Source of the DNA: an uncultured Ruminococcus sp.
GTDB taxonomy: Bacteria > Bacillota > Clostridia > Oscillospirales > Acutalibacteraceae
DNA length: 64,000 nt
Direction: 5' to 3'
Assembly (NCBI GenBank): GCA_902773635.1
Contig: CACYFH010000004.1
Location: 55,050 to 119,049 of the forward strand
Under the pieces are notes generated by a model. The model was not told where the DNA came from. It did no database searches and saw nothing but the letters and a program-made list of their open reading frames with translations. A program made the translations under genes and the position numbers. Below, in pieces: positions 1 to 64,000 of this stretch (its first letter is position 1; every line of letters begins with the position of its first letter).

Positions 1-439
1 CGTTACCGGCAAGAGAAAGACCGATGATCGCGACAATCGGGCCGATAACAACAGCAGGCATGATTTTGTTAATCCACTTAACACCGGCAAACTTGACGAT
101 CAGCGCGATCACAACATAGACGAGACCCGCCAGCGCCGCGCCGATGATCAGACCGACATAGCCCAAAGCCACGGTAGCGGCGCCGCTGAATGCCGCGAAC
201 ATCGCGCCGAGGAAGGCGAAGGAAGAGCCGAGGAACACCGGGCTCTTCGCCTTGGTGAACAGAACATAGACGAGCGTACCCACGCCCGCGCCGAACAGCG
301 CCGCCGAGGTGCTCATTCCGTTTCCGACGATCATCGGAACGGCGATGGTCGCCGCCATGATAGCCAGCAGCTGCTGGAACGCAAATACGATAAGCTGACC
401 GAATTTGGGCTTATCCTTTACGTTGTAGATCATTTGCAT
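1..439 (-). CDS. uraA: Uracil permease, N-terminal part (runs off the left edge)
   Basis: This is the first ~146 residues of a nucleobase:cation symporter-2 (NCS2/UraA) protein that imports uracil across the cytoplasmic membrane. The start MQMIYNVKDKPKFGQ, followed by an FAFQQLLAIMAATIAVPMIV-type first helix and hydrophobic segments with SSFAFLGAM, is typical of UraA/PyrP. The ATG at 439 has an AGGGGG ribosome site a few bases upstream. The gene follows pyrR on the same strand, the usual pyrimidine-salvage arrangement, so it should share the PyrR attenuator at 1244-1349. The C-terminal two thirds lie outside the window. The family is clear; uracil specificity is inferred mainly from the pyrR linkage. 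Confidence 0.9.
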   Translation of the reverse strand, partial: MQMIYNVKDKPKFGQLIVFAFQQLLAIMAATIAVPMIVGNGMSTSAALFGAGVGTLVYVLFTKAKSPVFLGSSFAFLGAMFAAFSGAATVALGYVGLIIGAALAGLVYVVIALIVKFAGVKWINKIMPAVVIGPIVAIIGLSLAGN

Positions 440-472
440 TGAAATTTCCCCCTAAAGATTATGATATTTAAA

Positions 473-620
473 ATTGAAGACTGAAGAATGAAAACTGAAG
501 AATATACGGCGGGACGCCCGCACCCGTTTTATATAACGGATGCTTATCAATCCAAAACGCCGACACGCGGGTCAGCGTTTCCCGCAATTATTCATTTTTC
601 AGTTTTCAGTATTCATTTTT
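473..620. repeat. Inverted-arm repeat between uraA and pyrR
   Basis: Left arm of ACTGAA/GAATGAA units (473-503), a GGCGGGACGCCCGCACC core, and a complementary right arm of TTTTCAGT/ATTCATT units (589-620). It has the same plan as the TTAGGAA-armed elements elsewhere but a different arm unit. The right arm supplies the last Lys codon and stop codon of pyrR. Confidence 0.7.
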
Positions 621-1149
621 CAAACAGCTTCACGGCGTTTTCACCGTCGATCTCGCTTAAACAGACCGCTACGACCTCCCCTACCGAAGTGGGGATGTTC
701 TTGCCGACGTAGTTGGGTCGGATGGGAAGCTCCGTGTGACCGCGGTCGATCAGCACGCAGAGCTGGATCCGCGCGGGTCTGCCGAGCTTGGTCAGCGCCT
801 CCATCGCGGCGCGCGCGGTGCGGGCGGTGTAGATCACGTCGTCCACCAGCACCACCGTCTTGTCCTCAATGGAAAAGTCGATCTCGCTGTCCTTCACCTG
901 CGGGATCTCCGCGATACGCGAGAGGTCGTCCCGATAAAGGGTGATATCCAGCTCGCCGACGGGCGGCGCGGCGCCCTCGATCGCTTCGATATGCCGCGCG
1001 AGCCTTTGTGCCAGCGGCACGCCGCGGGTGCGGATACCGACGAGACAAAGCTCCCCGATGCCGTGATTTCTTTCGATGATCTGGTGCGAGATGCGCCTGA
1101 GCGCTCTGTCGATGTCGTCCGCCGACATCAGCGCTGCCTTAAACTCCAT
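613..1149 (-). CDS. pyrR: Bifunctional pyrimidine attenuation regulator / uracil phosphoribosyltransferase PyrR
   Basis: PyrR binds a hairpin in pyr mRNA leaders when UMP is high and so promotes termination; it also converts uracil plus PRPP to UMP. The 178-residue length is normal. The PRPP-binding loop [12 protein letters not shown] is at about residues 99-110, and the [13 protein letters not shown] segment typical of PyrR is near residue 38. A PyrR-type RNA target lies just upstream (1244-1349), which supports autoregulation, and uraA follows downstream. The final codons (FEK and TGA) lie in the arm of an interspersed repeat, so the extreme C-terminus may have been remodelled by repeat insertion. 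Confidence 0.95.
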
Positions 1150-1240
1150 AAATATGCCCCCGAATGTCGGTCATGATTCCGCAGTCAAAACCTCGCAACG
1201 ACATTGTTTTGATTCTTGTTAATAGCTAACCACGAACAAC

Positions 1241-1273
1241 CAGCAAAAAAGCCCTGTCCGATGCGGACAAGGC
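1241..1273 (-). terminator. Intrinsic terminator of the pyr attenuator
   Basis: The stem GCCTTGTCCG / CGGACAGGGC with a CAT loop is followed on the minus strand by six T residues. It lies between the PyrR-binding hairpin and pyrR, as expected for the attenuator. Confidence 0.88.
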
Positions 1274-1349
1274 AGACTGCGTTCAGGTATATCGGATCCA
1301 ACCTTGTCGGCATCTCTGTACCGACTTAAAAGTTATCGTCCGATATGAT
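1244..1349 (-). promoter_or_regulatory. PyrR-binding RNA attenuator upstream of pyrR-uraA
   Basis: Read on the minus strand, the leader shows the PyrR site: a GTC-GGTA stem, a CAGAGA hexaloop, and TGCC-GAC closing the stem. An outer ATATCGGA/TCCGATAT helix completes the anti-antiterminator. The 3' side of the loop, GACAAGG, is complementary to CCTTGTC at the start of the downstream terminator stem and can therefore form the antiterminator. The three mutually exclusive helices match the known pyr attenuation mechanism. The assignment is by eye and was not folded computationally. Confidence 0.88.
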
Positions 1350-1450
1350 ACACCAAATCTCAGGCGCTTTAGTTGCGTAGAAGAATTAAAGAGTAATTTT
1401 GTGCACTTTGTCGGAATAAAGCGCTTTTTCCCGCAGGAACGGGTCGTTTC

Positions 1451-1479
1451 TTGACAATTATTTCCAACTCCTGTATCAT
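1451..1479 (+). promoter_or_regulatory. Sigma-A type promoter directed antisense to the ACT-domain gene
   Basis: TTGACA (1451-1456), a 17-bp spacer and TATCAT (1474-1479) on the plus strand. It would start transcription just inside or before the 3' end of the minus-strand ACT gene and read through it toward the DMT gene at 2037. Sequence match only. Confidence 0.45.
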
Positions 1480-1482
1480 ATA

Positions 1483-1854
1483 TCAGGTGCGCGCGACGGT
1501 ATAACCCGCCTTTTCAAGTACATCCAACGCCTCCGTAAAGCGCTCCTCCTTCACGAGGATGTAGTCCGTGTTGTAGGTGGAAACGGCGAAAATACCGATG
1601 CCGTTCTCCGCGAGCACCGCGGACAGCTTAGAGAGGATCCCGATCAGGGAGAAGTCGAGCACGCCCTGTATGCGGAAGCCGCGCCAGCCGTCCTCCCGCG
1701 CGAGGGTGTTCTCCGGCGCATGCTCCGTCTCACAGACGAGGGATATTTCTTCATCCGTTTTCCCGAGGAAGAAGATCTCGCCGTTCAGGTTCACATCCTG
1801 CAATCTTTCGAGCTTGCAGACCGTCAGCCGACATCCGAGCGGGTATAATTCCAT
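1483..1854 (-). CDS. ACT-domain protein (COG3603 type)
   Basis: A 123-residue protein of the small tandem-ACT family. ACT domains usually bind amino acids and regulate enzymes; the ligand here is unknown. The C-terminal half, VLDFSLIGILSKLSAVL and GIGIFAVSTYNTDYILV, is the typical ACT beta-alpha-beta with the turn that binds a ligand at a dimer interface. The N-terminal half (about residues 1-60) is the partner domain of this family. There is no catalytic domain. It appears to be a single gene, with a CATTGCGAGG-type repeat upstream and a possible antisense promoter at its 3' end. The family is confident; the physiological role cannot be read from the sequence. Confidence 0.82.
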   Translation of the reverse strand: MELYPLGCRLTVCKLERLQDVNLNGEIFFLGKTDEEISLVCETEHAPENTLAREDGWRGFRIQGVLDFSLIGILSKLSAVLAENGIGIFAVSTYNTDYILVKEERFTEALDVLEKAGYTVART

Positions 1855-1875
1855 AACATCCTCCGATAATACACA

Positions 1876-1921
1876 GTCATTGCGAGGTGTAACCGCAGGT
1901 TACGCCGTGGCAATCCCACAA
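1876..1921. repeat. CATTGCGAGG-type palindrome
   Basis: Starts GTCATTGCGAGG, carries the small inverted repeat GTAACC/GGTTAC and ends CCGTGGCAATCCCA. It is one of at least nine copies of this family in the left 45 kb and lies between the ACT and DMT genes. Confidence 0.75.
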
Positions 1922-2036
1922 ACAGAGACGCGCACGTCTCATTTTCTCAGATAAAGCACGACCTCGCTTGTCCCATCATAACATATTCATGCGGATTTGT
2001 CCAATCCGCCGCCAATATCCGAAAGGTCATGATCTC

Positions 2037-2951
2037 ATGAAACGCAAACCGCTTCTGTCCTCCGTCATCCTGCTGATCACGGCAGTCATCTGGGGCTTCG
2101 CCTTCGTCGCGCAGGAGCAGATGGCGGACACCGTACCGCCCTTCACCGTCAACGCGACGCGCTCCTATATGGCGGCGCTCGCGCTGCTACCCGTCGCGGC
2201 GATCACCCGCCGTATGCAGGGCAAGAAGCTCCTCGAGCAGAACAAAGCCGACCGCAAAACACTCATCAAAGCGGCGCTGATCTGCGGCACGATGCTCTGC
2301 ATCTCCGTAAACCTCCAGCAGTTCGGCATCGCGCTTTATCCCGAGGGCGCCCAGGCGTCCGCGCACAGCGGCTTCCTGACCGCGCTGTATATCCTCTTCG
2401 TCCCGCTCTTCGGACTGTTCCTGCACAAAAGACCGGGGCTGTTCGTCTGGATCGGCGTCGCGATCGCGGTCGTCGGACTGTACTTTCTCAGCTTCTACAA
2501 TGGCTTCGGCGGGCTGTACGCGGCGGATATCGTCGTGCTGATCTGCGGCGCTTCCTTCGCGGTACAGATCCTCTGCGTGGACTACTACATCGACAAGGTG
2601 GACGGCGTGAAGCTGAGCATGCTCCAGTTCGCCGTGACCGCCGTGCTCTCCACGATCCTCATGCTGATCTTTGAGAAGCCCGACCCGATGAACGTGCTCG
2701 CGGCATGGAAGCCGATCCTCTACCTCGCGCTGATGTCGAGCTGTGTGGGCTACACGCTCCAGATCATCGGTCAGAAGTACGCCTCCAGCCCGACCCTCGC
2801 CTCCATCATCATGAGCATGGAGAGCGTGTTCGCGGTCTTAGGCGGCATCATCTTCATGCACGCGATCCCCAAGCCCAACGAGTGGATCGGCTGCGCCCTC
2901 ATGACGACAGCGATCGTCATCGCGCAGATACCGCGGAGGAGTGAGGAGTGA
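2037..2951 (+). CDS. DMT-superfamily (EamA) permease
   Basis: A ten-helix drug/metabolite-type integral membrane protein of 304 residues with the two EamA repeats: the first begins LLITAVIWGFAFVAQEQM near residue 13 and the second ends SIIMSMESVFAVLGGIIF. Members export or import small metabolites or amino acids; the substrate is not predictable. I chose the ATG at 2037 because GAAAGG lies about 11 bases upstream; a longer frame opens at 1968 but adds an atypical hydrophilic tail. The stop codon merges into a short heptad repeat (GAGTGAGGAGTTAGGAG), and a bidirectional-looking terminator follows. Confidence 0.88.
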   Translation: MKRKPLLSSVILLITAVIWGFAFVAQEQMADTVPPFTVNATRSYMAALALLPVAAITRRMQGKKLLEQNKADRKTLIKAALICGTMLCISVNLQQFGIALYPEGAQASAHSGFLTALYILFVPLFGLFLHKRPGLFVWIGVAIAVVGLYFLSFYNGFGGLYAADIVVLICGASFAVQILCVDYYIDKVDGVKLSMLQFAVTAVLSTILMLIFEKPDPMNVLAAWKPILYLALMSSCVGYTLQIIGQKYASSPTLASIIMSMESVFAVLGGIIFMHAIPKPNEWIGCALMTTAIVIAQIPRRSEE

Positions 2952-3127
2952 GGAGTTAGGAGTTAGGAATTAGGAATTAGGAATGAGGAATGAATGGAGG
3001 GCTTTGCCCTCACCCATTTGATATGCCTTGATATAATAAAAACGCTTGCAAACCGTTCGGCTGCAAGCGTTTTGTTTATCTTATCAATCAAAAGCCGTCA
3101 GGCTTTCCCTAAACTCCTAACTCCTCA
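2938..3127. repeat. Heptad-armed repeat enclosing a terminator
   Basis: Left arm of GTGAGGA/GTTAGGA/ATTAGGA units (about 2938-2992), a core with GAGGGCTTTGCCCTC, a terminator hairpin, then a CTAACTCC-type right arm ending at 3127. The right arm touches the stop codon of the YkuD-like gene, so the element sits exactly between two convergent coding sequences. Confidence 0.65.
3038..3077. terminator. Bidirectional intrinsic terminator
   Basis: AAAACGCTTGCA / TGCAAGCGTTTT stem with an 11-base loop, A-rich on one side and T-rich on the other. It can serve both the DMT gene (plus) and the YkuD-like operon (minus). Confidence 0.85.
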
Positions 3128-4069
3128 CTAAAAAATGCTGATCTCCGGATTCAGCTCGGGATTCAGCCAGAGCAGGATGTTGTAGAGCTCGCTCTCGGGG
3201 ATACCGACGCCGCCGCGGGTGGGCTTGTCGGAGACGTGCAGGAACTTCGCACAGCCCAGCGCGGGGTTCACCGTGTCGCGGTTATAGCTGAAGATCACGG
3301 CGTAGGGATAGGAGACCGTGTACTCATGCAGCTCCTGACAGGTCTGGTAGTCGATCTCGGTGTCCGCAACGTCCACGAGACGGTTATAGTTCACGGAGGC
3401 GGGGTCGGTGACCCAGCGCAGACCGTAGTAGATCTCCTTGTAGCTCAGAAGCGTTCCCGGGTCGGGGTTCGTGCCCATCGCGTACTCGATGCGGTAGGTG
3501 CCCGTCGGGGTGACATAGTCCGTCGGACCGACGGTCGCGGAGACGCCGCCCTCGCCCACATAACCGGAAATCGGACTGAACTTCTGCGTCCAAAGCCCAT
3601 TCGCGTCCTTTTCATAGGTGTGGACGGTCGCGGTCGTGCCCGCACTCTCGACAAAGATCATCTGCGAGCCCGTGATCTCGGCGGGCTTGATACCCGCGAT
3701 CGTGATCAAGCGGTTGAACTCCTCGCTCTGCACCACGGGCGCCTGAGAGGGAGCCTCGGTCGGCGCTTCGGTCGGCGCGGTCGTCACAGGCTCGGGGAGC
3801 GTCGGCTCCTCCGTCCCGATCACGGTCACGCCCATCGTCGCGTCGGGCAGGATCGCCGCAGGGTGGAAGGTGTTGTCGAGAAAGGTGTAGATGCTGTCCC
3901 CAAAGGTGAACACCAGCACGAGCGACGCCAGCACCAGGAAGGTCGCGATACCGATCAGGATCGGCGCGCGGTTCGTGGAGGGCGGGTTCTTCGATTTATA
4001 GTTGTGCGGACTGTGATAGCGGGATTTATACCGCCGACGGTTCGCCGTTTTGTTATTCTTATACTCCAT
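3128..4069 (-). CDS. YkuD-like (L,D-transpeptidase fold) protein with catalytic Cys replaced
   Basis: A 313-residue single-pass membrane protein. It has a basic cytoplasmic N-terminus (about 1-35), a transmembrane helix near 38-60, a Thr/Pro/Glu-rich linker with APTEAPTEAPS repeats (about 95-115), then an extracellular domain resembling the COG3786 branch of YkuD proteins (TPTGTYRI, YNRLVDV, FLHVSD). In that branch the active site reads TAGCVA after GSAIFLH. Here the first segment is GCAKFLH (Cys273, His278) and the second is TRGGVGI, with Gly287 in the Cys position. It is therefore probably not an active transpeptidase and may bind cell wall. It is last in an operon with a PP2C phosphatase and a membrane protein. 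The fold is confident, the inactivity inferred. Confidence 0.72.
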   Translation of the reverse strand: MEYKNNKTANRRRYKSRYHSPHNYKSKNPPSTNRAPILIGIATFLVLASLVLVFTFGDSIYTFLDNTFHPAAILPDATMGVTVIGTEEPTLPEPVTTAPTEAPTEAPSQAPVVQSEEFNRLITIAGIKPAEITGSQMIFVESAGTTATVHTYEKDANGLWTQKFSPISGYVGEGGVSATVGPTDYVTPTGTYRIEYAMGTNPDPGTLLSYKEIYYGLRWVTDPASVNYNRLVDVADTEIDYQTCQELHEYTVSYPYAVIFSYNRDTVNPALGCAKFLHVSDKPTRGGVGIPESELYNILLWLNPELNPEISIF

Positions 4070-4092
4070 ACCTATCCCTTATCTGTTCCATA

Positions 4093-4830
4093 TCAGGAAA
4101 AACGCAGCAAAATCGCCGTGGTATTATCCACGCCGCCGCGTTCGAGCGCCGCGTCCACCAGCGCCCTCACGCTCTCGCTGAGCGGTCGGTCGCTGTCGAT
4201 CAGAGCCTTGATCTCCTCATCCGCCAGCATATCCGTCACGCCGTCGGAGCACAGCAGGAAGACGTCTCCCGCTATGTACTTGCCCATCGCGATGTAGGGG
4301 TTCAGCGAGATACCCTCGGGCAGTCCGAGGAACTTGGTGATCGCCTTGCCGCCGCGCTGGCGCGCGACATGCTCCTCCGAGATCTGACGCATCTCATGGC
4401 GGCTGAGCTTGTAGATGCGGCTGTCGCCCGCGTTGACGATGTAGATATCCTCGCCCGCGACCTGGAGCATCGCCGCCGTCGCGCCCATCAGCACCAGCGA
4501 GCGCTTCTCCGTTTCCTCGCGGATATCCTCGTTGAGCTGATGCGCCAGCTCATAGAGGTATTCCTCATACTGACCGCGGTGCTCTGCGAATCTCGCCGCG
4601 GAGCTTGCCGCGATATAGGACGCGACCTCGCCGCACGCCTCGCCGCCCATGCCGTCGAACACGGCGAACAGCTCGTTGGTATCACAGCCGACCGTACCGC
4701 TGAACATCACGTCCTGCGTAGAATCCACATCCTCTCGGATATGACCGTCACAGTAAAAATTATCCTCATTATTGCGTCTGAGGCGTCCTACGCTGCTCAG
4801 ACAGGCGTATTCTACCGTACATTTTTTCAT
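4093..4830 (-). CDS. PP2C-family Ser/Thr protein phosphatase (PrpC/Stp type)
   Basis: A soluble metal-dependent phosphatase of 245 residues that normally reverses phosphorylation by a PASTA-type Ser/Thr kinase. All core motifs are visible: RRNNEDN near residue 20, FAVFDGMGG near 57-63, VNAGDSRIY and LCSDGVTD, ending with GVDNTTAILLRF. The ATG at 4830 has an AGGCGAGG ribosome site eight bases upstream; a GTG at 4839 is the alternative. No kinase gene is adjacent in this window, which is unusual for prpC; instead it sits between a single-pass membrane protein and a YkuD-like wall protein, suggesting a cell-envelope role. Confidence 0.9.
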   Translation of the reverse strand: MKKCTVEYACLSSVGRLRRNNEDNFYCDGHIREDVDSTQDVMFSGTVGCDTNELFAVFDGMGGEACGEVASYIAASSAARFAEHRGQYEEYLYELAHQLNEDIREETEKRSLVLMGATAAMLQVAGEDIYIVNAGDSRIYKLSRHEMRQISEEHVARQRGGKAITKFLGLPEGISLNPYIAMGKYIAGDVFLLCSDGVTDMLADEEIKALIDSDRPLSESVRALVDAALERGGVDNTTAILLRFS

Positions 4831-4849
4831 ACGGTTCACCTCGCCTTTC

Positions 4850-5851
4850 TCAGTTCTCTTTTTCTTCCTGCATCGCTGCCGCTGCGCTGAGGAACTCCTC
4901 GGGCAGCGATACCACCGCGCTTCCGAAGTCGTGCGCGGTCAGCTCCAGCGCAAAGTGCTGTTCTCCGATCGTCACGTTCAGATTGAGCGCCGTCAGATAG
5001 CCGTTATTGCTGATGGTATATTCCAGCGTGCAGGAGGAGTTCTCCGCCACACCTTCGTTCGCCGCGTACTTCTCGCGGAACTTGTCGTAATCGGAGGAAC
5101 GGTAAAAGACCGAAGCGCCGTCGGTCGCGATCATATCCATCAGCGCCTTCACGCTGAAGTCATAGCGGTACTGTGTACCGTTCTCGACCTTCTCCGTCTT
5201 GATCTTCGCGAGATCGCTGTCACCCGCAAGTCTCTGTGAGAGCGTCTCCATAAAGCGCTGCAGCTCCGTGGCGGAATAATCGCCGTTGAGCTTTGTAAAG
5301 CGCAGGAACGCGCCCGCGTCGAAGGTTCCCTTGCAGTAGTCTGTGTCGAAATCAAAGAAATCATGCACGCTCTCGCTGTTCTCCCTGACGCGCCATTTGC
5401 CGTCATAGAGATTTCCAGCCGCAAACATTTTACCGTCGGCGACCGTCGCCGCCGAGTAGCTGTAATCGGTATACTGCGCATCATATACGACGCGGAGCTG
5501 CTGCTTCTCGCGGTTGACGGCGATACTGCCCTTGTACGCCATCACCGGCTGCTCCTCCTCCTTGACGTTCATGTCAAACGCAAAGGAGGTGCCGAAATTC
5601 TTCGCGGAAGCCTGCATCAGCCGACTCCACGGATTTGTGTTCTGGTGGAACAGCCTCACGCCGAAAACGATCATCAACACCAGCAGAATACCGATCACTG
5701 CGAAGATGTACATCCTGTGCTCACGCAGCCACATCCTTCTGTACGTTGCGCGTTCCTCCGCGATGATCTCACGCTCGGTGCGTACCTCACGCGGTTCACT
5801 GACGTCGACCGGCTCAAAATCGTCTGCTTCCTGTATATTGAACTTAGCCAA
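4850..5851 (-). CDS. Single-pass membrane protein with large extracellular domain, function unknown
   Basis: I do not recognise this 333-residue protein. Residues 1-46 are acidic/basic and cytoplasmic, one hydrophobic helix spans about 47-68, and the remaining ~265 residues should be extracellular. The outer part is rich in beta-prone, Tyr-containing stretches (YTDYSYSAATVADGK, GTQYRYDFSVKAL), somewhat like lipoprotein-type beta folds that read out a bound ligand, but no family motif is evident. It heads the operon with the PP2C phosphatase (19 bases downstream) and the inactive YkuD-like protein, so the cytoplasmic tail might be a phosphatase target; this is inference. A good promoter lies at 5902-5931. 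Confidence 0.75.
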   Translation of the reverse strand: MAKFNIQEADDFEPVDVSEPREVRTEREIIAEERATYRRMWLREHRMYIFAVIGILLVLMIVFGVRLFHQNTNPWSRLMQASAKNFGTSFAFDMNVKEEEQPVMAYKGSIAVNREKQQLRVVYDAQYTDYSYSAATVADGKMFAAGNLYDGKWRVRENSESVHDFFDFDTDYCKGTFDAGAFLRFTKLNGDYSATELQRFMETLSQRLAGDSDLAKIKTEKVENGTQYRYDFSVKALMDMIATDGASVFYRSSDYDKFREKYAANEGVAENSSCTLEYTISNNGYLTALNLNVTIGEQHFALELTAHDFGSAVVSLPEEFLSAAAAMQEEKEN

Positions 5852-5901
5852 AGTATCTCTGCCTTTCTGCTTATAATGCTCCTATTTTACATATATAGCT
5901 T

Positions 5902-5931
5902 ATTATATCAAAGAAAGCCTTTCCTTGTCAA
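5902..5931 (-). promoter_or_regulatory. Promoter of the membrane-protein/PP2C/YkuD operon
   Basis: Minus strand: TTGACA (5926-5931), an 18-bp spacer ending TGA, TATAAT (5902-5907). The TGA before TATAAT makes an extended -10. It lies about 50 bp upstream of the ATG at 5851. Confidence 0.8.
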
Positions 5932-6110
5932 TACAGCGCGGCAAGCTGTCACTATTTTGTGATAACAGTTCACTTCCCATGCTATTATCCGCAAATTGCC
6001 GATATCCTATCGTCGGCCCCCAAAATGTTGACAAATCCGACAGATTCCGCACAAAATGCGCCCTTCATAATTCCAAGTGAGCACTAACGGTTAAAAATTT
6101 GACATAATTA

Positions 6111-6139
6111 TTGACAAAGGGCGATAATACTAATAATAT
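6111..6139 (+). promoter_or_regulatory. Strong sigma-A promoter of acpP
   Basis: TTGACA (6111-6116), 17-bp spacer, TAATAT (6134-6139). A ~100-base leader follows, with a GACCCGA/TCGGGTC inverted repeat before the AGGAGG ribosome site. The interval 5932-6110 holds no gene that I can see. Confidence 0.8.
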
Positions 6140-6243
6140 GGTGATGTAACAAGGCGGCGCGTACCGCGCGGACGCCTGCGACCCGAGCCGCGAGATCTGA
6201 TGTCGGGTCATGTACACGCATATTCATTTAGGAGGAAACACTC

Positions 6244-6471
6244 ATGGTATTAGAAAAGATTAAGGTAATCCTTGCCGAGCAGTTTGATGTTGAGGAAGAT
6301 ACCCTCAAGAACGACACCGACCTGCAGGACGATCTGGGCGCGGATTCTCTTGATGTTGTCGACCTGCTGATGTCCATCGAGGATGAGTTCGAGATCGAGA
6401 TCCCCGACGAGGAGATCGAGAACATCCGTACCGTTGGCGATCTGGTCAACTATATCGAGTCCCACATCTGA
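6244..6471 (+). CDS. acpP: Acyl carrier protein
   Basis: A 75-residue acidic four-helix carrier that holds growing fatty-acyl chains on a phosphopantetheine arm. The attachment motif GADSLDVVDLLM has Ser35 as the modified residue, followed by the usual acidic helix IEDEFEIEIPDEE. The start is fixed by AGGAGG six to seven bases upstream of ATG. Unlike many bacteria it is not next to fab genes here; it is a stand-alone unit with a consensus promoter and its own terminator, consistent with a highly expressed protein. Strong by motif, length and composition. Confidence 0.97.
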   Translation: MVLEKIKVILAEQFDVEEDTLKNDTDLQDDLGADSLDVVDLLMSIEDEFEIEIPDEEIENIRTVGDLVNYIESHI

Positions 6472-6486
6472 TTGAGAGAAAGATCA

Positions 6487-6512
6487 AGGCGGTCAGGAGA
6501 CCGCCTGTTTTT
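6487..6512 (+). terminator. Terminator of acpP
   Basis: Stem AGGCGGTC/GACCGCCT with an AGGA loop followed by GTTTTTC, 15 bases after the acpP stop codon. Confidence 0.88.
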
Positions 6513-6540
6513 CATTTTAGCGAGCTTATGTAAAAGTAAA

Positions 6541-6565
6541 CCCGGCAGTCACCTGCCGGGCTTTT
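6541..6565. terminator. Second hairpin terminator between acpP and glyS
   Basis: CCCGGCAG/CTGCCGGG stem with a TCAC loop, then CTTTT on the plus strand. On the minus strand the following bases are only partly T-rich, so it may mainly back up acpP termination and weakly serve glyS. Confidence 0.65.
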
Positions 6566-6578
6566 GATTGTAAATACA

Positions 6579-6645
6579 TTTGTCATTCCGAGGAGCGGGT
6601 CACCCGCGACGCGGGAATCCCACAAAGAAGGAGCAAAGCGTTGCT
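6579..6645. repeat. CATTCCGAGG-type palindrome
   Basis: GTCATTCCGAGGAGCGGGTCACCCGC...GCGGGAATCCCAC followed by GCAAAGCGTTGC. A variant of the CATTGCGAGG family, located at the 3' end of glyS. Confidence 0.7.
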
Positions 6646-6684
6646 CTTCATGGTCTTCATGGCAATCATACCAAGGGGATCGCC

Positions 6685-8067
6685 TTAGAACTTGGTCCTC
6701 TCGGCGATATAGCTCTCAAGGTCGGCGATCGGGATGCGTACCTGCTCCATGGTGTCGCGGTCGCGAACGGTCACGCAGTGATCCTCGCGGGAATCGAAGT
6801 CGTAGGTGACGCAGAACGGCGTGCCGATCTCGTCCTCACGGCGATAGCGCTTGCCGATCGAGCCGGCGTCGTCGAAATCGACCGGGAAGGACTTACTGAG
6901 CTCGTCTGCGATCGCGGACGCTTCCTCGCTGAGCTTCTTGGAGAGCGGCAGGATCGCCGCCTTGAAGGGCGCGAGGAACGGATGCAGATGCAGCACGACG
7001 CGGGTGTCGTTCTTCTCCGCGTTGACGACCTCCTCGTCATACGCCTCGGTCATCACGGTCAGGAAGAGACGCTCCACGCCGAGAGACGGCTCGATGACAT
7101 AGGGCACATAGCGGGTGTTGTCGTCGGGATCGAAGTAGCTCAGATCCTTGCCGGATACGGTCTGGTGTCTGCCGAGGTCGTAGTCGGTGCGGTCTGCGAT
7201 ACCCCAGAGCTCGCCCCAGCCGAACGGGAAGAGATACTCAAAGTCGGTGGTCGCCTTAGAATAGAAGGAGAGCTCCTCCTTCTCATGGTCGCGCAGTCTG
7301 AGGTTCTCCGCCTTGATGCCGAGGCTGTAGAGGAAGTCGCGGCAGAAGGAACGCCAGTAGTCGAACCACTCGAGGTCGGTGTCGGGCTTGCAGAAGAACT
7401 CCAGCTCCATCTGCTCGAACTCACGGACGCGGAAGATGAAGTTGCCGGGCGTGATCTCGTTGCGGAAGGACTTGCCGACCTGCGCCACGCCGAAGGGGAC
7501 CTTCTTGCGGGTGGTGCGCTGGATATTCGCAAAGTTGACGAAGATGCCCTGCGCGGTCTCGGGACGGAGATACAGCTCCGCCTTAGAGTCCTCGGTAACG
7601 CCCTGGAAGGTCTTGAACATCAGGTTGAACTGACGGATATCGGTGAAATTGCTCTTGCCGCAGTTGGGGCAGGTAATGCCCTTCTCGCGGATGTAGTCCA
7701 TCATCTGCTCGTTCGACCAGCCGGCGACGTTCGTGCCGTCGAAGTCCTCGATCAGATTATCCGCGCGGTGACGGGTCTTGCACTCCTTGCAGTCCATCAG
7801 CGGATCGGAGAAGCCGCCCAGATGACCGGAAGCGATCCAGGTCTGCGGGTTCATGAGGATGGCGGAGTCCAGACCGACGTTGTACTTGTTCTCCTGGACG
7901 AACTTTTTCAGCCACGCCTTCTTGATATTATTCTTCAGCTCCGCGCCGAGAGGACCGTAGTCCCAGGTGTTGGCGAGACCGCCGTAGATCTCCGAGCCGG
8001 GATAAACGAAGCCTCTCGTCTTGCACAGCGCAACGAGCTTTTCCATTGTTTTTTCTGTATTTTTCAT
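6685..8067 (-). CDS. glyS: Glycyl-tRNA synthetase (single-chain class II type)
   Basis: Charges tRNA-Gly. It is the one-subunit (alpha2, eukaryote-like) GlyRS rather than the glyQ/glyS pair. Motifs: [15 protein letters not shown] with the CxxC-type insertion (CKECKTRHR...CPNCGKSNF), the motif-2 region [22 protein letters not shown], and the C-terminal anticodon-binding domain ([16 protein letters not shown]). The ATG at 8067 lies five to six bases after GGAGGT; a frame opening at 8112 would run upstream through the ribosome site and is unlikely. The resulting 460 residues match family length. I see no T-box in its short leader; an interspersed repeat lies upstream instead. Confidence 0.96.
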
Positions 8068-8159
8068 CATTAACCTCCATTCCATCACTGGCTGTGATGG
8101 TAATTTTTGCACGATATATAGTGTACCTTTTTACAGCGCAGTTGTCAAGAGCGCTTTAA

Positions 8160-8312
8160 ATGAGGAGTTAGGAATTAGGAATTAGGAATGAATGGCGGAC
8201 GCTGCCCGCACCTGATTTATATAAGGATCGGAAACGTTTGAAATTTGAAATAGGAATCCAAAACGCGTAGCGTTTCCCATAATTCCTCATTCCTCATTCC
8301 TAATTCCTAATT
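8160..8312. repeat. Heptad-armed repeat, GGCGGACGC core
   Basis: Left arm AGGAGTTAGGAATTAGGAAT, a core with GGCGGACGCTGCCCGCACC and a CGTAGCG hairpin, right arm of TTCCTAA/TTCCTCA units. The arms are complementary and would form a long RNA stem. Confidence 0.75.
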
Positions 8313-8369
8313 AGATTGATTTACCTCAAAGAATGTGCTACAATATGGAAAACGAAAGGAGGGATCGCT

Positions 8370-9119
8370 ATGCAGACCGAGCCGCTCGGGAACGGGGTGG
8401 AGATCTTCGTCACCGAGACGCACCACTTCACCACCGACACCATCCTGCTCGCTCACTTCGCCGCCGTGAAGAACCGCGACCGCGTCACGGAGCTGGGCAC
8501 GGGCTGCGGCACGATTCCCCTCCTGATCATCCGCGACCGCGCACCCTCCGCGATCCACGCGATCGACATCCAAGAGGACGCGATCGACCTGCTGCAGAGA
8601 AGCATCGCCCATAATCTCAGTCTGGGCAACGGGAACGCCGCCCTCATCCACCCCATCCTCGGCGATATCAAGGACATCCGCGCCCTCCTTCCTGCGGGCG
8701 AGCAGGACGTCGTGATCTGCAACCCGCCGTACAAGCTCAGCGGCGCGGGGCTGACGAATCCCGATGAAGGGAAAAAGACCGCGCGGCACGAGACGGAATG
8801 TACCCTCGACGATATCTGCGAGGCGGCGAAATGGCTCCTGCGCTTCGGCGGGAGGTTCGTCCTCTGTCAGCGTCCCGAACGCCTGACCGACGTGCTCAGC
8901 GCCATGCGCGCGCACGATCTTGAGCCCAAGAAGCTCCGCTTCGTCCAGGGCAAAGCCGATAAACCGCCCAAGCTCTTTTTAGCGGAAGCCAAGCGCGGCG
9001 CAAAGCCGGGCTACATGGACGTCCTCCCCGCCCTGATCGTCGAGAGTGACCGCGGCTTCACCGACGAGATGAAAGCGATCTACGGAGCGTATAAAGAGGG
9101 AAAAGCCTCCCTTTGGTAA
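8370..9119 (+). CDS. Class I SAM-dependent methyltransferase, TrmN6/YfiC-like
   Basis: A 249-residue N6-adenine-type methyltransferase of the family that modifies A37 of tRNA1-Val in E. coli. SAM motif I is VTELGTGCGTIPLL near residue 38, the acidic loop is AIDIQEDAIDLL, and the catalytic motif NPPYK near residue 120 marks amino methylation of adenine. The ATG at 8370 follows AAAGGAGG by seven bases. It is directly followed by rsmI, another RNA methyltransferase; this pairing is common in Firmicutes and supports an RNA target. The exact tRNA substrate in this organism is inferred, not shown. Confidence 0.88.
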   Translation: MQTEPLGNGVEIFVTETHHFTTDTILLAHFAAVKNRDRVTELGTGCGTIPLLIIRDRAPSAIHAIDIQEDAIDLLQRSIAHNLSLGNGNAALIHPILGDIKDIRALLPAGEQDVVICNPPYKLSGAGLTNPDEGKKTARHETECTLDDICEAAKWLLRFGGRFVLCQRPERLTDVLSAMRAHDLEPKKLRFVQGKADKPPKLFLAEAKRGAKPGYMDVLPALIVESDRGFTDEMKAIYGAYKEGKASLW

Positions 9120-9160
9120 AGGGAGGTGGATTCGCAAAAAGCGAATTCGGAGGGATTGCA
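9103..9160. repeat. CTCCCTTT/AAAGGGAGG hairpin repeat
   Basis: GCCTCCCTTTGGTAAAGGGAGG, then GATTCGC/GCGAATTC, then GGAGGGATTG. The related repeat at 18838-18900 has the same plan (GGGGAAGG hairpin plus GACGGATGAGG). It overlaps the 3' end of the methyltransferase gene. Confidence 0.65.
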
Positions 9161-9214
9161 TCATTGACCGACCGGGCATAAGCCCGGGAGATACCACTTA
9201 CAAGGAAGATTCAT

Positions 9215-10033
9215 ATGGATAACATACTTTATGTGGTCGGCACGCCGATCGGCAATATGGGCGACATGACGCCCCGCGCGGTGGAAACGCTGGAGTCGGT
9301 AGACTTCATCGCCGCGGAGGACACGCGCGTCACCCTCAAGCTGCTCAACCACTTCCACATCAAAAAGCCGATGGTCAGCTATTTTGAGCACAACAAGCAC
9401 GATCACGGCGTCAAGATCATCGAGCGCATCCTCGCGGGCGAGAGCTGTGCAATCGTCACCGACGCGGGCATGCCCTGTATCTCCGACCCCGGCGAGGATC
9501 TCATCCGCCGGTGCGAAGCCGCAGGCATCCGCACCGTCGTCGTGCCCGGTCCGAGCGCGGTAATCTCCGCCCTCGCGGTCTCGGGACTGGAGACGGGGCG
9601 CTTCACCTTTGAGGGCTTTCTCTCGGTCAACAAAAAGAGCCGTCAGGAGCACCTCGAGAGTCTCATTAACGAGCGCCGCACCATGATCTTCTACGAAGCG
9701 CCGCACAAGCTCCCGAACACCCTCGCCGACCTCTACGCGACCTTCGGCGACCGCAGGCTCACCATCGCGCGCGAGCTGACCAAGCTCCATGAGGAGATCA
9801 TCCGCACCACCCTCAAGGAAGCGCAGAAGTACATCGACGAGCCGCTCAAGGGCGAGCTTGTCCTCATTCTCGAGGGCAGGAAGGACGAGGAAAAGTCCAT
9901 GATCACGCCCGAAGAAGCCGTCGCCTACGCCAAAAGGCTGATCGAAGGCGGCATGCGCCCCACCGACGCCGCCAAGGAAGCCGCCGCCATGGCAGGACTG
10001 AAGAAGAATGATATCTATAGAGAGCTTGTCTGA
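9215..10033 (+). CDS. rsmI: 16S rRNA (cytidine1402-2'-O)-methyltransferase
   Basis: Methylates the 2'-OH of C1402 in the decoding centre of 16S rRNA, using SAM. The 272 residues contain the family signatures VVGTPIGNMGDMTPRAVETL at the N-terminus, AAEDTRVTLKLL, the SAM-site segment TDAGMPCISDPGEDL and VVPGPSAVISAL, with the tail MAGLKKNDIYRELV. It starts at an ATG preceded by AAGGAAG and follows the TrmN6-like gene by 95 bases containing a small repeat. The stop is followed after a few bases by a heptad-armed repeat. Confidence 0.96.
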   Translation: MDNILYVVGTPIGNMGDMTPRAVETLESVDFIAAEDTRVTLKLLNHFHIKKPMVSYFEHNKHDHGVKIIERILAGESCAIVTDAGMPCISDPGEDLIRRCEAAGIRTVVVPGPSAVISALAVSGLETGRFTFEGFLSVNKKSRQEHLESLINERRTMIFYEAPHKLPNTLADLYATFGDRRLTIARELTKLHEEIIRTTLKEAQKYIDEPLKGELVLILEGRKDEEKSMITPEEAVAYAKRLIEGGMRPTDAAKEAAAMAGLKKNDIYRELV

Positions 10034-10036
10034 GAA

Positions 10037-10198
10037 CAATTAGGAATTAGGAGTTAGGAATTAGGAATGAAGGGCGGACGCTGTCCGCACCTGATTAAAG
10101 TATTTTCAAAAGCATTTCCTCTGATAACAGGAATCCAAAACGCGGTCACGCGTTTCCCATAATTCCTAATTCCTCATTCCTAATTCCTCATTCAAAAG
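10037..10198. repeat. Heptad-armed repeat, GGCGGACGC core
   Basis: Left arm of TTAGGAA/TTAGGAG units, core GAAGGGCGGACGCTGTCCGC and CGCGGTCACGCG, right arm of TTCCTAA/TTCCTCA units ending at the folC ribosome site. Same orientation as the 8160 copy. Confidence 0.75.
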
Positions 10199-10207
10199 GA
10201 GGTACCC

Positions 10208-11479
10208 ATGACCTACGAAGAAGCGTTACAATACATCCACTCGCTGGACAAGTTCGGCTCGCGGCCGGGTCTTGACCGCGTGCGGCGGCTGTTCAACATG
10301 GAGCCGTCCTCGCTGAATCAGCATTTCATCCATATCGCCGGCACGAACGGCAAAGGCTCCGTCAGCACCGTCCTCAGCGCCGTCCTGCAGGAAAGCGGCT
10401 TGAAGGTCGGGCTGTTCATCTCGCCCTACATCGTCGATTTCCGCGAGCGCATCCAGATCAACAACGAAATGATCTCCAAGGAGGAGCTGACCGCCGCGGT
10501 CGAGCACTTCCTCCCGCATATGAAGAAGCTCAGCGACAGCGGCACGATCATCACGGAGTTCGAGTTCCTCACCGTCCTCGCGTTCTGGATCTACAAGCAA
10601 AAACGCTGTGATATCGTCGTCTGCGAGGTCGGGATGGGCGGACTGCTGGATTCCACCAACCTCATCCCCTTCCCCCTTTGCTCCGTCATCACGCGCGTCG
10701 ACCTCGACCACACCGCCATCCTCGGCGACACGATCGAGGAGATCGCGGAGCAAAAGGCGGGCATCATCAAGAGCTACTCCACCACCGTCGTCGCGGCGCA
10801 ACGCAGGGAAGCCTACGCCGTCATCGAGCAGAAGGCGCGCGAGGAACACAACACCCTCTACCGCGCCGAGGATATCCGCCTGACGGTCACGGAGCACACG
10901 GCGGACGGCACGCGCTTTGTCTACCGAGATACGGAGATGACCCTTCCCCTGCTCGGCGCGCATCAGGTCGCGAACCTGCGCTGTGCGCTCGCCGCGCTGG
11001 AAGCGCTCGAAAAGGAGCACAACCTCACCGTCACGCCCGCGAACATCCGCGACGGGCTCTTGAAGGTGCATCACCCCGCGCGGTTTGAGCGTCTGCGAAA
11101 GAATCCGACCGTCATCCTCGACGGCGCGCACAACAACAACGGTCTGACCGCCTTCACCGACGCGGTGAAGAGCTACTATCCCGACGGCGACAAGACCCTC
11201 GTGATCGGCATGCTCGCCGACAAGAACAACGACGCCTTAAAGCTCCTCAAGGGCATGTTCAAGCGCGTGATCTGCACGGATATCGACAACCCCCGCGCCC
11301 TCTCGGCAGAGGATATGGCGGGAAAGATGCTCGGTCTCTCCCCCTACGTCGAGATCGTCCACGACCCGCGAGAGGCGTTTGACAAGGCGCTTTCCTACGG
11401 CGACGACGTGTTCATCTGCGGCTCGCTGTACTTAGCAAGCGAGATTCGGGCGCACATCCTCTCCGCCGACGAAATCTGA
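10208..11479 (+). CDS. folC: Bifunctional folylpolyglutamate / dihydrofolate synthase
   Basis: Adds glutamate to dihydropteroate and to folates, retaining them in the cell. The 423 residues show the Mur-ligase-like layout: P-loop GTNGKGSVS (residues 45-53), the Pro/Asp-containing FISPYIVDFRERIQ, VCEVGMGGLLDSTN, the omega-loop lysine region EQKAGIIK and the C-terminal DGAHNNNGLTA. The ATG follows AGGAGG by five bases. The upstream heptad repeat reaches the ribosome site, and a terminator follows the stop. The assignment is strong; the relative weight of the two activities cannot be read from the sequence. Confidence 0.95.
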   Translation: MTYEEALQYIHSLDKFGSRPGLDRVRRLFNMEPSSLNQHFIHIAGTNGKGSVSTVLSAVLQESGLKVGLFISPYIVDFRERIQINNEMISKEELTAAVEHFLPHMKKLSDSGTIITEFEFLTVLAFWIYKQKRCDIVVCEVGMGGLLDSTNLIPFPLCSVITRVDLDHTAILGDTIEEIAEQKAGIIKSYSTTVVAAQRREAYAVIEQKAREEHNTLYRAEDIRLTVTEHTADGTRFVYRDTEMTLPLLGAHQVANLRCALAALEALEKEHNLTVTPANIRDGLLKVHHPARFERLRKNPTVILDGAHNNNGLTAFTDAVKSYYPDGDKTLVIGMLADKNNDALKLLKGMFKRVICTDIDNPRALSAEDMAGKMLGLSPYVEIVHDPREAFDKALSYGDDVFICGSLYLASEIRAHILSADEI

Positions 11480-11502
11480 CAACCGAAAACAGCATAATTC
11501 TC

Positions 11503-11538
11503 AAGCCTGTCCTTATACTATAAGGGTAGGCTTTTTTT
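11503..11538 (+). terminator. Terminator of folC
   Basis: AAGCCTGTCCTTA / TAAGGGTAGGCTT stem with a short loop, followed by seven T residues. Confidence 0.88.
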
Positions 11539-11540
11539 AA

Positions 11541-11688
11541 TGAGGAATTAGGAATTAGGAATGAGGAATTGACATTTTACTAAGCCGCAATGTCATTCCG
11601 AAGAGGACTGAATAATCCGACATGGGAATCCCACAAACAGAGATCGGGCTTTTCCGATGAATCATCCATTCCTAATTCCTCATTCAAG
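11541..11688. repeat. Heptad-armed repeat with CATTCCGA core
   Basis: Left arm of TGAGGAATTAGGAATTAGGA type (11541-11570), core GTCATTCCGAAGAGG...GGGAATCCCAC and CGGGCTTTTCCGATG, right arm CATTCCTAATTCCTCATTC ending at the spoIIAA ribosome site. Confidence 0.72.
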
Positions 11689-11703
11689 AAAGGAGTTCTT
11701 CAA

Positions 11704-12006
11704 ATGGTCGACATCAATTTTCAAAACGGTACGGTCACGGCGCGGCTCAGCGGCGAGATCGACCACCATATCGCGCCCCAGCTTCGCGGTCAGATCGACG
11801 CGCGGTGCGAGAGTCTGCGACCCGCGCGGCTGGTGCTGGACTTCGGGCGCGTCGGGTTCATGGACTCGTCCGGCATCGGACTGGTCATGGGGCGCTACCG
11901 CATGATCTCCCTGCTCGGCGGGCGGCTGGAGGTCGTGAATATCCCCGAAAATCTCAGAAAGATCTTCGTCCTGTCGGGACTGGAAAAACTGGGGGTGATG
12001 AAATGA
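11704..12006 (+). CDS. spoIIAA: Anti-sigma-F factor antagonist SpoIIAA
   Basis: A STAS-domain protein that releases sigma-F from SpoIIAB in the forespore. The 100 residues include the phosphorylation loop FMDSSGIGLVMGRY; Ser55 aligns with the Ser phosphorylated in Bacillus SpoIIAA. The ATG at 11704 is placed by AAAGGAG eight bases upstream. It forms a tight operon with spoIIAB (stop/start overlap ATGA at 12003) and sigF, the order conserved in endospore formers. Family and order are unambiguous. Confidence 0.96.
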   Translation: MVDINFQNGTVTARLSGEIDHHIAPQLRGQIDARCESLRPARLVLDFGRVGFMDSSGIGLVMGRYRMISLLGGRLEVVNIPENLRKIFVLSGLEKLGVMK

Positions 12007-12455
12007 AAACCGTCAACAGCATGAAGCTGAGCTTCCTCTCCAAGAGCGTGAACGAGAGCTTTGCGCGCGCGGCAGTCGCCGCCTTTCTGCTCCCGCTCGA
12101 CCCGACCGTCGCGGAGCTTGCAGACGTCAAGACAGCCGTAAGCGAAGCCGTCACCAACGCCATCGTCCACGCCTATCCGGAGGGCTACGGAACCGTCTAC
12201 ATAGAGGCCTCCCTCACCGACACGGGCAAGGCGATCATCAAGATTCGCGACAAGGGCGTCGGCATCCCCGACATCGAGCGTGCGATGGAGCCGCTCTACA
12301 CCACCTCGTCGGACGAACGCGCGGGGCTGGGCTTCGCCGTCATGCAGAGCTTCACGGACAGGGTGCGGGTGCGCTCGACCGTCGGCAAGGGCACGACCGT
12401 CACGCTTGAGAAAAACATCCTGCGCGCTTCCTATGGACAGAAACGCGCTGATTGA
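12003..12455 (+). CDS. spoIIAB: Anti-sigma-F factor / serine kinase SpoIIAB
   Basis: A GHKL-fold protein kinase that holds sigma-F inactive and phosphorylates SpoIIAA. The ATP-binding boxes are intact: N-box VSEAVTNAIVHAY (about residues 44-56), G1 RDKGVGIPD and G2 ERAGLGFAVMQSF, ending with GKGTTVTL. It is 150 residues long, near family length. The start overlaps the spoIIAA stop by four bases, implying translational coupling, and its 3' end overlaps sigF by 23 bases. It is a useful intact reference for judging the degenerate GHKL domains at 51.1 and 55.4 kb. Confidence 0.96.
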   Translation: MKTVNSMKLSFLSKSVNESFARAAVAAFLLPLDPTVAELADVKTAVSEAVTNAIVHAYPEGYGTVYIEASLTDTGKAIIKIRDKGVGIPDIERAMEPLYTTSSDERAGLGFAVMQSFTDRVRVRSTVGKGTTVTLEKNILRASYGQKRAD

Positions 12456-13077
12456 ACAGAACCTGCGGCTCGTCCACGCCTGCGCCCGCCGCTTCAAGGG
12501 CAAGGGGATCGAGTACGACGACCTCTACTCCGCGGGCTGTCTCGGTCTGACAAAGGCGGCGGATCGCTTTGATGAAAGCCGCGGCTTTCGCTTCTCGACC
12601 TACGCCGTACCCGTGATCCTCGGCGAGATCCGCGCCCTCTTCCGCTCCGGCGGGACGGTCAAGCTCTCGCGCTCCCTGCAGGAGCTGAGCATGCGGGCAA
12701 GAGAGCTGAGCGACCGCTACCGCGCCGACAATCAGGAGGAAATGACCGTCAATGCGCTTGCCGAAGCGCTCGGCGTGGACGTCTACCAAGCGGCGCTGGC
12801 GCTCTCCGCGTCACGACCCACCCTCTCCCTCTCGGGTGAGGACGAAGAGGGCGGCGTGGATATCCCCGTCCCATCCGTAGAGGAAACCCTGACGGACAGG
12901 CTCTCGCTCCGCGAGGCGCTCGAAACGCTCAGCGACGAGGACAGAGAGCTGATCGAGCTGCGCTACTTCTCCCGCAAGAGCCAGACCGCAACCGCCGCCC
13001 GGCTCGGCACCACCCAGGTGCAGGTCAGCCGCAGAGAAAAGAAGATCCTCCTCAAAATGCGGAGTATGCTGGTATGA
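12433..13077 (+). CDS. sigF: Sporulation sigma factor F
   Basis: The first forespore-specific sigma factor. The 214 residues contain region 2 (IEYDDLYSAGCLGLTKAADRF), RFSTYAVPVILGEIR for promoter melting, a region-3 segment (TVKLSRSLQELS) and region 4 with the helix-turn-helix TATAARLGTTQVQVSRREKK. It is some 40 residues shorter at the N-terminus than Bacillus SigF, starting directly at NALIEQNLRLV. The ATG at 12433 lies inside the end of spoIIAB, so translation is probably coupled. SigF rather than SigG is supported by the spoIIAA-spoIIAB context. A terminator follows at 13150. Confidence 0.95.
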   Translation: MDRNALIEQNLRLVHACARRFKGKGIEYDDLYSAGCLGLTKAADRFDESRGFRFSTYAVPVILGEIRALFRSGGTVKLSRSLQELSMRARELSDRYRADNQEEMTVNALAEALGVDVYQAALALSASRPTLSLSGEDEEGGVDIPVPSVEETLTDRLSLREALETLSDEDRELIELRYFSRKSQTATAARLGTTQVQVSRREKKILLKMRSMLV

Positions 13078-13149
13078 CCAAATCCGCAGGGTACGCCGCC
13101 CCCCTACGCAAAGCGATTTCAACCAATCCCGCATACAATCATAAAACAA

Positions 13150-13187
13150 CCCCGCCGACCGGAAGCGCTCCGATCGGCGGGGTCTTT
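13150..13187 (+). terminator. Terminator of the spoIIA operon
   Basis: CCCCGCCGACCGGA / TCCGATCGGCGGGG stem with an AGCGC loop, then TCTTTC. The T-run is weak but the stem is very stable. Confidence 0.75.
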
Positions 13188-13236
13188 CATTTCAACAACA
13201 GAGCCGTCAGGATCAGGTACACGACCAATTCCTTCA

Positions 13237-14001
13237 TCAGCCGATCTCCTGCACCGTCATCACACCGTCGGGATAGGTCACGCTCAGGCGGCGCGTCTGC
13301 GTCTCGCCGTCGGTAAAGGTCACGGTGATCTCCGCGATATCATTGAACTGCTCGCTGAAATCATCGGGTTGCAGGAGATATCCGTCCGCACCGAGCGGCA
13401 TATAATCGATCAGATAGTCGCCGTCAAAAACACCCTGAGCTCCCTCAAGCATATTCCAATCAACGATCACGTCACCGTCATAGTTGTTCTCCGGCGTCAC
13501 AGGGCGAACCATGAAATCGGGGTCAAGGTTTCCGTCGGCGTCATACATTTGCGCGTAGCTTTTGTCGGAAACAAACCTACCGTCATCATTCACCTCATAG
13601 CCTTTTGCGTTCTTGATCACGAAAAATTCTCCATGGCGATTCAGCGAACGTACACCGATATCGGCGATATCGTCCCCTGTAATAGACATACTTACTGTGG
13701 TATCAATGTAGTCATCAAGCAATTTTCCGTCATTGGTATCAGACAGCTTGACCGACGTAACTTTTTTCTCCACGATATATTTTCCGCGTGAGACCTCCTC
13801 CGCATTCACCGTCAGCACAAAACTGTGCTTGCTGCCGGTCAGCGACGGAATGATCATCGCGCCGAGGATCACCAGCACCAGCGCCGCCGCCATCACCGCA
13901 ACGCCGCGCAGGCGGGTTTTCTTTTTCTTTTCAAACGTGAAGGTCTCGACCTCAGGGTCGCAGTACGCCTTCATCATCTCGTCAAATCTTTTCTCAGTCA
14001 T
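13237..14001 (-). CDS. Membrane-anchored protein paired with an ECF sigma factor (putative anti-sigma)
   Basis: 254 residues: a short cytoplasmic segment (1-30, FDEMMKAYCDPEVETFTF), one transmembrane helix at about 33-52, and an extracytoplasmic domain of ~200 residues. I see no zinc-binding anti-sigma HxxxCxxC motif, but gene order (overlapping the 3' end of an ECF sigma gene by eight bases) and topology fit an ECF anti-sigma factor. The outer domain contains ARG-free acidic repeats such as DADGNLDPDFMVRPV and NNYDGDVIVDWN without a recognisable fold. The role is inferred from context. Confidence 0.7.
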   Translation of the reverse strand: MTEKRFDEMMKAYCDPEVETFTFEKKKKTRLRGVAVMAAALVLVILGAMIIPSLTGSKHSFVLTVNAEEVSRGKYIVEKKVTSVKLSDTNDGKLLDDYIDTTVSMSITGDDIADIGVRSLNRHGEFFVIKNAKGYEVNDDGRFVSDKSYAQMYDADGNLDPDFMVRPVTPENNYDGDVIVDWNMLEGAQGVFDGDYLIDYMPLGADGYLLQPDDFSEQFNDIAEITVTFTDGETQTRRLSVTYPDGVMTVQEIG

Positions 14002-14488
14002 CGTTAAGCTCCTTTCTCAGCTGTTCTCTTGCCGCGCTCAGCCGCGACTTCACCGTGCCCACGGGTACGTTCAGAATTTCGCTCAGCTCGCCTACGCTGT
14101 AATCGCGAAAGTAATAGAGCACGATCATCTCTCTCAGCGGCGGCTTCAAGCGTTTCACCGCGGCATAAAGGGCGAGCCGCTCGTCGCGGTCGGGTTCGTC
14201 AGCGGGCACGGAAGAAAGCGCGCGCTCCTGTTCCTCCTCAGTCGGAAAGCGCAGTAGCTTCTTGTTCTCATACCGCCGCACACGGTCGCGGAAGGTGTTC
14301 ACACAGATCGCGAAAAGCCATTTTTCAAACGGCTTCTCCGGATCATAGGAACGGAATCTGCGTATCGCCTTCTCCCATGTGGACTGAAAGAGATCCTCCG
14401 CGTCGTGCCGATTCCCACAGAGGGAAAGGCACAGCTTTGTCAGCGCCGCTGAGTGCCGCATGATATATCCATCAAAATCCGGCTTCAT
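13994..14488 (-). CDS. ECF-type RNA polymerase sigma factor
   Basis: A 164-residue sigma-70 family protein with only regions 2 and 4. Region 2 has HDAEDLFQSTWEKAIRRF and FEKWLFAICVNTFRDRVRR; region 4 has LREMIVLYYFRDYSVGELSEI followed by NVPVGTVKSRLSAAREQLRK. The ATG at 14488 is preceded by AAGGAGG; the frame opens earlier at 14509 without a ribosome site. It is co-transcribed with the putative membrane anti-sigma gene, which it overlaps. Its signal and regulon are unknown. Confidence 0.92.
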   Translation of the reverse strand: MKPDFDGYIMRHSAALTKLCLSLCGNRHDAEDLFQSTWEKAIRRFRSYDPEKPFEKWLFAICVNTFRDRVRRYENKKLLRFPTEEEQERALSSVPADEPDRDERLALYAAVKRLKPPLREMIVLYYFRDYSVGELSEILNVPVGTVKSRLSAAREQLRKELNDD

Positions 14489-14570
14489 CGCCCGCCTCCT
14501 TTCGATCAATTGAAAAGCCTTTCACTCTATATACGGCTGAGAAAGAGCTTCGGTTCAAATAAAAATGCGT

Positions 14571-14594
14571 TGTAGGGGTCGCCCCCCTACAATG
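14571..14594. repeat. GTAGGGG hairpin repeat
   Basis: TTGTAGGGGTCGCCCCCCTACAA, a near-perfect palindrome. Other members of the GTAGGG...CCCTAC family lie at 17326, 18788, 27637, 30288, 34826, 37265 and 44476. Confidence 0.65.
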
Positions 14595-14612
14595 AATCCC
14601 AAAATACAAAAC

Positions 14613-14643
14613 AGCCGGTCTGATCGCTCAGACCGGCTTCTTT
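14613..14643 (-). terminator. Terminator of metA
   Basis: AGCCGGTCTGA / TCAGACCGGCT stem with a TCGC loop between the metA stop and the ECF operon promoter region. The plus strand shows TCTTTTT and the minus strand TGTTTTG, so it may act in both directions. Confidence 0.78.
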
Positions 14644-15579
14644 TTATTCTGCTTCATACATCTTCTTCAGATCCTCCAGATCATACGGCGTCTGCTGGTA
14701 GAGGTAGTAGTTCAGCCAGTTGGAGTAGAGGTTCGAGGCGTGGGAGCGCCATGTCATAATGGGCTTGCGGTTGATGTTGTTGTCCGGGAAGTAGTTGTAG
14801 GGCATCTGGATCTTCAAGCCCTTCGCCACGTCGCGGTAATACTCCTTCGCAAGCGTGTCGTAATCATACTCGCAGTGACCGAGCAGGTAGACCTCTCGCC
14901 CATTCTTTGAGCAGATGATGGCGGCGCCCGCCTTCTTGGAGGTCGCGAGGATCTCCAGCTCCGGCACAGCCTCCACATCCTCGCTTCTCACGCCCGTATA
15001 GCGCGAATGAGGCACGAGGAAATAGTCGTCGAAGCCTCTCGTCAGCGGGTGCTTCGGGTTGAGGATCATGTGGTTATAGATGCCGAAGAGCTTGCGGGAG
15101 AGCTTATGCTTCTTGATGCCGTAGCGATAGTACAACCCCGCCTGAGCGCCCCAGCAAATGAACAGGGTGGAGTAGACGTTCTTCTTCGCCCACTCAAAGA
15201 CCTCGCACAGCTCGTCCCAGTAGTCGACCTCCTCGAACTCCATCAGCTCGACCGGCGCGCCGGTGACGATCATACCGTCAAAGCGCTCGTCTTTGATCTC
15301 GTCAAAGGTCTTGTAGAACTTCGTGAGGTGCTCCTCAGAGGTATTCTTCGATCTGTGGCTCGCCATCTGCAGCAGCTCCACCTCGACCTGCAGGGGAGAA
15401 TTTCCGAGCAGGCGCATGAGCTGGGTCTCGGTCGTCACCTTGGTGGGCATAAGGTTGACAATGACGATCTTGAGCGGCCGGATATCCTGAGTCGTCGCGC
15501 GATCCTCCTGCATAACGAAGATGTTCTCGCTTTCGAGAATCTTGATCGCAGGCAATGCATTCTGTATCTTGATCGGCAT
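14644..15579 (-). CDS. metA: Homoserine O-acyltransferase MetA, predicted acetyl-CoA specific
   Basis: Activates homoserine for methionine synthesis. The 311-residue protein has the class-I glutamine-amidotransferase-like fold of MetA with nucleophile Cys142 in [10 protein letters not shown] and the C-terminal [20 protein letters not shown]. The acyl-CoA specificity position is residue 111: E. coli has Gly (succinyl), Bacillus cereus has Glu (acetyl). Here the segment [16 protein letters not shown] gives Glu111, so an acetyltransferase is predicted despite the usual succinyltransferase annotation. The first codon follows a GGGAGCGG-like site. It is a single gene with no visible S-box in the short, repeat-filled leader. 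Confidence 0.95.
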
Positions 15580-15597
15580 AGTACCGCTCCCTTCTTA

Positions 15598-15752
15598 TAA
15601 AACTTAAAACTTAAAACTGAATAATGAATACTTAATAATGAATGGCGGGACACCCGCACCCGAATTATGATCAGGTGAGGACGGAGTCCTCCCTTCATTC
15701 TTCATTTTTCAGCCTTCATTTTTCAATATTCATTATTTCGGCAAAGCGGGAA
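15598..15752. repeat. Inverted-arm repeat (CTTAAAA/ACTGAAT-type arms)
   Basis: Left arm AACTTAAAACTTAAAACTGA with GAATAATGAAT units, a core with GGCGGGACACCCGCACC and GGACGGAGTCC, and a right arm of TTCATTT/TTCAGCC units. Same plan as the 473 copy. Confidence 0.65.
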
Positions 15753-15753
15753 A

Positions 15754-17193
15754 TCAATACTGCTTACCCCAGTATACCATGTGCTTCGCGGGCTTGCCGC
15801 AGCAGGCGCAGACGGTGTCGAGCTGTTCCTCCTCAAAGGGGATACAGCGGGACTTCACGCCGCCGGTGACGTCCTTGATCTTGTCCTCGCACTCGACGTC
15901 GCCGCACCACATCGCCTTGATGAAGCCGGGCTTGTTCTTGGCGATATCAACGAACTCGTCGAAGTTGTGGGCTACATGGGTCTTTTCCTTCATATTCTCC
16001 AGCGCACGGTTGTACATGTCGTCGTGGATCTTCACGAGGAGGTCGGCGATCTCCTGCTCGATGTTGTCGAGGGAGACAAAGAGCTTCTCTCTGGTGTCGC
16101 GGCGCACGAGCACGCACTGGTTGTTCTCGATATCCTTGGGGCCTAATTCCAGACGGATCGGCACGCCCTTCATCTCATACTGGGCGAACTTCCAGCCGGG
16201 GCTCTGCTCGGAGTCGTCGAGCTTTGTGCGGAACTGCTTCTTGAGCTGTTCATACAGGGCGTTCGCCTTGTCGAGCACGCCCTCCTTATGCTGGGCGATC
16301 GGGATGATGGCGACCTGGATGGGCGCGACCTTCGGCGGCAGAACGAGACCGTCGTCGTCGGAATGCACCATGATCAGCGCGCCGATCATGCGGGTCGAAG
16401 TGCCCCAGGAGGTCTGGTGCGGATAATGGAGCTTGTTGTCGCGGCCGGTGTAGGTGATGTCAAAGGCGCGGGCGAAGCCGTCGCCGAAATAGTGAGAGGT
16501 GCCGCCCTGGAGCGCGACGCCGTTGTGCATCATCGGCTCGATGGTGTAGGTCTCTCTCGCTCCGGCAAAACGCTCCTTCGGGGTCTTTTCGCCGACGACA
16601 GCGGGGATCGCGAGGGTCTCCTTATAGAAATCGGCATAGACCTTGAGCATGCGGAGCGTCTCCTCACGCGCCTCCTCCTCAGTCTCATGCATGGTGTGAC
16701 CCTCCTGCCAGAGGAACTCGGAGGTTCTCAGGAAGGGGCGGGTGGTCTTTTCCCAGCGGACGACGGAGCACCACTGGTTGTAGAGCTTCGGCAGGTCGCG
16801 GTAGGTGTTGATGATCTTCGCGTAATGCTCGCAGAAGAGGGTCTCGGAGGTCGGGCGCACGCAAAGACGCTCAGAGAGCTTCTCCGAGCCGCCGACAGTG
16901 ACCCACGCGCACTCCGGCGCGAAGCCCTCGACGTGATCCTTTTCCTTCTGTAAGAGGCTTTCGGGGATGAACATCGGCATGTATACGTTCTCATGGCCGG
17001 TCTCTTTGAAGCGGCGATCCATGTCGTTTCTCATATTCTCCCAGATCGCGAAGCCGTAGGGGCGGATGACCATGCAGCCCTTGACGTTGCTGTAATCAAC
17101 CAGCTCCGCCTTCTTCACGATGTCGGTATACCATTTTGCAAAATCCTCGTCGCGGCTGGTGATCGCCTCGACCATTTTCTTATTCTGAGCCAT
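15754..17193 (-). CDS. proS: Prolyl-tRNA synthetase (short, ProS type 3)
   Basis: Charges tRNA-Pro. At 479 residues it is the short archaeal/eukaryote-like form without the editing insertion. Motif 2 appears as [23 protein letters not shown]-type sequence near residue 140, followed by [14 protein letters not shown]; motif 3 includes [20 protein letters not shown]. The C-terminal domain ends with a Cys-rich segment ([18 protein letters not shown]), typical of this type and often zinc-binding. The ATG at 17193 follows AGGGATAT. No T-box is seen in the 190-base leader, which holds a GGGCGGGAGC hairpin repeat. Confidence 0.96.
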
Positions 17194-17325
17194 ATTATAT
17201 CCCTCCGGATGATAGTTTTTGTTCAGAGCCTAATCAAAAGTATTATACTATTTATCGGCGGCTTTTGCAAGTACCAAACTGCGCCAACCCGCGCATAAAC
17301 CGCACCCAAAATTGTACAACATGTG

Positions 17326-17356
17326 CAAATCGGGCGGGAGCAAGCCCCCGCCCAAC
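17326..17356. repeat. GGGCGGGAGC...GCCCCCGCCC hairpin repeat
   Basis: CGGGCGGGAGCAAGCCCCCGCCC. It belongs to the GTAGGG/GGCGGG hairpin family and lies just downstream of the histidinol-phosphatase gene. Confidence 0.6.
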
Positions 17357-17380
17357 ATGATTGATTTATAGTTTGACCGT

Positions 17381-18127
17381 TTAAACCTTCTCATACTCCT
17401 CAAACCCATAGCCGATGTTCTCCTTGCTGTGGGCGTCGGAGCTGAGGATGAAGCGCCCGCCTTTCTCTCGGATATAGGCGATGATCTCACGGCTCGGATA
17501 CGGCTCGCTGCGGTAGCCGCGCGAGATCGCGCCCGTGTTGATCTCAAAGGGGATATCATACGGCAGGAGCGTATCGACCGCACTCTTCCACGCCGCGACA
17601 TAGCGCGGGTGGCGCGTATCGAACAGCGGGTCGCGCTCGATGAACTTCGTGATCAGGTCAAAATGCCCGATGATATCGCACCCGGTTTTGCGGGCGACGT
17701 CGGCAACGGTCGCGAAATACCGCTCGCACAGCGCATAAGCATCACCGTCAAAAAACCGATCGACCGCATCGCGCAAAATTTCCGCACTCTCGTCCACGGG
17801 GAGATACGCCTCCCCTACCTTCACATAATGCACCGAGCCGATCACATAGTCGAACTCGTCCCTCGGATAGTCGCTGTAATAATCCTGCTCCACCCCGCAG
17901 AGGACGTGAATCTGATCAAAATATTTCGCCCTGAGATACCTGAGCTCCGCGATATAGCGCGGGATATCCGCCTTCTGCATGCAGTAGCTCTCATCGAAGA
18001 AGGTGTAGCTGTGGCCGCTGATGCCGACGGTATCAAGCCCCTTCTCGATCGCGGAGAGGATCATTTCCTCCGGCGTATTCTTCCCGTCGCAAAAGGCGGT
18101 GTGCATATGCAGATCCTTACTGATCAC
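17381..18127 (-). CDS. hisK: Histidinol-phosphatase, PHP family
   Basis: Hydrolyses histidinol-phosphate to histidinol. It is the PHP-type enzyme, not the HAD-type fused to HisB. The 248 residues hold the metal-binding motifs [11 protein letters not shown] at the N-terminus, [36 protein letters not shown] and [15 protein letters not shown]. The start is a GTG at 18127 with GGAGAAG upstream, overlapping the end of hisIE by 11 bases, so it is the last gene of the his operon. The separate hisB in this window has no phosphatase domain, which makes this gene essential to complete the pathway. Confidence 0.92.
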
Positions 18128-18773
18128 CGGTCATCTTCTCCTGCTTGATCTTCTTGTCGATCACATGGCGGGACGCAAGCTCCCTGTGGATATCCTCGAG
18201 GGAAATGCCCTGCTCGATCATCAGCACCATCACATGGTACGCGAGGTCGGCGATCTCATAGATCGTCTCCTTCTTGTCCTCCGCCTTCGCGGCGATGATG
18301 ACTTCGGTGCATTCCTCTCCGACCTTTTTGAGGATCTTGTCGAGACCCTTGTCGAAGAGATAGGTGGTGTAAGAACCCTCCTGCGGGTTCGTCTTTCTGC
18401 CGCGGATCAGCTCGATCAAGCCCTCATAGGAGAATTCTTTGAGCGTATCGCTCTCCCAGACCGGATTCGTAAAGCAGGAGGTCGTGCCGAGGTGACAGGC
18501 GGGGCCGTCAGGCTCCACCGTCACGACCAGCGCGTCCTTGTCGCAGTCGGCGGTGATGCTGACGATATGCTGGTAGTTGCCGGAGGTCTCGCCCTTGAGC
18601 CACAGCTCCTGGCGCGAGCGGCTCCAGAAGCAGGTCAACCCCTTCTCCATGGAGATCTTCAGACTCTCCTCGTTCATGTAAGCGACGGTGAGCACCTGCT
18701 TGGTGATGCTGTCCACCACCACAGCGGGGATCAGCCCTTTTTCATCAAATTTGAGTTCAGATATGTTAAGCAT
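18117..18773 (-). CDS. hisIE: Phosphoribosyl-AMP cyclohydrolase / phosphoribosyl-ATP pyrophosphatase
   Basis: Catalyses steps two and three of histidine synthesis. The N-terminal HisI domain (about 1-110) has [21 protein letters not shown] and the metal-binding [11 protein letters not shown] with [12 protein letters not shown]. The C-terminal HisE domain (about 115-215) has [31 protein letters not shown] and [17 protein letters not shown]. The ATG at 18773 follows GGAGGAAAACAA. It is separated from hisF by 170 bases filled with two repeat families, although both read in the same direction. Confidence 0.96.
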
Positions 18774-18787
18774 TTGTTTTCCTCCAT

Positions 18788-18902
18788 CTTGTGTAGGGGC
18801 GGGGGCTTGCTCCCGCCGAAAGGTTTGTCATAGAACCAAAGCCTTCCCCTTGAGGGGAAGGTGTCGCCGCCGACTTAGGCGGTGACGGATGAGGTGGAAG
18901 CG
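18788..18902. repeat. Two hairpin repeats in the hisF-hisIE gap
   Basis: First GTAGGGGCGGGGGCTTGCTC/CCGCC (18788-18822), then CTTCCCCTTGAGGGGAAGG with GCCGCC...GGCGGTGACGGATGAGG (18838-18900). No gene is visible in the gap. Confidence 0.65.
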
Positions 18903-18943
18903 TTTCCGCCCCATCCCGTTCATTGTTCTATCGGAAAGGTTTC

Positions 18944-19702
18944 TCACACCCTCGTCGGGATGCCGTTTCTCGCCATTTCCGCTTTGAGGTCGGCGATCTT
19001 CACCTCGCCGAAATGGAAAATGGAAGCCGCGAGACCCGCGTCCACCTTCGGCAGCGTCTTGAACAGGGTGATGAAATCCTCGATCTTTCCCGCACCGCCC
19101 GAAGCGATCACAGGCACGCTCACGGCGTTGCTGACTGCCTCGAGCATCTCGAGGTCAAAGCCGCCCTTCACGCCGTCGGTGTCGATGGAATTGAGCACGA
19201 CCTCACCCGCGCCGTTATCGACGCACCGTTTGATCCAGCCGATTGCTTCCATGCCGGTATTCTCTCTGCCGCCCTTCGCGAACACGCGGAACACGCCGTC
19301 CACGCGCTTGACGTCCGCAGAAATGACGACGCACTGGTCGCCGTAGAGCTTGGCGGCTTCCCCGATCAGGTCGGGGTTGCGGATCGCGCCGCTGTTGACG
19401 CTGACCTTATCCGCGCCGCATTTTAAGACACGGTCAAAGTCCGCGACGGTATTGATGCCGCCGCCGACCGTCAGCGGAATAAAGACCTTTTTCGCCGTCT
19501 CGGTCAGGATATCCGTGAAGAGCGCTCTGCCCTCTGCGGAGGCGGTGATGTCGTAAAACACCAGCTCGTCCGCGCCGCAGGAGGAGTAATACTGCGCCAG
19601 CTCCACGGGAGACGCGACGTCGTTGAGCCCCTCAAAGTTCACGCCCTTGACGACCCTGCCGTTCCTGACGTCCAGACAGGGGATGATACGTTTCGTGATC
19701 AT
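18944..19702 (-). CDS. hisF: Imidazole glycerol phosphate synthase, cyclase subunit
   Basis: A TIM-barrel subunit that uses ammonia from HisH to make imidazole glycerol phosphate and AICAR. The 252 residues begin MITKRIIPCLDVRNGRVVKG (catalytic Asp11 in CLDV) and include SADVKRVDGVFRVF (second catalytic Asp region) and phosphate loops VIASGGAGKIEDF and TVGGGINTVADFD. The ATG overlaps the hisA stop by four bases. The order hisH-hisA-hisF places both synthase subunits two genes apart. Confidence 0.97.
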   Translation of the reverse strand: MITKRIIPCLDVRNGRVVKGVNFEGLNDVASPVELAQYYSSCGADELVFYDITASAEGRALFTDILTETAKKVFIPLTVGGGINTVADFDRVLKCGADKVSVNSGAIRNPDLIGEAAKLYGDQCVVISADVKRVDGVFRVFAKGGRENTGMEAIGWIKRCVDNGAGEVVLNSIDTDGVKGGFDLEMLEAVSNAVSVPVIASGGAGKIEDFITLFKTLPKVDAGLAASIFHFGEVKIADLKAEMARNGIPTRV

Positions 19703-20412
19703 TGTACCGCCTGCACCGCCTTTCTCAGGTCGATCGCGCCGGTGTAATATGCCTTGCCGATGATCGCGCCGTATAAGTCCATATTCTTCAAGGCGATCAC
19801 GTCGTCCATCGAGCTGACGCCGCCCGAAGCGGTGATGTCCACCCGATAACGGCGGCTCATAGTGCGGTAAAGGCTCAGGTTCGTGCCCTGCATCGCGCCG
19901 TCCTTGCTGATATCGGTGCAGATGATGGTCTGCACGCCGAGGTTCTGCATGTTCTCAAAGAATTCGTCTGCCGTCACTGTGGAACGCTCCAGCCAGCCCT
20001 TCACGGCGATAAAGCCGTCCTTGATATCTGCGCCCACAGCGATCCGCGCGCCGTATTTCTCGACAGCCTTTTTGAGAAAGGCTTCGTCCTTGATCGCGGC
20101 GGTGCCTAAAATCACGCGGTCGATACCGGCGTTAAGATAGCGGTCGACGACCTCCATCGAGCGGATGCCGCCGCCGATCTCACAAAACAGCCCTGATTGC
20201 TTTTTGATGTCCAGAACGGTGTCGAGGTTCGGAGTGCCGCCGTCGCGCGCACCCTCGAGGTCGACGATATGGATATGGGTCGCGCCGCACGCCCTGAAGT
20301 CCAGCGCGATCTCAGCGGGACGGTCGCTGTAGACGGTCATCTGGTCATAATCGCCCTTAAAAAGCCGCACCGCCTTACCGCCCACAATGTCGATAGCGGG
20401 GAAAAGTATCAT
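19699..20412 (-). CDS. hisA: ProFAR isomerase HisA
   Basis: 1-(5-phosphoribosyl)-5-[(5-phosphoribosylamino)methylideneamino]imidazole-4-carboxamide isomerase, the TIM-barrel partner of HisF. 237 residues: FPAIDIVGGKAVRLFKGDYD at the N-terminus (catalytic Asp near residue 8), VDLEGARDG, EIGGGIRSMEVVDRYL and CTDISKDGAMQGTN with the second catalytic Asp. AGGAGG lies ten bases before the ATG. A heptad-armed repeat of ~170 bases separates it from hisH, so the operon is physically interrupted but still co-oriented. Confidence 0.97.
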   Translation of the reverse strand: MILFPAIDIVGGKAVRLFKGDYDQMTVYSDRPAEIALDFRACGATHIHIVDLEGARDGGTPNLDTVLDIKKQSGLFCEIGGGIRSMEVVDRYLNAGIDRVILGTAAIKDEAFLKKAVEKYGARIAVGADIKDGFIAVKGWLERSTVTADEFFENMQNLGVQTIICTDISKDGAMQGTNLSLYRTMSRRYRVDITASGGVSSMDDVIALKNMDLYGAIIGKAYYTGAIDLRKAVQAVQ

Positions 20413-20471
20413 AATGTCATTACCTCCTCAGAGGGGAATAATTGAAACGCTTTATCGCTTCGGGAAAGTCG

Positions 20472-20640
20472 GTTGAATTAGGAATTAGGAATTAGGAGTT
20501 AGGAATTAGGAATTGTGGGAAATGCTTCGCATTTTTGATTCCTATTATGGGTAGTTGAAACGTTTCCTGACAACTATCAATCAGGTGCGGACAGCGTCCG
20601 CCCTTCATTCCTAATTCCTCATTCCTAATTCCTCATTGAT
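20472..20640. repeat. Heptad-armed repeat inside the his operon
   Basis: Left arm of TTAGGAA/TTAGGAG units (20474-20518), core with AATGCTTCGCATTT and GGTGCGGACAGCGTCCGCC, right arm of TTCCTAA/TTCCTCA units. The core is inverted relative to the 8160 and 10037 copies. Confidence 0.75.
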
Positions 20641-20641
20641 A

Positions 20642-21247
20642 TCAAATCTCACAAAACGCCTTCAAGATCTTCAAGCCTACGTCGCCGCTCTTTTCGGGGT
20701 GGAACTGACAGCCGTAGACATTCTCGCGCTCAACGGAGGCGGTCAACTCGGCGGAATACTCCGCGACTGCCGTCACGTCGTCGCACTCGGCGGCGTAGTA
20801 GGAGTGCACAAAGTACACGCAGTCGCCGTCTTTCAGATACTTGAACAGCGGGCTTTGCTTCTTCACGATCAGGCGGTTCCAGCCGATGTGCGGGATCTTC
20901 AGGGAAGGGTCGATCACGTCCGCGATGGGGCGCACCGAGCCGTGGATCAGCCCCAGCCCCTCGTGCTCGCCGTACTCGTAGCTTTTATCGAGCAGCATTT
21001 GCATGCCCAGACAGATACCCATGATGGGCTTGCCGTTCTTCACCTCACGCTTGACGACCTCAGCCATGCCGCTCTCCCTGAGCTTCTTCGCCGCGTCCTC
21101 AAACGCGCCGACGCCCGGCAGGATCAGCCGATCCGCCTTGGCGATCACCTCAGGATCAGCGGTCACGACCGCCTTCTCCCCAATTGCCGCAAAGGACGAT
21201 TGCAGGGAGAAGAGATTGCCCACACCGTAGTCAATGATCGCGACCAT
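20642..21247 (-). CDS. hisH: Imidazole glycerol phosphate synthase, glutaminase subunit
   Basis: A class-I glutamine amidotransferase of 201 residues that feeds ammonia to HisF. The nucleophile elbow GICLGMQMLLDKSYEYG has the catalytic Cys; the His-Glu pair is in YGCQFHPEKSGDVG. The ATG at 21247 (MVAIIDYGVGNL) overlaps the hisB stop by one base (TGATG), indicating coupling; the longer frame upstream only repeats hisB sequence in another frame. It ends close to the right arm of the repeat at 20640. Confidence 0.96.
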   Translation of the reverse strand: MVAIIDYGVGNLFSLQSSFAAIGEKAVVTADPEVIAKADRLILPGVGAFEDAAKKLRESGMAEVVKREVKNGKPIMGICLGMQMLLDKSYEYGEHEGLGLIHGSVRPIADVIDPSLKIPHIGWNRLIVKKQSPLFKYLKDGDCVYFVHSYYAAECDDVTAVAEYSAELTASVERENVYGCQFHPEKSGDVGLKILKAFCEI

Positions 21248-21834
21248 CACAGTACCCCCTTGGTGGACGGTATCTCGTCGCGGAAGTTCTCGTCGATCGC
21301 GACAGCCTGCTTCATCGCGCGTGCGACGCACTTGAACGTGCCCTCGATGATGTGGTGGGAGTTCTTGCCCTCGAGCTGCTTGATGTGCAGGGTCAGGTTC
21401 GCGTTGCGGACAAAGCCTAAGAAGAATTCCTCCGCAAGCTCGGTATCAAAGGTGCCGACCTTCTGGGTCGGGATATGAAGATCAAAATTGAGGTAGCTTC
21501 TGCCCGAGATATCGACCGCCGAGAGGATCAGCGTCTCGTCCATCGGGAGGATGAAGCTGCCGTAGCGGATGATCCCGCGCTTGTCGCCGAGCGCCTTCTC
21601 AAACGCCTGACCCAGCGCGATGCCGATATCCTCTACAGAGTGGTGGTCGTCCACATAGGTGTCGCCGTTGCAGTTCAGGGTCAGGTCGAAGCGTCCGTGA
21701 CGCGCGAACAGGGTCAGCATATGGTCGAGGAAGCCCACGCCGCTGTTGATCTCGCTCTTGCCCGTGCCGTCGAGGTCAAGGGTCAGGGAGATATCGGTCT
21801 CAGCGGTCTTGCGGTTGATTTCTGCGGTTCTCAT
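21247..21834 (-). CDS. hisB: Imidazoleglycerol-phosphate dehydratase
   Basis: Dehydrates imidazole glycerol phosphate. At 195 residues it is the monofunctional enzyme. Manganese-binding motifs: GVGFLDHMLTLFARHGRFDL, DDHHSVEDIGIALGQAF (HHxxE) and, in the second half, KNSHHIIEGTFKCVARAM (HHxxE again). The start overlaps the hisC stop by four bases. No HAD-type phosphatase domain is attached, in keeping with the PHP phosphatase at the operon end. Confidence 0.97.
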   Translation of the reverse strand: MRTAEINRKTAETDISLTLDLDGTGKSEINSGVGFLDHMLTLFARHGRFDLTLNCNGDTYVDDHHSVEDIGIALGQAFEKALGDKRGIIRYGSFILPMDETLILSAVDISGRSYLNFDLHIPTQKVGTFDTELAEEFFLGFVRNANLTLHIKQLEGKNSHHIIEGTFKCVARAMKQAVAIDENFRDEIPSTKGVL

Positions 21835-22895
21835 GCGTTTTCCTCCAGAATTTCTCGGATATTTTTCAACAGAATGTCGAGCTGTTCCTTCGTGCCGATG
21901 GTGATGCGGTTGTAGTCCCTGATGCGCTCCTTGGTGAAGTGGCGCACCAGCACGCCGCGCTTTTTCAGCTCAAGATAGAGCTTCTCGCCGTCGAGTTGCG
22001 GGTGCTTTGCGAAAAGGAAATTGCTCTTTGACTCCGTCATCACAAAGCCCAGCTCCGCCAGCTTCTCAGCAAGATAGGCGCGGTTCTCCATGATCGTCGC
22101 GCAGTTGGAGCGGAAGTATTCTCCGTCCTCCAGCGCGCCGAGACCCGCCGCTTGGGTCATGCTGTTGATGTTGTAGGGATTCGTCGAATATTTGATGGTG
22201 TTCAGGTCTTGAATGAGCGGCGCGCCGCCGATCGCCATACCCAGCCTGCCGCCCGCGAGAGAGCGGGATTTCGAGAAGGTCTGGGTCACCAGAAGATTGT
22301 CGTATTTGTGTATCAGGGAGACGGCGCTTTCCGTTCCGAAATCGACGTAAGCCTCGTCCACGATCACCACGTTACCGGGATTGCTCTGCAATATCCGCTC
22401 GATATCGGACAGCGGGAGCGCGATACCCGTCGGGGCGTTCGGGTTGGCGATGAAGATGGTTTTGTTGACGCCGAGGTAATCCTCCACGTTGATCGTGAAA
22501 TCGGAGTTCAGCGGGATCTCCTCATACGGGACGCGGTTGAGCGCCGCGAACACGGGATAAAAACCGTAGGTGATATCCGCGAAGGCGGCGGGATGCGCGT
22601 CGTCGCAGAACGCCATAAAGGAGAAATTCAGCGCGTCGTCCGAGCCGTTGGTAAAGAGCACCTCGTCGGTCAGGATGCCGTAGACCTCGGCGAATTTCTT
22701 CGTCAGCGCAGTATTCTCCGGGTCGCAGTATAATTGCAGTCTCTCAGCCGCCTTCGCCGCATATGCCTGCGCCTTCTCTGAGGGCGGGAAGGGGCTCTCG
22801 TTGGTATTGAGCTTGACGTACTGCATATCCTTCGGCTGTTCGCCGGGGGTATACACGTCCAGCGCCTTATATTTCTCACTGAAAAAGCGGCTCAT
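21831..22895 (-). CDS. hisC: Histidinol-phosphate aminotransferase
   Basis: A PLP fold-type I enzyme of 354 residues. The PLP lysine is in TFSKSRSLAGGRLGMAIGG; other motifs are LNTNESPFPPS near the N-terminus, TNGSDDALNFSFMAF, IANPNAPTGIALPL and VIVDEAYVDFG. The ATG overlaps the hisD stop by four bases. Position in the operon and motifs both support hisC over related aromatic aminotransferases. Confidence 0.96.
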   Translation of the reverse strand: MSRFFSEKYKALDVYTPGEQPKDMQYVKLNTNESPFPPSEKAQAYAAKAAERLQLYCDPENTALTKKFAEVYGILTDEVLFTNGSDDALNFSFMAFCDDAHPAAFADITYGFYPVFAALNRVPYEEIPLNSDFTINVEDYLGVNKTIFIANPNAPTGIALPLSDIERILQSNPGNVVIVDEAYVDFGTESAVSLIHKYDNLLVTQTFSKSRSLAGGRLGMAIGGAPLIQDLNTIKYSTNPYNINSMTQAAGLGALEDGEYFRSNCATIMENRAYLAEKLAELGFVMTESKSNFLFAKHPQLDGEKLYLELKKRGVLVRHFTKERIRDYNRITIGTKEQLDILLKNIREILEENA

Positions 22896-24172
22896 GCCTC
22901 GTCCTCCAAGCGGATCACCGCAGACTTTGCATGACCGGTCAGCCCTTCCTTGCGGGCGAAGAACGCCACGTCCTCGGCGACCTTCTTCAGCGCGTCGGCG
23001 GTGTAATAGGTGTACTGGGTCTTTTTGACGAAATCGTCCACGGAAAGCGGACTGCTGAACTTCGCCGTGCCGGAGGTCGGGAGCGTATGGTTCGGACCCG
23101 CGAAGTAATCGCCCAGCGCTTCGGGGCAGCTTCTGCCCATGAAGATCGAGCCGGCGTGACGGATCTTATCGAGGTAATCAAAGGGATTGTCTACGCACAG
23201 CTCCAAATGCTCGGGCGCGATCTCGTTCGCGATGTCGATGACCACGTTCAGGTTATCCGCGACGATGATCTTGCCGTTGTTGTCGATGGAAGCGCGCGCG
23301 ATCTCAGCGCGGTCGAGCAGGGGGATCTGCTTCTCCAGCTCCGCGGACACCGCCTCGGCGAGCGCCATGGAATCCGTGACCAGTACTGCGGAGGCGAGCT
23401 TGTCGTGCTCCGCCTGGCTGAGCAAGTCAGCCGCCACATAGCGGGGGTTGCTCTTGCCGTCCGCGACGACGAGTATCTCGCTCGGACCGGCGATCATGTC
23501 GATAGAAACGGTGCCGAACACCTGCTTCTTTGCTTCTGCGACGAAGGCGTTGCCGGGGCCGACGATCTTGTCGACCTTCGGGATGGATTCCGTACCGTAG
23601 GCGAGCGCCGCGATCGCCTGCGCGCCGCCGACCTTGAAGATCTTATCCACGCCCGCAACGGACGCCGCCGCCAAGATAGCGGGGTTGACCTTGCCGTCCT
23701 TAGAGGGAGGTGTGACCATCACGACCTCGCGCACGCCCGCGATCTTCGCGGGGATCGCGTCCATCAGGACGGTGGAGGGGTACGCCGCCGTACCGCCGGG
23801 CACATAGAGACCCGCGCGGTCAACCGGGATGACCTTCTGCCCGATGACAATGCCGTCCTCGTCGTTGATGATGAAGCTCTGACGCTTCTGCGCCTCATGG
23901 AACTTGCGGATGTTCCTTGCCGCACGCTCCAAAATGTCGATAAAGCGCGGCTCTACCGCGTCTCTCGCTTCCGCGATCTCCTCAGCAGTCACCTGCAAAG
24001 AGGAGAGCTCCGCCTTATCAAAGCGCGCGGTATAGTCAAAGAGCGCCTTGTCGCCGTTCTCTCTGACGGTCTTGATGATATCGGCAACGACGTCCTCGAC
24101 GGATGCCGTCGGCTCAAACCGCGCGAAGATCTCGTCACAGGACAGCTCGTTATAATTCAGTATTTTGATCAT
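22892..24172 (-). CDS. hisD: Histidinol dehydrogenase
   Basis: A zinc enzyme that performs the last two oxidations, L-histidinol to histidine, with NAD. The 426 residues include VPGGTAAYPSTVLMDAIPAK, the GPGNAFVAEAKKQVFGTVSI-type signature near the middle, DLLSQAEHDKLASAVLVT and the catalytic region APEHLELCVDNP with AGPNHTLPTSGTAKF. It starts at an ATG downstream of GGAGGAAAC. A CATTGCGAGG-core heptad repeat separates it from the hisZG fusion gene. Confidence 0.97.
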   Translation of the reverse strand: MIKILNYNELSCDEIFARFEPTASVEDVVADIIKTVRENGDKALFDYTARFDKAELSSLQVTAEEIAEARDAVEPRFIDILERAARNIRKFHEAQKRQSFIINDEDGIVIGQKVIPVDRAGLYVPGGTAAYPSTVLMDAIPAKIAGVREVVMVTPPSKDGKVNPAILAAASVAGVDKIFKVGGAQAIAALAYGTESIPKVDKIVGPGNAFVAEAKKQVFGTVSIDMIAGPSEILVVADGKSNPRYVAADLLSQAEHDKLASAVLVTDSMALAEAVSAELEKQIPLLDRAEIARASIDNNGKIIVADNLNVVIDIANEIAPEHLELCVDNPFDYLDKIRHAGSIFMGRSCPEALGDYFAGPNHTLPTSGTAKFSSPLSVDDFVKKTQYTYYTADALKKVAEDVAFFARKEGLTGHAKSAVIRLEDEA

Positions 24173-24188
24173 AGTTTCCTCCGTGTAT

Positions 24189-24342
24189 CAATTAGGAATT
24201 AGGAGTTAGGAATTAGGAATTATTTCTGTCATTGCGAGGAACAACCGAAGGTTGCGACGTGGCAATCCCACAAAGAGGAACAGGGCTTTTCCGATAACCA
24301 ATTCCTCATTCCTAATTCCTCATTCCTAATTCCTCATTCCTA
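24189..24342. repeat. Heptad-armed repeat with CATTGCGAGG core in the his operon
   Basis: Left arm of TTAGGAA/TTAGGAG units, core CATTGCGAGGAACAACCGAA...GGTTGCGACGTGGCAATCCC, then CAGGGCTTTTCCGATAACC, right arm to 24342. On the minus strand the right arm begins with the hisZG stop (AAT-TAG). This is the intact reference for the nested copies at 26.3 and 37.6 kb. Confidence 0.8.
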
Positions 24343-25896
24343 ATTCTTCTTAAGCTCCTCCGCCAGTCTGCGGATGCTCTCGCCCTTAAATTTATAACTG
24401 CTCTTGTTGGCGATCAGTCTGGCTGAGATCGGGACGACGGTCTCCACGACCTCAAGATCGTTTTCCTTGAGGGTCGTACCGGTCTCCACGATATCGACGA
24501 TCACGTCCGTCAGCCCTAAGATCGGCGCGATCTCGATGGAGCCGTTGAGGTGGACGATGTCGATATCTCTGCCCTTCTTCGCGTAATGGCTCGCGGCGAT
24601 CTTCGAGAACTTCGTCGCCACTCTCAGCGTGCGGCGGGAGTCGTCCTCAAAGCCCTTGGGCGCGGCGACCGCCATCCGGCACTTGCCGAAGCCGAGGTCG
24701 AGTAGCTCATAGACGTCCGGCTCATATTCCAGCAGGATATCCTTGCCCGCTACGCCGATATCCGCCGCGCCGCGCTCGACATAGATCGCGACGTCGCTGG
24801 GCTTGACCCAGAAATAGCGCACGCCCGCCTCCGGGTTCTCAAAGATCAGCTTGCGGTTGTTCTCCCTGATCGACGGACACGGGAAGCCAGCCGCTTCAAA
24901 CATAGCGTAGACCTTCTCGCCCAGTCTGCCCTTGGGAAGCGCGACGTTGAGCATCTTGTCCTGCGGGACCTCTGCGATCTCGTCCACACGCTCCAGCGCG
25001 TCGAGATAAACAGCGAAGCCGATCGCCCTCGATCTGCGCTTCATGCGGCGCATGAGCTTGTCGTAACAGCCGCCCGAGAGCACGCTGTCGGGGATACCGC
25101 TGACAAAGCCCTTGAAGATCACGCCGTTATAGTAACTGCGGTCGCTCACGACGGAGAAGTCGATCCGCAGCTTGCCGCCAAGCTCGCCCGCAAGGGGCGC
25201 GGTCGCGTCCGCCAGCTCGCGGAATGCCTGAGTGCATCCGAGCTTTTTGCACAGCTCGCTCAGCTTCCCGCAAACGCTCTCATACGAGCCCGCGAGCGTG
25301 ATCAGCGCGATCAGCGGCTCGGCGAGCGCGGGGTCGATCTCATTCTGCTCACAGATATTCAGGATGCCGTGGAGGTTCTTCTCGCCCACGCACTGTACCA
25401 GCTCATTCTGGATGTGTCGGCTGTCGGTGATCCGATCCAGCGCCGCGTCGAGGATATCGAGGTTCGACACGTCGAGGACAAAGCGCTCGCTGATCAGCGA
25501 GAGACTGCCCGAAGCCATTTTCAGACATTCAAGCACCGTGCCGCCGTCCACCTCGCCGATGCACTCCACGCCGGACTGCATGATCTCCTTATATGCGCCC
25601 GTGCCCTTAGAGACACGGTAGACGTTCTCGTTATAATAGAGCTTCTTGGTCTCTCCGTCGGTATGGTTCTTGATGATAGAGAGGGTGACGTCCGGCTTCA
25701 AGGCCTTGAGCTTGCCGCCGATATCGGTGAAGGTGATGACCTGATCGGAGACGAGGAAGTCCTTGTTGCGGCTGTAGAGGTCATAGTCCTCAAATTTAGA
25801 CATGCGGTAGGGCTTGTAGCCGAAGCCGCTGTACAGCGCTCTCAGGGAGAAGGTCAGGCGTTCTGCGGTGCTGAGCACCTTGTCGTCGATGTTCAT
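24340..25896 (-). CDS. hisZG: HisZ-HisG fusion: regulatory plus catalytic ATP phosphoribosyltransferase
   Basis: The first enzyme of histidine synthesis in one 518-residue chain. Residues 1 to ~310 are HisZ, a histidyl-tRNA synthetase paralogue (GFGYKPYRMSKFEDYDLYSR, TFTDIGGKLKALKPDVTLSI, SGGCYDKLMRRMKRRSRAIG). Residues 315-518 are a short-form HisG lacking the C-terminal ACT-like domain (VALPKGRLGEKVY, GAADIGVAGKDILLEY, the PRPP loop DVIVDIVETGTTLKENDLEV). In most bacteria with short HisG the two are separate genes. There is no stop or frameshift between them, so the fusion looks real. The start overlaps yerC/hisR by four bases. The last Asn and TAG are the first bases of a repeat. Confidence 0.93.
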   Translation of the reverse strand: MNIDDKVLSTAERLTFSLRALYSGFGYKPYRMSKFEDYDLYSRNKDFLVSDQVITFTDIGGKLKALKPDVTLSIIKNHTDGETKKLYYNENVYRVSKGTGAYKEIMQSGVECIGEVDGGTVLECLKMASGSLSLISERFVLDVSNLDILDAALDRITDSRHIQNELVQCVGEKNLHGILNICEQNEIDPALAEPLIALITLAGSYESVCGKLSELCKKLGCTQAFRELADATAPLAGELGGKLRIDFSVVSDRSYYNGVIFKGFVSGIPDSVLSGGCYDKLMRRMKRRSRAIGFAVYLDALERVDEIAEVPQDKMLNVALPKGRLGEKVYAMFEAAGFPCPSIRENNRKLIFENPEAGVRYFWVKPSDVAIYVERGAADIGVAGKDILLEYEPDVYELLDLGFGKCRMAVAAPKGFEDDSRRTLRVATKFSKIAASHYAKKGRDIDIVHLNGSIEIAPILGLTDVIVDIVETGTTLKENDLEVVETVVPISARLIANKSSYKFKGESIRRLAEELKKN

Positions 25897-26180
25897 TCCT
25901 CGCCCTCCTTCATGCGGTCGATCACCGTGCGGTAGCCGCCCGCGCCGTAGTTCAGACAGCGGGACACGCGGCTGATCGTGGCGGTAGATACGCCGATCTG
26001 CTCAGAGATCTTCTGGTAGCTCACGCCGTCGTCGATCAGAAAGGCGGTGTCGAGCCGCTGTACCATATCCTTGATCTCGGTGATGGTGCAGATATCCTCA
26101 AAAAAATTGTAGCATTCCTCTGTATCCTTCAGGCTCAGTATCGCCTTGAAGAGCCTGTCGGCAGATGGGGAGTGGTTCAT
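25893..26180 (-). CDS. TrpR-like YerC/HisR-type repressor
   Basis: A 95-residue all-helical DNA-binding protein of the YerC/YecD branch of the TrpR family. The helix-turn-helix is YQKISEQIGVSTATISRVSR at about residues 54-73. In Firmicutes, members at the head of his operons have been proposed as histidine-responsive repressors (HisR). Here it is the first gene of the his operon, overlapping hisZG by four bases, and a promoter containing an 18-bp palindrome lies 245 bases upstream, which fits autoregulation. Histidine as co-repressor is inferred from context. Confidence 0.88.
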   Translation of the reverse strand: MNHSPSADRLFKAILSLKDTEECYNFFEDICTITEIKDMVQRLDTAFLIDDGVSYQKISEQIGVSTATISRVSRCLNYGAGGYRTVIDRMKEGEE

Positions 26181-26194
26181 GGTTATACCTCTCG

Positions 26195-26405
26195 ATTAAT
26201 TAGGAATTAGGAGTTAGGAATTAGGAATTATTTCTGTCATTGCAAGGAACATCCGAAGGTTGCAACGCGGCAATCCCAGCAGTGGCGCTTAGCGCTGTTG
26301 CATGGGAGTTGTTAGCCAAATCAAAGATTTGGACAACTCCTCAACAAAGAGGAACAGGGCTTTTCCGATAACCAATTCCTCATTCCTCATTCCTAATTCC
26401 TCATT
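26195..26405. repeat. Heptad-armed repeat with CATTGC core and nested palindrome
   Basis: Arms at 26196-26230 and 26382-26405. The core matches the 24189 copy but is interrupted between CAATCCCA and CAAAGAGG by 66 bases (26279-26344) that contain CCAAATCAAAGATTTGG and GAGTTGT/ACAACTC. It lies in the leader between the his promoter and yerC/hisR. Confidence 0.78.
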
Positions 26406-26423
26406 TTATTCATCCGGTTCAAT

Positions 26424-26452
26424 AGTTTATCACTTTATCACGATAAAGTCAA
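26424..26452 (-). promoter_or_regulatory. his operon promoter with palindromic operator
   Basis: Minus strand: TTGACT (26447-26452), 17-bp spacer, TAAACT (26424-26429). The spacer and -35 contain the palindrome ACTTTATC-AC-GATAAAGT (26432-26449), well placed for a repressor that blocks polymerase. The probable regulator is the TrpR-like protein encoded first in the operon. Confidence 0.75.
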
Positions 26453-26547
26453 GACTTCCCCGGCACTTTCATCAACATGACGAATCGTACCGGGGATGTG
26501 GAAACTTTTTTAGTTAAGGATAGGGTGACTGTACCAATAATTCCTAA

Positions 26548-26722
26548 GTAGACAATGATTAATGTCGCTTTCATATTCACTGTCATTCCGAGGGCTTTAG
26601 CCCGTGGCAATGACATTGTAATTAATCAGTGCTTACTTAGGAGTTAAGGGAAAGCCTTGCGGCTTTTGGATTTCTATAGGCAGGGAATGAAGCGTTTCTG
26701 TTCCTTCTATAAATGGGTGTGG
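26548..26722. repeat. Composite repeat (CATTCCGAGG half plus GGGTGTGGGC half)
   Basis: CCTAAGTAGACAATGATTAA, GTCATTCCGAGGGCTTTAGC, CCGTGGCAATGAC, then a core with GCCTTGCGGC and GGGTGTGGGCTTTGCCCACC. It runs into the 3' end of dapF, whose last residues it encodes. The interval 26453-26706 holds no other feature that I can see. Confidence 0.6.
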
Positions 26723-27576
26723 GCTTTGCCCACCACCGTGACCGTGCCCTCAAAGACGGTCGTCGCGGGGCCGGTCATAAAGACGGTCTCGTCCGTGTAA
26801 TTGATCAGCAGGTCGCCGCCGCGCAGGTGGACGGTCACGTCCTCGCCCTTCTTGCAATAGCCGTTCTCGCACGCCGCCACGACGGTCGCGCACGCGCCGG
26901 TGCCGCACGCCCAGGTCTCGCCCGAACCGCGCTCCCAGACGCGCATCTGCAGGGTATGGTCGTCGATCACCCTCACGAACTCCGTGTTCACGCGGTCGGG
27001 GAAGGCTTCATGATTCTCAAAGGAAGGGCCGAGCTTCTCGAGGTCGAGCGCGTCCACGTCGTCCACGAAGGTCACACAGTGCGGGTTGCCCATGGAAACG
27101 GCGGTCACGTTCCACACCTGACCGTTCACGCTCAGCGGTACGTTCACCATCCGCTCGCCGTCATAGACTGCGGGAATGTCGGCAGGCTTCAAGATCGCCG
27201 CGCCCATATCCACGCGCGCGCTCACCGCTTCGCCGTTCTCGACGGTGAGGTCGAGGGTCTTGATCCCGCTGAGGGTGTCGATGGTAACGACGGTCTTTTC
27301 CTCCGGCACCAGCGCCGTATCGTAGACAAACTTGCCCACACAGCGCACGCCGTTGCCGCACATCTTCGCCTCGCTTCCGTCGGCGTTGAAGATACGCATC
27401 TTCGCGTCCGCGACCTCGGACGGACAGACGAGGATGATGCCGTCGCCGCCGATACCTGTTCTGCGGTCGGAGAGCCTGACCGCGAGCGCCTCGGGATCCT
27501 TCACCTCCTGATCAAAGGTGCTGATGTAGATGTAGTCGTTGGAGATGCCGTGCATCTTCGTGAATCTCAGCTTCAT
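26707..27576 (-). CDS. dapF: Diaminopimelate epimerase
   Basis: Converts LL- to meso-diaminopimelate for lysine and peptidoglycan. The 289 residues have both catalytic cysteines: Cys73 in AKMCGNGVRCVGK and Cys224 in SGETWACGTGACATV. The N-terminus FTKMHGISNDYIYI is typical. The ATG at 27576 follows GAAAGGA; the frame opening at 27651 adds a non-homologous tail. The C-terminus GKAHTHL is encoded by the GGGTGTGGGC-type repeat (GTGGGCTTTGCCCAC), so the natural end of the protein has probably been replaced by repeat sequence. Confidence 0.95.
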   Translation of the reverse strand: MKLRFTKMHGISNDYIYISTFDQEVKDPEALAVRLSDRRTGIGGDGIILVCPSEVADAKMRIFNADGSEAKMCGNGVRCVGKFVYDTALVPEEKTVVTIDTLSGIKTLDLTVENGEAVSARVDMGAAILKPADIPAVYDGERMVNVPLSVNGQVWNVTAVSMGNPHCVTFVDDVDALDLEKLGPSFENHEAFPDRVNTEFVRVIDDHTLQMRVWERGSGETWACGTGACATVVAACENGYCKKGEDVTVHLRGGDLLINYTDETVFMTGPATTVFEGTVTVVGKAHTHL

Positions 27577-27636
27577 AATACCAATCCTTTCGGTCATGTC
27601 GTTTTTATGGTCATCCATGAATCTTTTCATTATAAT

Positions 27637-27725
27637 CGTAGGGACGGTCATCGACCGTCCGTCGGCAGGGACGCTTCTCCCCCTCCGCGAAGCATAAGCC
27701 CTGTAGGGGGCGACGCCCTCTACAA
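27637..27725. repeat. GTAGGG hairpin repeats (two in tandem)
   Basis: GTAGGGACGGTCATCGACCG/TCCGTC, then GCCCTGTAGGGGGCGACGCC/CTCTACA. Same family as 37265. They lie upstream of dapF. Confidence 0.6.
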
Positions 27726-27868
27726 AGACGCTGATACTGTATTATCATCCATTATACACATCTTCATCCGCTAAGTCAACCGCGCCATATTCGCATAAAC
27801 CGCGCCCCACATTTCATATCCTTTCTGTGAGAGTTGAACAAAGTGCAGTTCGACGCCCCTGTTTTTTA

Positions 27869-27897
27869 TTGACACAGGTGGGATTTGAGCATATACT
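27869..27897 (+). promoter_or_regulatory. Promoter of glnN
   Basis: TTGACA (27869-27874), 17-bp spacer, TATACT (27892-27897). The start point is followed within a few bases by a 160-bp repeat, so the glnN leader consists almost wholly of the repeat. Confidence 0.75.
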
Positions 27898-27902
27898 TTA
27901 AA

Positions 27903-28063
27903 TAATTAGGAATTAGGAATGAGGAATTAGGAATTATAGGAAACACTTCGTGTTTTTGATTCCTGTTTGACAGAACGGATACGTTGCAGTTCCATATTAT
28001 AAATGGGTGTGGGCATTGCCCACCATTCATTCCTCATTCCTCATTCCTAATTCCTAATTTCAA
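27903..28063. repeat. Heptad-armed repeat, GGGTGTGGGC core, in the glnN leader
   Basis: Left arm of TTAGGAA/TGAGGAA units, core GGAAACAC-TTCGTGTTTTT, GATTCCTG, then ATGGGTGTGGGCATTGCCCACC, right arm of TTCCTCA/TTCCTAA units. This is the intact form of the element split by a cassette at 45,991-47,131. Confidence 0.8.
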
Positions 28064-28088
28064 AACCCTCATTCTCAGGAGGTAAACT

Positions 28089-30185
28089 ATGACCGACGTT
28101 CCCGGCATTTTTGCCAGTAATGTATTCAATGATGAAAAGATCCGCGAGAGGCTGCCGCGCGAGACCTATGAGAGCTACCGCGCGAGCATCGAGAGCGGCG
28201 GCTCGCTGGATATCCACGTTGCCAACGCCGTCGCCGACGCGATGAAGGACTGGGCGATCGAGAAGGGATGCACCCACTACACCCACTGGTTCCAGCCGAT
28301 GACCGGCATCACCGCCGAGAAGCACGACAGCTTTCTCACGCCTCTCGAGGACGGCCATGTGATGATGGAGTTCTCCGGCAAGGAGCTGATCAAGGGCGAG
28401 CCCGACGCCTCCTCCTTCCCCTCCGGCGGTATCCGCGCGACCTTTGAAGCCCGCGGCTACACCACCTGGGACCCGACCTCTCCCGCCTTCGTCAAGGACA
28501 ACACCCTCTGCATCCCCACGGCGTTCATGTCCTACACCGGCGACGTTCTGGATAAGAAGACCCCGCTCCTGCGCTCGATGGATCGCATCAACCACGAGGC
28601 GGTTCGCATCCTGCACCTGTTCGGCAAGACCGACGTCACCCGCGTGGACGCGACCGTCGGACCCGAGCAGGAATATTTCCTGATCGACAAGGAGATGTTC
28701 GAGCGCCGCAAGGATCTGCAATACACCGGCCGCACCCTCTTCGGCGCGCGTTCGCCCAAGGGTCAGCAGCTCGACGACCACTATTTCGGCGCGATCAAAC
28801 AGCGCGTCAAAGCCTTCATGAGCGAGCTGGACGTGGAGCTTTGGAAGCTCGGCATCTACGCCAAGACCGAGCACAACGAGGTCGCGCCCGCCCAGCATGA
28901 GCTTGCGCCCATCTTCACCACGGTGAACATCGCCGCCGACCACAACCAGCTCACGATGGAGCTGATGAAGCGCATCGCGAGAAAGCACAGCATGGTCTGC
29001 CTGCTTCATGAGAAGCCCTTCAAGGGCGTGAACGGCTCGGGCAAGCACAATAACTGGTCGCTCTCCACCAACACCGGCGAGAACCTCTTAAAGCCCGGCA
29101 AGAAGCCCGAGGAAAACACCCAGTTCCTGCTCTTCCTCTCCGCCGTCATCAAGGCGGTCGACGAGTATCAGGACTTACTCAGATTATCCGTCGCGACGGC
29201 GGGCAACGATCACCGCTTAGGCGGCGATGAAGCGCCCCCCGCGATCATCTCCATGTTCCTCGGCAACGATCTGGAAGCCATCGTGGAAGCCATCATCAAC
29301 GGCGAGGACTACGAGAGCCAGGGCAAGGTCATCATGAACACCGGCGCGGAGGCTCTCCCCGAGATCCGCAAGGACACCACCGACCGCAACCGCACCTCGC
29401 CCTTCGCCTTCACGGGCAACAAGTTTGAGTTCCGCTCCTTAGGCTCCGCGCTCAATATCTCCTGCCCTAACATCATGCTCAACACCATGGTCGCGGACGT
29501 CCTCTCGTCCTTCTGTGACGAGCTGGAGAAGGCGGACGACTTCGACTCCGCCGTGCGCCGCCTGATCCGCAAGACCCTCAAGCAGCACCGCCGCATCATC
29601 TTCAACGGCGACGGCTACACCGACGAGTGGGTCGCGGAAGCCGAGAGCAGAGGACTTCTGAATCTCAAATCCACCCCCGAAGCCCTGAAGCGCTACACCG
29701 ACAAGAAGAACATCGAGCTCTTCCGCCGCAACCACATCTTCTCCGAGAAGGAGGTGCGCGCGCGTCAGGAGATCCTGCTCGAAAACTATATCAAGATCAT
29801 CGACCTCGAGGCGCTCACCATGCTCGACATGGCGAGAAAGGATATCCTGCCCGGCGTCTCTGCGTTCACACAGCGCCTTGCCGAGACCGTCCAGCGCAAG
29901 CGCGCCGTCTCCAAGGAGATCAACGTCAGCGCGGAGTTAAAGCTCCTGAACAAGCTCAGCGACCTGCTCGGCCGCTTCTCCGAGAAGCTCGACGAGCTCG
30001 AGAGCAAGGTCGGCGGCTCCACCGCCTACCGCGGCGACATCCAGCGCCACGCCGAGTACAACGCGCGCGAGATCTTCCCCGTGATGGAGGAGGTCCGCGA
30101 GATCAGCGACGAGATGGAGATGTGCACCGCGTCCGAGTTCTGGCCCTACCCCAGCTACGGCAAGCTCCTGTTCAGCGTACAGTAA
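28089..30185 (+). CDS. glnN: Type III glutamine synthetase
   Basis: ATP-dependent synthesis of glutamine from glutamate and ammonia. At 698 residues it is the large GSIII class, known from Bacteroides, Butyrivibrio and other gut anaerobes. Visible signatures: [64 protein letters not shown] and [20 protein letters not shown]. The ATG is fixed by AGGAGG seven bases upstream. It is a single gene with a consensus promoter, a repeat-filled leader and its own terminator. No partner regulator (glnR, PII) is adjacent. Confidence 0.97.
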
Positions 30186-30192
30186 AACATCC

Positions 30193-30224
30193 AAAGGCTG
30201 CATAGAAATATGCGGCCTTTTTGA
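30193..30224 (+). terminator. Terminator of glnN
   Basis: AAGGCTGCATA / TATGCGGCCTT stem with a GAAA loop followed by TTTTG, directly after the stop codon. Confidence 0.88.
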
Positions 30225-30287
30225 TTACGGATTCAAAGAGGTAAGGGCAACGCTCCCCGCAAAGACTTCCGGCGTTTGTCGTAATCG

Positions 30288-30325
30288 TAGGGGACGACAC
30301 CCCCGACGTCCCGCACGCAGGGTTG
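30288..30325. repeat. GTAGGGG hairpin repeat
   Basis: GTAGGGGACGACACCCCCGA and CGTCCC, an imperfect member of the GTAGGG family between glnN and the DUF6291-like gene. Confidence 0.5.
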
Positions 30326-30353
30326 TATGCCAAACATTGATCATAATATTTTC

Positions 30354-30385
30354 AAAAAGTTGCATAGTGATATGCAACTTTTTTC
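30354..30385 (+). terminator. Hairpin terminator upstream of the DUF6291-like gene
   Basis: AAAAGTTGCATA / TATGCAACTTTT stem with a GTGA loop and a T-run. The stem resembles the glnN terminator (same GCATA...TATGC core), suggesting duplication. Confidence 0.8.
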
Positions 30386-30425
30386 TTTGTCCGCGCATGG
30401 GTGAAAACATTCAGGAGGTACAGTT

Positions 30426-30722
30426 ATGAAAAAGCCCAAGGGATTCTTCACCTATTTCCATCTTGCGAGCGTGATCGACAAGCTCTCCGACGCCCAGGCG
30501 GGGCGGCTCTACAAAGCCCTCATGCGCTACGGCGACAGCGGCGAGCTGACGGACTTCTCGGACGACCTCGCCTGTGACATGGCGTACACCCTCATGCGCG
30601 GGGAGATCGACGTGAACTTCGAGCGCTATCAGGAGATCTGCGAGCGCAACCGCGAGAACGCAAAAAAGGGCGGCGCTCCGAAGGGAAATCAGAACGCCGT
30701 CAAAAAACAACCGACCGCTTGA
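30426..30722 (+). CDS. DUF6291-like small protein, probably a truncated phage-type replication protein
   Basis: 98 residues resembling the N-terminal part of phage-associated DUF6291 proteins: KKPKGFFTYFHLASVIDKLS, LYKALMRYGDSGE, YTLMRGEIDVNFERYQEICE, RNRENAKKGGAPKGNQNAVK. In longer relatives this is followed by a Lys/Glu-rich linker and a C-terminal domain. Here the frame stops, but the next 100 bases still read as Lys/Arg-rich out-of-frame sequence, suggesting decay of a longer gene. AGGAGG lies seven bases before the ATG. There is no other phage gene nearby. Confidence 0.7.
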   Translation: MKKPKGFFTYFHLASVIDKLSDAQAGRLYKALMRYGDSGELTDFSDDLACDMAYTLMRGEIDVNFERYQEICERNRENAKKGGAPKGNQNAVKKQPTA

Positions 30723-31018
30723 AAAACAACCCAAGATAAAGACAATGAAAAAAGAAAGAAAAAGAAAATGTAATGAAATGAAATGAGAAAGAAAAGGAAA
30801 AAGAAAAAGACACAGCAGTCGCATTTTTCCACATCTCAACAGGTTTTCCACAGAGTTGTCAACATATCCACATCAAAGCAATCAGAAATGAGAGTTTGCC
30901 TACAACAAAACGCCCACGGTTTTTCAGCCGTGAGCGTTCTTTCTTTTCGGTTTTAACAAATTCAGGTTAAGAGAGGATGTTCAACTCCTAACTCCTCACT
31001 CCTAACTCCTCACTCAAC
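30723..31018. other. Purine-rich gap with three DnaA-box-like sites, a terminator and a short heptad array
   Basis: After an A/G-rich stretch, three 9-mers one mismatch from the DnaA box lie in the same orientation at 30825-30833 and 30844-30852 (TTTTCCACA) and 30864-30872 (ATATCCACA), spaced 19 and 20 bp. A hairpin AACGCCCACGG/CCGTGAGCGTT with a T-rich tail follows (30908-30946). CTAACTCC/CTCACTC units at 30982-31018 abut the permease stop codon. Confidence 0.6.
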
Positions 31019-32020
31019 CTACCTATCCTCGCGGAAGTATGCAAGACCCAGCGCCTCGGGCGGCTGGCTCTCGCGCTTCTTGCGCAGGGAGTTGAAGATC
31101 AGGACGACGACCGTGACGATGTAGGGCGTCATTTCCAGCAGGGGCTTCGCCTCCAGCGGGAGGGAGATCGCGTTGTTCGCGGAGATATGGTAGGACAGGA
31201 TGCTCAGACCGCCGAAGATGATCGCGCCGGGGATGGCGAGATTCGGCTTCCAGACGGTGAAGATGACCAGCGCGACGGCAAGCCAGCCGAGAGGCTCGAG
31301 GTTATCGCTCGACCAGACGCCGGACGCCTTGTTCATGACGTAGAACAGACCGCCCAGACCGGAGATCATACAGCCGATGCAGGTCGCGAAGTACTTGTAC
31401 TTGATGACGTTGATGCCGTTCGCGTCGGCAGTCGCGGGGTTCTCGCCGACCGCTCTGAGGTTCAGACCGGTGCGCGTGCGCTTGAGGAAGATCGCCGCGA
31501 TGACCGCGATGATGATGGCGACGTAGGCGAGGAAGCCGTAGCTCAGGAACATTTCTCCGAACCAGCCCAGATCGTTCGCGAAGGGCAGGGTCGCCATATA
31601 GTATTTACTGGACAGGCTGATGGAGACGAACGCGCCGCCGGAGTTGGTCTGCTTGACCAGATAGCCGCCTAAAAAGTCCGAGAGACCCGCGCCGAGGATG
31701 GTCAGCGCAAGACCGGTGACGTTCTGATTCGCTCTCAGGGTGGTGGTCAGGAAGGAGTAGATCAGACCCATGATCAGCGAGCCGAGCAGGCAGAAGATCA
31801 GCGGAATCATGATCGCCAAAAACCAGTTCGCCGTCTCAGGCGTCGACCAGAAGAATTCGTAGAGGAACGCGCCCGTAAAGCCCGAGATACCGCCCACGCA
31901 CATGACGCCGGGGACGCCGAGGTTGAGGTTGCCGCTCTTCTCGGTGATGATCTCGCCGGTACAGCCGAAAAGCAGGGAGATCGCCGTCAAAACGGCTCTG
32001 TGGAAGAATGTTGCGAACAT
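31019..32020 (-). CDS. Nucleoside ABC transporter permease (second)
   Basis: A 333-residue integral membrane protein of the branched-chain/BMP permease family (NupQ/YufQ-like). Hydrophobic segments alternate with the conserved GCTGEIITEKSGNLNLGVPG near the N-terminus and TRTGLNLRAVGENPATADANGIN in the coupling-loop region that contacts the ATPase. It starts one base into the stop codon of the preceding permease gene. With the upstream permease, a two-domain ATPase and a BMP lipoprotein it forms a complete importer. The substrate is probably purine or pyrimidine nucleosides, by family; not determinable from sequence. Confidence 0.92.
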   Translation of the reverse strand: MFATFFHRAVLTAISLLFGCTGEIITEKSGNLNLGVPGVMCVGGISGFTGAFLYEFFWSTPETANWFLAIMIPLIFCLLGSLIMGLIYSFLTTTLRANQNVTGLALTILGAGLSDFLGGYLVKQTNSGGAFVSISLSSKYYMATLPFANDLGWFGEMFLSYGFLAYVAIIIAVIAAIFLKRTRTGLNLRAVGENPATADANGINVIKYKYFATCIGCMISGLGGLFYVMNKASGVWSSDNLEPLGWLAVALVIFTVWKPNLAIPGAIIFGGLSILSYHISANNAISLPLEAKPLLEMTPYIVTVVVLIFNSLRKKRESQPPEALGLAYFREDR

Positions 32021-33207
32021 TATGCCTCAGCCTCCTTTCTCTTCTTGCGCGGATTGAACATGATCTTGTAATTGATAAAGAACTCACAGCCGATGATGAA
32101 GAAGATGATGATCGCGATCAGCACCTCGGCGAAGTTCGAGTTGATGATGTTGTTGGTCTTGGACGCAAGCTCGATCGAGCCCTTCTGCAGAAAGACGATG
32201 AGGAAGGAGGTGAGAATCATATAGAAGGGGTTGAACTTCGCGAGCCACGAGACGAGGATCGCCGTGAAGCCGTAGCCGCGGGCGGAGTTGGTGTCGATGG
32301 TGTGGTCGGTGCCCGCGACGATCAAGAGACCCGCGATACCGCAGAGGATACCGGAGATGATCATGGTGCGGATGATGACCTTCTTGACGTTGATGCCGAT
32401 GTAGCGCGCGGTGTTCTCGCTCTCGCCGACGACAGAGATCTCATAGCCCTGCTTGCTGTTGCGGAGATAGAAGAATACCGCTACCGTCAGCACTGCGACG
32501 ATGATGATATTGAGCAGGAAGCCGCTCGAGGACGGCACGACCGTCGAGCCCGTGAAGGACGGGTCGATCTCGGCGGGCAGTCTCAGCCAGCCCGCGTAGG
32601 TGGAGGTCTCCCGACCCGCGTTGACGATCGGGATGGTGTTGCTGCCGCCCGACCAGATGAACTGGAAGTACAGGACGATCTGGATGGCGATGTAGTTCAT
32701 CATCAGGGTGAAGAGGGTCTCGTTCGTGTTCCAGAACGCCTTGAATATCGCGGGGATCACGCCCCAGATCGCGCCGAAGACGATCGCCGCGAGGATGGTG
32801 AGCGGGAGGATGACGGCATGCGGCAGGTGCGCGCCGTCGTCGCCGAGCAGCTTCATGGTGATCAGCGCGCCGAGGCCGCCCATGAGCACCTGACCCTCGC
32901 CGCCGATGTTCCAGAAGCGCATCTTGAAGGCGGGCGTCAGCGCCAGCGCAACGCACAGCAGCAGCGCCAGATCCTGGAGCATCGCCCAGAACTTACGCGG
33001 AGTCTTGAACGAGCCGTCAAACATGTATTTGTACATTTCAAAGGGATTTTCTCCCGTGATCAGAACGATGATGATGCCGCACAGCACCAGCGCCGCCAGC
33101 ACCGCCAGCACGCGGATGAGCATGGCTTTGCCGAAGGAGATATCGGTGCGCCTGACCACATGAAAGAGCGGGTCACGCTCGGATTTATGCTTCTTCATGA
33201 TAGTCAT
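32020..33207 (-). CDS. Nucleoside ABC transporter permease (first)
   Basis: A 395-residue membrane protein of the same family (NupP/YufP-like), with a basic N-terminus, ten or so hydrophobic segments and the coupling-loop motif GYEISVVGESENTARYIGIN. Other family features are AFKMRFWNIGGEGQVLMGGL and GYGFTAILVSWLAKFNP. The ATG at 33207 is nine bases after AGGAGG and overlaps the ATPase gene by 23 bases. The two permeases should form a heterodimer. Confidence 0.92.
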   Translation of the reverse strand: MTIMKKHKSERDPLFHVVRRTDISFGKAMLIRVLAVLAALVLCGIIIVLITGENPFEMYKYMFDGSFKTPRKFWAMLQDLALLLCVALALTPAFKMRFWNIGGEGQVLMGGLGALITMKLLGDDGAHLPHAVILPLTILAAIVFGAIWGVIPAIFKAFWNTNETLFTLMMNYIAIQIVLYFQFIWSGGSNTIPIVNAGRETSTYAGWLRLPAEIDPSFTGSTVVPSSSGFLLNIIIVAVLTVAVFFYLRNSKQGYEISVVGESENTARYIGINVKKVIIRTMIISGILCGIAGLLIVAGTDHTIDTNSARGYGFTAILVSWLAKFNPFYMILTSFLIVFLQKGSIELASKTNNIINSNFAEVLIAIIIFFIIGCEFFINYKIMFNPRKKRKEAEA

Positions 33208-34756
33208 AGGTTTCCGCCTCCTGTCCGTAATCTATCAGCTTTGTCATGAGATAACCGACCTCCTCCTTGGTCGCGGTGCGTCCGTCAAGGATGCCGTTGA
33301 GCCTGCCGCCGCAGAGCACGGCGATACGGTCGCACAGCGCAAGCAGAACGTCCAGATCCTCGCCGACGTAGATGACGGCGACGCCCTTCTTCTTCTGCTC
33401 ATTGAGAAGGCGGTAGATGGTGTAGGATGTGTTGATATCCAGTCCGCGTACCGCGTAAGCCGCCATCATGACGGTCGGCTCGGTCGCGATCTCTCTGCCG
33501 ACAAGTACCTTCTGCACGTTGCCGCCGGAGAGCTTTCGCACGGGGGTGGAGATACCGGGGGTGACGACCTCGAGCTCCTCCTTGACCTTTTCCGCGAGGT
33601 CATGAGGAGTCTTGCGGTCGGTGAAGATGTTGTGTCCGTTCTTGTAGGAGCGGAGCATCATGTTGTCGGTCATATCCATGTTGCCGACGAGACCCATGCC
33701 CAGTCTGTCCTCCGGGACGAAGGCGAGGGAGACGCCGAGCTTCTTGATCTCGCTGACGGACTTGCCGATGAGCTGGCTCTCCTCCCTGGTCTCAGGGTCG
33801 ATATATTTGATGGAGCTGTCCTTCTCCGCAGGCTGTAAGCCCGCGACAGCCTCCAGAAGCTGCTTCTGGCCGGAGCCGGAGATACCCGCGATACCGAGGA
33901 TCTCGCCGCTGTAGGCGTCCAGGCTGACGTCGTCGATGACCTTCACGCCGTATTTGTCGAGGATGGTGAGGTGGTTGATGCTCAGACGGCGCGTCTTGTG
34001 CTTGACGTCCGGGCGCTCGATGTCGAGCTCCACCTTCGCGCCCACCATCATATCCGTGAGGCTCTGAACGGACGCCTCCTTGGTGAGCACGGTGTCGATG
34101 TACTCGCCTTTACGAAGGATGGCGACGCGGTCGGAGATCGCGAGCACCTCGTTGAGCTTATGGGTGATGATAATGATGGACTTGCCGTCCGCCTTCATGT
34201 TTCTGAGGACGCTGAAGAGCTTGTCCGTCTCCTGCGGTGTGAGGACGGCGGTCGGCTCGTCGAGGATCAGGATGCTCGCGCCGCGGTAGAGCGTCTTGAC
34301 GATCTCGAGCACCTGCTTCTCGCTGACGGACATGTTGTAGACCTTCTTCTTGAGGTCGAGCTCAAAGCCGTAGCGATCGCAGATCTCCCTGACGTCCTTC
34401 TCGATCTTCTTCGCGTTGCCGGTGACCTTCTTGTCCATGCCCAGCGCGATGTTCTCCGCCGCGTTGAACAGGTCGACCAGCTTGAAGTGCTGGTGGATCA
34501 TGCCGACGCCGAGGTCATAGGCGTCCTTGGGCGAGTTGATGTGCACCTCCTCGCCGTTGATGTAGATCTGTCCCTCGTCCTGACGGTAAATGCCGGAGAG
34601 CATATTCATCAGGGTGGTCTTGCCGGAGCCGTTCTCTCCGAGAAGCGCCATGATCTCGCCCTTCTCGATATCCATGGTCACGTCCTTGTTCGCGACGACC
34701 TTGGAACCGAACGCCTTGGTGATATGTTCGAACCGTACTGCAGGAATTTTTTCCAC
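33185..34756 (-). CDS. Nucleoside ABC transporter ATP-binding protein (two ABC domains)
   Basis: A cytoplasmic ATPase with two ABC modules in 523 residues (NupO/YufO-like). Module 1 has Walker A LLGENGSGKTTLMNML, signature MSVSEKQVLEIVK and Walker B SILILDEPTAVL. Module 2 has IAGISGSGQKQLLEAV in the Walker A position, LSGGNVQKVLVGREI as signature, and a degenerate Walker B (VMMAAYAVRGLDI instead of an aspartate-glutamate pair), as usual for this family. The start is a GTG at 34756 eight bases after AGGAGGGG; the frame also opens at another GTG (34792) without a ribosome site. Confidence 0.92.
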   Translation of the reverse strand: MEKIPAVRFEHITKAFGSKVVANKDVTMDIEKGEIMALLGENGSGKTTLMNMLSGIYRQDEGQIYINGEEVHINSPKDAYDLGVGMIHQHFKLVDLFNAAENIALGMDKKVTGNAKKIEKDVREICDRYGFELDLKKKVYNMSVSEKQVLEIVKTLYRGASILILDEPTAVLTPQETDKLFSVLRNMKADGKSIIIITHKLNEVLAISDRVAILRKGEYIDTVLTKEASVQSLTDMMVGAKVELDIERPDVKHKTRRLSINHLTILDKYGVKVIDDVSLDAYSGEILGIAGISGSGQKQLLEAVAGLQPAEKDSSIKYIDPETREESQLIGKSVSEIKKLGVSLAFVPEDRLGMGLVGNMDMTDNMMLRSYKNGHNIFTDRKTPHDLAEKVKEELEVVTPGISTPVRKLSGGNVQKVLVGREIATEPTVMMAAYAVRGLDINTSYTIYRLLNEQKKKGVAVIYVGEDLDVLLALCDRIAVLCGGRLNGILDGRTATKEEVGYLMTKLIDYGQEAETYDYHEEA

Positions 34757-34825
34757 GCTTTCCCCTCCTGTATCTGTGGTTTTTTTCCTCACGAAAAGAC
34801 TGTATTTTTATGCGGATCCGTAGGG

Positions 34826-34855
34826 CGGGGCTTGCTCCCGCCCTACAAAAGCAGT
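34826..34855. repeat. GTAGGGCGGGGCTTGCTCCCGCCCTAC hairpin repeat
   Basis: A near-perfect palindrome of the GTAGGG family with a TTGC loop, between bmpA and the ATPase gene. Confidence 0.65.
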
Positions 34856-34909
34856 GCCTTTTTACAATATTTTCGTCAAAAAACAAACCCGATAAAAAGC
34901 AACGATAGC

Positions 34910-34946
34910 CGGGTGGCAAAGTCGCCACCCGGCGTATGTTATTGCA
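34910..34946 (-). terminator. Attenuating hairpin between bmpA and the ATPase gene
   Basis: Perfect 10-bp stem GCCGGGTGGC/GCCACCCGGC just after the bmpA stop, with a T-rich stretch (CTTTTTATC) further on. It probably lets the binding protein be made in excess over the membrane components. Confidence 0.7.
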
Positions 34947-34951
34947 GTAGA

Positions 34952-36193
34952 TTAGCCGAAGTTGGTGTTCAGCAGAGTGATACCGTCGATCTGGAGATCG
35001 AAGTACGGAGCAGAACGCTTCTCGGACTCGTGGAAGTAACCGTCAGCGATTACCTCGGTGTCGGGAGTGAACGCCTCGTCGGTGTCAACGTCAGCCATGT
35101 AGCTGTCGAGGGTCTTGCCGTCCTTGGTGAAGGTCGCGGTATCGAAGACATGCAGCTCACCGCTCTCGAGCTTCGCCTTGACCTCGTCGATCTTAGCCTG
35201 AGTGCCCGCAGCAGCAGCCTTCTCATTGACCTCGGTCAGAACAACGGAGCCGGTCGCCAGGGTGCCGGTCCAGTCAGTGTCGAACGCCTCGCCGTTCATG
35301 GTCGCCTTGATCGCATACTCGAGGTAGGGAGTCCAGTCGATTCTGGAGGATACGATAAAGGTGTTGGGGCAAGCGTCAACAGTAGAGCCGTTGTAGGAAA
35401 CGTCGGGAACGCCCGCGTCCTCACAAGCGGTCGGAGCGCCCATGGAGTCAGCATGCTGAGAGATCAGAACGCAGCCGTTCTTGATCAGGGTGGTAGCAGC
35501 CTCGTTCTCAGCGTCCTGATCGTACCAGGAGCCGGTGAACTGGACTTCCATGGTAGCGGTCGGGCAGATGGAGCGAGCGCCGAGGAAGAAGGAGGTGTAG
35601 CCGGAGATAACCTCAGCGTAGGTGAAAGCGCCGACGTAGCCGATCTTCGCCTGCTCGGCGGTGATCTTGCCGGACTCGATCATCTCGTTGAGCTTCATGC
35701 CCGCGGCAACGCCCGCGAGGTAACGGCCCTCATAGATGGAAGCGAACGCGTTGTGGAAGTTCGCAACGTTCTCGGTGTGCGCTCTGGTACCGGTCGCATG
35801 AGCGAACTGTACGTCGGGGTTCTCCTTAGCAGCCTCGAGGATGAACGGCTCATGACCGAAGGAATCGGCAAAGATGAAGCCGCAGCCCTCGTCGACAAGC
35901 TCAAGAGCAGCCTGCTTGGCGTCGTTGGACTCGGGGATACCGGTCTTGATGACGCACTCAACGCCCAGGTTCTCACAGGCAGCCTTCGCAGCGTTGATGA
36001 AGTTGAGGTCGTAGGTGGAGTTCTCGTCATGCAGGAAGATGAAACCTGCCTTGAAATCGGACTTAGCCGCTGTGGTAGCGTCAGTCTTCTGGTCAGCGGT
36101 AGCCTTGGTGTTGTTGCCGGCATTGCCGCCGCAGGCAGCGAGAGCGCCGCAAACGAACAGAACAGCCAGAACTAAAGCAATAATTTTCTTCAT
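34952..36193 (-). CDS. bmpA: BMP-family nucleoside-binding lipoprotein
   Basis: The extracellular binding subunit of the ABC importer. The 413-residue precursor starts MKKIIALVLAVLFVCGALAA with lipobox LAAC (Cys21), then a Thr/Lys-rich linker and a two-lobe periplasmic-binding fold (KAGFIFLHDENSTYDLNFIN, IFADSFGHEPFILEAAKENP, GYVGAFTYAEVISGYTSFF). The ATG at 36193 is preceded by GGGAGGAAA. It is first in its operon with a consensus promoter at 36251-36279. The unusual length relative to ~350-residue BMP proteins comes from C-terminal sequence with several insertions. Confidence 0.93.
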   Translation of the reverse strand: MKKIIALVLAVLFVCGALAACGGNAGNNTKATADQKTDATTAAKSDFKAGFIFLHDENSTYDLNFINAAKAACENLGVECVIKTGIPESNDAKQAALELVDEGCGFIFADSFGHEPFILEAAKENPDVQFAHATGTRAHTENVANFHNAFASIYEGRYLAGVAAGMKLNEMIESGKITAEQAKIGYVGAFTYAEVISGYTSFFLGARSICPTATMEVQFTGSWYDQDAENEAATTLIKNGCVLISQHADSMGAPTACEDAGVPDVSYNGSTVDACPNTFIVSSRIDWTPYLEYAIKATMNGEAFDTDWTGTLATGSVVLTEVNEKAAAAGTQAKIDEVKAKLESGELHVFDTATFTKDGKTLDSYMADVDTDEAFTPDTEVIADGYFHESEKRSAPYFDLQIDGITLLNTNFG

Positions 36194-36250
36194 TTTTTCC
36201 TCCCATAATAATTCATTAAGGACTGTCAGCGCCCTTGCGCCGACAAAATT

Positions 36251-36279
36251 ATTATACATAATCCTTCAAAAGTTGGCAA
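36251..36279 (-). promoter_or_regulatory. Promoter of the bmpA-ABC operon
   Basis: Minus strand: TTGCCA (36274-36279), 17-bp spacer, TATAAT (36251-36256). No purine riboswitch fold is visible between it and the start codon. Confidence 0.75.
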
Positions 36280-36384
36280 TTGAAAATAGTGTCAAATTTG
36301 CCATACGCCCGCAAAGTTATTTTATCATATTTAACAAACTGCGACATCTTTCTTTGTTCAATATTCCGAAAAAGCATTTTGAAC

Positions 36385-36545
36385 AATTAGGAATTAGGAA
36401 TTAGGAATTAGGAATTAGGAATGAAGGGCGGACGCTGTCCGCACCTGATTGAAAGTTGCCAAGAAGCGTTTCAACTACCAATAAAACAGAAATCAAAAAT
36501 GCGAAGCATTTCCCTCAATTCCTAATTCCTCATTCCTAATTCCTA
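36385..36545. repeat. Heptad-armed repeat, GGCGGACGC core, downstream of pnuC
   Basis: Left arm of five TTAGGAA units, core GGGCGGACGCTGTCCGC and AATGCGAAGCATTT, right arm TTCCTAA/TTCCTCA ending in the pnuC stop codon (AAT-TAG on the minus strand). Confidence 0.78.
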
Positions 36546-37238
36546 ATTCTTCTGCCTCCTCTCCATCCTTTTCCAATTAACGAAGCCGTAAATATCTCCC
36601 AGCAGGAACGCGAGGAAGCAGATCGCCACGCCGATGTAGCTCTGATCCGCCTGAGACGCCAGCACCCAGAGGACGATCAGCACGATATCGTTGCAGGCGT
36701 AGGCGACGGCATAGTAGGGACTGCGCCGCGCGGTGAGGAACACGGCGGAGAAGCTCGTCGCGACCGAGAGCGTGCTGATCGGCAGATATGCCGTATCGAG
36801 AGCACGCAGGATAAAGTAAAACGCCGCCGTCACAGCCGCCGTCAGCCCGACCAACAACACCCAATCGAGCCTTTTGAGCTTCGCGTTCACCTGCACCTGC
36901 GCGCGGTTGCCGCGGTAGGGGTTGCGCAGCCACGCGATCAGCGACCACAGGCTCATGGGCAGGGTCATGCCGAGGTAGGTGATCATCTCGCCGTAATAGC
37001 GGAAGGTGAAGGAAATATAGCCGTACAGCGCCGAGAACGCGATCATCAGCGCCATGCCGACGGGGTTGCCCTTCGCGGCAAAGAGCAGAGAGGTCACACC
37101 GATCAGCGACGCGACAAGGTTCAGCGGCGAGCGGCTCCCGAAGGCGATGTACGCGCCCACGATCAGGCACACCGACGCCGTCCACAAGACCTTCTCCGCA
37201 TTGGAAAAGTAATTCAACTTCGCATAAAACCGTTTCAT
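36543..37238 (-). CDS. pnuC: PnuC-family vitamin/nucleoside transporter
   Basis: A 231-residue membrane protein of the PnuC/SWEET-like family that takes up nicotinamide riboside or related vitamins by facilitated diffusion coupled to intracellular phosphorylation. Family features: FRYYGEMITYLGMTLPMSLW and SLIAWLRNPYRGNRAQV in the middle, and several hydrophobic helices with a short basic C-terminus (GFVNWKRMERRQKN). The ATG at 37238 follows AGGAGGGG. Related PnuT (thiamine) and PnuX (riboflavin) are alternatives; no TPP or FMN riboswitch is visible. An unidentified structured leader lies upstream. Confidence 0.85.
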   Translation of the reverse strand: MKRFYAKLNYFSNAEKVLWTASVCLIVGAYIAFGSRSPLNLVASLIGVTSLLFAAKGNPVGMALMIAFSALYGYISFTFRYYGEMITYLGMTLPMSLWSLIAWLRNPYRGNRAQVQVNAKLKRLDWVLLVGLTAAVTAAFYFILRALDTAYLPISTLSVATSFSAVFLTARRSPYYAVAYACNDIVLIVLWVLASQADQSYIGVAICFLAFLLGDIYGFVNWKRMERRQKN

Positions 37239-37264
37239 AGTCCCCTCCTGTTTTGGAAGTTGGT

Positions 37265-37385
37265 TAATGATTGTAGGGACGACCATTGGTCGTCCGCAGA
37301 ATGACGAACGCAGATAAAAAATCAGACCTCAGATAGAAATATCAGCGCTCCTACTCGCGGACGGTCAATGACCGTCCCTACTAAT
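37265..37385. repeat. GTAGGGACGACC and GGACGGTC...CCCTAC repeats
   Basis: Two inverted copies of the GTAGGG family: GTAGGGACGACCATTGGTCG/TCC and GGACGGTCAATGACCGTCCC/TAC, spaced by ~70 bp. They sit between pnuC and the hairpin at 37391. Confidence 0.6.
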
Positions 37386-37390
37386 CGCCG

Positions 37391-37480
37391 ACCACTAAAA
37401 AAAGCATCCGTGACGCATCTTCAAAGACCTAACGATGCGCCGCGAATGCTCTAAAGTCATTCTCTACCCGGTGGCAGACT
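37391..37480 (-). ncRNA. Structured leader or small RNA ending in a terminator, upstream of pnuC
   Basis: On the minus strand a CTGCCACCGGGTAGAGAATG segment is followed by a long hairpin, GCATTCGCGGCGCATC / GATGCGTCACGGATGC, and seven T residues. The hairpin is a convincing terminator, and the conserved-looking 5' part suggests a riboswitch or small RNA, but it does not match any aptamer I know, including NAD+, TPP, FMN or preQ1. Confidence 0.45.
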
Positions 37481-37487
37481 TATTCAA

Positions 37488-37738
37488 TTAGGAATTAGGA
37501 ATTAGGAGTTAGGAATTAGGAATTATTTCTGTCATTGCGAGGAACAACCGAAGGTTGCGACGTGGCAATCTCAGCAGTGGCGCTTAGCCAATCGCAGGAT
37601 GTGCCTGCTCTTGGAGCGCTGTTGCATGGGAGTTGTTAGCCAAATCAAAGATTTGGACAACTCCTCAACATCAACAAAGAGGAACAGAGCTTTTCCGATA
37701 ACCAATTCCTCATTCCTCATTCCTAATTCCTCATTCAC
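37488..37738. repeat. Heptad-armed repeat with CATTGCGAGG core and longer nested palindrome
   Basis: Core as in the 24189 copy. It is interrupted after GGCAATCTCA by 101 bases (37574-37674) that contain the same palindrome as at 26279 plus ~30 extra bases with GCAGGATGTGCCTGC. Right arm to 37738, abutting the PTS-IIC gene. Confidence 0.78.
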
Positions 37739-38797
37739 TCAGCTCAGCTTCAAGTCTCCGTCCTTGACCCAGCCGATCTTGCGGAAGATCAGGTTGATCA
37801 GCGGGGTGATGACCGCGGGGAGGACGATGCAGATCAGCACCAGTCCGACCCAGTCCATCACGCCGGGCGTGATCGCCGCCACGCCCTCAGGCGGAGTGAA
37901 CCAACCGGTGATCACGCCGATCGGACCGCACAGACCGCAGGTGCCCATGCCGGAGTTGACCGCCGCGCCGTTCATTTGCAGACGGAACACGCAGGTCGCG
38001 ATGGGACCCGTGATCGCGGAGGTGAGGATCGGAGCGATCCACACGCGCGGATTCTTCATGATGTTCGGCATCTGGAGCATAGAGGTGCCCAGCCCCTGAC
38101 TGACGAGACCGCCCCAGCGGTTCTCCTTGAAGGACATCACCGCGAAGCCGACCATCTGGGCACAGCAGCCCGCGACAGCCGCGCCGCCCGCGAGCCCCGT
38201 CAGGCTCAGCGCCGCGCAGATCGCCGCCGAGGAGATCGGGAGCGTCAGCGCGATACCGACCAGCACGGAGACCGTCACGCCCATGAGGAAGGGCTGCAGC
38301 TCGGTCGCGTATTTGATCAGACTGCCGAAGGCGCTCGCCGCGTCGCCGATGGGCTTCGCGATCAAAGCGGAAAGCCCCACGCCGATCAGGATCGTCACCG
38401 CGGGGGTGACGAGGATATCTATTTTGGTTTCCTTGGAGACGGCTTTGCCGAATTCCGCCGCGATGATCGCGATGATCAGCACCGCGAGCGGACCGCCCGC
38501 ACCGCCGAGACTGTTGGCGGCATAGCCGACCGTCGCCAGAGAGAACAGCACCATCGGGTCAGCCTTCAGCGCGTAGCCGATCGCGACCGCCATCGCCACG
38601 CCGGAGACGTCCTTGGTGTAGCCGCCGATCTGTTTGAAGAGCTCAAAGCCCGTCAGACTGCCGATCGTGCCGATGATCGTACCGATCAGGAGCGAACAGA
38701 ACAAGCCCTGCGCCATCGCGCCGAGCGCCTCGATCCCGTACCGCTTCCACGATATCTCAATATTCTTGCGCTTCAAAAACGCCTTGAACTTGGACAA
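37739..38797 (-). CDS. PTS_EIIC_2-family permease (PTS sugar transporter IIC-like)
   Basis: A membrane protein of about 352 residues of the Pfam PTS_EIIC_2 type, with ten or so hydrophobic segments and the conserved QMNGAAVNSGMGTCGLCGPI-type segment near the C-terminus. No EIIA or EIIB domain is attached or adjacent, so phosphotransfer coupling is not established; orphan members are common in Clostridia. I start it at the TTG at 38797 (LSKFKAFLKRKN), preceded by AAGGGG, because longer starts (38839, 38857) lie in an interspersed repeat. The substrate is unknown. Confidence 0.8.
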   Translation of the reverse strand: MSKFKAFLKRKNIEISWKRYGIEALGAMAQGLFCSLLIGTIIGTIGSLTGFELFKQIGGYTKDVSGVAMAVAIGYALKADPMVLFSLATVGYAANSLGGAGGPLAVLIIAIIAAEFGKAVSKETKIDILVTPAVTILIGVGLSALIAKPIGDAASAFGSLIKYATELQPFLMGVTVSVLVGIALTLPISSAAICAALSLTGLAGGAAVAGCCAQMVGFAVMSFKENRWGGLVSQGLGTSMLQMPNIMKNPRVWIAPILTSAITGPIATCVFRLQMNGAAVNSGMGTCGLCGPIGVITGWFTPPEGVAAITPGVMDWVGLVLICIVLPAVITPLINLIFRKIGWVKDGDLKLS

Positions 38798-38835
38798 ATT
38801 ACCAGCCCCTTCGCTGAAACGTAAAAGTACCGGTG

Positions 38836-38946
38836 TCATTCCGAGGAGGACTGCCAAGTCCGACGTGGGAATCCCCTTCCTCTTGCAACCGGTCGTAGTG
38901 ACAGGGGGATTGCCACGTCGCTGACGTCGTCAGCTCCTCGCAATGA
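38836..38946. repeat. Pair of CATTCCGAGG / CTCGCAATGAC repeats
   Basis: GTCATTCCGAGGAGGACTGC...GTGGGAATCCCC, then GGGGGATTGCCACG...CTCCTCGCAATGACCG in inverse order, forming a large palindrome. Confidence 0.7.
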
Positions 38947-38973
38947 CCGTATTCATTGAACACTATAATCAAC

Positions 38974-39004
38974 AAAACGCCGAAAGTCAACGGACTTCCG
39001 GCAT
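38974..39004 (-). terminator. Terminator of the glycerol operon
   Basis: Minus strand: GCCGGAAGTC / GACTTTCGGC with a CGTT loop, then GTTTTGTTG, about 85 bases after the DUF1667 stop. Confidence 0.72.
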
Positions 39005-39084
39005 TTACTCTGTTTTGAACAATTTTGGGTTTTCAATGTGAGGATTTGTTGCACAGTTTTCAGCGATTTACACCGCTAAAATAT

Positions 39085-39453
39085 TCAATGCTTCTTCCCC
39101 ACGTTCGCGGTCGCGACGACCTCGACCCCCGTGCCCGCGGCGTCCGCGATCAAGGTCTCGCCGATGATGACGGGCGCCTCGACCTCGGCTGAGTTGATCG
39201 CCTCCATCACGGCAAAGATCTTGCCCTTGGGGATATCGTGGGCGGTCTTGCAGGCGACGCGCTCCTTCATCCCGCCCCTCACCTTCACGGTGGAGGTCAC
39301 GATACGGGTGGGGTCGGAGACCTCCTTCTCGGCGTAGGTCTTGCCGCGCGGACAGGTGTATCCGCTGATGCTCTTTATTTCCTCGCCGTCCATCTCGACC
39401 GTCAGCAGACAGCCCATCGGACAGTTGATACAGGTCAGTTCTCTGATTTCCAT
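39085..39453 (-). CDS. DUF1667 protein, cysteine-rich partner of the glycerol oxidoreductases
   Basis: A 122-residue protein with four N-terminal cysteines (Cys8, Cys11, Cys15, Cys34 in TCINCPMGC and YTCPRGK) that probably bind a metal or Fe-S cluster, then TRIVTSTVKVRGG and a beta-rich domain. In many Firmicutes this family follows two FAD oxidoreductase genes and glycerol kinase, as here, suggesting a third subunit or electron-transfer partner of the glycerol-3-phosphate dehydrogenase. That role is from gene context; no activity has been read from sequence. Confidence 0.88.
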   Translation of the reverse strand: MEIRELTCINCPMGCLLTVEMDGEEIKSISGYTCPRGKTYAEKEVSDPTRIVTSTVKVRGGMKERVACKTAHDIPKGKIFAVMEAINSAEVEAPVIIGETLIADAAGTGVEVVATANVGKKH

Positions 39454-39499
39454 AATTTATCCTTTCAAGAGAGTATAGGAATGAAACGTGATGCGTTCC

Positions 39500-39788
39500 C
39501 TTTAAGTAAACAATGAATAATTCGGTTTTCATTTCGCAGTCATTCCGAGGGAGCGACTAAGCGACCGTGGGAATCCCACAAATAGGGGCAGAAACGTCGG
39601 TTCCCCTCATTGTTGAGGAGTTGTCCAAATCTTTGATTTGGCTAACAACTCCCATGCAACAGCGCTCCAAGAGCAGGCACATCCTGCGATTGGCTAAGCG
39701 CCACTGCTGCCACGGGCTAAAGCCCTCGCAATGACATCGTAATTAATCAGTGCTTGCTTAATTCTTAATTCCTAATTCCTAATTCCTA
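39500..39788. repeat. Composite CATTCCGAGG/CATTGCGAGG repeat with nested palindrome, inverse orientation
   Basis: The reverse complement of the 44647-44813 element: TAAACAATGAATAATTCGG, GTCATTCCGAGGGAGCG, GGGGCAGAAACGTCGG, GGGCTAAAGCCC. It is interrupted at 39613-39709 by the nested palindrome (CCAAATCTTTGATTTGG). A heptad right arm ends in the glpB-like stop codon. Confidence 0.75.
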
Positions 39789-41054
39789 ATTGTCCTCGAT
39801 CTTCACCGTGATCGTTTTCAGGTCGGGGTTCTCGTCGAGCTGTTTTCTCGTCAGGACGATCTGCTCCATCTCACCGGGCGCGATCACGCGCTTCTTCTTA
39901 TGTTGTACGCGCTCGCCGTCGAAATACACGCTCACGAACGCGTCCTTGTACACGTCGCCGACGCGGAAGCGCACCGTCACCTTATCCGCGACGCGGTCGG
40001 GGTGAACGGTCACGGGCACGGTATAGCGCACGCCGCTCTCGGCTTTCAGCGCGATCTCTCTGCCGCCGTCCGCCGCGATCTCACCGCGCACGAACCTCGC
40101 CGCCGTCTCGCCCGCCTTCGCGGCTTCCTCGGAAACGTAGTCCACCAGATCGTGCACATGGAGCACGTTGCCGCAGGCGAACACGCCGGGGATATTGGTC
40201 TCCAAGCTCTCGTTGACGACGGGGCCGCCCGTCACGGGGCTGAGCTGTACGCCCGCGGCGGTGCTCAACTCGTTCTCCGGGATCAGACCGCAGGAGAGCA
40301 GGAGGGTGTCGCAGGTGTAGCGCTCCTCGGTGCCCTTGATGGGTCGCCTGTCAGCGCCGACCTCGGCGATCGTGACCGCCGTGATGTGCTCCTTGCCCTC
40401 GATGTCCACGACCGTGTGACTGAGCCTCAGCGGAATGCCGAAGTCGTCAAGACACTGGACGATATTACGCTTGAGACCGCCGGAATAGGGCATCAGCTCC
40501 GCGACGAGCTTCACCTTCGCGCCCTCCAAGGTCATGCGGCGCGCCATGATCAGACCGATGTCGCCCGAGCCTAAGATCACGACCTCCTTACCGGGCATAT
40601 AGCCCTCGATATTCACGAGACGCTGTGCCGTGCCCGCCGAGAAAATACCCGCCGGACGGTAGCCGGGGATATTCAAAGCGCCGCGCGGACGCTCGCGGCA
40701 GCCCATCGCGAGGATGACCGCCTTCGCGTCGATCTGGAACATGCCGTCCTCGCGGTTCATCGCGGTGACGACCCTGTCCTGTGAGATATCCATGACCATG
40801 GTGTTGAGTTTATATTCGATCTTTCTCTCAAAGACCTGCTTGATAAAGCGGTCAGCATACTCGGGGCCGGTCAGCTCCTCCTTGAAGGTGTGCAGACCGA
40901 AGCCGTTGTGGATACACTGGTTGAGGATGCCGCCGAGCTGTTCGTCACGCTCGAGGATGAGCACGTCCTTTGCGCCGCTGTCATACGCCGCGACTGCCGC
41001 CGCCAATCCTGCGGGGCCGCCGCCGACGATCACGATATCATACTGTTGTTTCAT
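39786..41054 (-). CDS. NAD(P)/FAD-dependent oxidoreductase of the glycerol operon
   Basis: A 422-residue pyridine-nucleotide disulfide oxidoreductase-like flavoprotein. The N-terminal FAD site is IVIVGGGPAGLAAAVAAYDSG, the middle NAD site EVVILGSGDIGLIMARRM, and the second FAD contact GVFACGNVLHVHDLVDYVSE. It contains INQCIHNG-type cysteine near residue 50 (GGILNQCIHNGFG). It probably works with the upstream GlpA/O-like enzyme and DUF1667 to oxidise glycerol-3-phosphate anaerobically, like GlpB by position though not by fold. The ATG at 41054 is chosen; a GTG at 41063 is too near the ribosome site. The C-terminus ends EDN-TAG in a repeat. Confidence 0.88.
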   Translation of the reverse strand: MKQQYDIVIVGGGPAGLAAAVAAYDSGAKDVLILERDEQLGGILNQCIHNGFGLHTFKEELTGPEYADRFIKQVFERKIEYKLNTMVMDISQDRVVTAMNREDGMFQIDAKAVILAMGCRERPRGALNIPGYRPAGIFSAGTAQRLVNIEGYMPGKEVVILGSGDIGLIMARRMTLEGAKVKLVAELMPYSGGLKRNIVQCLDDFGIPLRLSHTVVDIEGKEHITAVTIAEVGADRRPIKGTEERYTCDTLLLSCGLIPENELSTAAGVQLSPVTGGPVVNESLETNIPGVFACGNVLHVHDLVDYVSEEAAKAGETAARFVRGEIAADGGREIALKAESGVRYTVPVTVHPDRVADKVTVRFRVGDVYKDAFVSVYFDGERVQHKKKRVIAPGEMEQIVLTRKQLDENPDLKTITVKIEDN

Positions 41055-41055
41055 C

Positions 41056-42492
41056 TCATTCACCGTCCTTTGTACGCGCGTTGACGATATAGGAGCCGCC
41101 GCCGCTCTTGGTGACCTCAGTGAGGTCGACGCCCAGCTCGCGGCGCAGGATCTCCATGACCTTCGGGGAGCAGAAGCCCGCCTGACAGCGCCCCATGCCC
41201 GCGCGGGTGCGGCGCTTCACGCCGTCGAGCGAACGCGCGCCGACCGGTCGGCGGATCGCGTCGAGGATTTCGCCCTCCGTGACGCTCTCACAGCGGCAGA
41301 CAATCGTGCCGTAAGCAGGCTCGCGCTTGATCAGCTCGTTGCGCTCCTCTATGCTCAGCTTCTTGGGGTCGAGGATGTCCTTGCGCTCTGCGACAAAGCT
41401 CTCGTTCTCCTGCAAGCCTAATTTCTCCTTGATCAGACCCGCGATATGCACGCCGATCGCGGGAGCGGCGGTGAGTCCCGGGCTCTCCACGCCCGCACAG
41501 TTGAAGAAGCCGGGCGCGTCATCCGGCTCGCCGAGAACGAATTCATGACCGTCCTCATGGGCTCTGAGCCCCGCGAACGCCGTGATGACCTGTCTGACCG
41601 GCAGACCCTTCACGCTCATAGCGGACTTCGCGATCACGCTGTCCAGACCCTCTGCGGTGGTGGCGGTCGCCTCCTTGTCCTCGATATCAAAGGCAGTCGG
41701 GCCGACGATGGTGTTGCCGTGGACGGTCGGAGTGACCAGCACGCCCTTGCCCAGCTTCGTCGGGAGCTGGAAGATCGTGTGCTTCACATACCCGCCCGCC
41801 GAGCGGTCGAGCAGGATGTAGTCGCCGCGGCGCGGGGTGATGTGGAGCTTTCTTTGTGAGACCATATTATTGAACACGTCGGAGTACACGCCCGCCGCGT
41901 TCACGACCGCCGAAGCGGTAAACTCCTGTGAATCCGTGGCGACGCGCCATACGCCGTCCTCTGAATAAACCTTCTTGACCTCGGTATCAAAGAGGAACTC
42001 TGCGCCGTTGACGGCGGCGTTCTCCGCAAAGGCGATCGTCAGCTTGAAGGGACAGACGATACCCGCCGTCGGCGCATACAGCGCGCCGACAATGCCGTCC
42101 GCGATATGCGGCTCGAGCTCCAGCAGCTCCTCTCTGTTCAAAACGCGCAGCCCCTCCACGCCGTTGCGCTCACCGCGCTCGCGGAGCTTCTCAAGCTCCG
42201 GCAGCAGCGCCTCATCGTCACAGACGGTCAGCGAGCCGATGCGGTCAAAGGGCACGTCCAACTCCTTGCATACGTCGCCCATCATGCGGTTGCCCAGCAC
42301 GTTGAACTTCGCCATCAGCGTGCCGTTCTTCGCGTCGTAGCCGGAGTGGACGATCGCGGAATTCGCCTTGCTCGTCCCGGAGCAGACGTCCTCGTTCTTC
42401 TCGATCACGAGCACCCGCGCGTGATACTTTGTCAATTCTCTTGCAACAGCGCAACCGACAACGCCCGCGCCGATAATGATAATGTCGTACAT
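41056..42492 (-). CDS. FAD-dependent glycerol-3-phosphate dehydrogenase-like protein with BFD-type [2Fe-2S] domain
   Basis: A 478-residue DAO-family flavoenzyme related to anaerobic GlpA. The FAD fingerprint IIIIGAGVVGCAVARELTKY is at the start, followed by KANSAIVHSGYD. The C-terminal ~90 residues form a BFD-like domain with CRCESVTEGEILDAIRRPV and CQAGFCSPKV, giving four cysteines for an Fe-S cluster. The ATG at 42492 follows AAGGA by eight bases; ATGs at 42501 and 42510 are alternatives. It overlaps the next gene by one or two codons. Glycerol-3-phosphate as substrate is supported by the upstream glpK. Confidence 0.9.
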   Translation of the reverse strand: MYDIIIIGAGVVGCAVARELTKYHARVLVIEKNEDVCSGTSKANSAIVHSGYDAKNGTLMAKFNVLGNRMMGDVCKELDVPFDRIGSLTVCDDEALLPELEKLRERGERNGVEGLRVLNREELLELEPHIADGIVGALYAPTAGIVCPFKLTIAFAENAAVNGAEFLFDTEVKKVYSEDGVWRVATDSQEFTASAVVNAAGVYSDVFNNMVSQRKLHITPRRGDYILLDRSAGGYVKHTIFQLPTKLGKGVLVTPTVHGNTIVGPTAFDIEDKEATATTAEGLDSVIAKSAMSVKGLPVRQVITAFAGLRAHEDGHEFVLGEPDDAPGFFNCAGVESPGLTAAPAIGVHIAGLIKEKLGLQENESFVAERKDILDPKKLSIEERNELIKREPAYGTIVCRCESVTEGEILDAIRRPVGARSLDGVKRRTRAGMGRCQAGFCSPKVMEILRRELGVDLTEVTKSGGGSYIVNARTKDGE

Positions 42493-42510
42493 GTTGCTCA
42501 TCCTTCGCAC

Positions 42511-42542
42511 AATTAGGAATTAGGAATGAGGAATTAGGAATT
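42511..42542. repeat. Left heptad array flanking the four-helix-bundle gene
   Basis: AATTAGGAATTAGGAATGAG and GAATTAGGAATTC, pairing by complement with the array at 42925-42965. Confidence 0.8.
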
Positions 42543-42567
42543 CTCCGTAACCTCATGCCATCTTCCT

Positions 42568-42927
42568 TTATTTATCCTTTTCTTTTGTCGTCTTTGTAAT
42601 AGACGATAACAGCTTTCTTAATTCCTCGCAGTCTGCATAAATGGAAGAGTACTCCTGATTATTCAAATATGATGTTTCATACAGTAAATCAAGCCAATAC
42701 TTTGTTTCGGAGCACTCTTTGAACGCAATATATATCTTCGCCAAGAAATCTTTATCACTCATCGCACATATCGCCTCTGCGATATTGGCTCCGATACTCG
42801 TTCCGCTTTTCAAGAGTTGATTTGACATCACATACTCGTGTTTATCATTTCGCAGATACTGAAACAGCTTCACAATTCTGACCGCAAATTTCTTACTTTT
42901 TGTAAATACAACGTTTCCTTCTGTCAA
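42568..42927 (-). CDS. Four-helix-bundle protein of the 23S rRNA intervening-sequence (S23/Avd-like) family
   Basis: A 119-residue helical protein with family signatures KSKKFAVRIVKLFQYLR, QLLKSGTSIGANIAEAICAM, DFLAKIYIAFKECSETKYWL and LLYETSYL. Relatives are encoded inside intervening sequences of 23S rRNA genes and, as Avd, assist diversity-generating retroelements; stand-alone copies have no known function. The only in-frame start giving the full family length is a TTG at 42927, whose ribosome site would be the purine-rich repeat itself (GAGGAATTAGGAA). It is inserted between glpK and the glpA-like gene, with inverted heptad arrays on both sides, in an otherwise continuous operon. Lower GC than its neighbours. 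Confidence 0.88.
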   Translation of the reverse strand: MTEGNVVFTKSKKFAVRIVKLFQYLRNDKHEYVMSNQLLKSGTSIGANIAEAICAMSDKDFLAKIYIAFKECSETKYWLDLLYETSYLNNQEYSSIYADCEELRKLLSSITKTTKEKDK

Positions 42928-42965
42928 TTCCTAATTCCTCATTCCTAATTCCTAATTCCTCATTC
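42925..42965. repeat. Right heptad array flanking the four-helix-bundle gene
   Basis: AATTCCTAATTCCTCATTCC and TAATTCCTAATTCCTCATT, ending immediately at the glpK stop codon (42966). Confidence 0.8.
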
Positions 42966-44459
<1,494 letters not shown>

Positions 44460-44475
44460 TTACCTCCGTTTCTGC

Positions 44476-44507
44476 CTGTAGGGGACGACGCTCGCGACGT
44501 CCCGATC
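44476..44507. repeat. GTAGGGGACGACG hairpin repeat
   Basis: GTAGGGGACGACGCTCGCGA/CGTCCC, upstream of glpK. The rest of 44508-44612 shows only a TATAAT-like box on the minus strand and no clear -35. Confidence 0.5.
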
Positions 44508-44612
44508 GTAAGCTCTCACAGTTACAGCTATTATACCATTTTTGCCTCCTCTTTTTCTATCCTCAATAACGACAAGAATTCTCAGCGTTTTATGTACAAT
44601 ATGCCTTGTTTA

Positions 44613-44942
44613 ATGAGGAATGAGGAATGAGGAATTAGGAATTAGGTAAGCACTGATTAATTACAATGTCATTGCGAGGGCTTTAGCCCGTGGCAATCCC
44701 ACAATGAAGGGAACCGACGTTTCTGCCCCAATTTGTGGGATTCCCACGGTCGCTTAGTCGCTCCCTCGGAATGACTGCGAAAATGAAAACCGAATTAATC
44801 GTTGTTTACTTAGGAATTACTGGAAGCACTTCGTGTTTTGATTCCTGCTTGATAGAATGGAGACGCTTCAGTTCCATATAATAAACGGGTGTGGGCGGAG
44901 CCCACCCTTCATTCCTAATTCCTAATTCCTCATTCCTAACTG
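44613..44942. repeat. Large composite heptad-armed repeat
   Basis: Left heptad array 44613-44646; CATTGCGAGG/CATTCCGAGG palindrome 44647-44813 (intact form of the 39500 element); GGGTGTGGGC-type core with GAAGCACTTCGTGTTTTG (44814-44905); right heptad array to 44938. Two core types lie in tandem between one pair of arms. Confidence 0.75.
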
Positions 44943-44949
44943 TAATCGC

Positions 44950-44978
44950 TTGCCAAACTCTCCGCTTTCCGCTATAAT
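44950..44978 (+). promoter_or_regulatory. Promoter of the 2-hydroxyacid dehydrogenase gene
   Basis: TTGCCA (44950-44955), 17-bp spacer, TATAAT (44973-44978), immediately downstream of the repeat. Confidence 0.75.
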
Positions 44979-45008
44979 ACATCTGAAAGAAAGAATGGAG
45001 GGATCGGA

Positions 45009-45953
45009 ATGAAAATCATCCTGCCCGACGCCAAAACCGTCACTCAGGGCGACCTGAGCCTCGAGCCCCTGAAGGAGTTCGGCGAGGTCGTTGTCCGTCA
45101 GCTCACGCCGTATGACGAGATTGCCGAGGCTGTGCGCGACGCGGACATGATCATCTGCAACAAAACGCCCCTGAACGCAGAGACCCTGCGCCTCGCAGAC
45201 CACCTGAAATACATCGGTCTGTTCGCCACAGGGTACAACAACATTGATATTCCGTATTGTAAAGCGCACGGCGTCACCGTCTGCAACGCCGGCTCCTACA
45301 GCACCGACGCCGTGTGTCAGCATACCTTCGCGCTGATACTCGAGTGCATGAGCCGCGTCGGGAGCTACAACGCCTTCGTCCACGAGGGCGGCTGGAAGAA
45401 CAGCGCGACCTTCTCCCCCTTTGTGTTCCCGCTGGGTGAGCTCGCGGGCAAGACGCTCGGCATCATCGGCTACGGCTCGATCGGAAAAGCCGTCGAGCGC
45501 GTCGCCCTCGCCTTCAACATGAAGACCTTGAAGGTTCGCCGCCACGGCGAGATCGACCCCACCTTCGTCGACCTCGACACCCTGCTCAAAGAAAGCGACA
45601 TTATCACCGTACATTGTCCGCTGAACGAAAGCTCCCTGCACCTGATCGACGAGAAGGCGATCGCCAAAATGAAGGACGGCGCGATCTTCATCAACACCGC
45701 ACGCGGCGGCGTGATGGATGAGAACGCGGTCGCACAAGCGCTCAAAGAGGGCAAGCTCCGCTACGCGGGAATCGACGTCCTCGAGACCGAGCCGATGGCG
45801 CAGGACAACCCCCTCTGCGGGATCGAGAACTGCATCCTCACCCCGCACATCGCGTGGGCGCCGATGGAGACGCGCGAGCGCCTCATGACCATCGTCTGCG
45901 ATAACATCCGCGGCTTTTTAAACGGCAAGCCGAGGAACGTTGTCTCAAATTAG
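45009..45953 (+). CDS. D-2-hydroxyacid dehydrogenase (hydroxypyruvate/glycerate type)
   Basis: A 314-residue NAD-dependent dehydrogenase that interconverts a 2-keto acid and a D-2-hydroxy acid. The Rossmann motif is LGIIGYGSIGKAVERVALAF; catalytic Arg, Glu and His are in INTARGGVMDENAV, DVLETEPMAQDNPL and ILTPHIAWAPMETRERL. The closest family feel is glycerate dehydrogenase/hydroxypyruvate reductase, but substrate choice among this family is hard to read. The ATG follows GGAGGGATCGGA. A single gene with its own promoter; the final Asn-TAG is the first unit of the split repeat. Confidence 0.92.
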   Translation: MKIILPDAKTVTQGDLSLEPLKEFGEVVVRQLTPYDEIAEAVRDADMIICNKTPLNAETLRLADHLKYIGLFATGYNNIDIPYCKAHGVTVCNAGSYSTDAVCQHTFALILECMSRVGSYNAFVHEGGWKNSATFSPFVFPLGELAGKTLGIIGYGSIGKAVERVALAFNMKTLKVRRHGEIDPTFVDLDTLLKESDIITVHCPLNESSLHLIDEKAIAKMKDGAIFINTARGGVMDENAVAQALKEGKLRYAGIDVLETEPMAQDNPLCGIENCILTPHIAWAPMETRERLMTIVCDNIRGFLNGKPRNVVSN

Positions 45954-45990
45954 GAATGAGGAATGAGAAATTAGGAATTTTGGGAAACAC
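45950..45990. repeat. Left half of a heptad-armed element split by a cassette
   Basis: AATTAGGAATGAGGAATGAG, AAATTAGGAATTTT and then GGGAAACAC, where the intact element (27903) would continue TTCGTGTTTTT. The continuation occurs at 47132. Confidence 0.8.
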
Positions 45991-46080
45991 AATGGGGTGA
46001 GACTGCAACATGGACAATTACGCAGTTTAATGTCTATGAAGTTATGGGTGGCGTTTATTCTATGATTATGGAGTGGTGAT
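45991..46080 (+). pseudogene. C-terminal remnant of an unknown protein
   Basis: The 5' edge of the inserted cassette reads in one frame as WGETATWTITQFNVYEVMGG and VYSMIMEW, then TGA at 46076-46078. It has no start and appears to be the end of a gene cut off at the junction with the repeat. AT-rich, like the next ORF. Confidence 0.5.
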
Positions 46081-46083
46081 ATA

Positions 46084-46803
46084 GTGAAGAACAAAAGTAT
46101 ACACCTTATAATTGTACTTACTTTAATAATAGCATATTGTTTTAGTGTTCGAGCTACTGCAATGAATACTGGTTTCACCATTGATGATGTGAGTATTAAA
46201 GAACAGCAACAGTTTTTATCTAATATTAGTTTGTCTTTGTTAACTAATGAGCCTCCCAAAAAAACATTTGCTTGTTTCGATGTTAACGAGAATGGATTAA
46301 TAGCAATTGCATCCGGAAACTCTGAAAAAGAATATATAACAGTTTACGATAGAAACGGGATTTTTCAATTTGGATATAGTTTCAACTGTCATCAAAGCTT
46401 TGGTATTCAATGGGATAAAAATTTATTGAATATATACTTTGTTAGGAGTGATATAGCTGCTTCGTTTGACTACTTAGGTAAAAATATAGAAATATATCGA
46501 ATAGATGATACCATCGATAACAATGCATATTGGAATAATATCGTGTTTGCTAAAGAGAAAAAAGTGTTTAATCATAAATACTGTGCTAAAAACAGTAATA
46601 TATTTATGAGTTTATTCTCGTCTGATTTTTCCAAGCTAATTGATATAGATAACAATGGCGATGTTACAGTGGTATATGATGCGGGATCAGAGTACAGTAT
46701 TCATAGAGTTATAGTATATACTTCTGGAGTTTTGTTTGTTGTGTCTATAATTGTTATCATAATACTACAATATCGAAAAAAGAAAAAAGAATCCAAATCA
46801 TAA
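46084..46803 (+). CDS. Orphan membrane-anchored protein in an AT-rich cassette
   Basis: I do not recognise this 239-residue protein. The N-terminus has a signal-like hydrophobic helix (about 5-24), the middle ~170 residues are polar and beta-prone (CFDVNENGLIAIASGNSEK, EYITVYDRNGIFQFGYS), resembling a small propeller-like surface domain, and a second transmembrane helix (about 207-228) is followed by a Lys-rich tail. Its base composition is far more AT-rich than the flanking chromosome. It sits between a truncated gene end and an RHS/YD-repeat fragment, so it may be an immunity or accessory protein from a polymorphic toxin locus; this is inference from location. Confidence 0.7.
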   Translation: MKNKSIHLIIVLTLIIAYCFSVRATAMNTGFTIDDVSIKEQQQFLSNISLSLLTNEPPKKTFACFDVNENGLIAIASGNSEKEYITVYDRNGIFQFGYSFNCHQSFGIQWDKNLLNIYFVRSDIAASFDYLGKNIEIYRIDDTIDNNAYWNNIVFAKEKKVFNHKYCAKNSNIFMSLFSSDFSKLIDIDNNGDVTVVYDAGSEYSIHRVIVYTSGVLFVVSIIVIIILQYRKKKKESKS

Positions 46804-46812
46804 TCATTCTTT

Positions 46813-47128
46813 TTAACAGTATTTGAGTATTTGTTTGATAACGGCGGTAATATTACGGAAGAAAAGATTTATGATACTTCCGGCTCAACGCCTGTTTTAT
46901 CTTCAACTAACACCTATACCTATGGAGAACACTCTTGGGGCGATCTGCTGACTGAGTACAACGGCGATACCATCACCTATGATGAGATCGGTAATCCGCT
47001 TGGAAGGATTTTGAAGAGTATATTATAAAGAATTTTCAAAATTGGGATGGATATCAACCGCATTAACTCAATATAATGATTATCATTCAAATGCTTTGAT
47101 CTACAACACCGGTACGGTTACGATTAAA
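46813..47128 (+). pseudogene. RHS/YD-repeat protein fragment
   Basis: Reads FDNGGNITEEKIYDTSGS, NTYTYGEHSWGDLLTEYNGD and TITYDEIGNPL, the standard end of an RHS core, and then stops at 47028. Another frame continues YYKEFSKLGWISTALTQYND to the cassette edge. No upstream RHS core and no complete toxin are present, so this is a remnant of a polymorphic toxin gene. Confidence 0.8.
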
Positions 47129-47131
47129 TAT

Positions 47132-47250
47132 TTCGTGTTTTTGATTCCTGTTTGATAGAACGGAGACGTTTTAGTTCCATATATATAAAACGGGTGTGGG
47201 CGCAAGCCCACCATTCATTCCTAATTCCTAACTCCTAATTCCTCATTAAA
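47132..47250. repeat. Right half of the split heptad-armed element
   Basis: Resumes TTCGTGTTTTTGATTCCTG, then GGGTGTGGGCGCAAGCCCACC and a right arm of TTCCTAA/CTCCTAA units. It is the last copy of these repeat families in the window. Confidence 0.8.
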
Positions 47251-47293
47251 GGGCGATGTCCTTAGCGGAAAAAATGAAAACTGAATAGGATAC

Positions 47294-47328
47294 AAAAAAG
47301 CTGTCTTGAATAATCAAGGCAGCTTTTA
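47294..47328. terminator. Bidirectional hairpin terminator
   Basis: AAAAGCTGTCTTGA / TCAAGGCAGCTTTT stem with an ATAA loop. No gene is visible between 47250 and 47487. Confidence 0.75.
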
Positions 47329-47487
47329 GCTTGTAGTGATGAACAACTATGTAAGGTTGCAAACCCGTACACCCACTTGCAGCCTTGCAATCTTGCAACC
47401 TTAACAAGAAAAAACTACTATGCATTAACAAAGAGTAGGCCAACTAAAAGCTCTGATTGGAATTTGTAATCCAAGCGGAGGTTTTTG

Positions 47488-47516
47488 TGGACAAGCGATA
47501 CTTTTTCTGCTATCAT
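47488..47516 (+). promoter_or_regulatory. Promoter of the small cysteine-rich gene
   Basis: TGGACA (47488-47493), 17-bp spacer, TATCAT (47511-47516). Confidence 0.55.
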
Positions 47517-47565
47517 GATGACAGAGTTTTTCAAAAAACAGAACCGATCACAAGGAGGTCGTCTT

Positions 47566-47610
47566 ATGATGCCTGCGATAGGTGAAAGCATGCCAATTTT
47601 GGAGGGATAG
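47566..47610 (+). CDS. 14-codon ORF upstream of the cysteine-rich gene
   Basis: ATGATGCCTGCG... encodes MMPAIGESMPILEG and stops at TAG. AAGGAGG lies seven bases upstream, a better ribosome site than that of the next gene, and the stop overlaps the spacer of the next start (GGATAGCATG), suggesting translational coupling or a leader peptide. No homology is recognised. Confidence 0.4.
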   Translation: MMPAIGESMPILEG

Positions 47611-47611
47611 C

Positions 47612-47974
47612 ATGTTTGAAGTCTACAAATCACCTGATCCATTTGAAAGGTTTATCGAAATCTGTGATGAATGCATTGAAGAAATTAATATAGAGGCACA
47701 GAGAAAGCTATACAAAGAGAAAGATTTTAACTGCTTATACTGCCTCTACCACGAAAAACGATCAGGGTGTATGTATCACGTCTGTCTCTTGACACCGGAT
47801 AAAGCCGTCTGCGGATGTATGACTTTAGCATCTGCATGGCGATTTATTGCATTCGAAATTGATGATACAGACTTTATTGAAAAAGTCAATCAATACATTT
47901 ATAGCTGTAAGAGGAGGAAAGTCAATAATCTTTCACGGCTTCAATCACAAAGGTTCGTCCATCAGACCATGTGA
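47612..47974 (+). CDS. Small cysteine-rich protein, unknown
   Basis: A 120-residue protein that I do not recognise. It is acidic and helical at the N-terminus (PFERFIEICDECIEEINIEA) with a cysteine cluster in the middle (CLYCLYHEKRSGCMYHVC and CGC) that could bind metal. The ATG at 47612 follows GGAGGG. The last ~18 codons are antisense to a real-looking small ORF on the other strand, so its natural 3' end may have been lost. It lies in the decayed boundary region between the repeat-rich chromosome and the transporter cluster. Confidence 0.5.
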   Translation: MFEVYKSPDPFERFIEICDECIEEINIEAQRKLYKEKDFNCLYCLYHEKRSGCMYHVCLLTPDKAVCGCMTLASAWRFIAFEIDDTDFIEKVNQYIYSCKRRKVNNLSRLQSQRFVHQTM

Positions 47975-48053
47975 TCGTTCGAGGCAGCATATATCCGGTC
48001 GCATCAAAATCTGAATTGACCTTGACATATACTTTTCTGTATCCCTGCATCAT
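47922..48053 (-). CDS. Small protein fragment similar to ORFs near Y-family polymerases on mobile elements
   Basis: A 43-residue ORF, MMQGYRKVYVKVNSDFDATG then YMLPRTITWSDGRTFVIEAV. AAGGAG lies a few bases upstream of the ATG. It resembles the start of a ~90-residue protein I associate with UmuC-type genes on Clostridia elements (pattern KVYV-x-V-x-x-DF followed by P-x-x-I-x-W-x-DG). It is about half length, so probably truncated. Recollection of the family is approximate. Confidence 0.4.
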   Translation of the reverse strand: MMQGYRKVYVKVNSDFDATGYMLPRTITWSDGRTFVIEAVKDY

Positions 48054-48159
48054 CATTCTCCTTTCATTCGATACTTTATAGAACAAATGTACTACAAATA
48101 ATCATGAATGTCAATAGAACATTGCTATTTTTATATAGTAAATAAAGGAAAGAATATGC

Positions 48160-48380
48160 TATAATAGCGTTGCGAGGCAACTGAATAACTTAGTATGTGT
48201 TTTAATTGTAAAAAACACATACTCTTTTTCCGCATACTAAGTTATATAGGAAAGTTGTCTCGCAAACAATCGGAGCGATGTGTTTTTTGGCGTGGTTGCT
48301 TCGGTGACTGCGCTTTTTTATTGCATTTACAGCTCCGGTGTGGTATGATGATTATGCTACATAATAATAACTTAATATGA
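48160..48380 (+). promoter_or_regulatory. Leader-peptide/attenuator region with no downstream gene
   Basis: A TATAAT box (48160-48165), then GTTGCGAGGCAACT, a terminator-like hairpin AGTATGTGTTTT/AAAACACATACT followed by CTTTTT, and an alternative pairing ATAACTTAGTATG/CATACTAAGTTAT, closed by AGTTGTCTCGCAA. A small reading frame overlaps it. The arrangement is that of attenuators controlling antibiotic-resistance genes on conjugative elements, but no resistance gene follows. Confidence 0.5.
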
Positions 48381-48423
48381 CCTCGATTAAGCACAGGATA
48401 TAATCTGCCTATGCTTATTTGGT

Positions 48424-48660
48424 TTTGCTCTTGAGGAAGAGATCTCGACCGATGAGACCATCGCCGCGATCCATTACAAGGGCAAGATGGTCATGGTATG
48501 GACGGTCAACGAAGAAGACGATATAGAGTATTTCATGACAAGCGACGCCGACGCGATCATCTCCGATTCCGTGAAATTATCGGGCGAGATAAAAGAACAG
48601 CTCTCAAAGCGCACACCGCTTGAGATCATTCTTCAAAAGGCATACTCTATGATTCAGTAG
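48424..48660 (+). pseudogene. Glycerophosphodiester phosphodiesterase 3' fragment
   Basis: The frame reads EEEISTDETIAAIHYKGK, MVMVWTVNEEDDIEYFMTSD and ADAIISDSVKLSGEIKEQL, ending MIQ-TAG. The WTVNEEDD...DAIISD segment is the C-terminal signature of GDPD enzymes. There is no start codon and an in-frame stop lies just upstream, so about 80% of the gene is missing. Confidence 0.65.
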
Positions 48661-48758
48661 CGGTCAGAAATATCTATGTGTACGATACCGCTGCAAATGG
48701 GCTTTGAAAACATGAATTTCTTTAAGTTCAACCAATACTCAGAAAGGTTCTATAGACA

Positions 48759-49715
48759 ATGATTTGGTTATTGTTAGTTGTTGCGGCGATATTGATGTGG
48801 TCCGCAACCAGCTTGCTTTACAAAGCAGGCGTACATGACGGGAAAGAGGAACACATCTGCCTAAAGTATTCTGTTTGTGTCGGAATCGTGTTTTTTGCGA
48901 TCTCTCTCGTTTATCTGATCATTCGTGAAGAACCGTTCAGCATTTTTGAAAGCGCTGTCAGATACTGGCCGATGACGGTATTCGGTATCGTATACGCCAT
49001 CGTCAACACGATCTCTTATAAAGGCTATGTCTACAATGAGGCGACGGTGGAGTCGCCCGTAGAGGGGATCAGCGGCGGTACGTCTGTCATATTGCTTATC
49101 CTTGCCTATCTTGCGCTCGGAAGAGCAGATTCCATCACCGCGCTTTTAACGCCGCTGAGAACCGCAGGAATCCTTGTGATACTGGTATGCGTTATCCTGT
49201 TGTCGGTTGTTCGCAACAGAGAAAACCGGAAAGACCTGCAGGATCAAAAACAAAAATGGATGCTCCGCGGTCTGGGAACCTTGATATTCCCGGTCGTCTT
49301 CGCTGTGATCGACGGTCTGGAAACAATCGTCACAGGCGTATGTCTTGATACTACCTACGGCTTTTCTATGCCGGAGGGCGACAGTATCATCATCGTCGGA
49401 ATGGAATACGCGGCATTCGCCCTCGGATTCTGGGTCTATATCAACATAAAGGAAAAGAAGATATACAATCCGTTCACCAAGAAGAGTACTCCAAGGATAT
49501 TGGGCGCGGTCGCGGATAATGTCGGGATCGTTCTTTACGCCTATGCAATGGCGATAAATTCGGTATCTACCGATCCGCTTCTCGCGGTTTATCCGGTCTT
49601 TGTCATGCTCGGAGGACGCCTCCTTATGAAAGAAAAGGTCAGCAAGGCGCAGTATATTTTCCTGCTTGGAATCGTTGTGGGAAGTGTTCTGGTCGTTGTG
49701 GATACGATATCCTGA
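48759..49715 (+). CDS. DMT-superfamily (EamA-like) permease
   Basis: A 318-residue integral membrane protein with about ten helices in two halves: MIWLLLVVAAILMWSATSLL and SISYKG-type loops in the first, a cytoplasmic basic loop near residues 148-165 (RNRENRKDLQDQKQK), then the second half ending YPVFVMLGGRLLMKEKVSKA. It has atypical features for EamA: a long inter-repeat loop and a large second half. It starts the co-oriented transporter/partner-switch cluster, 34 bases before the first MATE gene. The substrate is unknown. Confidence 0.82.
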   Translation: MIWLLLVVAAILMWSATSLLYKAGVHDGKEEHICLKYSVCVGIVFFAISLVYLIIREEPFSIFESAVRYWPMTVFGIVYAIVNTISYKGYVYNEATVESPVEGISGGTSVILLILAYLALGRADSITALLTPLRTAGILVILVCVILLSVVRNRENRKDLQDQKQKWMLRGLGTLIFPVVFAVIDGLETIVTGVCLDTTYGFSMPEGDSIIIVGMEYAAFALGFWVYINIKEKKIYNPFTKKSTPRILGAVADNVGIVLYAYAMAINSVSTDPLLAVYPVFVMLGGRLLMKEKVSKAQYIFLLGIVVGSVLVVVDTIS

Positions 49716-49749
49716 TCCGATAAGTAGTCTGAAAAGGAAGATAAATCTG

Positions 49750-51492
49750 ATGCAAATATCCCAAAAAAGGCATCATAAGCTGATGTCAAAAAAATATTTC
49801 TCTATGCTGCTGGGCGGAACGCTGACCATGATGGTGGCGTCCGTGATGCTGATGTCCGATTCCGTCATCGCCGGCGCTGTTATCGGGTCCGATGCAGTAG
49901 CAGGTATCACGCTGGTGACGCCGCTTTACTCCCTCGCGGTGTTCTTCGGCTCTGTCATCTCCATCGGTATTCCTGTACTGTACGCGACAGAGATGGGAAG
50001 ATTCAACAAGAAGAGGGCGGATCAGGCGTTTGGCTCCGGTGTGCTGATGTCCATTGTTGTGGGCGTTATCCTGTTTCTTTTGATCATCCTGTTCGGAGAA
50101 CTCTATCTGAACAGCTATTCCCCTGAAAAAGAGGTTCTGAATGAGGCTCGGGAATACCTGTTCTGGATGGCGTATGTGATTCTGACTATGCCGATACAAA
50201 TGCTCATTGCCAATATGGTCTACAGCGACGGCGACGAAACGATATCCACCATCGCTAACGTGGTGCAGGGCATAGGCAATATCGCACTCTCCATTATACT
50301 TTGCCCCGCGATGGGTACCCGAGGAATCGGTCTGGCTTCCTTCATCTTCAATATTGTCTCTATCCTGATCCTGTTGGCTCATTTTGCGAAAAAGAGCAAT
50401 TCCCTTCGCTGGAATCTGTATTTTTCCTTCTCGATGATGAAGGATGTTCTGCGTTACAGCATCATCGACTCCAGCTCCTATCTTTTTCTCGCTGTTTTTA
50501 CTGCTGCACTCAACGCTTTTATCAGCGCTCAGTTTGGACCGGAGTATCTGATTCTTGCCTCAGCAGTTACACTGTGCAGGGAGTTCCAGCTGATCTTTGA
50601 CGGAATCGGCGTGGCGGTCGGTCCCATCTTCGGCGTCTATGTTGGGGAACAGAATCACACCGGCCTGCGCTCCAGCTTCTCCTTGGCTAATAAAACAGCC
50701 ATTGTCGAAGGTGTTGTAGTCACTTTGGCTCTGGTGATCATTGCACCGTTTGCCCCTCAGATCCTGAATGTAGATGATCCTCAGCTCGCGAGCTATGTCG
50801 TGACAGGCGTCCGCCTGAGCGCGCTGGGCTCTACCTTTATCAGTGTTCTGTATCTTCTCACCTCTTACTATCTGGTGATCGAAAAAATCACGCTGGGCGT
50901 GATCGTATGCGCCCTTCGTGACGTTATTCTGAGTGTTGCCCTTGCCGTGGCTTTTGGCAAAGTATTCGGAATCATCGGAATATATATCGGAATTGCCGCA
51001 GCGCCCGCCATTGCCTATGTGTTATTGATGCTTTATCTCGTCATACGCTATGGCAAAAAAGACTGTCCGCTGCTTCTCAGTGAGGTTCCGGGCGGGAAAA
51101 ATTGCTTTTTGTTTAATCTGTCCACCGAACCGGCGGAAATCATCGACACGCAAAGGAAGGTCGAGGCTCTCCTGAAGGAACACAATGCGGATCAGCAGAC
51201 CGTCGGTTATGCGATGCTGCTGATCGAAGAGATGTATACGATCATCCGCCAGAAGAATGACAACAAAGCCGTTCTCGCTGAATGTACGGTGATCCTGCAT
51301 CCTGACGGCGTACAGATCATCTCAAAAGACGACGGCGTGTCCTTCGATATGACGGACGATGACGTCATCACAACATCTCTTGCCGGATATACTCTATCGG
51401 CGTTTCTGGAACAGAAGGATTACGGCAACCGTCACCTGACCGCAATGAGTTTTAACCGCAGCTCGTTATTTGTCAAGTTCCCTCAGGACTAA
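49750..51492 (+). CDS. MATE-family transporter with a degenerate GHKL (RsbW-like) C-terminal domain, copy 1
   Basis: 580 residues. About 1-435 form a 12-helix MATE efflux unit (YFSMLLGGTLTMMVASVMLM, SDGDETISTIANVVQGIGNI). Residues ~437-580 are cytoplasmic and resemble a histidine-kinase-like ATPase of the RsbW/SpoIIAB type: VGYAMLLIEEMYTIIRQKN at the N-box, IISKDDGVSFDMTD at G1. The N-box Asn that coordinates Mg is replaced by Ile and the G2 glycine loop is missing, so ATP binding is doubtful. The tail could dock STAS or phosphatase proteins encoded next door. The ATG at 49750 follows AAGGAAG. A second copy lies at 54,060. Confidence 0.82.
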   Translation: MQISQKRHHKLMSKKYFSMLLGGTLTMMVASVMLMSDSVIAGAVIGSDAVAGITLVTPLYSLAVFFGSVISIGIPVLYATEMGRFNKKRADQAFGSGVLMSIVVGVILFLLIILFGELYLNSYSPEKEVLNEAREYLFWMAYVILTMPIQMLIANMVYSDGDETISTIANVVQGIGNIALSIILCPAMGTRGIGLASFIFNIVSILILLAHFAKKSNSLRWNLYFSFSMMKDVLRYSIIDSSSYLFLAVFTAALNAFISAQFGPEYLILASAVTLCREFQLIFDGIGVAVGPIFGVYVGEQNHTGLRSSFSLANKTAIVEGVVVTLALVIIAPFAPQILNVDDPQLASYVVTGVRLSALGSTFISVLYLLTSYYLVIEKITLGVIVCALRDVILSVALAVAFGKVFGIIGIYIGIAAAPAIAYVLLMLYLVIRYGKKDCPLLLSEVPGGKNCFLFNLSTEPAEIIDTQRKVEALLKEHNADQQTVGYAMLLIEEMYTIIRQKNDNKAVLAECTVILHPDGVQIISKDDGVSFDMTDDDVITTSLAGYTLSAFLEQKDYGNRHLTAMSFNRSSLFVKFPQD

Positions 51493-51630
51493 ATGAATAT
51501 AGAACAAACCAGAAAAAGGATCAAGTCTTAATTCATTATTGATTCATATTTTATCAAGTGTTTTAGAAAGTAATCTTTGTGCCTGAGCCACAGGCGCATG
51601 AAATAATTATACTATCAGGAGGATACAAAC

Positions 51631-51987
51631 ATGGCACTTTTCGGCAACAAAAATAAGGATACGAAATCGAGCGCGGGCGGCGGCAGCCATTTGAAGATAT
51701 CGGTATCTAACAACGGATCGGAATACACCTTCACGCTCGACGGCAGATTGGACACGATCACCTCTCCCGACCTTGAAGCAAAGATCAATGAAGTCGTCGG
51801 CGGCGCAAGCAAGCTGACCCTCGATCTCGGAAGTTTAGAATATATCTCCAGCGCGGGACTGCGCGTCCTGCTCGGTGCGGCACAGGCGATGGACGGCAAG
51901 GGTGATATGGTCGTGTGCAATCTCACTCAGTCTGTTATGGAAGTTTTCGAACTTACCGGCTTCAGCCGTATGTTCAACATCGAATAA
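51631..51987 (+). CDS. STAS-domain anti-sigma factor antagonist
   Basis: A 118-residue RsbV/SpoIIAA-like protein. After a Lys/Gly-rich 20-residue lead it has the STAS fold with FTLDGRLDTITSPDLEAKIN and the phosphorylation loop YISSAGLRVLLGAAQAM; Ser74 aligns with the Ser phosphorylated in SpoIIAA. The ATG follows AGGAGGATACAAAC. It lies directly before a SpoIIE-type phosphatase and an RsbW-like protein, giving antagonist, phosphatase and kinase in one operon. It is distinct from the SpoIIAA at 11.7 kb. Confidence 0.93.
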   Translation: MALFGNKNKDTKSSAGGGSHLKISVSNNGSEYTFTLDGRLDTITSPDLEAKINEVVGGASKLTLDLGSLEYISSAGLRVLLGAAQAMDGKGDMVVCNLTQSVMEVFELTGFSRMFNIE

Positions 51988-52080
51988 TATAAGAAGCACA
52001 TCCTCATCCGGCAGGGACCGCTGTACGGCGATGTCCCTGCCGTACTTGACGGTGAGGAACTGATTCAACGGAGAGAACAT

Positions 52081-53601
52081 ATGATGAATAAATTGAAAGA
52101 CATCAAGATATACGGGTTGATTTTTACCATTGCGGCGACCCTTGCTGTCATAGCGCTCAGCACCCCCTTCTTCATCGAAGAAAGACTGCAGCCGTATCTT
52201 TATAATGCAGGCATTGATTCGATAGGATCGCTGATCTGCGCGGCACTGTTTTACGGATGTATGAGGCAGGACGGGAGCGGGATCAAGTTCTTCAGGAGTC
52301 TTATCATTCTGGTATGCGCCAGCTTTGTCATCAACGAAGTGACCTGTTATTCGGCTTTCGTGCCCGAGATGAGGATACTCTGCTTCGTTTTCTGTATGCT
52401 GAGCAAGCTGACAGACCTTGCGATGATCTACCTCTTCTATCTGTACGTCAGAGAAACGCTCGGCTTTGAGGGAAAACTCGCAAAGATTGCAAAAATACTC
52501 ATCCCTGTTACGCTGATCGTTCAAGCGTTATTTTTGCTTGCCAACATTATCACACCCGTAACCTTTACTGTTGACGCTGCGGGTGTATATCAGAGTACAG
52601 ATATCAGTTTGACCGAAGATATCGCTCTTATTGTGACGTCCGTTCTGACAACTGTCATGATATTTATGTCTCACAACCCTTTCAGCCAGAAAGCGGCTGC
52701 TTTGACATTTATCTTCTTACCGCTTATCGAATACGTGATCATTGAAGCAAGCTTCGGCGAAGCCTCCCAGTACGGCATCATTCTGATGTCGCTGATCATC
52801 ATGTACTGCGTGATATCCAACGTCAAGAGCAGGAAGCTCGCGGTGACGGAGACAGAGCTCAATATGGCTACCGAGATCCAGACCGGCAGTCTGCCTACTG
52901 TCTTTCCGGATCGCCCGGAGTTTGATATCTACGCTTCCATGGATCCGGCGAAGGAGGTCGGCGGAGATTTCTATGATTTCTTCATGATCGACGACGATCA
53001 TCTTGCGATCGTGATCGCGGACGTATCCGGAAAGGGTGTTCCTGCGGCGTTGTTCATGATGTCGTCAAAGATCTATATCAACGACCACGCCACGATCGGA
53101 GGCTCTCCCGCGGAGATACTGGGGAGAGTCAACAAGCTGGTCTGCGCGAATAACAATGCGCATATGTTCGTGACGGTTTGGCTGGGCATTCTCGAGATCA
53201 GCACCGGCAAGCTCACCTCCGCGAGCGCCGGTCACGAATATCCGATGATCAACGTCAACGGCAAATACGAGATCCTGAAGGACAAGCACGGTCTGGCGAT
53301 CGGCGCGATGGATATTGCCAAGTATGTAAACACCGAGATACAGCTCAAGAAGGGCGACAGTATTTTTGTCTACACCGACGGCGTTGCTGAGGCGACAGAC
53401 GCAAACAATGAGCTCTTCGGTACAGAACGCACCGTAGACGCCCTCAACGCGATCCCTAAGAGTGCTACTCAGAAGGAGGTACTGGCGGGTGTGCGCGCCG
53501 CTGTCGACGCTTTTGTCAAAGAAGCGCCTCAGTTTGACGATCTGACGATGGTCGGATTAAAGTACAACGGTCCTCAGGGAAATACCCAAACGGAGGAATG
53601 A
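52081..53601 (+). CDS. Membrane SpoIIE/RsbU-type PP2C phosphatase
   Basis: 506 residues. The first ~250 form about eight transmembrane helices (YGLIFTIAATLAVIALSTPF, LICAALFYGCM and so on), a probable sensor; a linker, KLAVTETELNMATEIQTGSL, leads to a PP2C domain from about residue 283 with AKEVGGDFYDFF, VIADVSGKGVPAALFM, SAGHEYPM, VYTDGVAEATDANNELFG and QFDDLTMVGL. Metal-binding aspartates are all present. It should dephosphorylate the STAS protein when its membrane part senses a signal. The STAS gene lies 90 bases upstream and the RsbW-like gene starts at its stop codon. Confidence 0.93.
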   Translation: MMNKLKDIKIYGLIFTIAATLAVIALSTPFFIEERLQPYLYNAGIDSIGSLICAALFYGCMRQDGSGIKFFRSLIILVCASFVINEVTCYSAFVPEMRILCFVFCMLSKLTDLAMIYLFYLYVRETLGFEGKLAKIAKILIPVTLIVQALFLLANIITPVTFTVDAAGVYQSTDISLTEDIALIVTSVLTTVMIFMSHNPFSQKAAALTFIFLPLIEYVIIEASFGEASQYGIILMSLIIMYCVISNVKSRKLAVTETELNMATEIQTGSLPTVFPDRPEFDIYASMDPAKEVGGDFYDFFMIDDDHLAIVIADVSGKGVPAALFMMSSKIYINDHATIGGSPAEILGRVNKLVCANNNAHMFVTVWLGILEISTGKLTSASAGHEYPMINVNGKYEILKDKHGLAIGAMDIAKYVNTEIQLKKGDSIFVYTDGVAEATDANNELFGTERTVDALNAIPKSATQKEVLAGVRAAVDAFVKEAPQFDDLTMVGLKYNGPQGNTQTEE

Positions 53602-53603
53602 TC

Positions 53604-54029
53604 ATGAAAGAACTAATCGTCGAAGCCAAAAGAGAAAATCTGTTGGAGGTTCAGTCGTTCATCGATGAGCAGTTGGAAGAGGTCGGCTGTCCGATGACGA
53701 CCCAGATAGCGATCGACGTCGCTGTTGAGGAGCTGTTCGTCAACATTGCCAGCTATGCTTACGGTAAGGGAGAAGGCATCGCGGTGGTTCAAGTTACCGT
53801 GCATGAGGATCCGCTTTCTGTCGAGATCACCTTTATTGACAGCGGAAGGCAGTACGATCCTCTCGCAAAGGAAGACCCCGACGTTACCCTCTCTGCCAAA
53901 GAGCGCAAAAAGGGCGGCCTCGGCATCTTTATGGTCAAAAACACCATGGACAATGTGAGCTATGAATACAAGGACGGGAAGAATATCCTGACCATCAAGA
54001 AGAATTTGAACAGAACCATTATTGAATAA
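53604..54029 (+). CDS. RsbW-like anti-sigma regulatory kinase (GHKL)
   Basis: A 141-residue soluble GHKL protein with intact boxes: N-box DVAVEELFVNIASYAYGKG, G1 ITFIDSGRQYDPLAKEDP and G2 KKGGLGIFMVKNTMDNVSYE. It should phosphorylate the STAS protein and bind a partner. The ATG at 53604 (MKELIVEAKREN) is seven bases after GGAGG; an ATG at 53598 is too close. No sigma factor gene accompanies it, so its target is unknown; the GHKL-tailed transporters on both sides are candidates. Confidence 0.92.
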   Translation: MKELIVEAKRENLLEVQSFIDEQLEEVGCPMTTQIAIDVAVEELFVNIASYAYGKGEGIAVVQVTVHEDPLSVEITFIDSGRQYDPLAKEDPDVTLSAKERKKGGLGIFMVKNTMDNVSYEYKDGKNILTIKKNLNRTIIE

Positions 54030-54059
54030 ATCAGTTTGTTTACTTCAGAGGCAATTATT

Positions 54060-55772
54060 ATGAAAGGTTTTTGCGAAAAGAAATTCACTTCTATGCTTAT
54101 ATCCGGCACCTTCACCAAGGCGGTGATGTATCTGATGCTGCTCAGCGACAGCATCATTGCCGGATTCTTTATTGGAAAATCAGGCGTTGCCGGTATCAAC
54201 GCGATCACACCGCTGACCGCTGTCGTCACCTTCTTCGGTGATCTGGTTTCGACAGGCGTCGGAATCGTTTTCACACGCGAGGTCGGTGCGATGAGAAAGC
54301 GCCGGGCAGACGAGATCTACGGACAGGGACTCATCATCAGCATCGGGATCGGACTGATCTCCGCGCTTTTGATACTCGTGTTCCAAAACGCGTATTTCAG
54401 TATCAGCGGCGTCACGGGAGATATCCTGGACAAAGCGCAGGAATATTACCGTTTTCTCCCGATCAACGCGTTTTTGACTATCGTTATCTTCTATCTTGAA
54501 CAGATGGTCTACAGCGACGGAGACGAGCTGTGCAATAATATCTGTTACGGCTTCCAGATCGGCGGCAATATCATCTGCTCCATCATACTGACAAACTTCC
54601 TTGGAATGACAGGTATCATCTTAGGCTCTGTGATAGGTAACAGTCTCGGTATCCTTACCTGCTTGTGGCACTTTTTCAGAAAGAAAAACACGCTGCATTT
54701 TGTATGGCATCTGTCCTTTAAGGACTTTTTGCTGACGTCGAGATACAGCATCGTTGATTCTTCTGTTTATATCTGCTGGGGTCTGATGGACTTTGTCATG
54801 ATAGGATTTGTATCCCGTCACTACGGTGAGCCCGGTCTGATCACGCTTGCCGTGGTCGTCAGTCTGATCGAGTTCGGAGTTGTGATGGACGGCGTCGGAA
54901 TGGCGATGCAGCCCCTGATCGGGACCTACTTCGGAGAAAAGAATCACAAACTTATCAAAAGGGTCATGAGATCCGGCATCAAGGCCGCGATCATAGAAGG
55001 CGCGGCTGCAACTGTTTTGATTTGGATATTCGCGAAACAGTTCTGCGGTCTGTTCGGCGTGACCGACGAAGCAGCGCTCGCTTCGGCAATACCCGCCATC
55101 CGGATCGTATCGCTCGGATTCATATTCTGCAGTACGGTGTCGCTCACGACCTCTTACTATATGCTGATCGACCGTATCGGTATGGCGACATGCGTCGCGT
55201 GCTTCCAGAACGGTTTACTGTACATTCTCTTACCAATAGCGGGTTCTCTTCTTTTCGGGATATATGGTATGTGGGCAGGCTTTGTTGTCGCTCCGATCCT
55301 GACGTTGATCTGCGCCATGCTCTTTGTGTATCTGAAATTCGGCAAGGATAACTTCCCGTTTTTGCTCAAAGATATGGACGCGGAGATTCTCGTTATGGAA
55401 GATACCCTTACTCCCGAATCCGCAGCTTCGCTCTCCGTACAAGTCAAAAACAGTTTGCAATCACATCAATATTCGATTGAGACAGCCAACAGCGCGGCTC
55501 TGTTTACGGAAGAGATCGGTCTGACGATCCTCGAAAGCAATCGGCCGTCAAAGAAATCGATATTGATAGAGCTTTCGCTTTTCTTTGAAGATGATCATGT
55601 TCTTATCATAGAACGTGATTCGGGAAAATTATTTGATCTGACCGACCCGGACGCTGAGATTAAGGGACTGAGCGGATTCACACTCAGCGGTCTGATGAAA
55701 GCGCATAATGAAAAGGCATATCTCGTGACCACGGGTTATAACCGGAATATGATGCGCTTTTCCCGCGCTTAA
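54060..55772 (+). CDS. MATE-family transporter with a degenerate GHKL C-terminal domain, copy 2
   Basis: A 570-residue paralogue of the 49,750 gene. Residues 1 to ~425 are the MATE unit (FTKAVMYLMLLSDSIIAGFF, YSDGDELCNNICYGFQIGGN). Residues ~430-570 hold the degenerate GHKL tail: SAALFTEEIGLTILESNRP at the N-box, with Thr in place of Asn, IIERDSGKLFDLTD at G1, and no G2 glycine loop. The tail pattern, including a final FTLSGLM segment, matches copy 1. The ATG at 54060 follows CAGAGG. Its nearest neighbours are the RsbW-like gene upstream and the HAD gene downstream. Confidence 0.82.
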   Translation: MKGFCEKKFTSMLISGTFTKAVMYLMLLSDSIIAGFFIGKSGVAGINAITPLTAVVTFFGDLVSTGVGIVFTREVGAMRKRRADEIYGQGLIISIGIGLISALLILVFQNAYFSISGVTGDILDKAQEYYRFLPINAFLTIVIFYLEQMVYSDGDELCNNICYGFQIGGNIICSIILTNFLGMTGIILGSVIGNSLGILTCLWHFFRKKNTLHFVWHLSFKDFLLTSRYSIVDSSVYICWGLMDFVMIGFVSRHYGEPGLITLAVVVSLIEFGVVMDGVGMAMQPLIGTYFGEKNHKLIKRVMRSGIKAAIIEGAAATVLIWIFAKQFCGLFGVTDEAALASAIPAIRIVSLGFIFCSTVSLTTSYYMLIDRIGMATCVACFQNGLLYILLPIAGSLLFGIYGMWAGFVVAPILTLICAMLFVYLKFGKDNFPFLLKDMDAEILVMEDTLTPESAASLSVQVKNSLQSHQYSIETANSAALFTEEIGLTILESNRPSKKSILIELSLFFEDDHVLIIERDSGKLFDLTDPDAEIKGLSGFTLSGLMKAHNEKAYLVTTGYNRNMMRFSRA

Positions 55773-55795
55773 GAAGGAACAGGAGAGAGAATAAA

Positions 55796-56428
55796 ATGAA
55801 TGTTTATGATTTTGACGGAACGATTTTTCCTACGGATTGTTCGATCGGCTTTTGCTTCTGGTGCATGAAGCGGCGTCCTAAGATGTGGTTCACCTTTGCT
55901 CCGAAAGCGATCAAGAATATCATCCTGCGTAAGACAGGAAGAATACCGGAGTATAAAATGCAGCGTGAGTTTTTCGGCTATCTGACGATGGTAGATAACT
56001 TTGACGAAGAGATCGAGCGTTACTGGAATAAAAACGAAAAGAAGATCGCCCCCTGGTATCTCGCGCAAAAAAGGCCTGATGATCTGATCATCAGCGCGTC
56101 GCCCGACTGCATCATCGGCCCGATCGCGAAGAGGCTCGGAGTGAACTTCATGGCGACGGAATTCAACCGTAAATACGGAGTGTTCCTCAATAATCTGATG
56201 TACGCGCAGGAAAAGGCGCAGTACATGATCGACCACGGCTTTCCGATGATCGAGAATTTCTACTCCGACTCTCTGGCTGATACGCCGCTTGCCCTGTGCG
56301 CCGAAAAAGCGCACTTAGTTAAGGACAAAGCCAGCACCGTTGTCGACTGGCCCGATTTGGATGAAGAGACGCTGAAAATCGTCCACGAGAAAGTCGATAC
56401 CGGATGGAGCGTCCATCTGGATGAATAA
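55796..56428 (+). CDS. HAD-IB family phosphatase
   Basis: A 210-residue haloacid-dehalogenase-fold phosphatase. Motif I DFDGTI at residues 5-10 (nucleophile Asp5), motif II LIISASPDC and a motif-III/IV region FYSDSLADTPLALCAEKAHL are present. The 24-base gap to the upstream MATE gene and the GGAGAGAG ribosome site suggest co-transcription. Small HAD-IB proteins act on phosphoserine, sugar phosphates or lipid phosphates; the FGGY kinase downstream points to a sugar phosphate, but this is inference. Confidence 0.85.
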   Translation: MNVYDFDGTIFPTDCSIGFCFWCMKRRPKMWFTFAPKAIKNIILRKTGRIPEYKMQREFFGYLTMVDNFDEEIERYWNKNEKKIAPWYLAQKRPDDLIISASPDCIIGPIAKRLGVNFMATEFNRKYGVFLNNLMYAQEKAQYMIDHGFPMIENFYSDSLADTPLALCAEKAHLVKDKASTVVDWPDLDEETLKIVHEKVDTGWSVHLDE

Positions 56429-56429
56429 G

Positions 56430-57999
56430 AGGCAAAACAAGTGTAAAAACCTGTCTGTTCAATATCGATTCACAAATACATTTGATCGCCGGATCAACTG
56501 CCGAGTACGGACTATACATATCCGATGACGGAGGAGCGGAACAGGACACAGAGGAATGGTGGGCGGCGCTGTGTTCGACTACCCGTGATGTGTTAAAGGA
56601 ATCGGACGTCAAGCCTCAAGAGATAGAAGGAATGGCGTTCTGCTCACAGATGCAGGGATCGGTTTTTGTCGATAAGGACGGAAACGCCCTCAGACGCCCG
56701 ATGAACTATCTCGATCAGAAGGGCTATAAAGAATACAAGGAATGTATGGGCCGCGGCGTCATCAAGGTTTCGGGCTGCAGCCTGTATAAGCTCCTGCGGA
56801 ATCTGCGCGTCAATTATGCCGGTTCCACCAGCGCCAAGGACCCTGTCTGGAAGTACAAGTGGGTGGAAAACAACGAGCCGGATGTATTCAAAAAAATATA
56901 CAAATGGCTGGATATCGGCGACTATCTCACATCCCGCTGTACGGGCAGGATTGTCAGAACTGCCGATACCGCCTTTGCGACCTTTCTTTATGATACGCGA
57001 AAGGGAAAGGAAGGTTGGAACAGAGGTCTGTTGAAGATGTACAAGGTTGATCCCGACCATATGCCGGACATTATCGACTGCACAGATCAGGTCGGCGGAC
57101 TCACCGAAAAAGCGGCTCAGGAGCTTGGACTCGTTGCAGGGATACCGGTCTTCGGCGGCGGAGGCGACACCACCTTCGTCAATATCGGAGCCGGTTGTAC
57201 AACGCCGGGCGACACGCATATCTATGTCGGGACGTCGGGATGGGTATCGATCTTTATGGATCATCAGACCGTCGATATCGACGCCATGATCACCGGCGTT
57301 TTGTCCGCCAAGCACGGTTACTTTAACTATTACGCGGAGCTGGAAACAGCCGGAAAGTGCTTTGAATGGGTCATGGAGCATCTTGCGCTGGATGAGATCG
57401 GCGTATATCTGAATAATACTACAGTTGCGGATGATCTCGAAAGCAAATATACAAGCATTTATGACTATCTTTCCGAAGAGATCAGCAAATCGCCGCCGGG
57501 TGCAAACGGCGTGATCTTCACCCCGTGGCTCCACGGCAACCGCTGTCCGTTTGAGGACTCTAACGCGGGCGGAATGTTCTTTAACATCCGGATCGAGAAC
57601 GGCAAGAGAGATATGATCCGTGCGGTATTGGAGGGCATATGCTATCATCTGCGCTGGCTGCTGGAATGTTCGGAGAAAAAGGTGAAAACGTCCGATACGA
57701 TCCGCTTCGTCGGCGGAGGAGCGTTATCTCCCGTGACCTGCCAAATGTTGGCGGACATCACCGGACGAACCACAGAAACCGTCAATAATACGCAGGAGGT
57801 CGGCGCGATCGGAACGGCGCTTGTTGTCGCTGCAGGCATCAAAGGCGTGGATGTGCTTGAACTATCGCGTCAGTTGGTAAAACCAAATCATGTATATATC
57901 CCCAACTCTGAGAACAAAAAGGTATACGAACGCAATTACAGGGTTTTCAAAAACCTCTACAAATCCAACGCCGCGTATTTCAAACAGTTGAATTCCTGA
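56430..57999 (+). pseudogene. FGGY-family carbohydrate kinase with damaged 5' end
   Basis: About 505 residues are read from a TTG at 56482. The frame is open from the preceding stop at 56422-56424 and already encodes conserved sequence before that TTG (GKTSVKTCLFNID), corresponding to the DxGTSxxK phosphate-binding motif of FGGY kinases but lacking the first ~8 residues, the Asp and any ATG. The remainder is intact: EEWWAALCSTTRDVL, GGGDTTFVNIGAG, YVGTSGWVS, WLHGNRCPFEDSN and RFVGGGALSPVTCQML. A small deletion seems to have fused the HAD stop region to codon ~9, removing the ribosome site. The enzyme is xylulokinase-like; whether it is still made is uncertain. Confidence 0.75.
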
Positions 58000-58055
58000 C
58001 GGACGACGGCTAACGCAATTTGTATGATTTCAGATCAGTAAACGAGGAGGAAAAT

Positions 58056-59552
58056 ATGCATGACAACGTTAAAATATCGCGGAAAGTAAAGTTTTTCTAT
58101 GGGTTGGGGGATTTGTCCGCCAATATTCTGCTTGCCGCATTTTCTTTTTATCTGCTGTTTTTCATGGTCAGCATCGGCGGGCTCAAACCGGCTCTTGCTT
58201 CTCTTGTCTTTTTGGTCGCAAAAATCTGGGACGCGATAACAGACGTGTGGATGGGACGGATCAGCGACAACACAAAATCCAAATTCGGAAAAAGACGCGT
58301 CTATATGATATTCGGAGCCGTTCCGTTCGGATTGATGTTCATCATATTATGGCTCTGCCCCTTTTCCGTCGAGACGTCTCAATTCATTAAGTTCCTTTAT
58401 TATCTGATGGCGTATTGCCTGTTTAACACCACATATACGATCGTGTACGTTCCGTATAACTCGCTCACGGCAAATATCACGGACGATTACGACCAGAGAA
58501 GCAGCTTGACGACCGCAAGAATCGTGCTCGCCAACGTGGGGCTGATACTGGGCGCGGCTTTGTTCGGACTGTTTGCCGGAGACAATACCGTATTCTCGGA
58601 TCTGTTTGTTGACGCCGGATACTCCCGGTTTGAAGCGATAAAAAACTCATATCTGGTATCGAGCGCGATATTCGGCCTTCTTGCCAGCGTGACAATGCTG
58701 ATCTCCGGCCTGAATGTCAAAGAAAGATATACGGGCAACGAAGAGAAAAACCCGTACGGACTGTTCAAAACTCTGTCTCAGTTCATTAAAATGAAGGAGT
58801 TCAGATACACGACAGCGTATTATCTGACCAGTATGCTGGGATTCGATATCCTCTTGGCGTTGTTTATGTTTTATATCCAGGACAGTCTCGGATATGCGCC
58901 CGACGGTATCCTTTCAATGGTTTTCGTCGCGATTCCCTTGCTTGTGGCGATGGCGACATCTGTAGTTTGGGACAAGCTGTCGGCGAAATATGAAAAACAC
59001 AGAGTGTATTTGTTCTCGGTGATAGTCACCTCCATCGGGCTGATAATCGCTCTGCTCGTCCCTTCGTTCAAAGGAGAAATGTATCAGTCCGCCTCCGCTT
59101 CGATGGGAGAACTGCTTTCATCCGGCACTACGATCATTCTGACGCTGGCGGTATTTGTAGTCGGGTGCGGAATGAGCGGCATCCAGATCCTCCCATACGC
59201 TTCCATTCCGGATATCGTCGAACTCGACGAATATACATACGGAATCCGGAGAGAAGGCGCATATTACGGTGTGCAAAGCTTTATCTACAAGCTTTCAAAC
59301 GGCGTCGCGCTTGCGCTGGTATCTCTTCTTCTGCAGCTGTTCCAGTATAAAGAGACCCCATTCCTGGATGAGGGAACGGGCGAAGTCGTTTACTCATTCG
59401 TACAATCTCAAACGGCACAAGATGCAGTCAGAATCATCTTCTGTGTTCTTCCGGCAGCAATATTCGTTATTTCGATAATATGCGCTTATAAAGCTAATAT
59501 GGGAAGAAACAGATTTAATGAAATAAAAGAAGAATTGGCTAAAAGGAGATAA
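58056..59552 (+). CDS. GPH-family (glycoside-pentoside-hexuronide) cation symporter
   Basis: A 498-residue MFS-type sugar:cation symporter with about 12 helices. Signatures: KVKFFYGLGDLSANILLAAF, WDAITDVWMGRISDNTKSKF-type cytoplasmic loop with GKRR, YVPYNSLTANITDDYDQRSS, and SIPDIVELDEYTYGIRREGA in the second half. The ATG at 58056 follows GAGGAGG; the frame at 58020 lacks a site. Directly downstream of the FGGY kinase, forming a sugar uptake and phosphorylation pair. The sugar cannot be read from sequence. Confidence 0.92.
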   Translation: MHDNVKISRKVKFFYGLGDLSANILLAAFSFYLLFFMVSIGGLKPALASLVFLVAKIWDAITDVWMGRISDNTKSKFGKRRVYMIFGAVPFGLMFIILWLCPFSVETSQFIKFLYYLMAYCLFNTTYTIVYVPYNSLTANITDDYDQRSSLTTARIVLANVGLILGAALFGLFAGDNTVFSDLFVDAGYSRFEAIKNSYLVSSAIFGLLASVTMLISGLNVKERYTGNEEKNPYGLFKTLSQFIKMKEFRYTTAYYLTSMLGFDILLALFMFYIQDSLGYAPDGILSMVFVAIPLLVAMATSVVWDKLSAKYEKHRVYLFSVIVTSIGLIIALLVPSFKGEMYQSASASMGELLSSGTTIILTLAVFVVGCGMSGIQILPYASIPDIVELDEYTYGIRREGAYYGVQSFIYKLSNGVALALVSLLLQLFQYKETPFLDEGTGEVVYSFVQSQTAQDAVRIIFCVLPAAIFVISIICAYKANMGRNRFNEIKEELAKRR

Positions 59553-59578
59553 AAACAAAAAACCGAAAGGAGAACAAA

Positions 59579-59956
59579 ATGAAAATCACGACATTCAATC
59601 CGCTGATTATTACGAGGGATCCCGACACAGCGATCGAGCTTTTCGAAAAGCTGGGATTCAAACAGCACCATGTAAAACAGAATATCAGCGAAATAAAAAC
59701 CACGGACGTTCGCATGAAGGACGATAACGGCTTTTATGTTGACATTGTGCAAGGTGACGGAGAGTACACGATGATCCGCGTCAATGTGGATGATTTCGAT
59801 GAAGCGATCGAATTCTTCATGTCTCATGGCTTCAGAAAGCCGCACCATGAAAGAGCGCACAAAACCGTTGATACCGGATCTTCCAGATATACCATGGTGG
59901 TTTCACCGTCCGGTTATATACTGGCAGTTTCGCAGCATATCAAAGATAATGATTAA
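59579..59956 (+). CDS. VOC-family (glyoxalase/bleomycin-resistance fold) protein 1
   Basis: A 125-residue protein of the vicinal oxygen chelate superfamily, starting MKITTFNPLIITRDPDTAIE and containing YTMIRVNVDDFDEAIEFFMS and SRYTMVVSPSGYILAVSQ. The first-strand His typical of metal-binding VOC enzymes is replaced (FNP), so it may be non-enzymatic or metal-independent. First of three tandem paralogues with 15-20-base gaps and strong AAAGGAG-type ribosome sites. Confidence 0.85.
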   Translation: MKITTFNPLIITRDPDTAIELFEKLGFKQHHVKQNISEIKTTDVRMKDDNGFYVDIVQGDGEYTMIRVNVDDFDEAIEFFMSHGFRKPHHERAHKTVDTGSSRYTMVVSPSGYILAVSQHIKDND

Positions 59957-59971
59957 AAGAGGAGCATAAAC

Positions 59972-60343
59972 ATGAGAATAACAACATTCAATCCGCAGAT
60001 ATTCACAAAGAACGCCGATCCGATCGTAGACCTGTTTGAGGGATTAGGCTTTCAAAAGCGCCACGACCAAGAGGGGATCGGCGAATTGAATGTGGAAGGC
60101 ATCCGAATGAAGAATGAGGACGGCTTTTATCTGGATATTTCTTGCCCGGATACCAACCTTCCGCGCGATATGGTAGGCATCCGCATGAACGTGGATGACT
60201 TTGACAGCGCGTATCAGCTTCTTCTGGAACACGGTTTCAAAAATGTCTACGGTGAAAAGACCGTTGACACCGCTACCAGCAGATCGGCGGTGCTGATCTC
60301 TTCTTCCGGATTCGGTATCAATCTGATTCAGCACAAAAAATGA
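59972..60343 (+). CDS. VOC-family protein 2
   Basis: A 123-residue paralogue of the flanking genes, with ITTFNPQIFTKNADPIVDLF, GIRMNVDDFDSAYQLLLEHG and SRSAVLISSSGFGINLIQHK. It shares the N-terminal FNP in place of a metal-ligand His. The internal diversity between the three copies (roughly half identical by eye) argues for an old duplication and functional divergence. AGAGGAGC precedes the ATG by about seven bases. Confidence 0.85.
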   Translation: MRITTFNPQIFTKNADPIVDLFEGLGFQKRHDQEGIGELNVEGIRMKNEDGFYLDISCPDTNLPRDMVGIRMNVDDFDSAYQLLLEHGFKNVYGEKTVDTATSRSAVLISSSGFGINLIQHKK

Positions 60344-60363
60344 TTTGAAAAGGAGATAACCCC

Positions 60364-60750
60364 ATGAAAATCACAACGTTTAATCCCATGATCGTTACAA
60401 AAAACGCTGAGGCGACCATTGCTCTCTTTGAGGCTCTCGGTTTTGAGCGCCGCCACACCAAGACCGGTATCAACGACCATGTCACCAGCGTCATTATGAA
60501 GTATACGGGCGAGGACGGCAAGGAGTTCCGTGTCGCCGTTACCGAGGCTCCCGTGCCGCAGGATATCACATCGATCGCAATGAATGTCCGCGACTTCGAC
60601 GAGGCGTATCAGCTGCTCGAAGCGAAAGGCTTCAAGAACGCTCAAGGCGATAAGGTCACCGATACAGGCTCCTCTAAAGCCACGATGATGGTATCCCCGT
60701 CCGGCTTCTCAATCAGTATCAGCGAACATATCAGAAAAGAAGAAGAATAA
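60364..60750 (+). CDS. VOC-family protein 3
   Basis: A 128-residue third paralogue: MKITTFNPMIVTKNAEATIA, TKTGINDHVTSVIMKYTGE, SIAMNVRDFDEAYQLLEAKG and SKATMMVSPSGFSISISEHI. It has an inserted Asp-His-Val segment absent from the other two. AAAGGAG precedes the ATG. It ends the co-oriented run that begins at 48,759; a weak hairpin GCGCTCTGC/GCAGGGCGC follows the stop. Confidence 0.85.
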   Translation: MKITTFNPMIVTKNAEATIALFEALGFERRHTKTGINDHVTSVIMKYTGEDGKEFRVAVTEAPVPQDITSIAMNVRDFDEAYQLLEAKGFKNAQGDKVTDTGSSKATMMVSPSGFSISISEHIRKEEE

Positions 60751-62012
<1,262 letters not shown>

Positions 62013-62566
62013 GTGCATTTTGCGGATTGTGCCATATTAGGGTAAACACTCGGATGAAATCTAAACTCGCGCCACAGGCGATTTGTGAGCATTTGTGAAG
62101 GGGTTGTGCAGCAGAAGTAACATGCGCGCTATCTGTTAGAAAAAAGCACAAAGAGCAGGAGCAGATGATTGGTGTATCATCTGCCCCTGCCCTTGTAGTT
62201 GTGTAGCAAAATAAAAATTGTTTGTCGCTCGTCCTCATCGGCTGTACTCGGTAGACGCATCCGGTAGGTGCGCCTTGACCTCGTTTTGCCGTTCGTCCTC
62301 TCCCCACCGCATAGGGATGCGTCGGGGACCCCATTACCTCTCTCGAGGTGTTGGTATGTTACCTTACATATCTTAAAATTGCAAGTGTTTATTTTAAAAA
62401 AGTTCGTCAAAAAATGAGCAGACTAACAAAGAACAAGGCAACCGGTATCAGTTGAACAAAAAAAGAACTTTTTGTTTCAAAGCTATTGACAACAGATTAC
62501 AAATATGTTATTCTTTCAATATTAGAACATTCTGTTTCAAAGTTTGATTTGTAAGTTGGTGAGTTA
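62013..62566. other. Non-coding gap: hairpin, GC-rich segment and regulatory region of the repressor gene
   Basis: Contains GCAGGGGCAGATGAT/ATCATCTGCTCCTGC on the minus strand with a T-run (62135-62190), a GC-rich segment with CCCCACCGCATAGGGATGCG (62310-62330), and two operator-like repeats plus a promoter upstream of the LexA-like gene. No protein-coding signal is visible. Confidence 0.5.
62465..62543 (+). promoter_or_regulatory. Promoter and two operator-like repeats of the LexA-type repressor
   Basis: TTGACA (62486-62491), 17-bp spacer, TATTCT (62509-62514). It is flanked by two copies of AGAACWTTYTGTTTCAAAG, at 62465-62483 and 62524-62542. GAACA...TGTTT is close to the Gram-positive SOS box. 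The placement on both sides of the promoter suggests autorepression. Confidence 0.68.
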
Positions 62567-63172
62567 ATGGGTAAGAAAAGAACCGATAGATACAGCGGTA
62601 TCGTTGAATATATCAATCAGTATTACGCTGAGAATATGCGCTATCCTTCCGTCAGAGATATCGTAGCGGGTACCGGAGTTCCGCTCTCTTCTGTCCATCG
62701 TTATCTCAAAGAGATGAATGATAACGGCGTGCTTCAATATGACGGTCGAAGAAGCATTAATACAACAGAGATGAGAATGGAACGCCCTTCGAGATATATG
62801 AAAGTGCTTGGCTATGTCGCTTGCGGCGAAGGTCAGGAGGAAGAAGAAAGCGTTATCGAATACATCCGTATGCCGGAAAGTATCGTTGGCAAAGGTGAAT
62901 TCTTCGCGCTGATCGCAAAAGGTGAATCCATGATTGACGCGGGTATTTATCCCGGAGATTATGTCATTGTCAGACAGCAGAATACCGCCGACGTCGGAGA
63001 TTATGTTGTCGCTCTGTATGAGGGAAAAAATAACCTTAAACTTCTTCAAAAAGAGGATGACAAATATATTCTCAGCTCCTGCAATAAGGATAAGGAAATG
63101 TTCCCGGATATCTATCCCGAAGATTTAAAGATCCAAGGTGTTGCAGTTTGCGTTACACATAAACTGAAATAG
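62567..63172 (+). CDS. LexA-like self-cleaving repressor
   Basis: A 201-residue S24-family protein. The N-terminal winged helix (PSVRDIVAGTGVPLSSVHRY) is followed by an autocleavage site VACGEG (Cys86-Gly87, the Cys-Gly form also seen in UmuD) and the Ser-Lys dyad: Ser121 in AKGESMIDAGIYPGDYVIV and Lys158 in YEGKNNLKLL. It sits on a mobile element and is probably its SOS-responsive switch rather than the host LexA. The frame starts at ATG 62567 with only a weak GGTGAG site. Two operator-like repeats flank its promoter. Confidence 0.9.
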   Translation: MGKKRTDRYSGIVEYINQYYAENMRYPSVRDIVAGTGVPLSSVHRYLKEMNDNGVLQYDGRRSINTTEMRMERPSRYMKVLGYVACGEGQEEEESVIEYIRMPESIVGKGEFFALIAKGESMIDAGIYPGDYVIVRQQNTADVGDYVVALYEGKNNLKLLQKEDDKYILSSCNKDKEMFPDIYPEDLKIQGVAVCVTHKLK

Positions 63173-63352
63173 TTTATTACAACTGAATAAATGAACGAAT
63201 AAGTGGTCGTTAGTTTTGAGAAGAAGTCATCCTGCATCGGAGATCTGTTCCGAGAAGGAATAGGTATCCGGCGCGGGATATTTTCATCTTAGTTTATTCG
63301 CACATACATTCTATAAACGGATTTGTTATATGAATCAGAGAAAGGAGAGTCA

Positions 63353-63781
63353 ATGATAAATCATCCTAAGAAAGATATCGTTCAGATAGCTTTACGTCCC
63401 GGATTTGTTATCATCCCGCGCGAGTTCTTTACGCTCAAGATGAGCGCGAATGAGTTCCGTATCTACATTGTTTTGCTGACATATGAGGATCGCAAAACAC
63501 ATACCTGTTATCCGTCGCTGTCTACGCTTGCGAAAGCGGCGGGAGTCACTAAAAAGACCGCTATGAAGTGTGTTCATATGCTCGAGGAAAAGAGATTGAT
63601 TGACATCAAACACACAAAAATGTATGCGAAGGACGGCTCTGTTCTCAACGGTAATCTCGAGTATCATTTCAACCCGATCTCATGGGCTGTGCGGTATCAG
63701 AATGAAAATAAGCTGAGAGAGTCCGCAAGGATTCAGCAAATCTGTAAGAAGCGCAAGAGGTTTGCTAAACGTTCGGCATGA
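63353..63781 (+). CDS. Winged-helix (HTH_36-type) protein, replication-initiator-like
   Basis: 142 residues. A wHTH resembling replication or mobile-element regulators: PREFFTLKMSANEFRIYIVL, then CYPSLSTLAKAAGVTKKTAM and KCVHMLEEKRLIDIKHTKM (recognition helix and wing), and a basic C-terminal tail (KKRKRFAKRSA). The ATG at 63353 follows AAAGGAG by six bases. It lies between the LexA-like gene and a possible oriT, typical of the conserved start of Clostridia integrative elements. The exact role is inferred. Confidence 0.75.
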   Translation: MINHPKKDIVQIALRPGFVIIPREFFTLKMSANEFRIYIVLLTYEDRKTHTCYPSLSTLAKAAGVTKKTAMKCVHMLEEKRLIDIKHTKMYAKDGSVLNGNLEYHFNPISWAVRYQNENKLRESARIQQICKKRKRFAKRSA

Positions 63782-63950
63782 TTATTATGGGCTCTTTTAG
63801 AGCGCGCTTAGGGGAAGCAGGTAAAAGCGGGGGTCGCTTACGTGGCTTCCCCCGCCGATTACATCGGACGGCAGAGCCGACCGTTTCGCCGTTCTTTAGG
63901 GTTTTCCTTAGGTGGGTTGCTAAAGGGTCGTCCCGATTTGGAGGTTTTAG
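63782..63950. other. GC-rich palindromic region, candidate oriT
   Basis: Contains GCGGGGG-TCGCTTACGTGGCTT-CCCCCGC (63828-63856), GGACGGCAGAGCCGACCG and CGTCCCG motifs, upstream of a small gene start at 63951. On Clostridia integrative elements this position precedes relaxase-accessory genes. No nic site could be identified by eye. Confidence 0.4.
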
Positions 63951-64000
63951 ATGAAAAAGAACAGATTCAATACCTATCTTGACGAGGATTTAAGTAAGAA
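63951..64000 (+). CDS. Start of a gene cut by the right edge
   Basis: ATG at 63951 preceded by GGAGGTTTTAG; the visible product is MKKNRFNTYLDEDLSK. It resembles the beginning of small ribbon-helix-helix or MobC-like proteins of mobile elements, but 16 residues are too few to decide. Confidence 0.5.
   Translation, partial: MKKNRFNTYLDEDLSK

Follow-up and report, generated by a model that had tools for sequence, protein, structure and literature searches.

What does a partner-switching set regulate when it lies between two MATE exporters that both end in a GHKL-like domain? This question is raised by a locus at positions 49750-55772 of the window, by which we mean the whole 64,000-nucleotide stretch of DNA from an uncultured Ruminococcus sp. 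that was analysed. The analysis bears out the gene set and domain order described in an earlier sequence-only reading; MATE1-GHKL, STAS, membrane PP2C, RsbW and MATE2-GHKL follow one another in the same direction. The features of the locus are as follows:

49750-51492, plus strand: MATE1, MATE exporter with C-terminal GHKL-like tail (ATG 49750; MatE 78.5 bits)
51082-51489, plus strand: MATE1 tail, GHKL-like, putative pseudo-kinase (hhalign, AlphaFold2, Foldseek)
51631-51987, plus strand: STAS protein, RsbV/SpoIIAA type (STAS 57.5 bits; TIGR00377 69.3 bits, above cut-off)
52081-53601, plus strand: PP2C phosphatase, SpoIIE/RsbU type (PF07228 152.2 bits)
53598-54029, plus strand: RsbW-like GHKL serine kinase (PF13581, HATPase_c_2, 82.6 bits)
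54036-55772, plus strand: MATE2, MATE exporter with C-terminal GHKL-like tail (MatE 91.5 bits)
55371-55769, plus strand: MATE2 tail, GHKL-like (hhalign, AlphaFold2, Foldseek)
55796-56428, plus strand: HAD-IB phosphatase (PF12710 40.6 bits)
56482-57999, plus strand: FGGY carbohydrate kinase, xylulokinase-like (TIGR01312 273 bits, under its cut-off of 380)

The MatE, STAS, SpoIIE/PP2C and HATPase_c_2 (RsbW) matches all lie above the Pfam cut-off, and MATE1 and MATE2 each contain two MatE stretches, as befits the two-repeat architecture of MATE proteins. MATE2 starts at TTG 54036 or, alternatively, at ATG 54060, and the PP2C and RsbW ORFs overlap by 4 bases. Neither promoter consensus matches (20 vs. 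16.4 in shuffles) nor terminator-like matches (17 vs. 9.5 in shuffles, mostly intragenic) define a transcript. The three central proteins have the hallmarks of an RsbVWU-type module. Within the STAS protein, the serine aligned with that of SpoIIAA, which we take to be the phosphorylation site, lies in the context YISSAGLR, and an equivalent serine is present in 92 of 92 STAS stretches as well as in 9 of 9 from distant loci. RsbW retains both an intact N-box and the GGLG lid. The PP2C displays DVSGKG and FDDLT motifs and a hydrophobic, apparently membrane-embedded N-terminal half, as judged by eye.

Pfam listed no GHKL family in the MATE1 and MATE2 proteins or their tails at E-values up to 10. 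Despite this, both tails appear to be GHKL domains as judged by profile comparison and predicted structure. Alignment of the tail profiles to an RsbW profile by hhalign yielded probabilities of 95-96% (MATE1: 96.4%, E 1.3e-9; MATE2: 95.1%, E 2.9e-8), and AlphaFold2 modelled the tails with a pLDDT of 84.6 (MATE1) and 83.4 (MATE2), which upholds the proposal of GHKL-like ends on both exporters. The models predict a Bergerat fold with the topology strand-helix-helix-strand-strand-helix-strand-strand and one additional short helix in MATE1. The anticipated resemblance to anti-sigma GHKL kinases was recovered by Foldseek, whose top PDB matches at a probability of 1.00 were RsbW (6m37) and SpoIIAB (1l0o and 1til) for MATE1, and RsbW, SpoIIAB and UsfX for MATE2. 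When the MATE2 tail profile was searched against PDB sequences, RsbW again came out on top, albeit weakly (E 0.034). Among relatives, HATPase_c_2 exceeded the Pfam cut-off in the MATE tails of four of seven proteins scanned, comprising three of five MATE-GHKL proteins of a first scan (39.8-45.6 bits) and that of locus L289 in a second (65.5 bits; L297 remained below with 21.1 bits). The C18 copy from the window's own genome likewise scored above the cut-off (43.3 bits). The RsbW profile used in our scripts was iterated and absorbed MATE tails; the scores it assigns to tails therefore do not count as independent evidence, unlike the results from Pfam, hhalign and structure. The MATE1 tail recurs with 54% identity in G012 and G017, and MATE1 relatives with 64-65% identity are found in L190 and L238. 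For MATE2, 146 relatives were confirmed in genome contigs, and the tail is 57-81% identical in 80 of the 80 kept (best 80 of 146, 74-89% identity).

A closer inspection of the kinase motifs indicates that the tails have diverged from RsbW. The N-box reads EELFVN in RsbW, EEMYTI in MATE1 and EEIGLT in MATE2, so that the exchange of Asn for Ile and Thr, respectively, is evident as the sequence-only reading had it. The glycine lid (GGLG in RsbW) cannot be aligned in either tail, in line with the claimed loss of the G2 loop. Kept, and not noted in that reading, are the Glu pair of the N-box, the G1 Asp and an Asn in the last strand. With N-box Asn and G2 lid gone, the window tails are excluded as active kinases. 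None of the 70 aligned MATE tails has the GG.G lid, vs. 45 of 47 other GHKL rows (22/22 fused to PP2C or STAS, 23/25 called free); both lid-less "free" rows come from L078, one being a MATE2 ortholog whose gene is broken and the other an unrelated ORF resembling a kinase. The N-box Asn persists in 49 of 70 MATE tails and the tail of L289, a distant locus, retains both Asn and GG.G; thus, not every MATE tail need be inactive.

Linkage between fusion and switch genes proved to be recurrent. Of 67 MATE-GHKL genes of relatives, 45 have a co-directional STAS, PP2C or RsbW gene at most 3 kb away, vs. 0 of 26 tail-less MATE genes (Fisher p 3.8e-10, nominal), which excludes that MATE genes are generally co-located with such sets. 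The 67 include L080, a 202-aa fragment of a broken gene, and leave out 7 of 74 candidate loci in which no MATE ORF ending in a recognisable tail turned up (L078, a broken gene, L086, L087, L091, L115, L146 and L147). An earlier, looser comparison, which took in the window and C18 and had some ambiguous genes among its 34, gave 48/70 vs. 2/34. In nine further genomes of the phylum, each of the 13 loci fetched places a switch gene no more than 4 kb from the MATE-GHKL gene; this count leaves aside a match in G496 that is split and partial ones such as that in G481. Co-occurrence is thus conserved in other genomes, and fold, linkage and controls exclude chance or an annotation artefact. The composition of the neighbourhoods varies: STAS, PP2C and RsbW occur together within 3 kb of 19 of 67 fusion genes, 8 of the 45 linked genes have no STAS within 3 kb, 5 of the 13 distant loci have no STAS gene in the fetched stretch, and 22 of 67 fusion genes, some on short contigs, lack a switch gene whether 3 kb or 5 kb is taken as the limit. 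Some rumen-type Clostridia carry several copies, the window's genome three. A literature search did not find a MATE-GHKL fusion reported, and a similar gene neighbourhood was published in 2010.

For MATE2, switch linkage is weaker. Only 26 of the 80 orthologs kept (best 80 of 146), and 9 of 27 with full flanks, are accompanied by a co-directional switch gene at a distance of up to 5 kb. Similarly, a MATE1-like gene in L219 (43% identity) has no switch gene in the 8.4 kb examined. Frequent neighbours of the MATE2 orthologs are a HAD-IB phosphatase (co-directional and at most 5 kb away in 41 of the best 80 of 146; 16/27 with full flanks) and an FGGY kinase (33 of the same 80; 14/27 with full flanks), which point to a sugar-phosphate related compound as a possible cargo in the window.

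Other loci carry a different neighbour. An NRPS adjoins 35 of 67 MATE-GHKL genes of relatives and is present at the C18 copy; where it adjoins, i.e. at about half of the relatives' loci, the cargo is likely an NRPS peptide. Near the window locus no NRPS was found by eye among the ORFs read there, which excludes it as the source of cargo in the window. In 5 of 13 distant loci (Pfam-checked in 3), STAS is fused to a condensation domain. Across 22 non-redundant loci having both genes, the divergence of the tail tracks that of STAS (0.63 given the transporter part, TM; TM-STAS given tail, -0.41), and the divergence of the transporter tracks that of the NRPS (0.56 given tail; tail-NRPS given TM, -0.12), with a permutation p of 0.001 for the tail-STAS and TM-NRPS terms. 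Joint recombination of tail and switch genes can also produce such a correlation without contact.

The fact that the tail has diverged in step with STAS rather than with the NRPS supports, at the level of sequence, the idea that STAS may bind the tail and gate export. We consider it probable, with some reserve, that the locus encodes a partner-switching module with a transporter as its output, in which the tail would be a pseudo-kinase dock for STAS that retained the anti-sigma-kinase fold and not the ATP lid. RsbW would phosphorylate the conserved serine of STAS, and the membrane PP2C would, upon a signal, remove the phosphate. Unphosphorylated STAS would then dock onto the degenerate GHKL domain of the exporters and either switch export on or off, or bring the exporter together with a supply enzyme. 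A wider version is more tentative: in a class of anaerobe systems, STAS, either on its own or joined to an NRPS condensation domain, might upon release by PP2C bind the pseudo-RsbW on MATE, so that synthesis and export would be switched together without transcription.

Known systems resemble the proposed one in part. RsbV-RsbW-RsbU and SpoIIAA-SpoIIAB-SpoIIE share the STAS protein with a phosphorylatable serine, the RsbW-type GHKL kinase and the PP2C, whereas here no sigma factor was seen and extra, lid-less GHKL domains sit on MATE exporters. SiaABCD of Pseudomonas aeruginosa includes PP2C and kinase roles. According to the excerpted literature, it directs a threonine-phosphorylation pathway onto a partner protein and its output is not a sigma factor, but that output is a diguanylate cyclase instead of a transporter. 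SiaB is found among the Foldseek matches of both window tails. In the excerpted account of MlaB, a precedent for the proposed docking, a STAS-only protein acts on a transporter by binding its ATPase, MlaF, through the phospho-site face, and a phosphomimetic at this site lowers binding in pull-downs, with a caveat attached to the Ala mutant (PMC7367683). Unlike the GHKL dock on MATE proposed here, the partner is an ABC ATPase, and that account holds no sign of MlaB phosphorylation. In SulP/SLC26 proteins, as excerpted, a partner-switching domain also ends a transporter; however, it is the STAS half, while here the GHKL half is attached and STAS is separate (PMC8256260).

Three other explanations were weighed. 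The transporter might act as a sensor, its tail titrating STAS (or RsbW) according to flux such that whichever partner is set free works on another target, for instance the NRPS or some other regulator in the cell. Linkage and correlated divergence fit this equally, and the STAS-condensation fusions place STAS on a biosynthetic enzyme; yet a second sensor seems unneeded given that both distant PP2C proteins scanned carry their own sensory regions (dCache and HAMP in L290, HAMP in L289), and we regard this explanation as unlikely.

Ordinary transcriptional control, in which the set governs a sigma factor encoded elsewhere that regulates the transporter genes and the tail is vestigial or serves some other purpose, appears quite improbable. 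Sigma-factor control is the textbook use of STAS/PP2C/RsbW sets, and the C18 copy has an ECF sigma gene downstream of STAS. Moreover, Methanobrevibacter ruminantium M1 (mru0066-mru0071) likewise combines an NRPS next to MatE with two serine phosphatases and an anti-sigma factor antagonist, for which Leahy et al. 2010 proposed environment sensing, control of NRPS expression and export; the excerpted text does not mention a GHKL tail on MatE (PMC2812497). Against this, the neighbourhoods seldom contain a sigma ORF: a scan for a dedicated sigma factor found an ECF-like ORF at a single one of the 74 candidate loci and at none of the 26 controls, and as SigF-like ORF the window's own gene only, counted twice since L024 overlaps the window. 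This gene belongs to spoIIAA-spoIIAB-sigF (11590-13077, sigF at 12.3 kb), ~36 kb off, which has its own STAS and kinase. As the sequence-only reading had noted, the set appears to come without a sigma gene, no such gene being seen in the ORF list for 46-60 kb, part of which was also scanned with Pfam. PF04539 gave two matches genome-wide and missed the window's SigF, a weak census in a genome that is 75% complete, on which no conclusion here depends. A relic tail is itself unlikely, judging from its identity across orthologs (57-81% in the best 80 of 146) and its tracking of STAS.

RsbW and SpoIIAB are dimers, and for 30 of 67 fusions an RsbW domain (stand-alone or part of another protein) is encoded no more than 3 kb away, but a GHKL-GHKL heterodimer of tail and RsbW that anchors the kinase at the membrane, with STAS not the direct partner, is very doubtful, as the MATE tail is the sole kinase domain in the fetched stretch (flanks up to 8 kb) of 10 of 13 distant loci.

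Taken together, an export pump with a broken-kinase-like tail recurs beside switch proteins, and this suggests that a switch usual for gene expression may directly control small-molecule export and, in relatives, perhaps synthesis. If true, a signalling logic familiar chiefly from sigma-factor control would act as a valve that governs small-molecule export post-translationally in rumen-type Clostridia, and would offer a handle on the release timing of uncharacterised reductase-terminated NRPS products.

An ORF listing bore out five tightly spaced genes on a single strand, in which an STAS protein, a PP2C phosphatase and an RsbW-type kinase (the switch genes) are bracketed by two MATE exporters:

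49750-51492, + strand, MATE1, with a GHKL-like C-terminal domain (tail) at 51082-51489
51631-51987, + strand, STAS protein
52081-53601, + strand, PP2C phosphatase
53598-54029, + strand, RsbW-type kinase
54036-55772, + strand, MATE2, with a tail at 55371-55769

The switch genes had been described as intact and free of a sigma factor. Pfam confirmed all three, the RsbW motif and the STAS Ser gave additional support, and no sigma factor appeared among the genes of the set. The MATE proteins (580 and 578 aa) are about 100-135 residues longer than MATEs without a tail in relatives (26 proteins of 443-480 aa). For sporulation this genome has a separate partner-switching set, the spoIIAA-spoIIAB-sigF operon at 11590-13077. 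Two small tandem proteins at 59579-60343 are mutually similar and glyoxalase-like by eye; the first has BLAST relatives near several MATE2 orthologs.

Pfam listed no GHKL family in either MATE C-terminal extension. Nevertheless, the GHKL-like character proposed for both tails was upheld: profiles of 66 and 22 related tails matched a profile of nine RsbW proteins with 95-96% probability over nearly the whole domain. AlphaFold2 models, built from alignments of tails only and excluding free RsbW, reached mean pLDDT values of 83.4 (MATE2 tail) and 84.6 (MATE1 tail). In Foldseek, PDB matches 1-19 of the MATE2 tail were all RsbW, SpoIIAB, UsfX or other anti-sigma kinase chains, as were matches 1-12 of the MATE1 tail. 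For the latter, ranks 13-14 went to a Leptospira response regulator (9qih), with further anti-sigma kinase chains after it. Since histidine kinases ranked lower, the tails belong by predicted fold to the anti-sigma kinase branch, at 8-16% sequence identity to these structures.

We then aligned 70 MATE tails (67 of relatives, the two of the window and one from another contig of the same genome). The N-box Glu and G1 Asp are retained in 67 and 69 of them, respectively, and the N-box Asn in 49. The glycine lid (GG.G) occurs in none, as against all 22 GHKL domains fused to other proteins (PP2C in 21 cases, STAS-APH in one) and 23 of the 25 rows classed as free GHKL, both exceptions lying in locus L078. 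Loss of Asn and lid had been read from the window tails; the Asn is indeed gone and the lid not alignable in either. One distant tail (L289; 65.5 bits with Pfam) retains both, as descent of the tails from an active kinase would predict. MATE-GHKL genes at L078 7434-8366 and L080 7998-9758 appear broken in these assemblies.

To assess the predicted co-occurrence, we compared MATE2 with 118 related genomes, selecting loci by ORF length among the matches listed. This gave 74 candidate and 26 tail-less loci; in the candidate loci, a tail was recognised on 67 MATE genes. A same-strand switch gene lay within 3 kb of 45/67 tailed and 0/26 tail-less MATEs (p = 3.8e-10, nominal because related genomes are not independent), or 32/43 and 0/15 when only full 3 kb flanks were counted. 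STAS was found near 37 of the 67, PP2C near 29, an RsbW domain near 30 and all three near 19. Fusions of STAS with an APH-like kinase domain lie beside partner-switching genes at L023 4945-6162 (APH by length and eye only) and L094 9640-11232 (APH by Pfam; also fused to GHKL). CapA/PGA_cap-like ORFs near fusions form a cluster of 7; such a gene separates kinase and STAS genes at L021 3536-4726 and L122 11533-12705.

The co-occurrence also held in a phylum-wide draw. From 398 genomes, we took all 13 listed matches in which a single frame runs through junction and tail, leaving aside the window's own genome; they come from 9 genomes, of which G132 and G247 share a genus. All 13 had a same-strand switch gene within 4 kb; over the fetched stretches, PP2C was present in 10, STAS in 8 and RsbW in 3. 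At the threshold used, and with no more than 7 candidates scored in each genome, the fusion was seen in 9/397 other genomes; it is thus rare in the phylum and commoner near the window.

Many fusions also adjoin nonribosomal peptide synthetase (NRPS) genes: an NRPS lay within 1 kb on the same strand at 35/67 fusion loci and 0/26 controls, and on the opposite strand at 0/67. Switch genes were within 5 kb at 32 of these 35. One representative NRPS that was scanned has C-A-T modules and a terminal reductase, and the NRPS-linked copy of the window's own genome, on contig C18, reads NRPS, MATE-GHKL, RsbW, CapA-like, STAS. At 5/13 distant MATE-GHKL loci (L291, L292, L296, L297, L298; Pfam in 3/5), one protein combines an N-terminal STAS part with a condensation domain as its remainder. 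In four, its gene overlaps the MATE gene or sits at most 24 bases away; in L291 an NRPS gene intervenes. We know of no description of this architecture.

Relatives of the two exporters differ in their surroundings. MATE1 relatives at 64-65% identity (L190, L238) and those of genomes G012 and G017 adjoin PP2C, STAS and RsbW; in L238 the bracketing by a MATE2 ortholog recurs with PP2C/STAS order swapped. No switch gene was present in the stretch examined around a 43% relative (L219). In genome_contigs, 146 relatives of MATE2 were confirmed, many of them labelled as ruminant samples; the best 80 share 76-92% identity with MATE2 over the transporter part and 57-81% over the tail. Among 27 orthologs with full flanks, HAD (16) and FGGY (14) are steadier neighbours than switch genes (9). 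The switch genes for MATE2 may thus often lie at another locus, and the exported compound is not necessarily a nonribosomal peptide. The FGGY and HAD genes have STAS between them in L187 and L247. The cassette of strongly conserved exporter, HAD phosphatase and xylulokinase-like FGGY gene (window 54036-57999; L176-L255) occurs in many rumen-type Clostridia records; some labelled Spirochaetales or Coriobacteriaceae may be mis-binned or transfers.

Divergence was compared across a non-redundant set of 22 loci that carry both genes. Tail and STAS distances correlated once the transporter part was accounted for (partial r 0.63; leave-one-out 0.58-0.68); transporter and NRPS distances correlated given the tail (0.56; leave-one-out 0.52-0.77), with crossed terms of -0.41 (transporter-STAS) and -0.12 (tail-NRPS). 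In larger sets the tail-STAS term was 0.35 (33 STAS loci) and tail-PP2C 0.26 (27 loci). This pattern does not prove contact; it fits joint action of tail and switch, and of pump and peptide.

Open PMC papers, as distinct from subscription papers and preprints, yielded no report of a MATE-GHKL fusion or of partner switching of a MATE pump. A similar gene neighbourhood is already in print for M. ruminantium (PMC2812497), and MlaB is an STAS protein acting on a transporter (PMC7367683), akin to the action proposed here for STAS on a MATE pump. SiaC is a phospho-switched partner acting on an enzyme, whereas the output proposed here is a pump. The set holds the parts to cycle STAS through phosphorylation, with no sigma factor seen among its genes; what recurs in addition is the pseudo-kinase that the pump carries. 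On an economical reading, the pump tail would be the alternative partner of the STAS protein.
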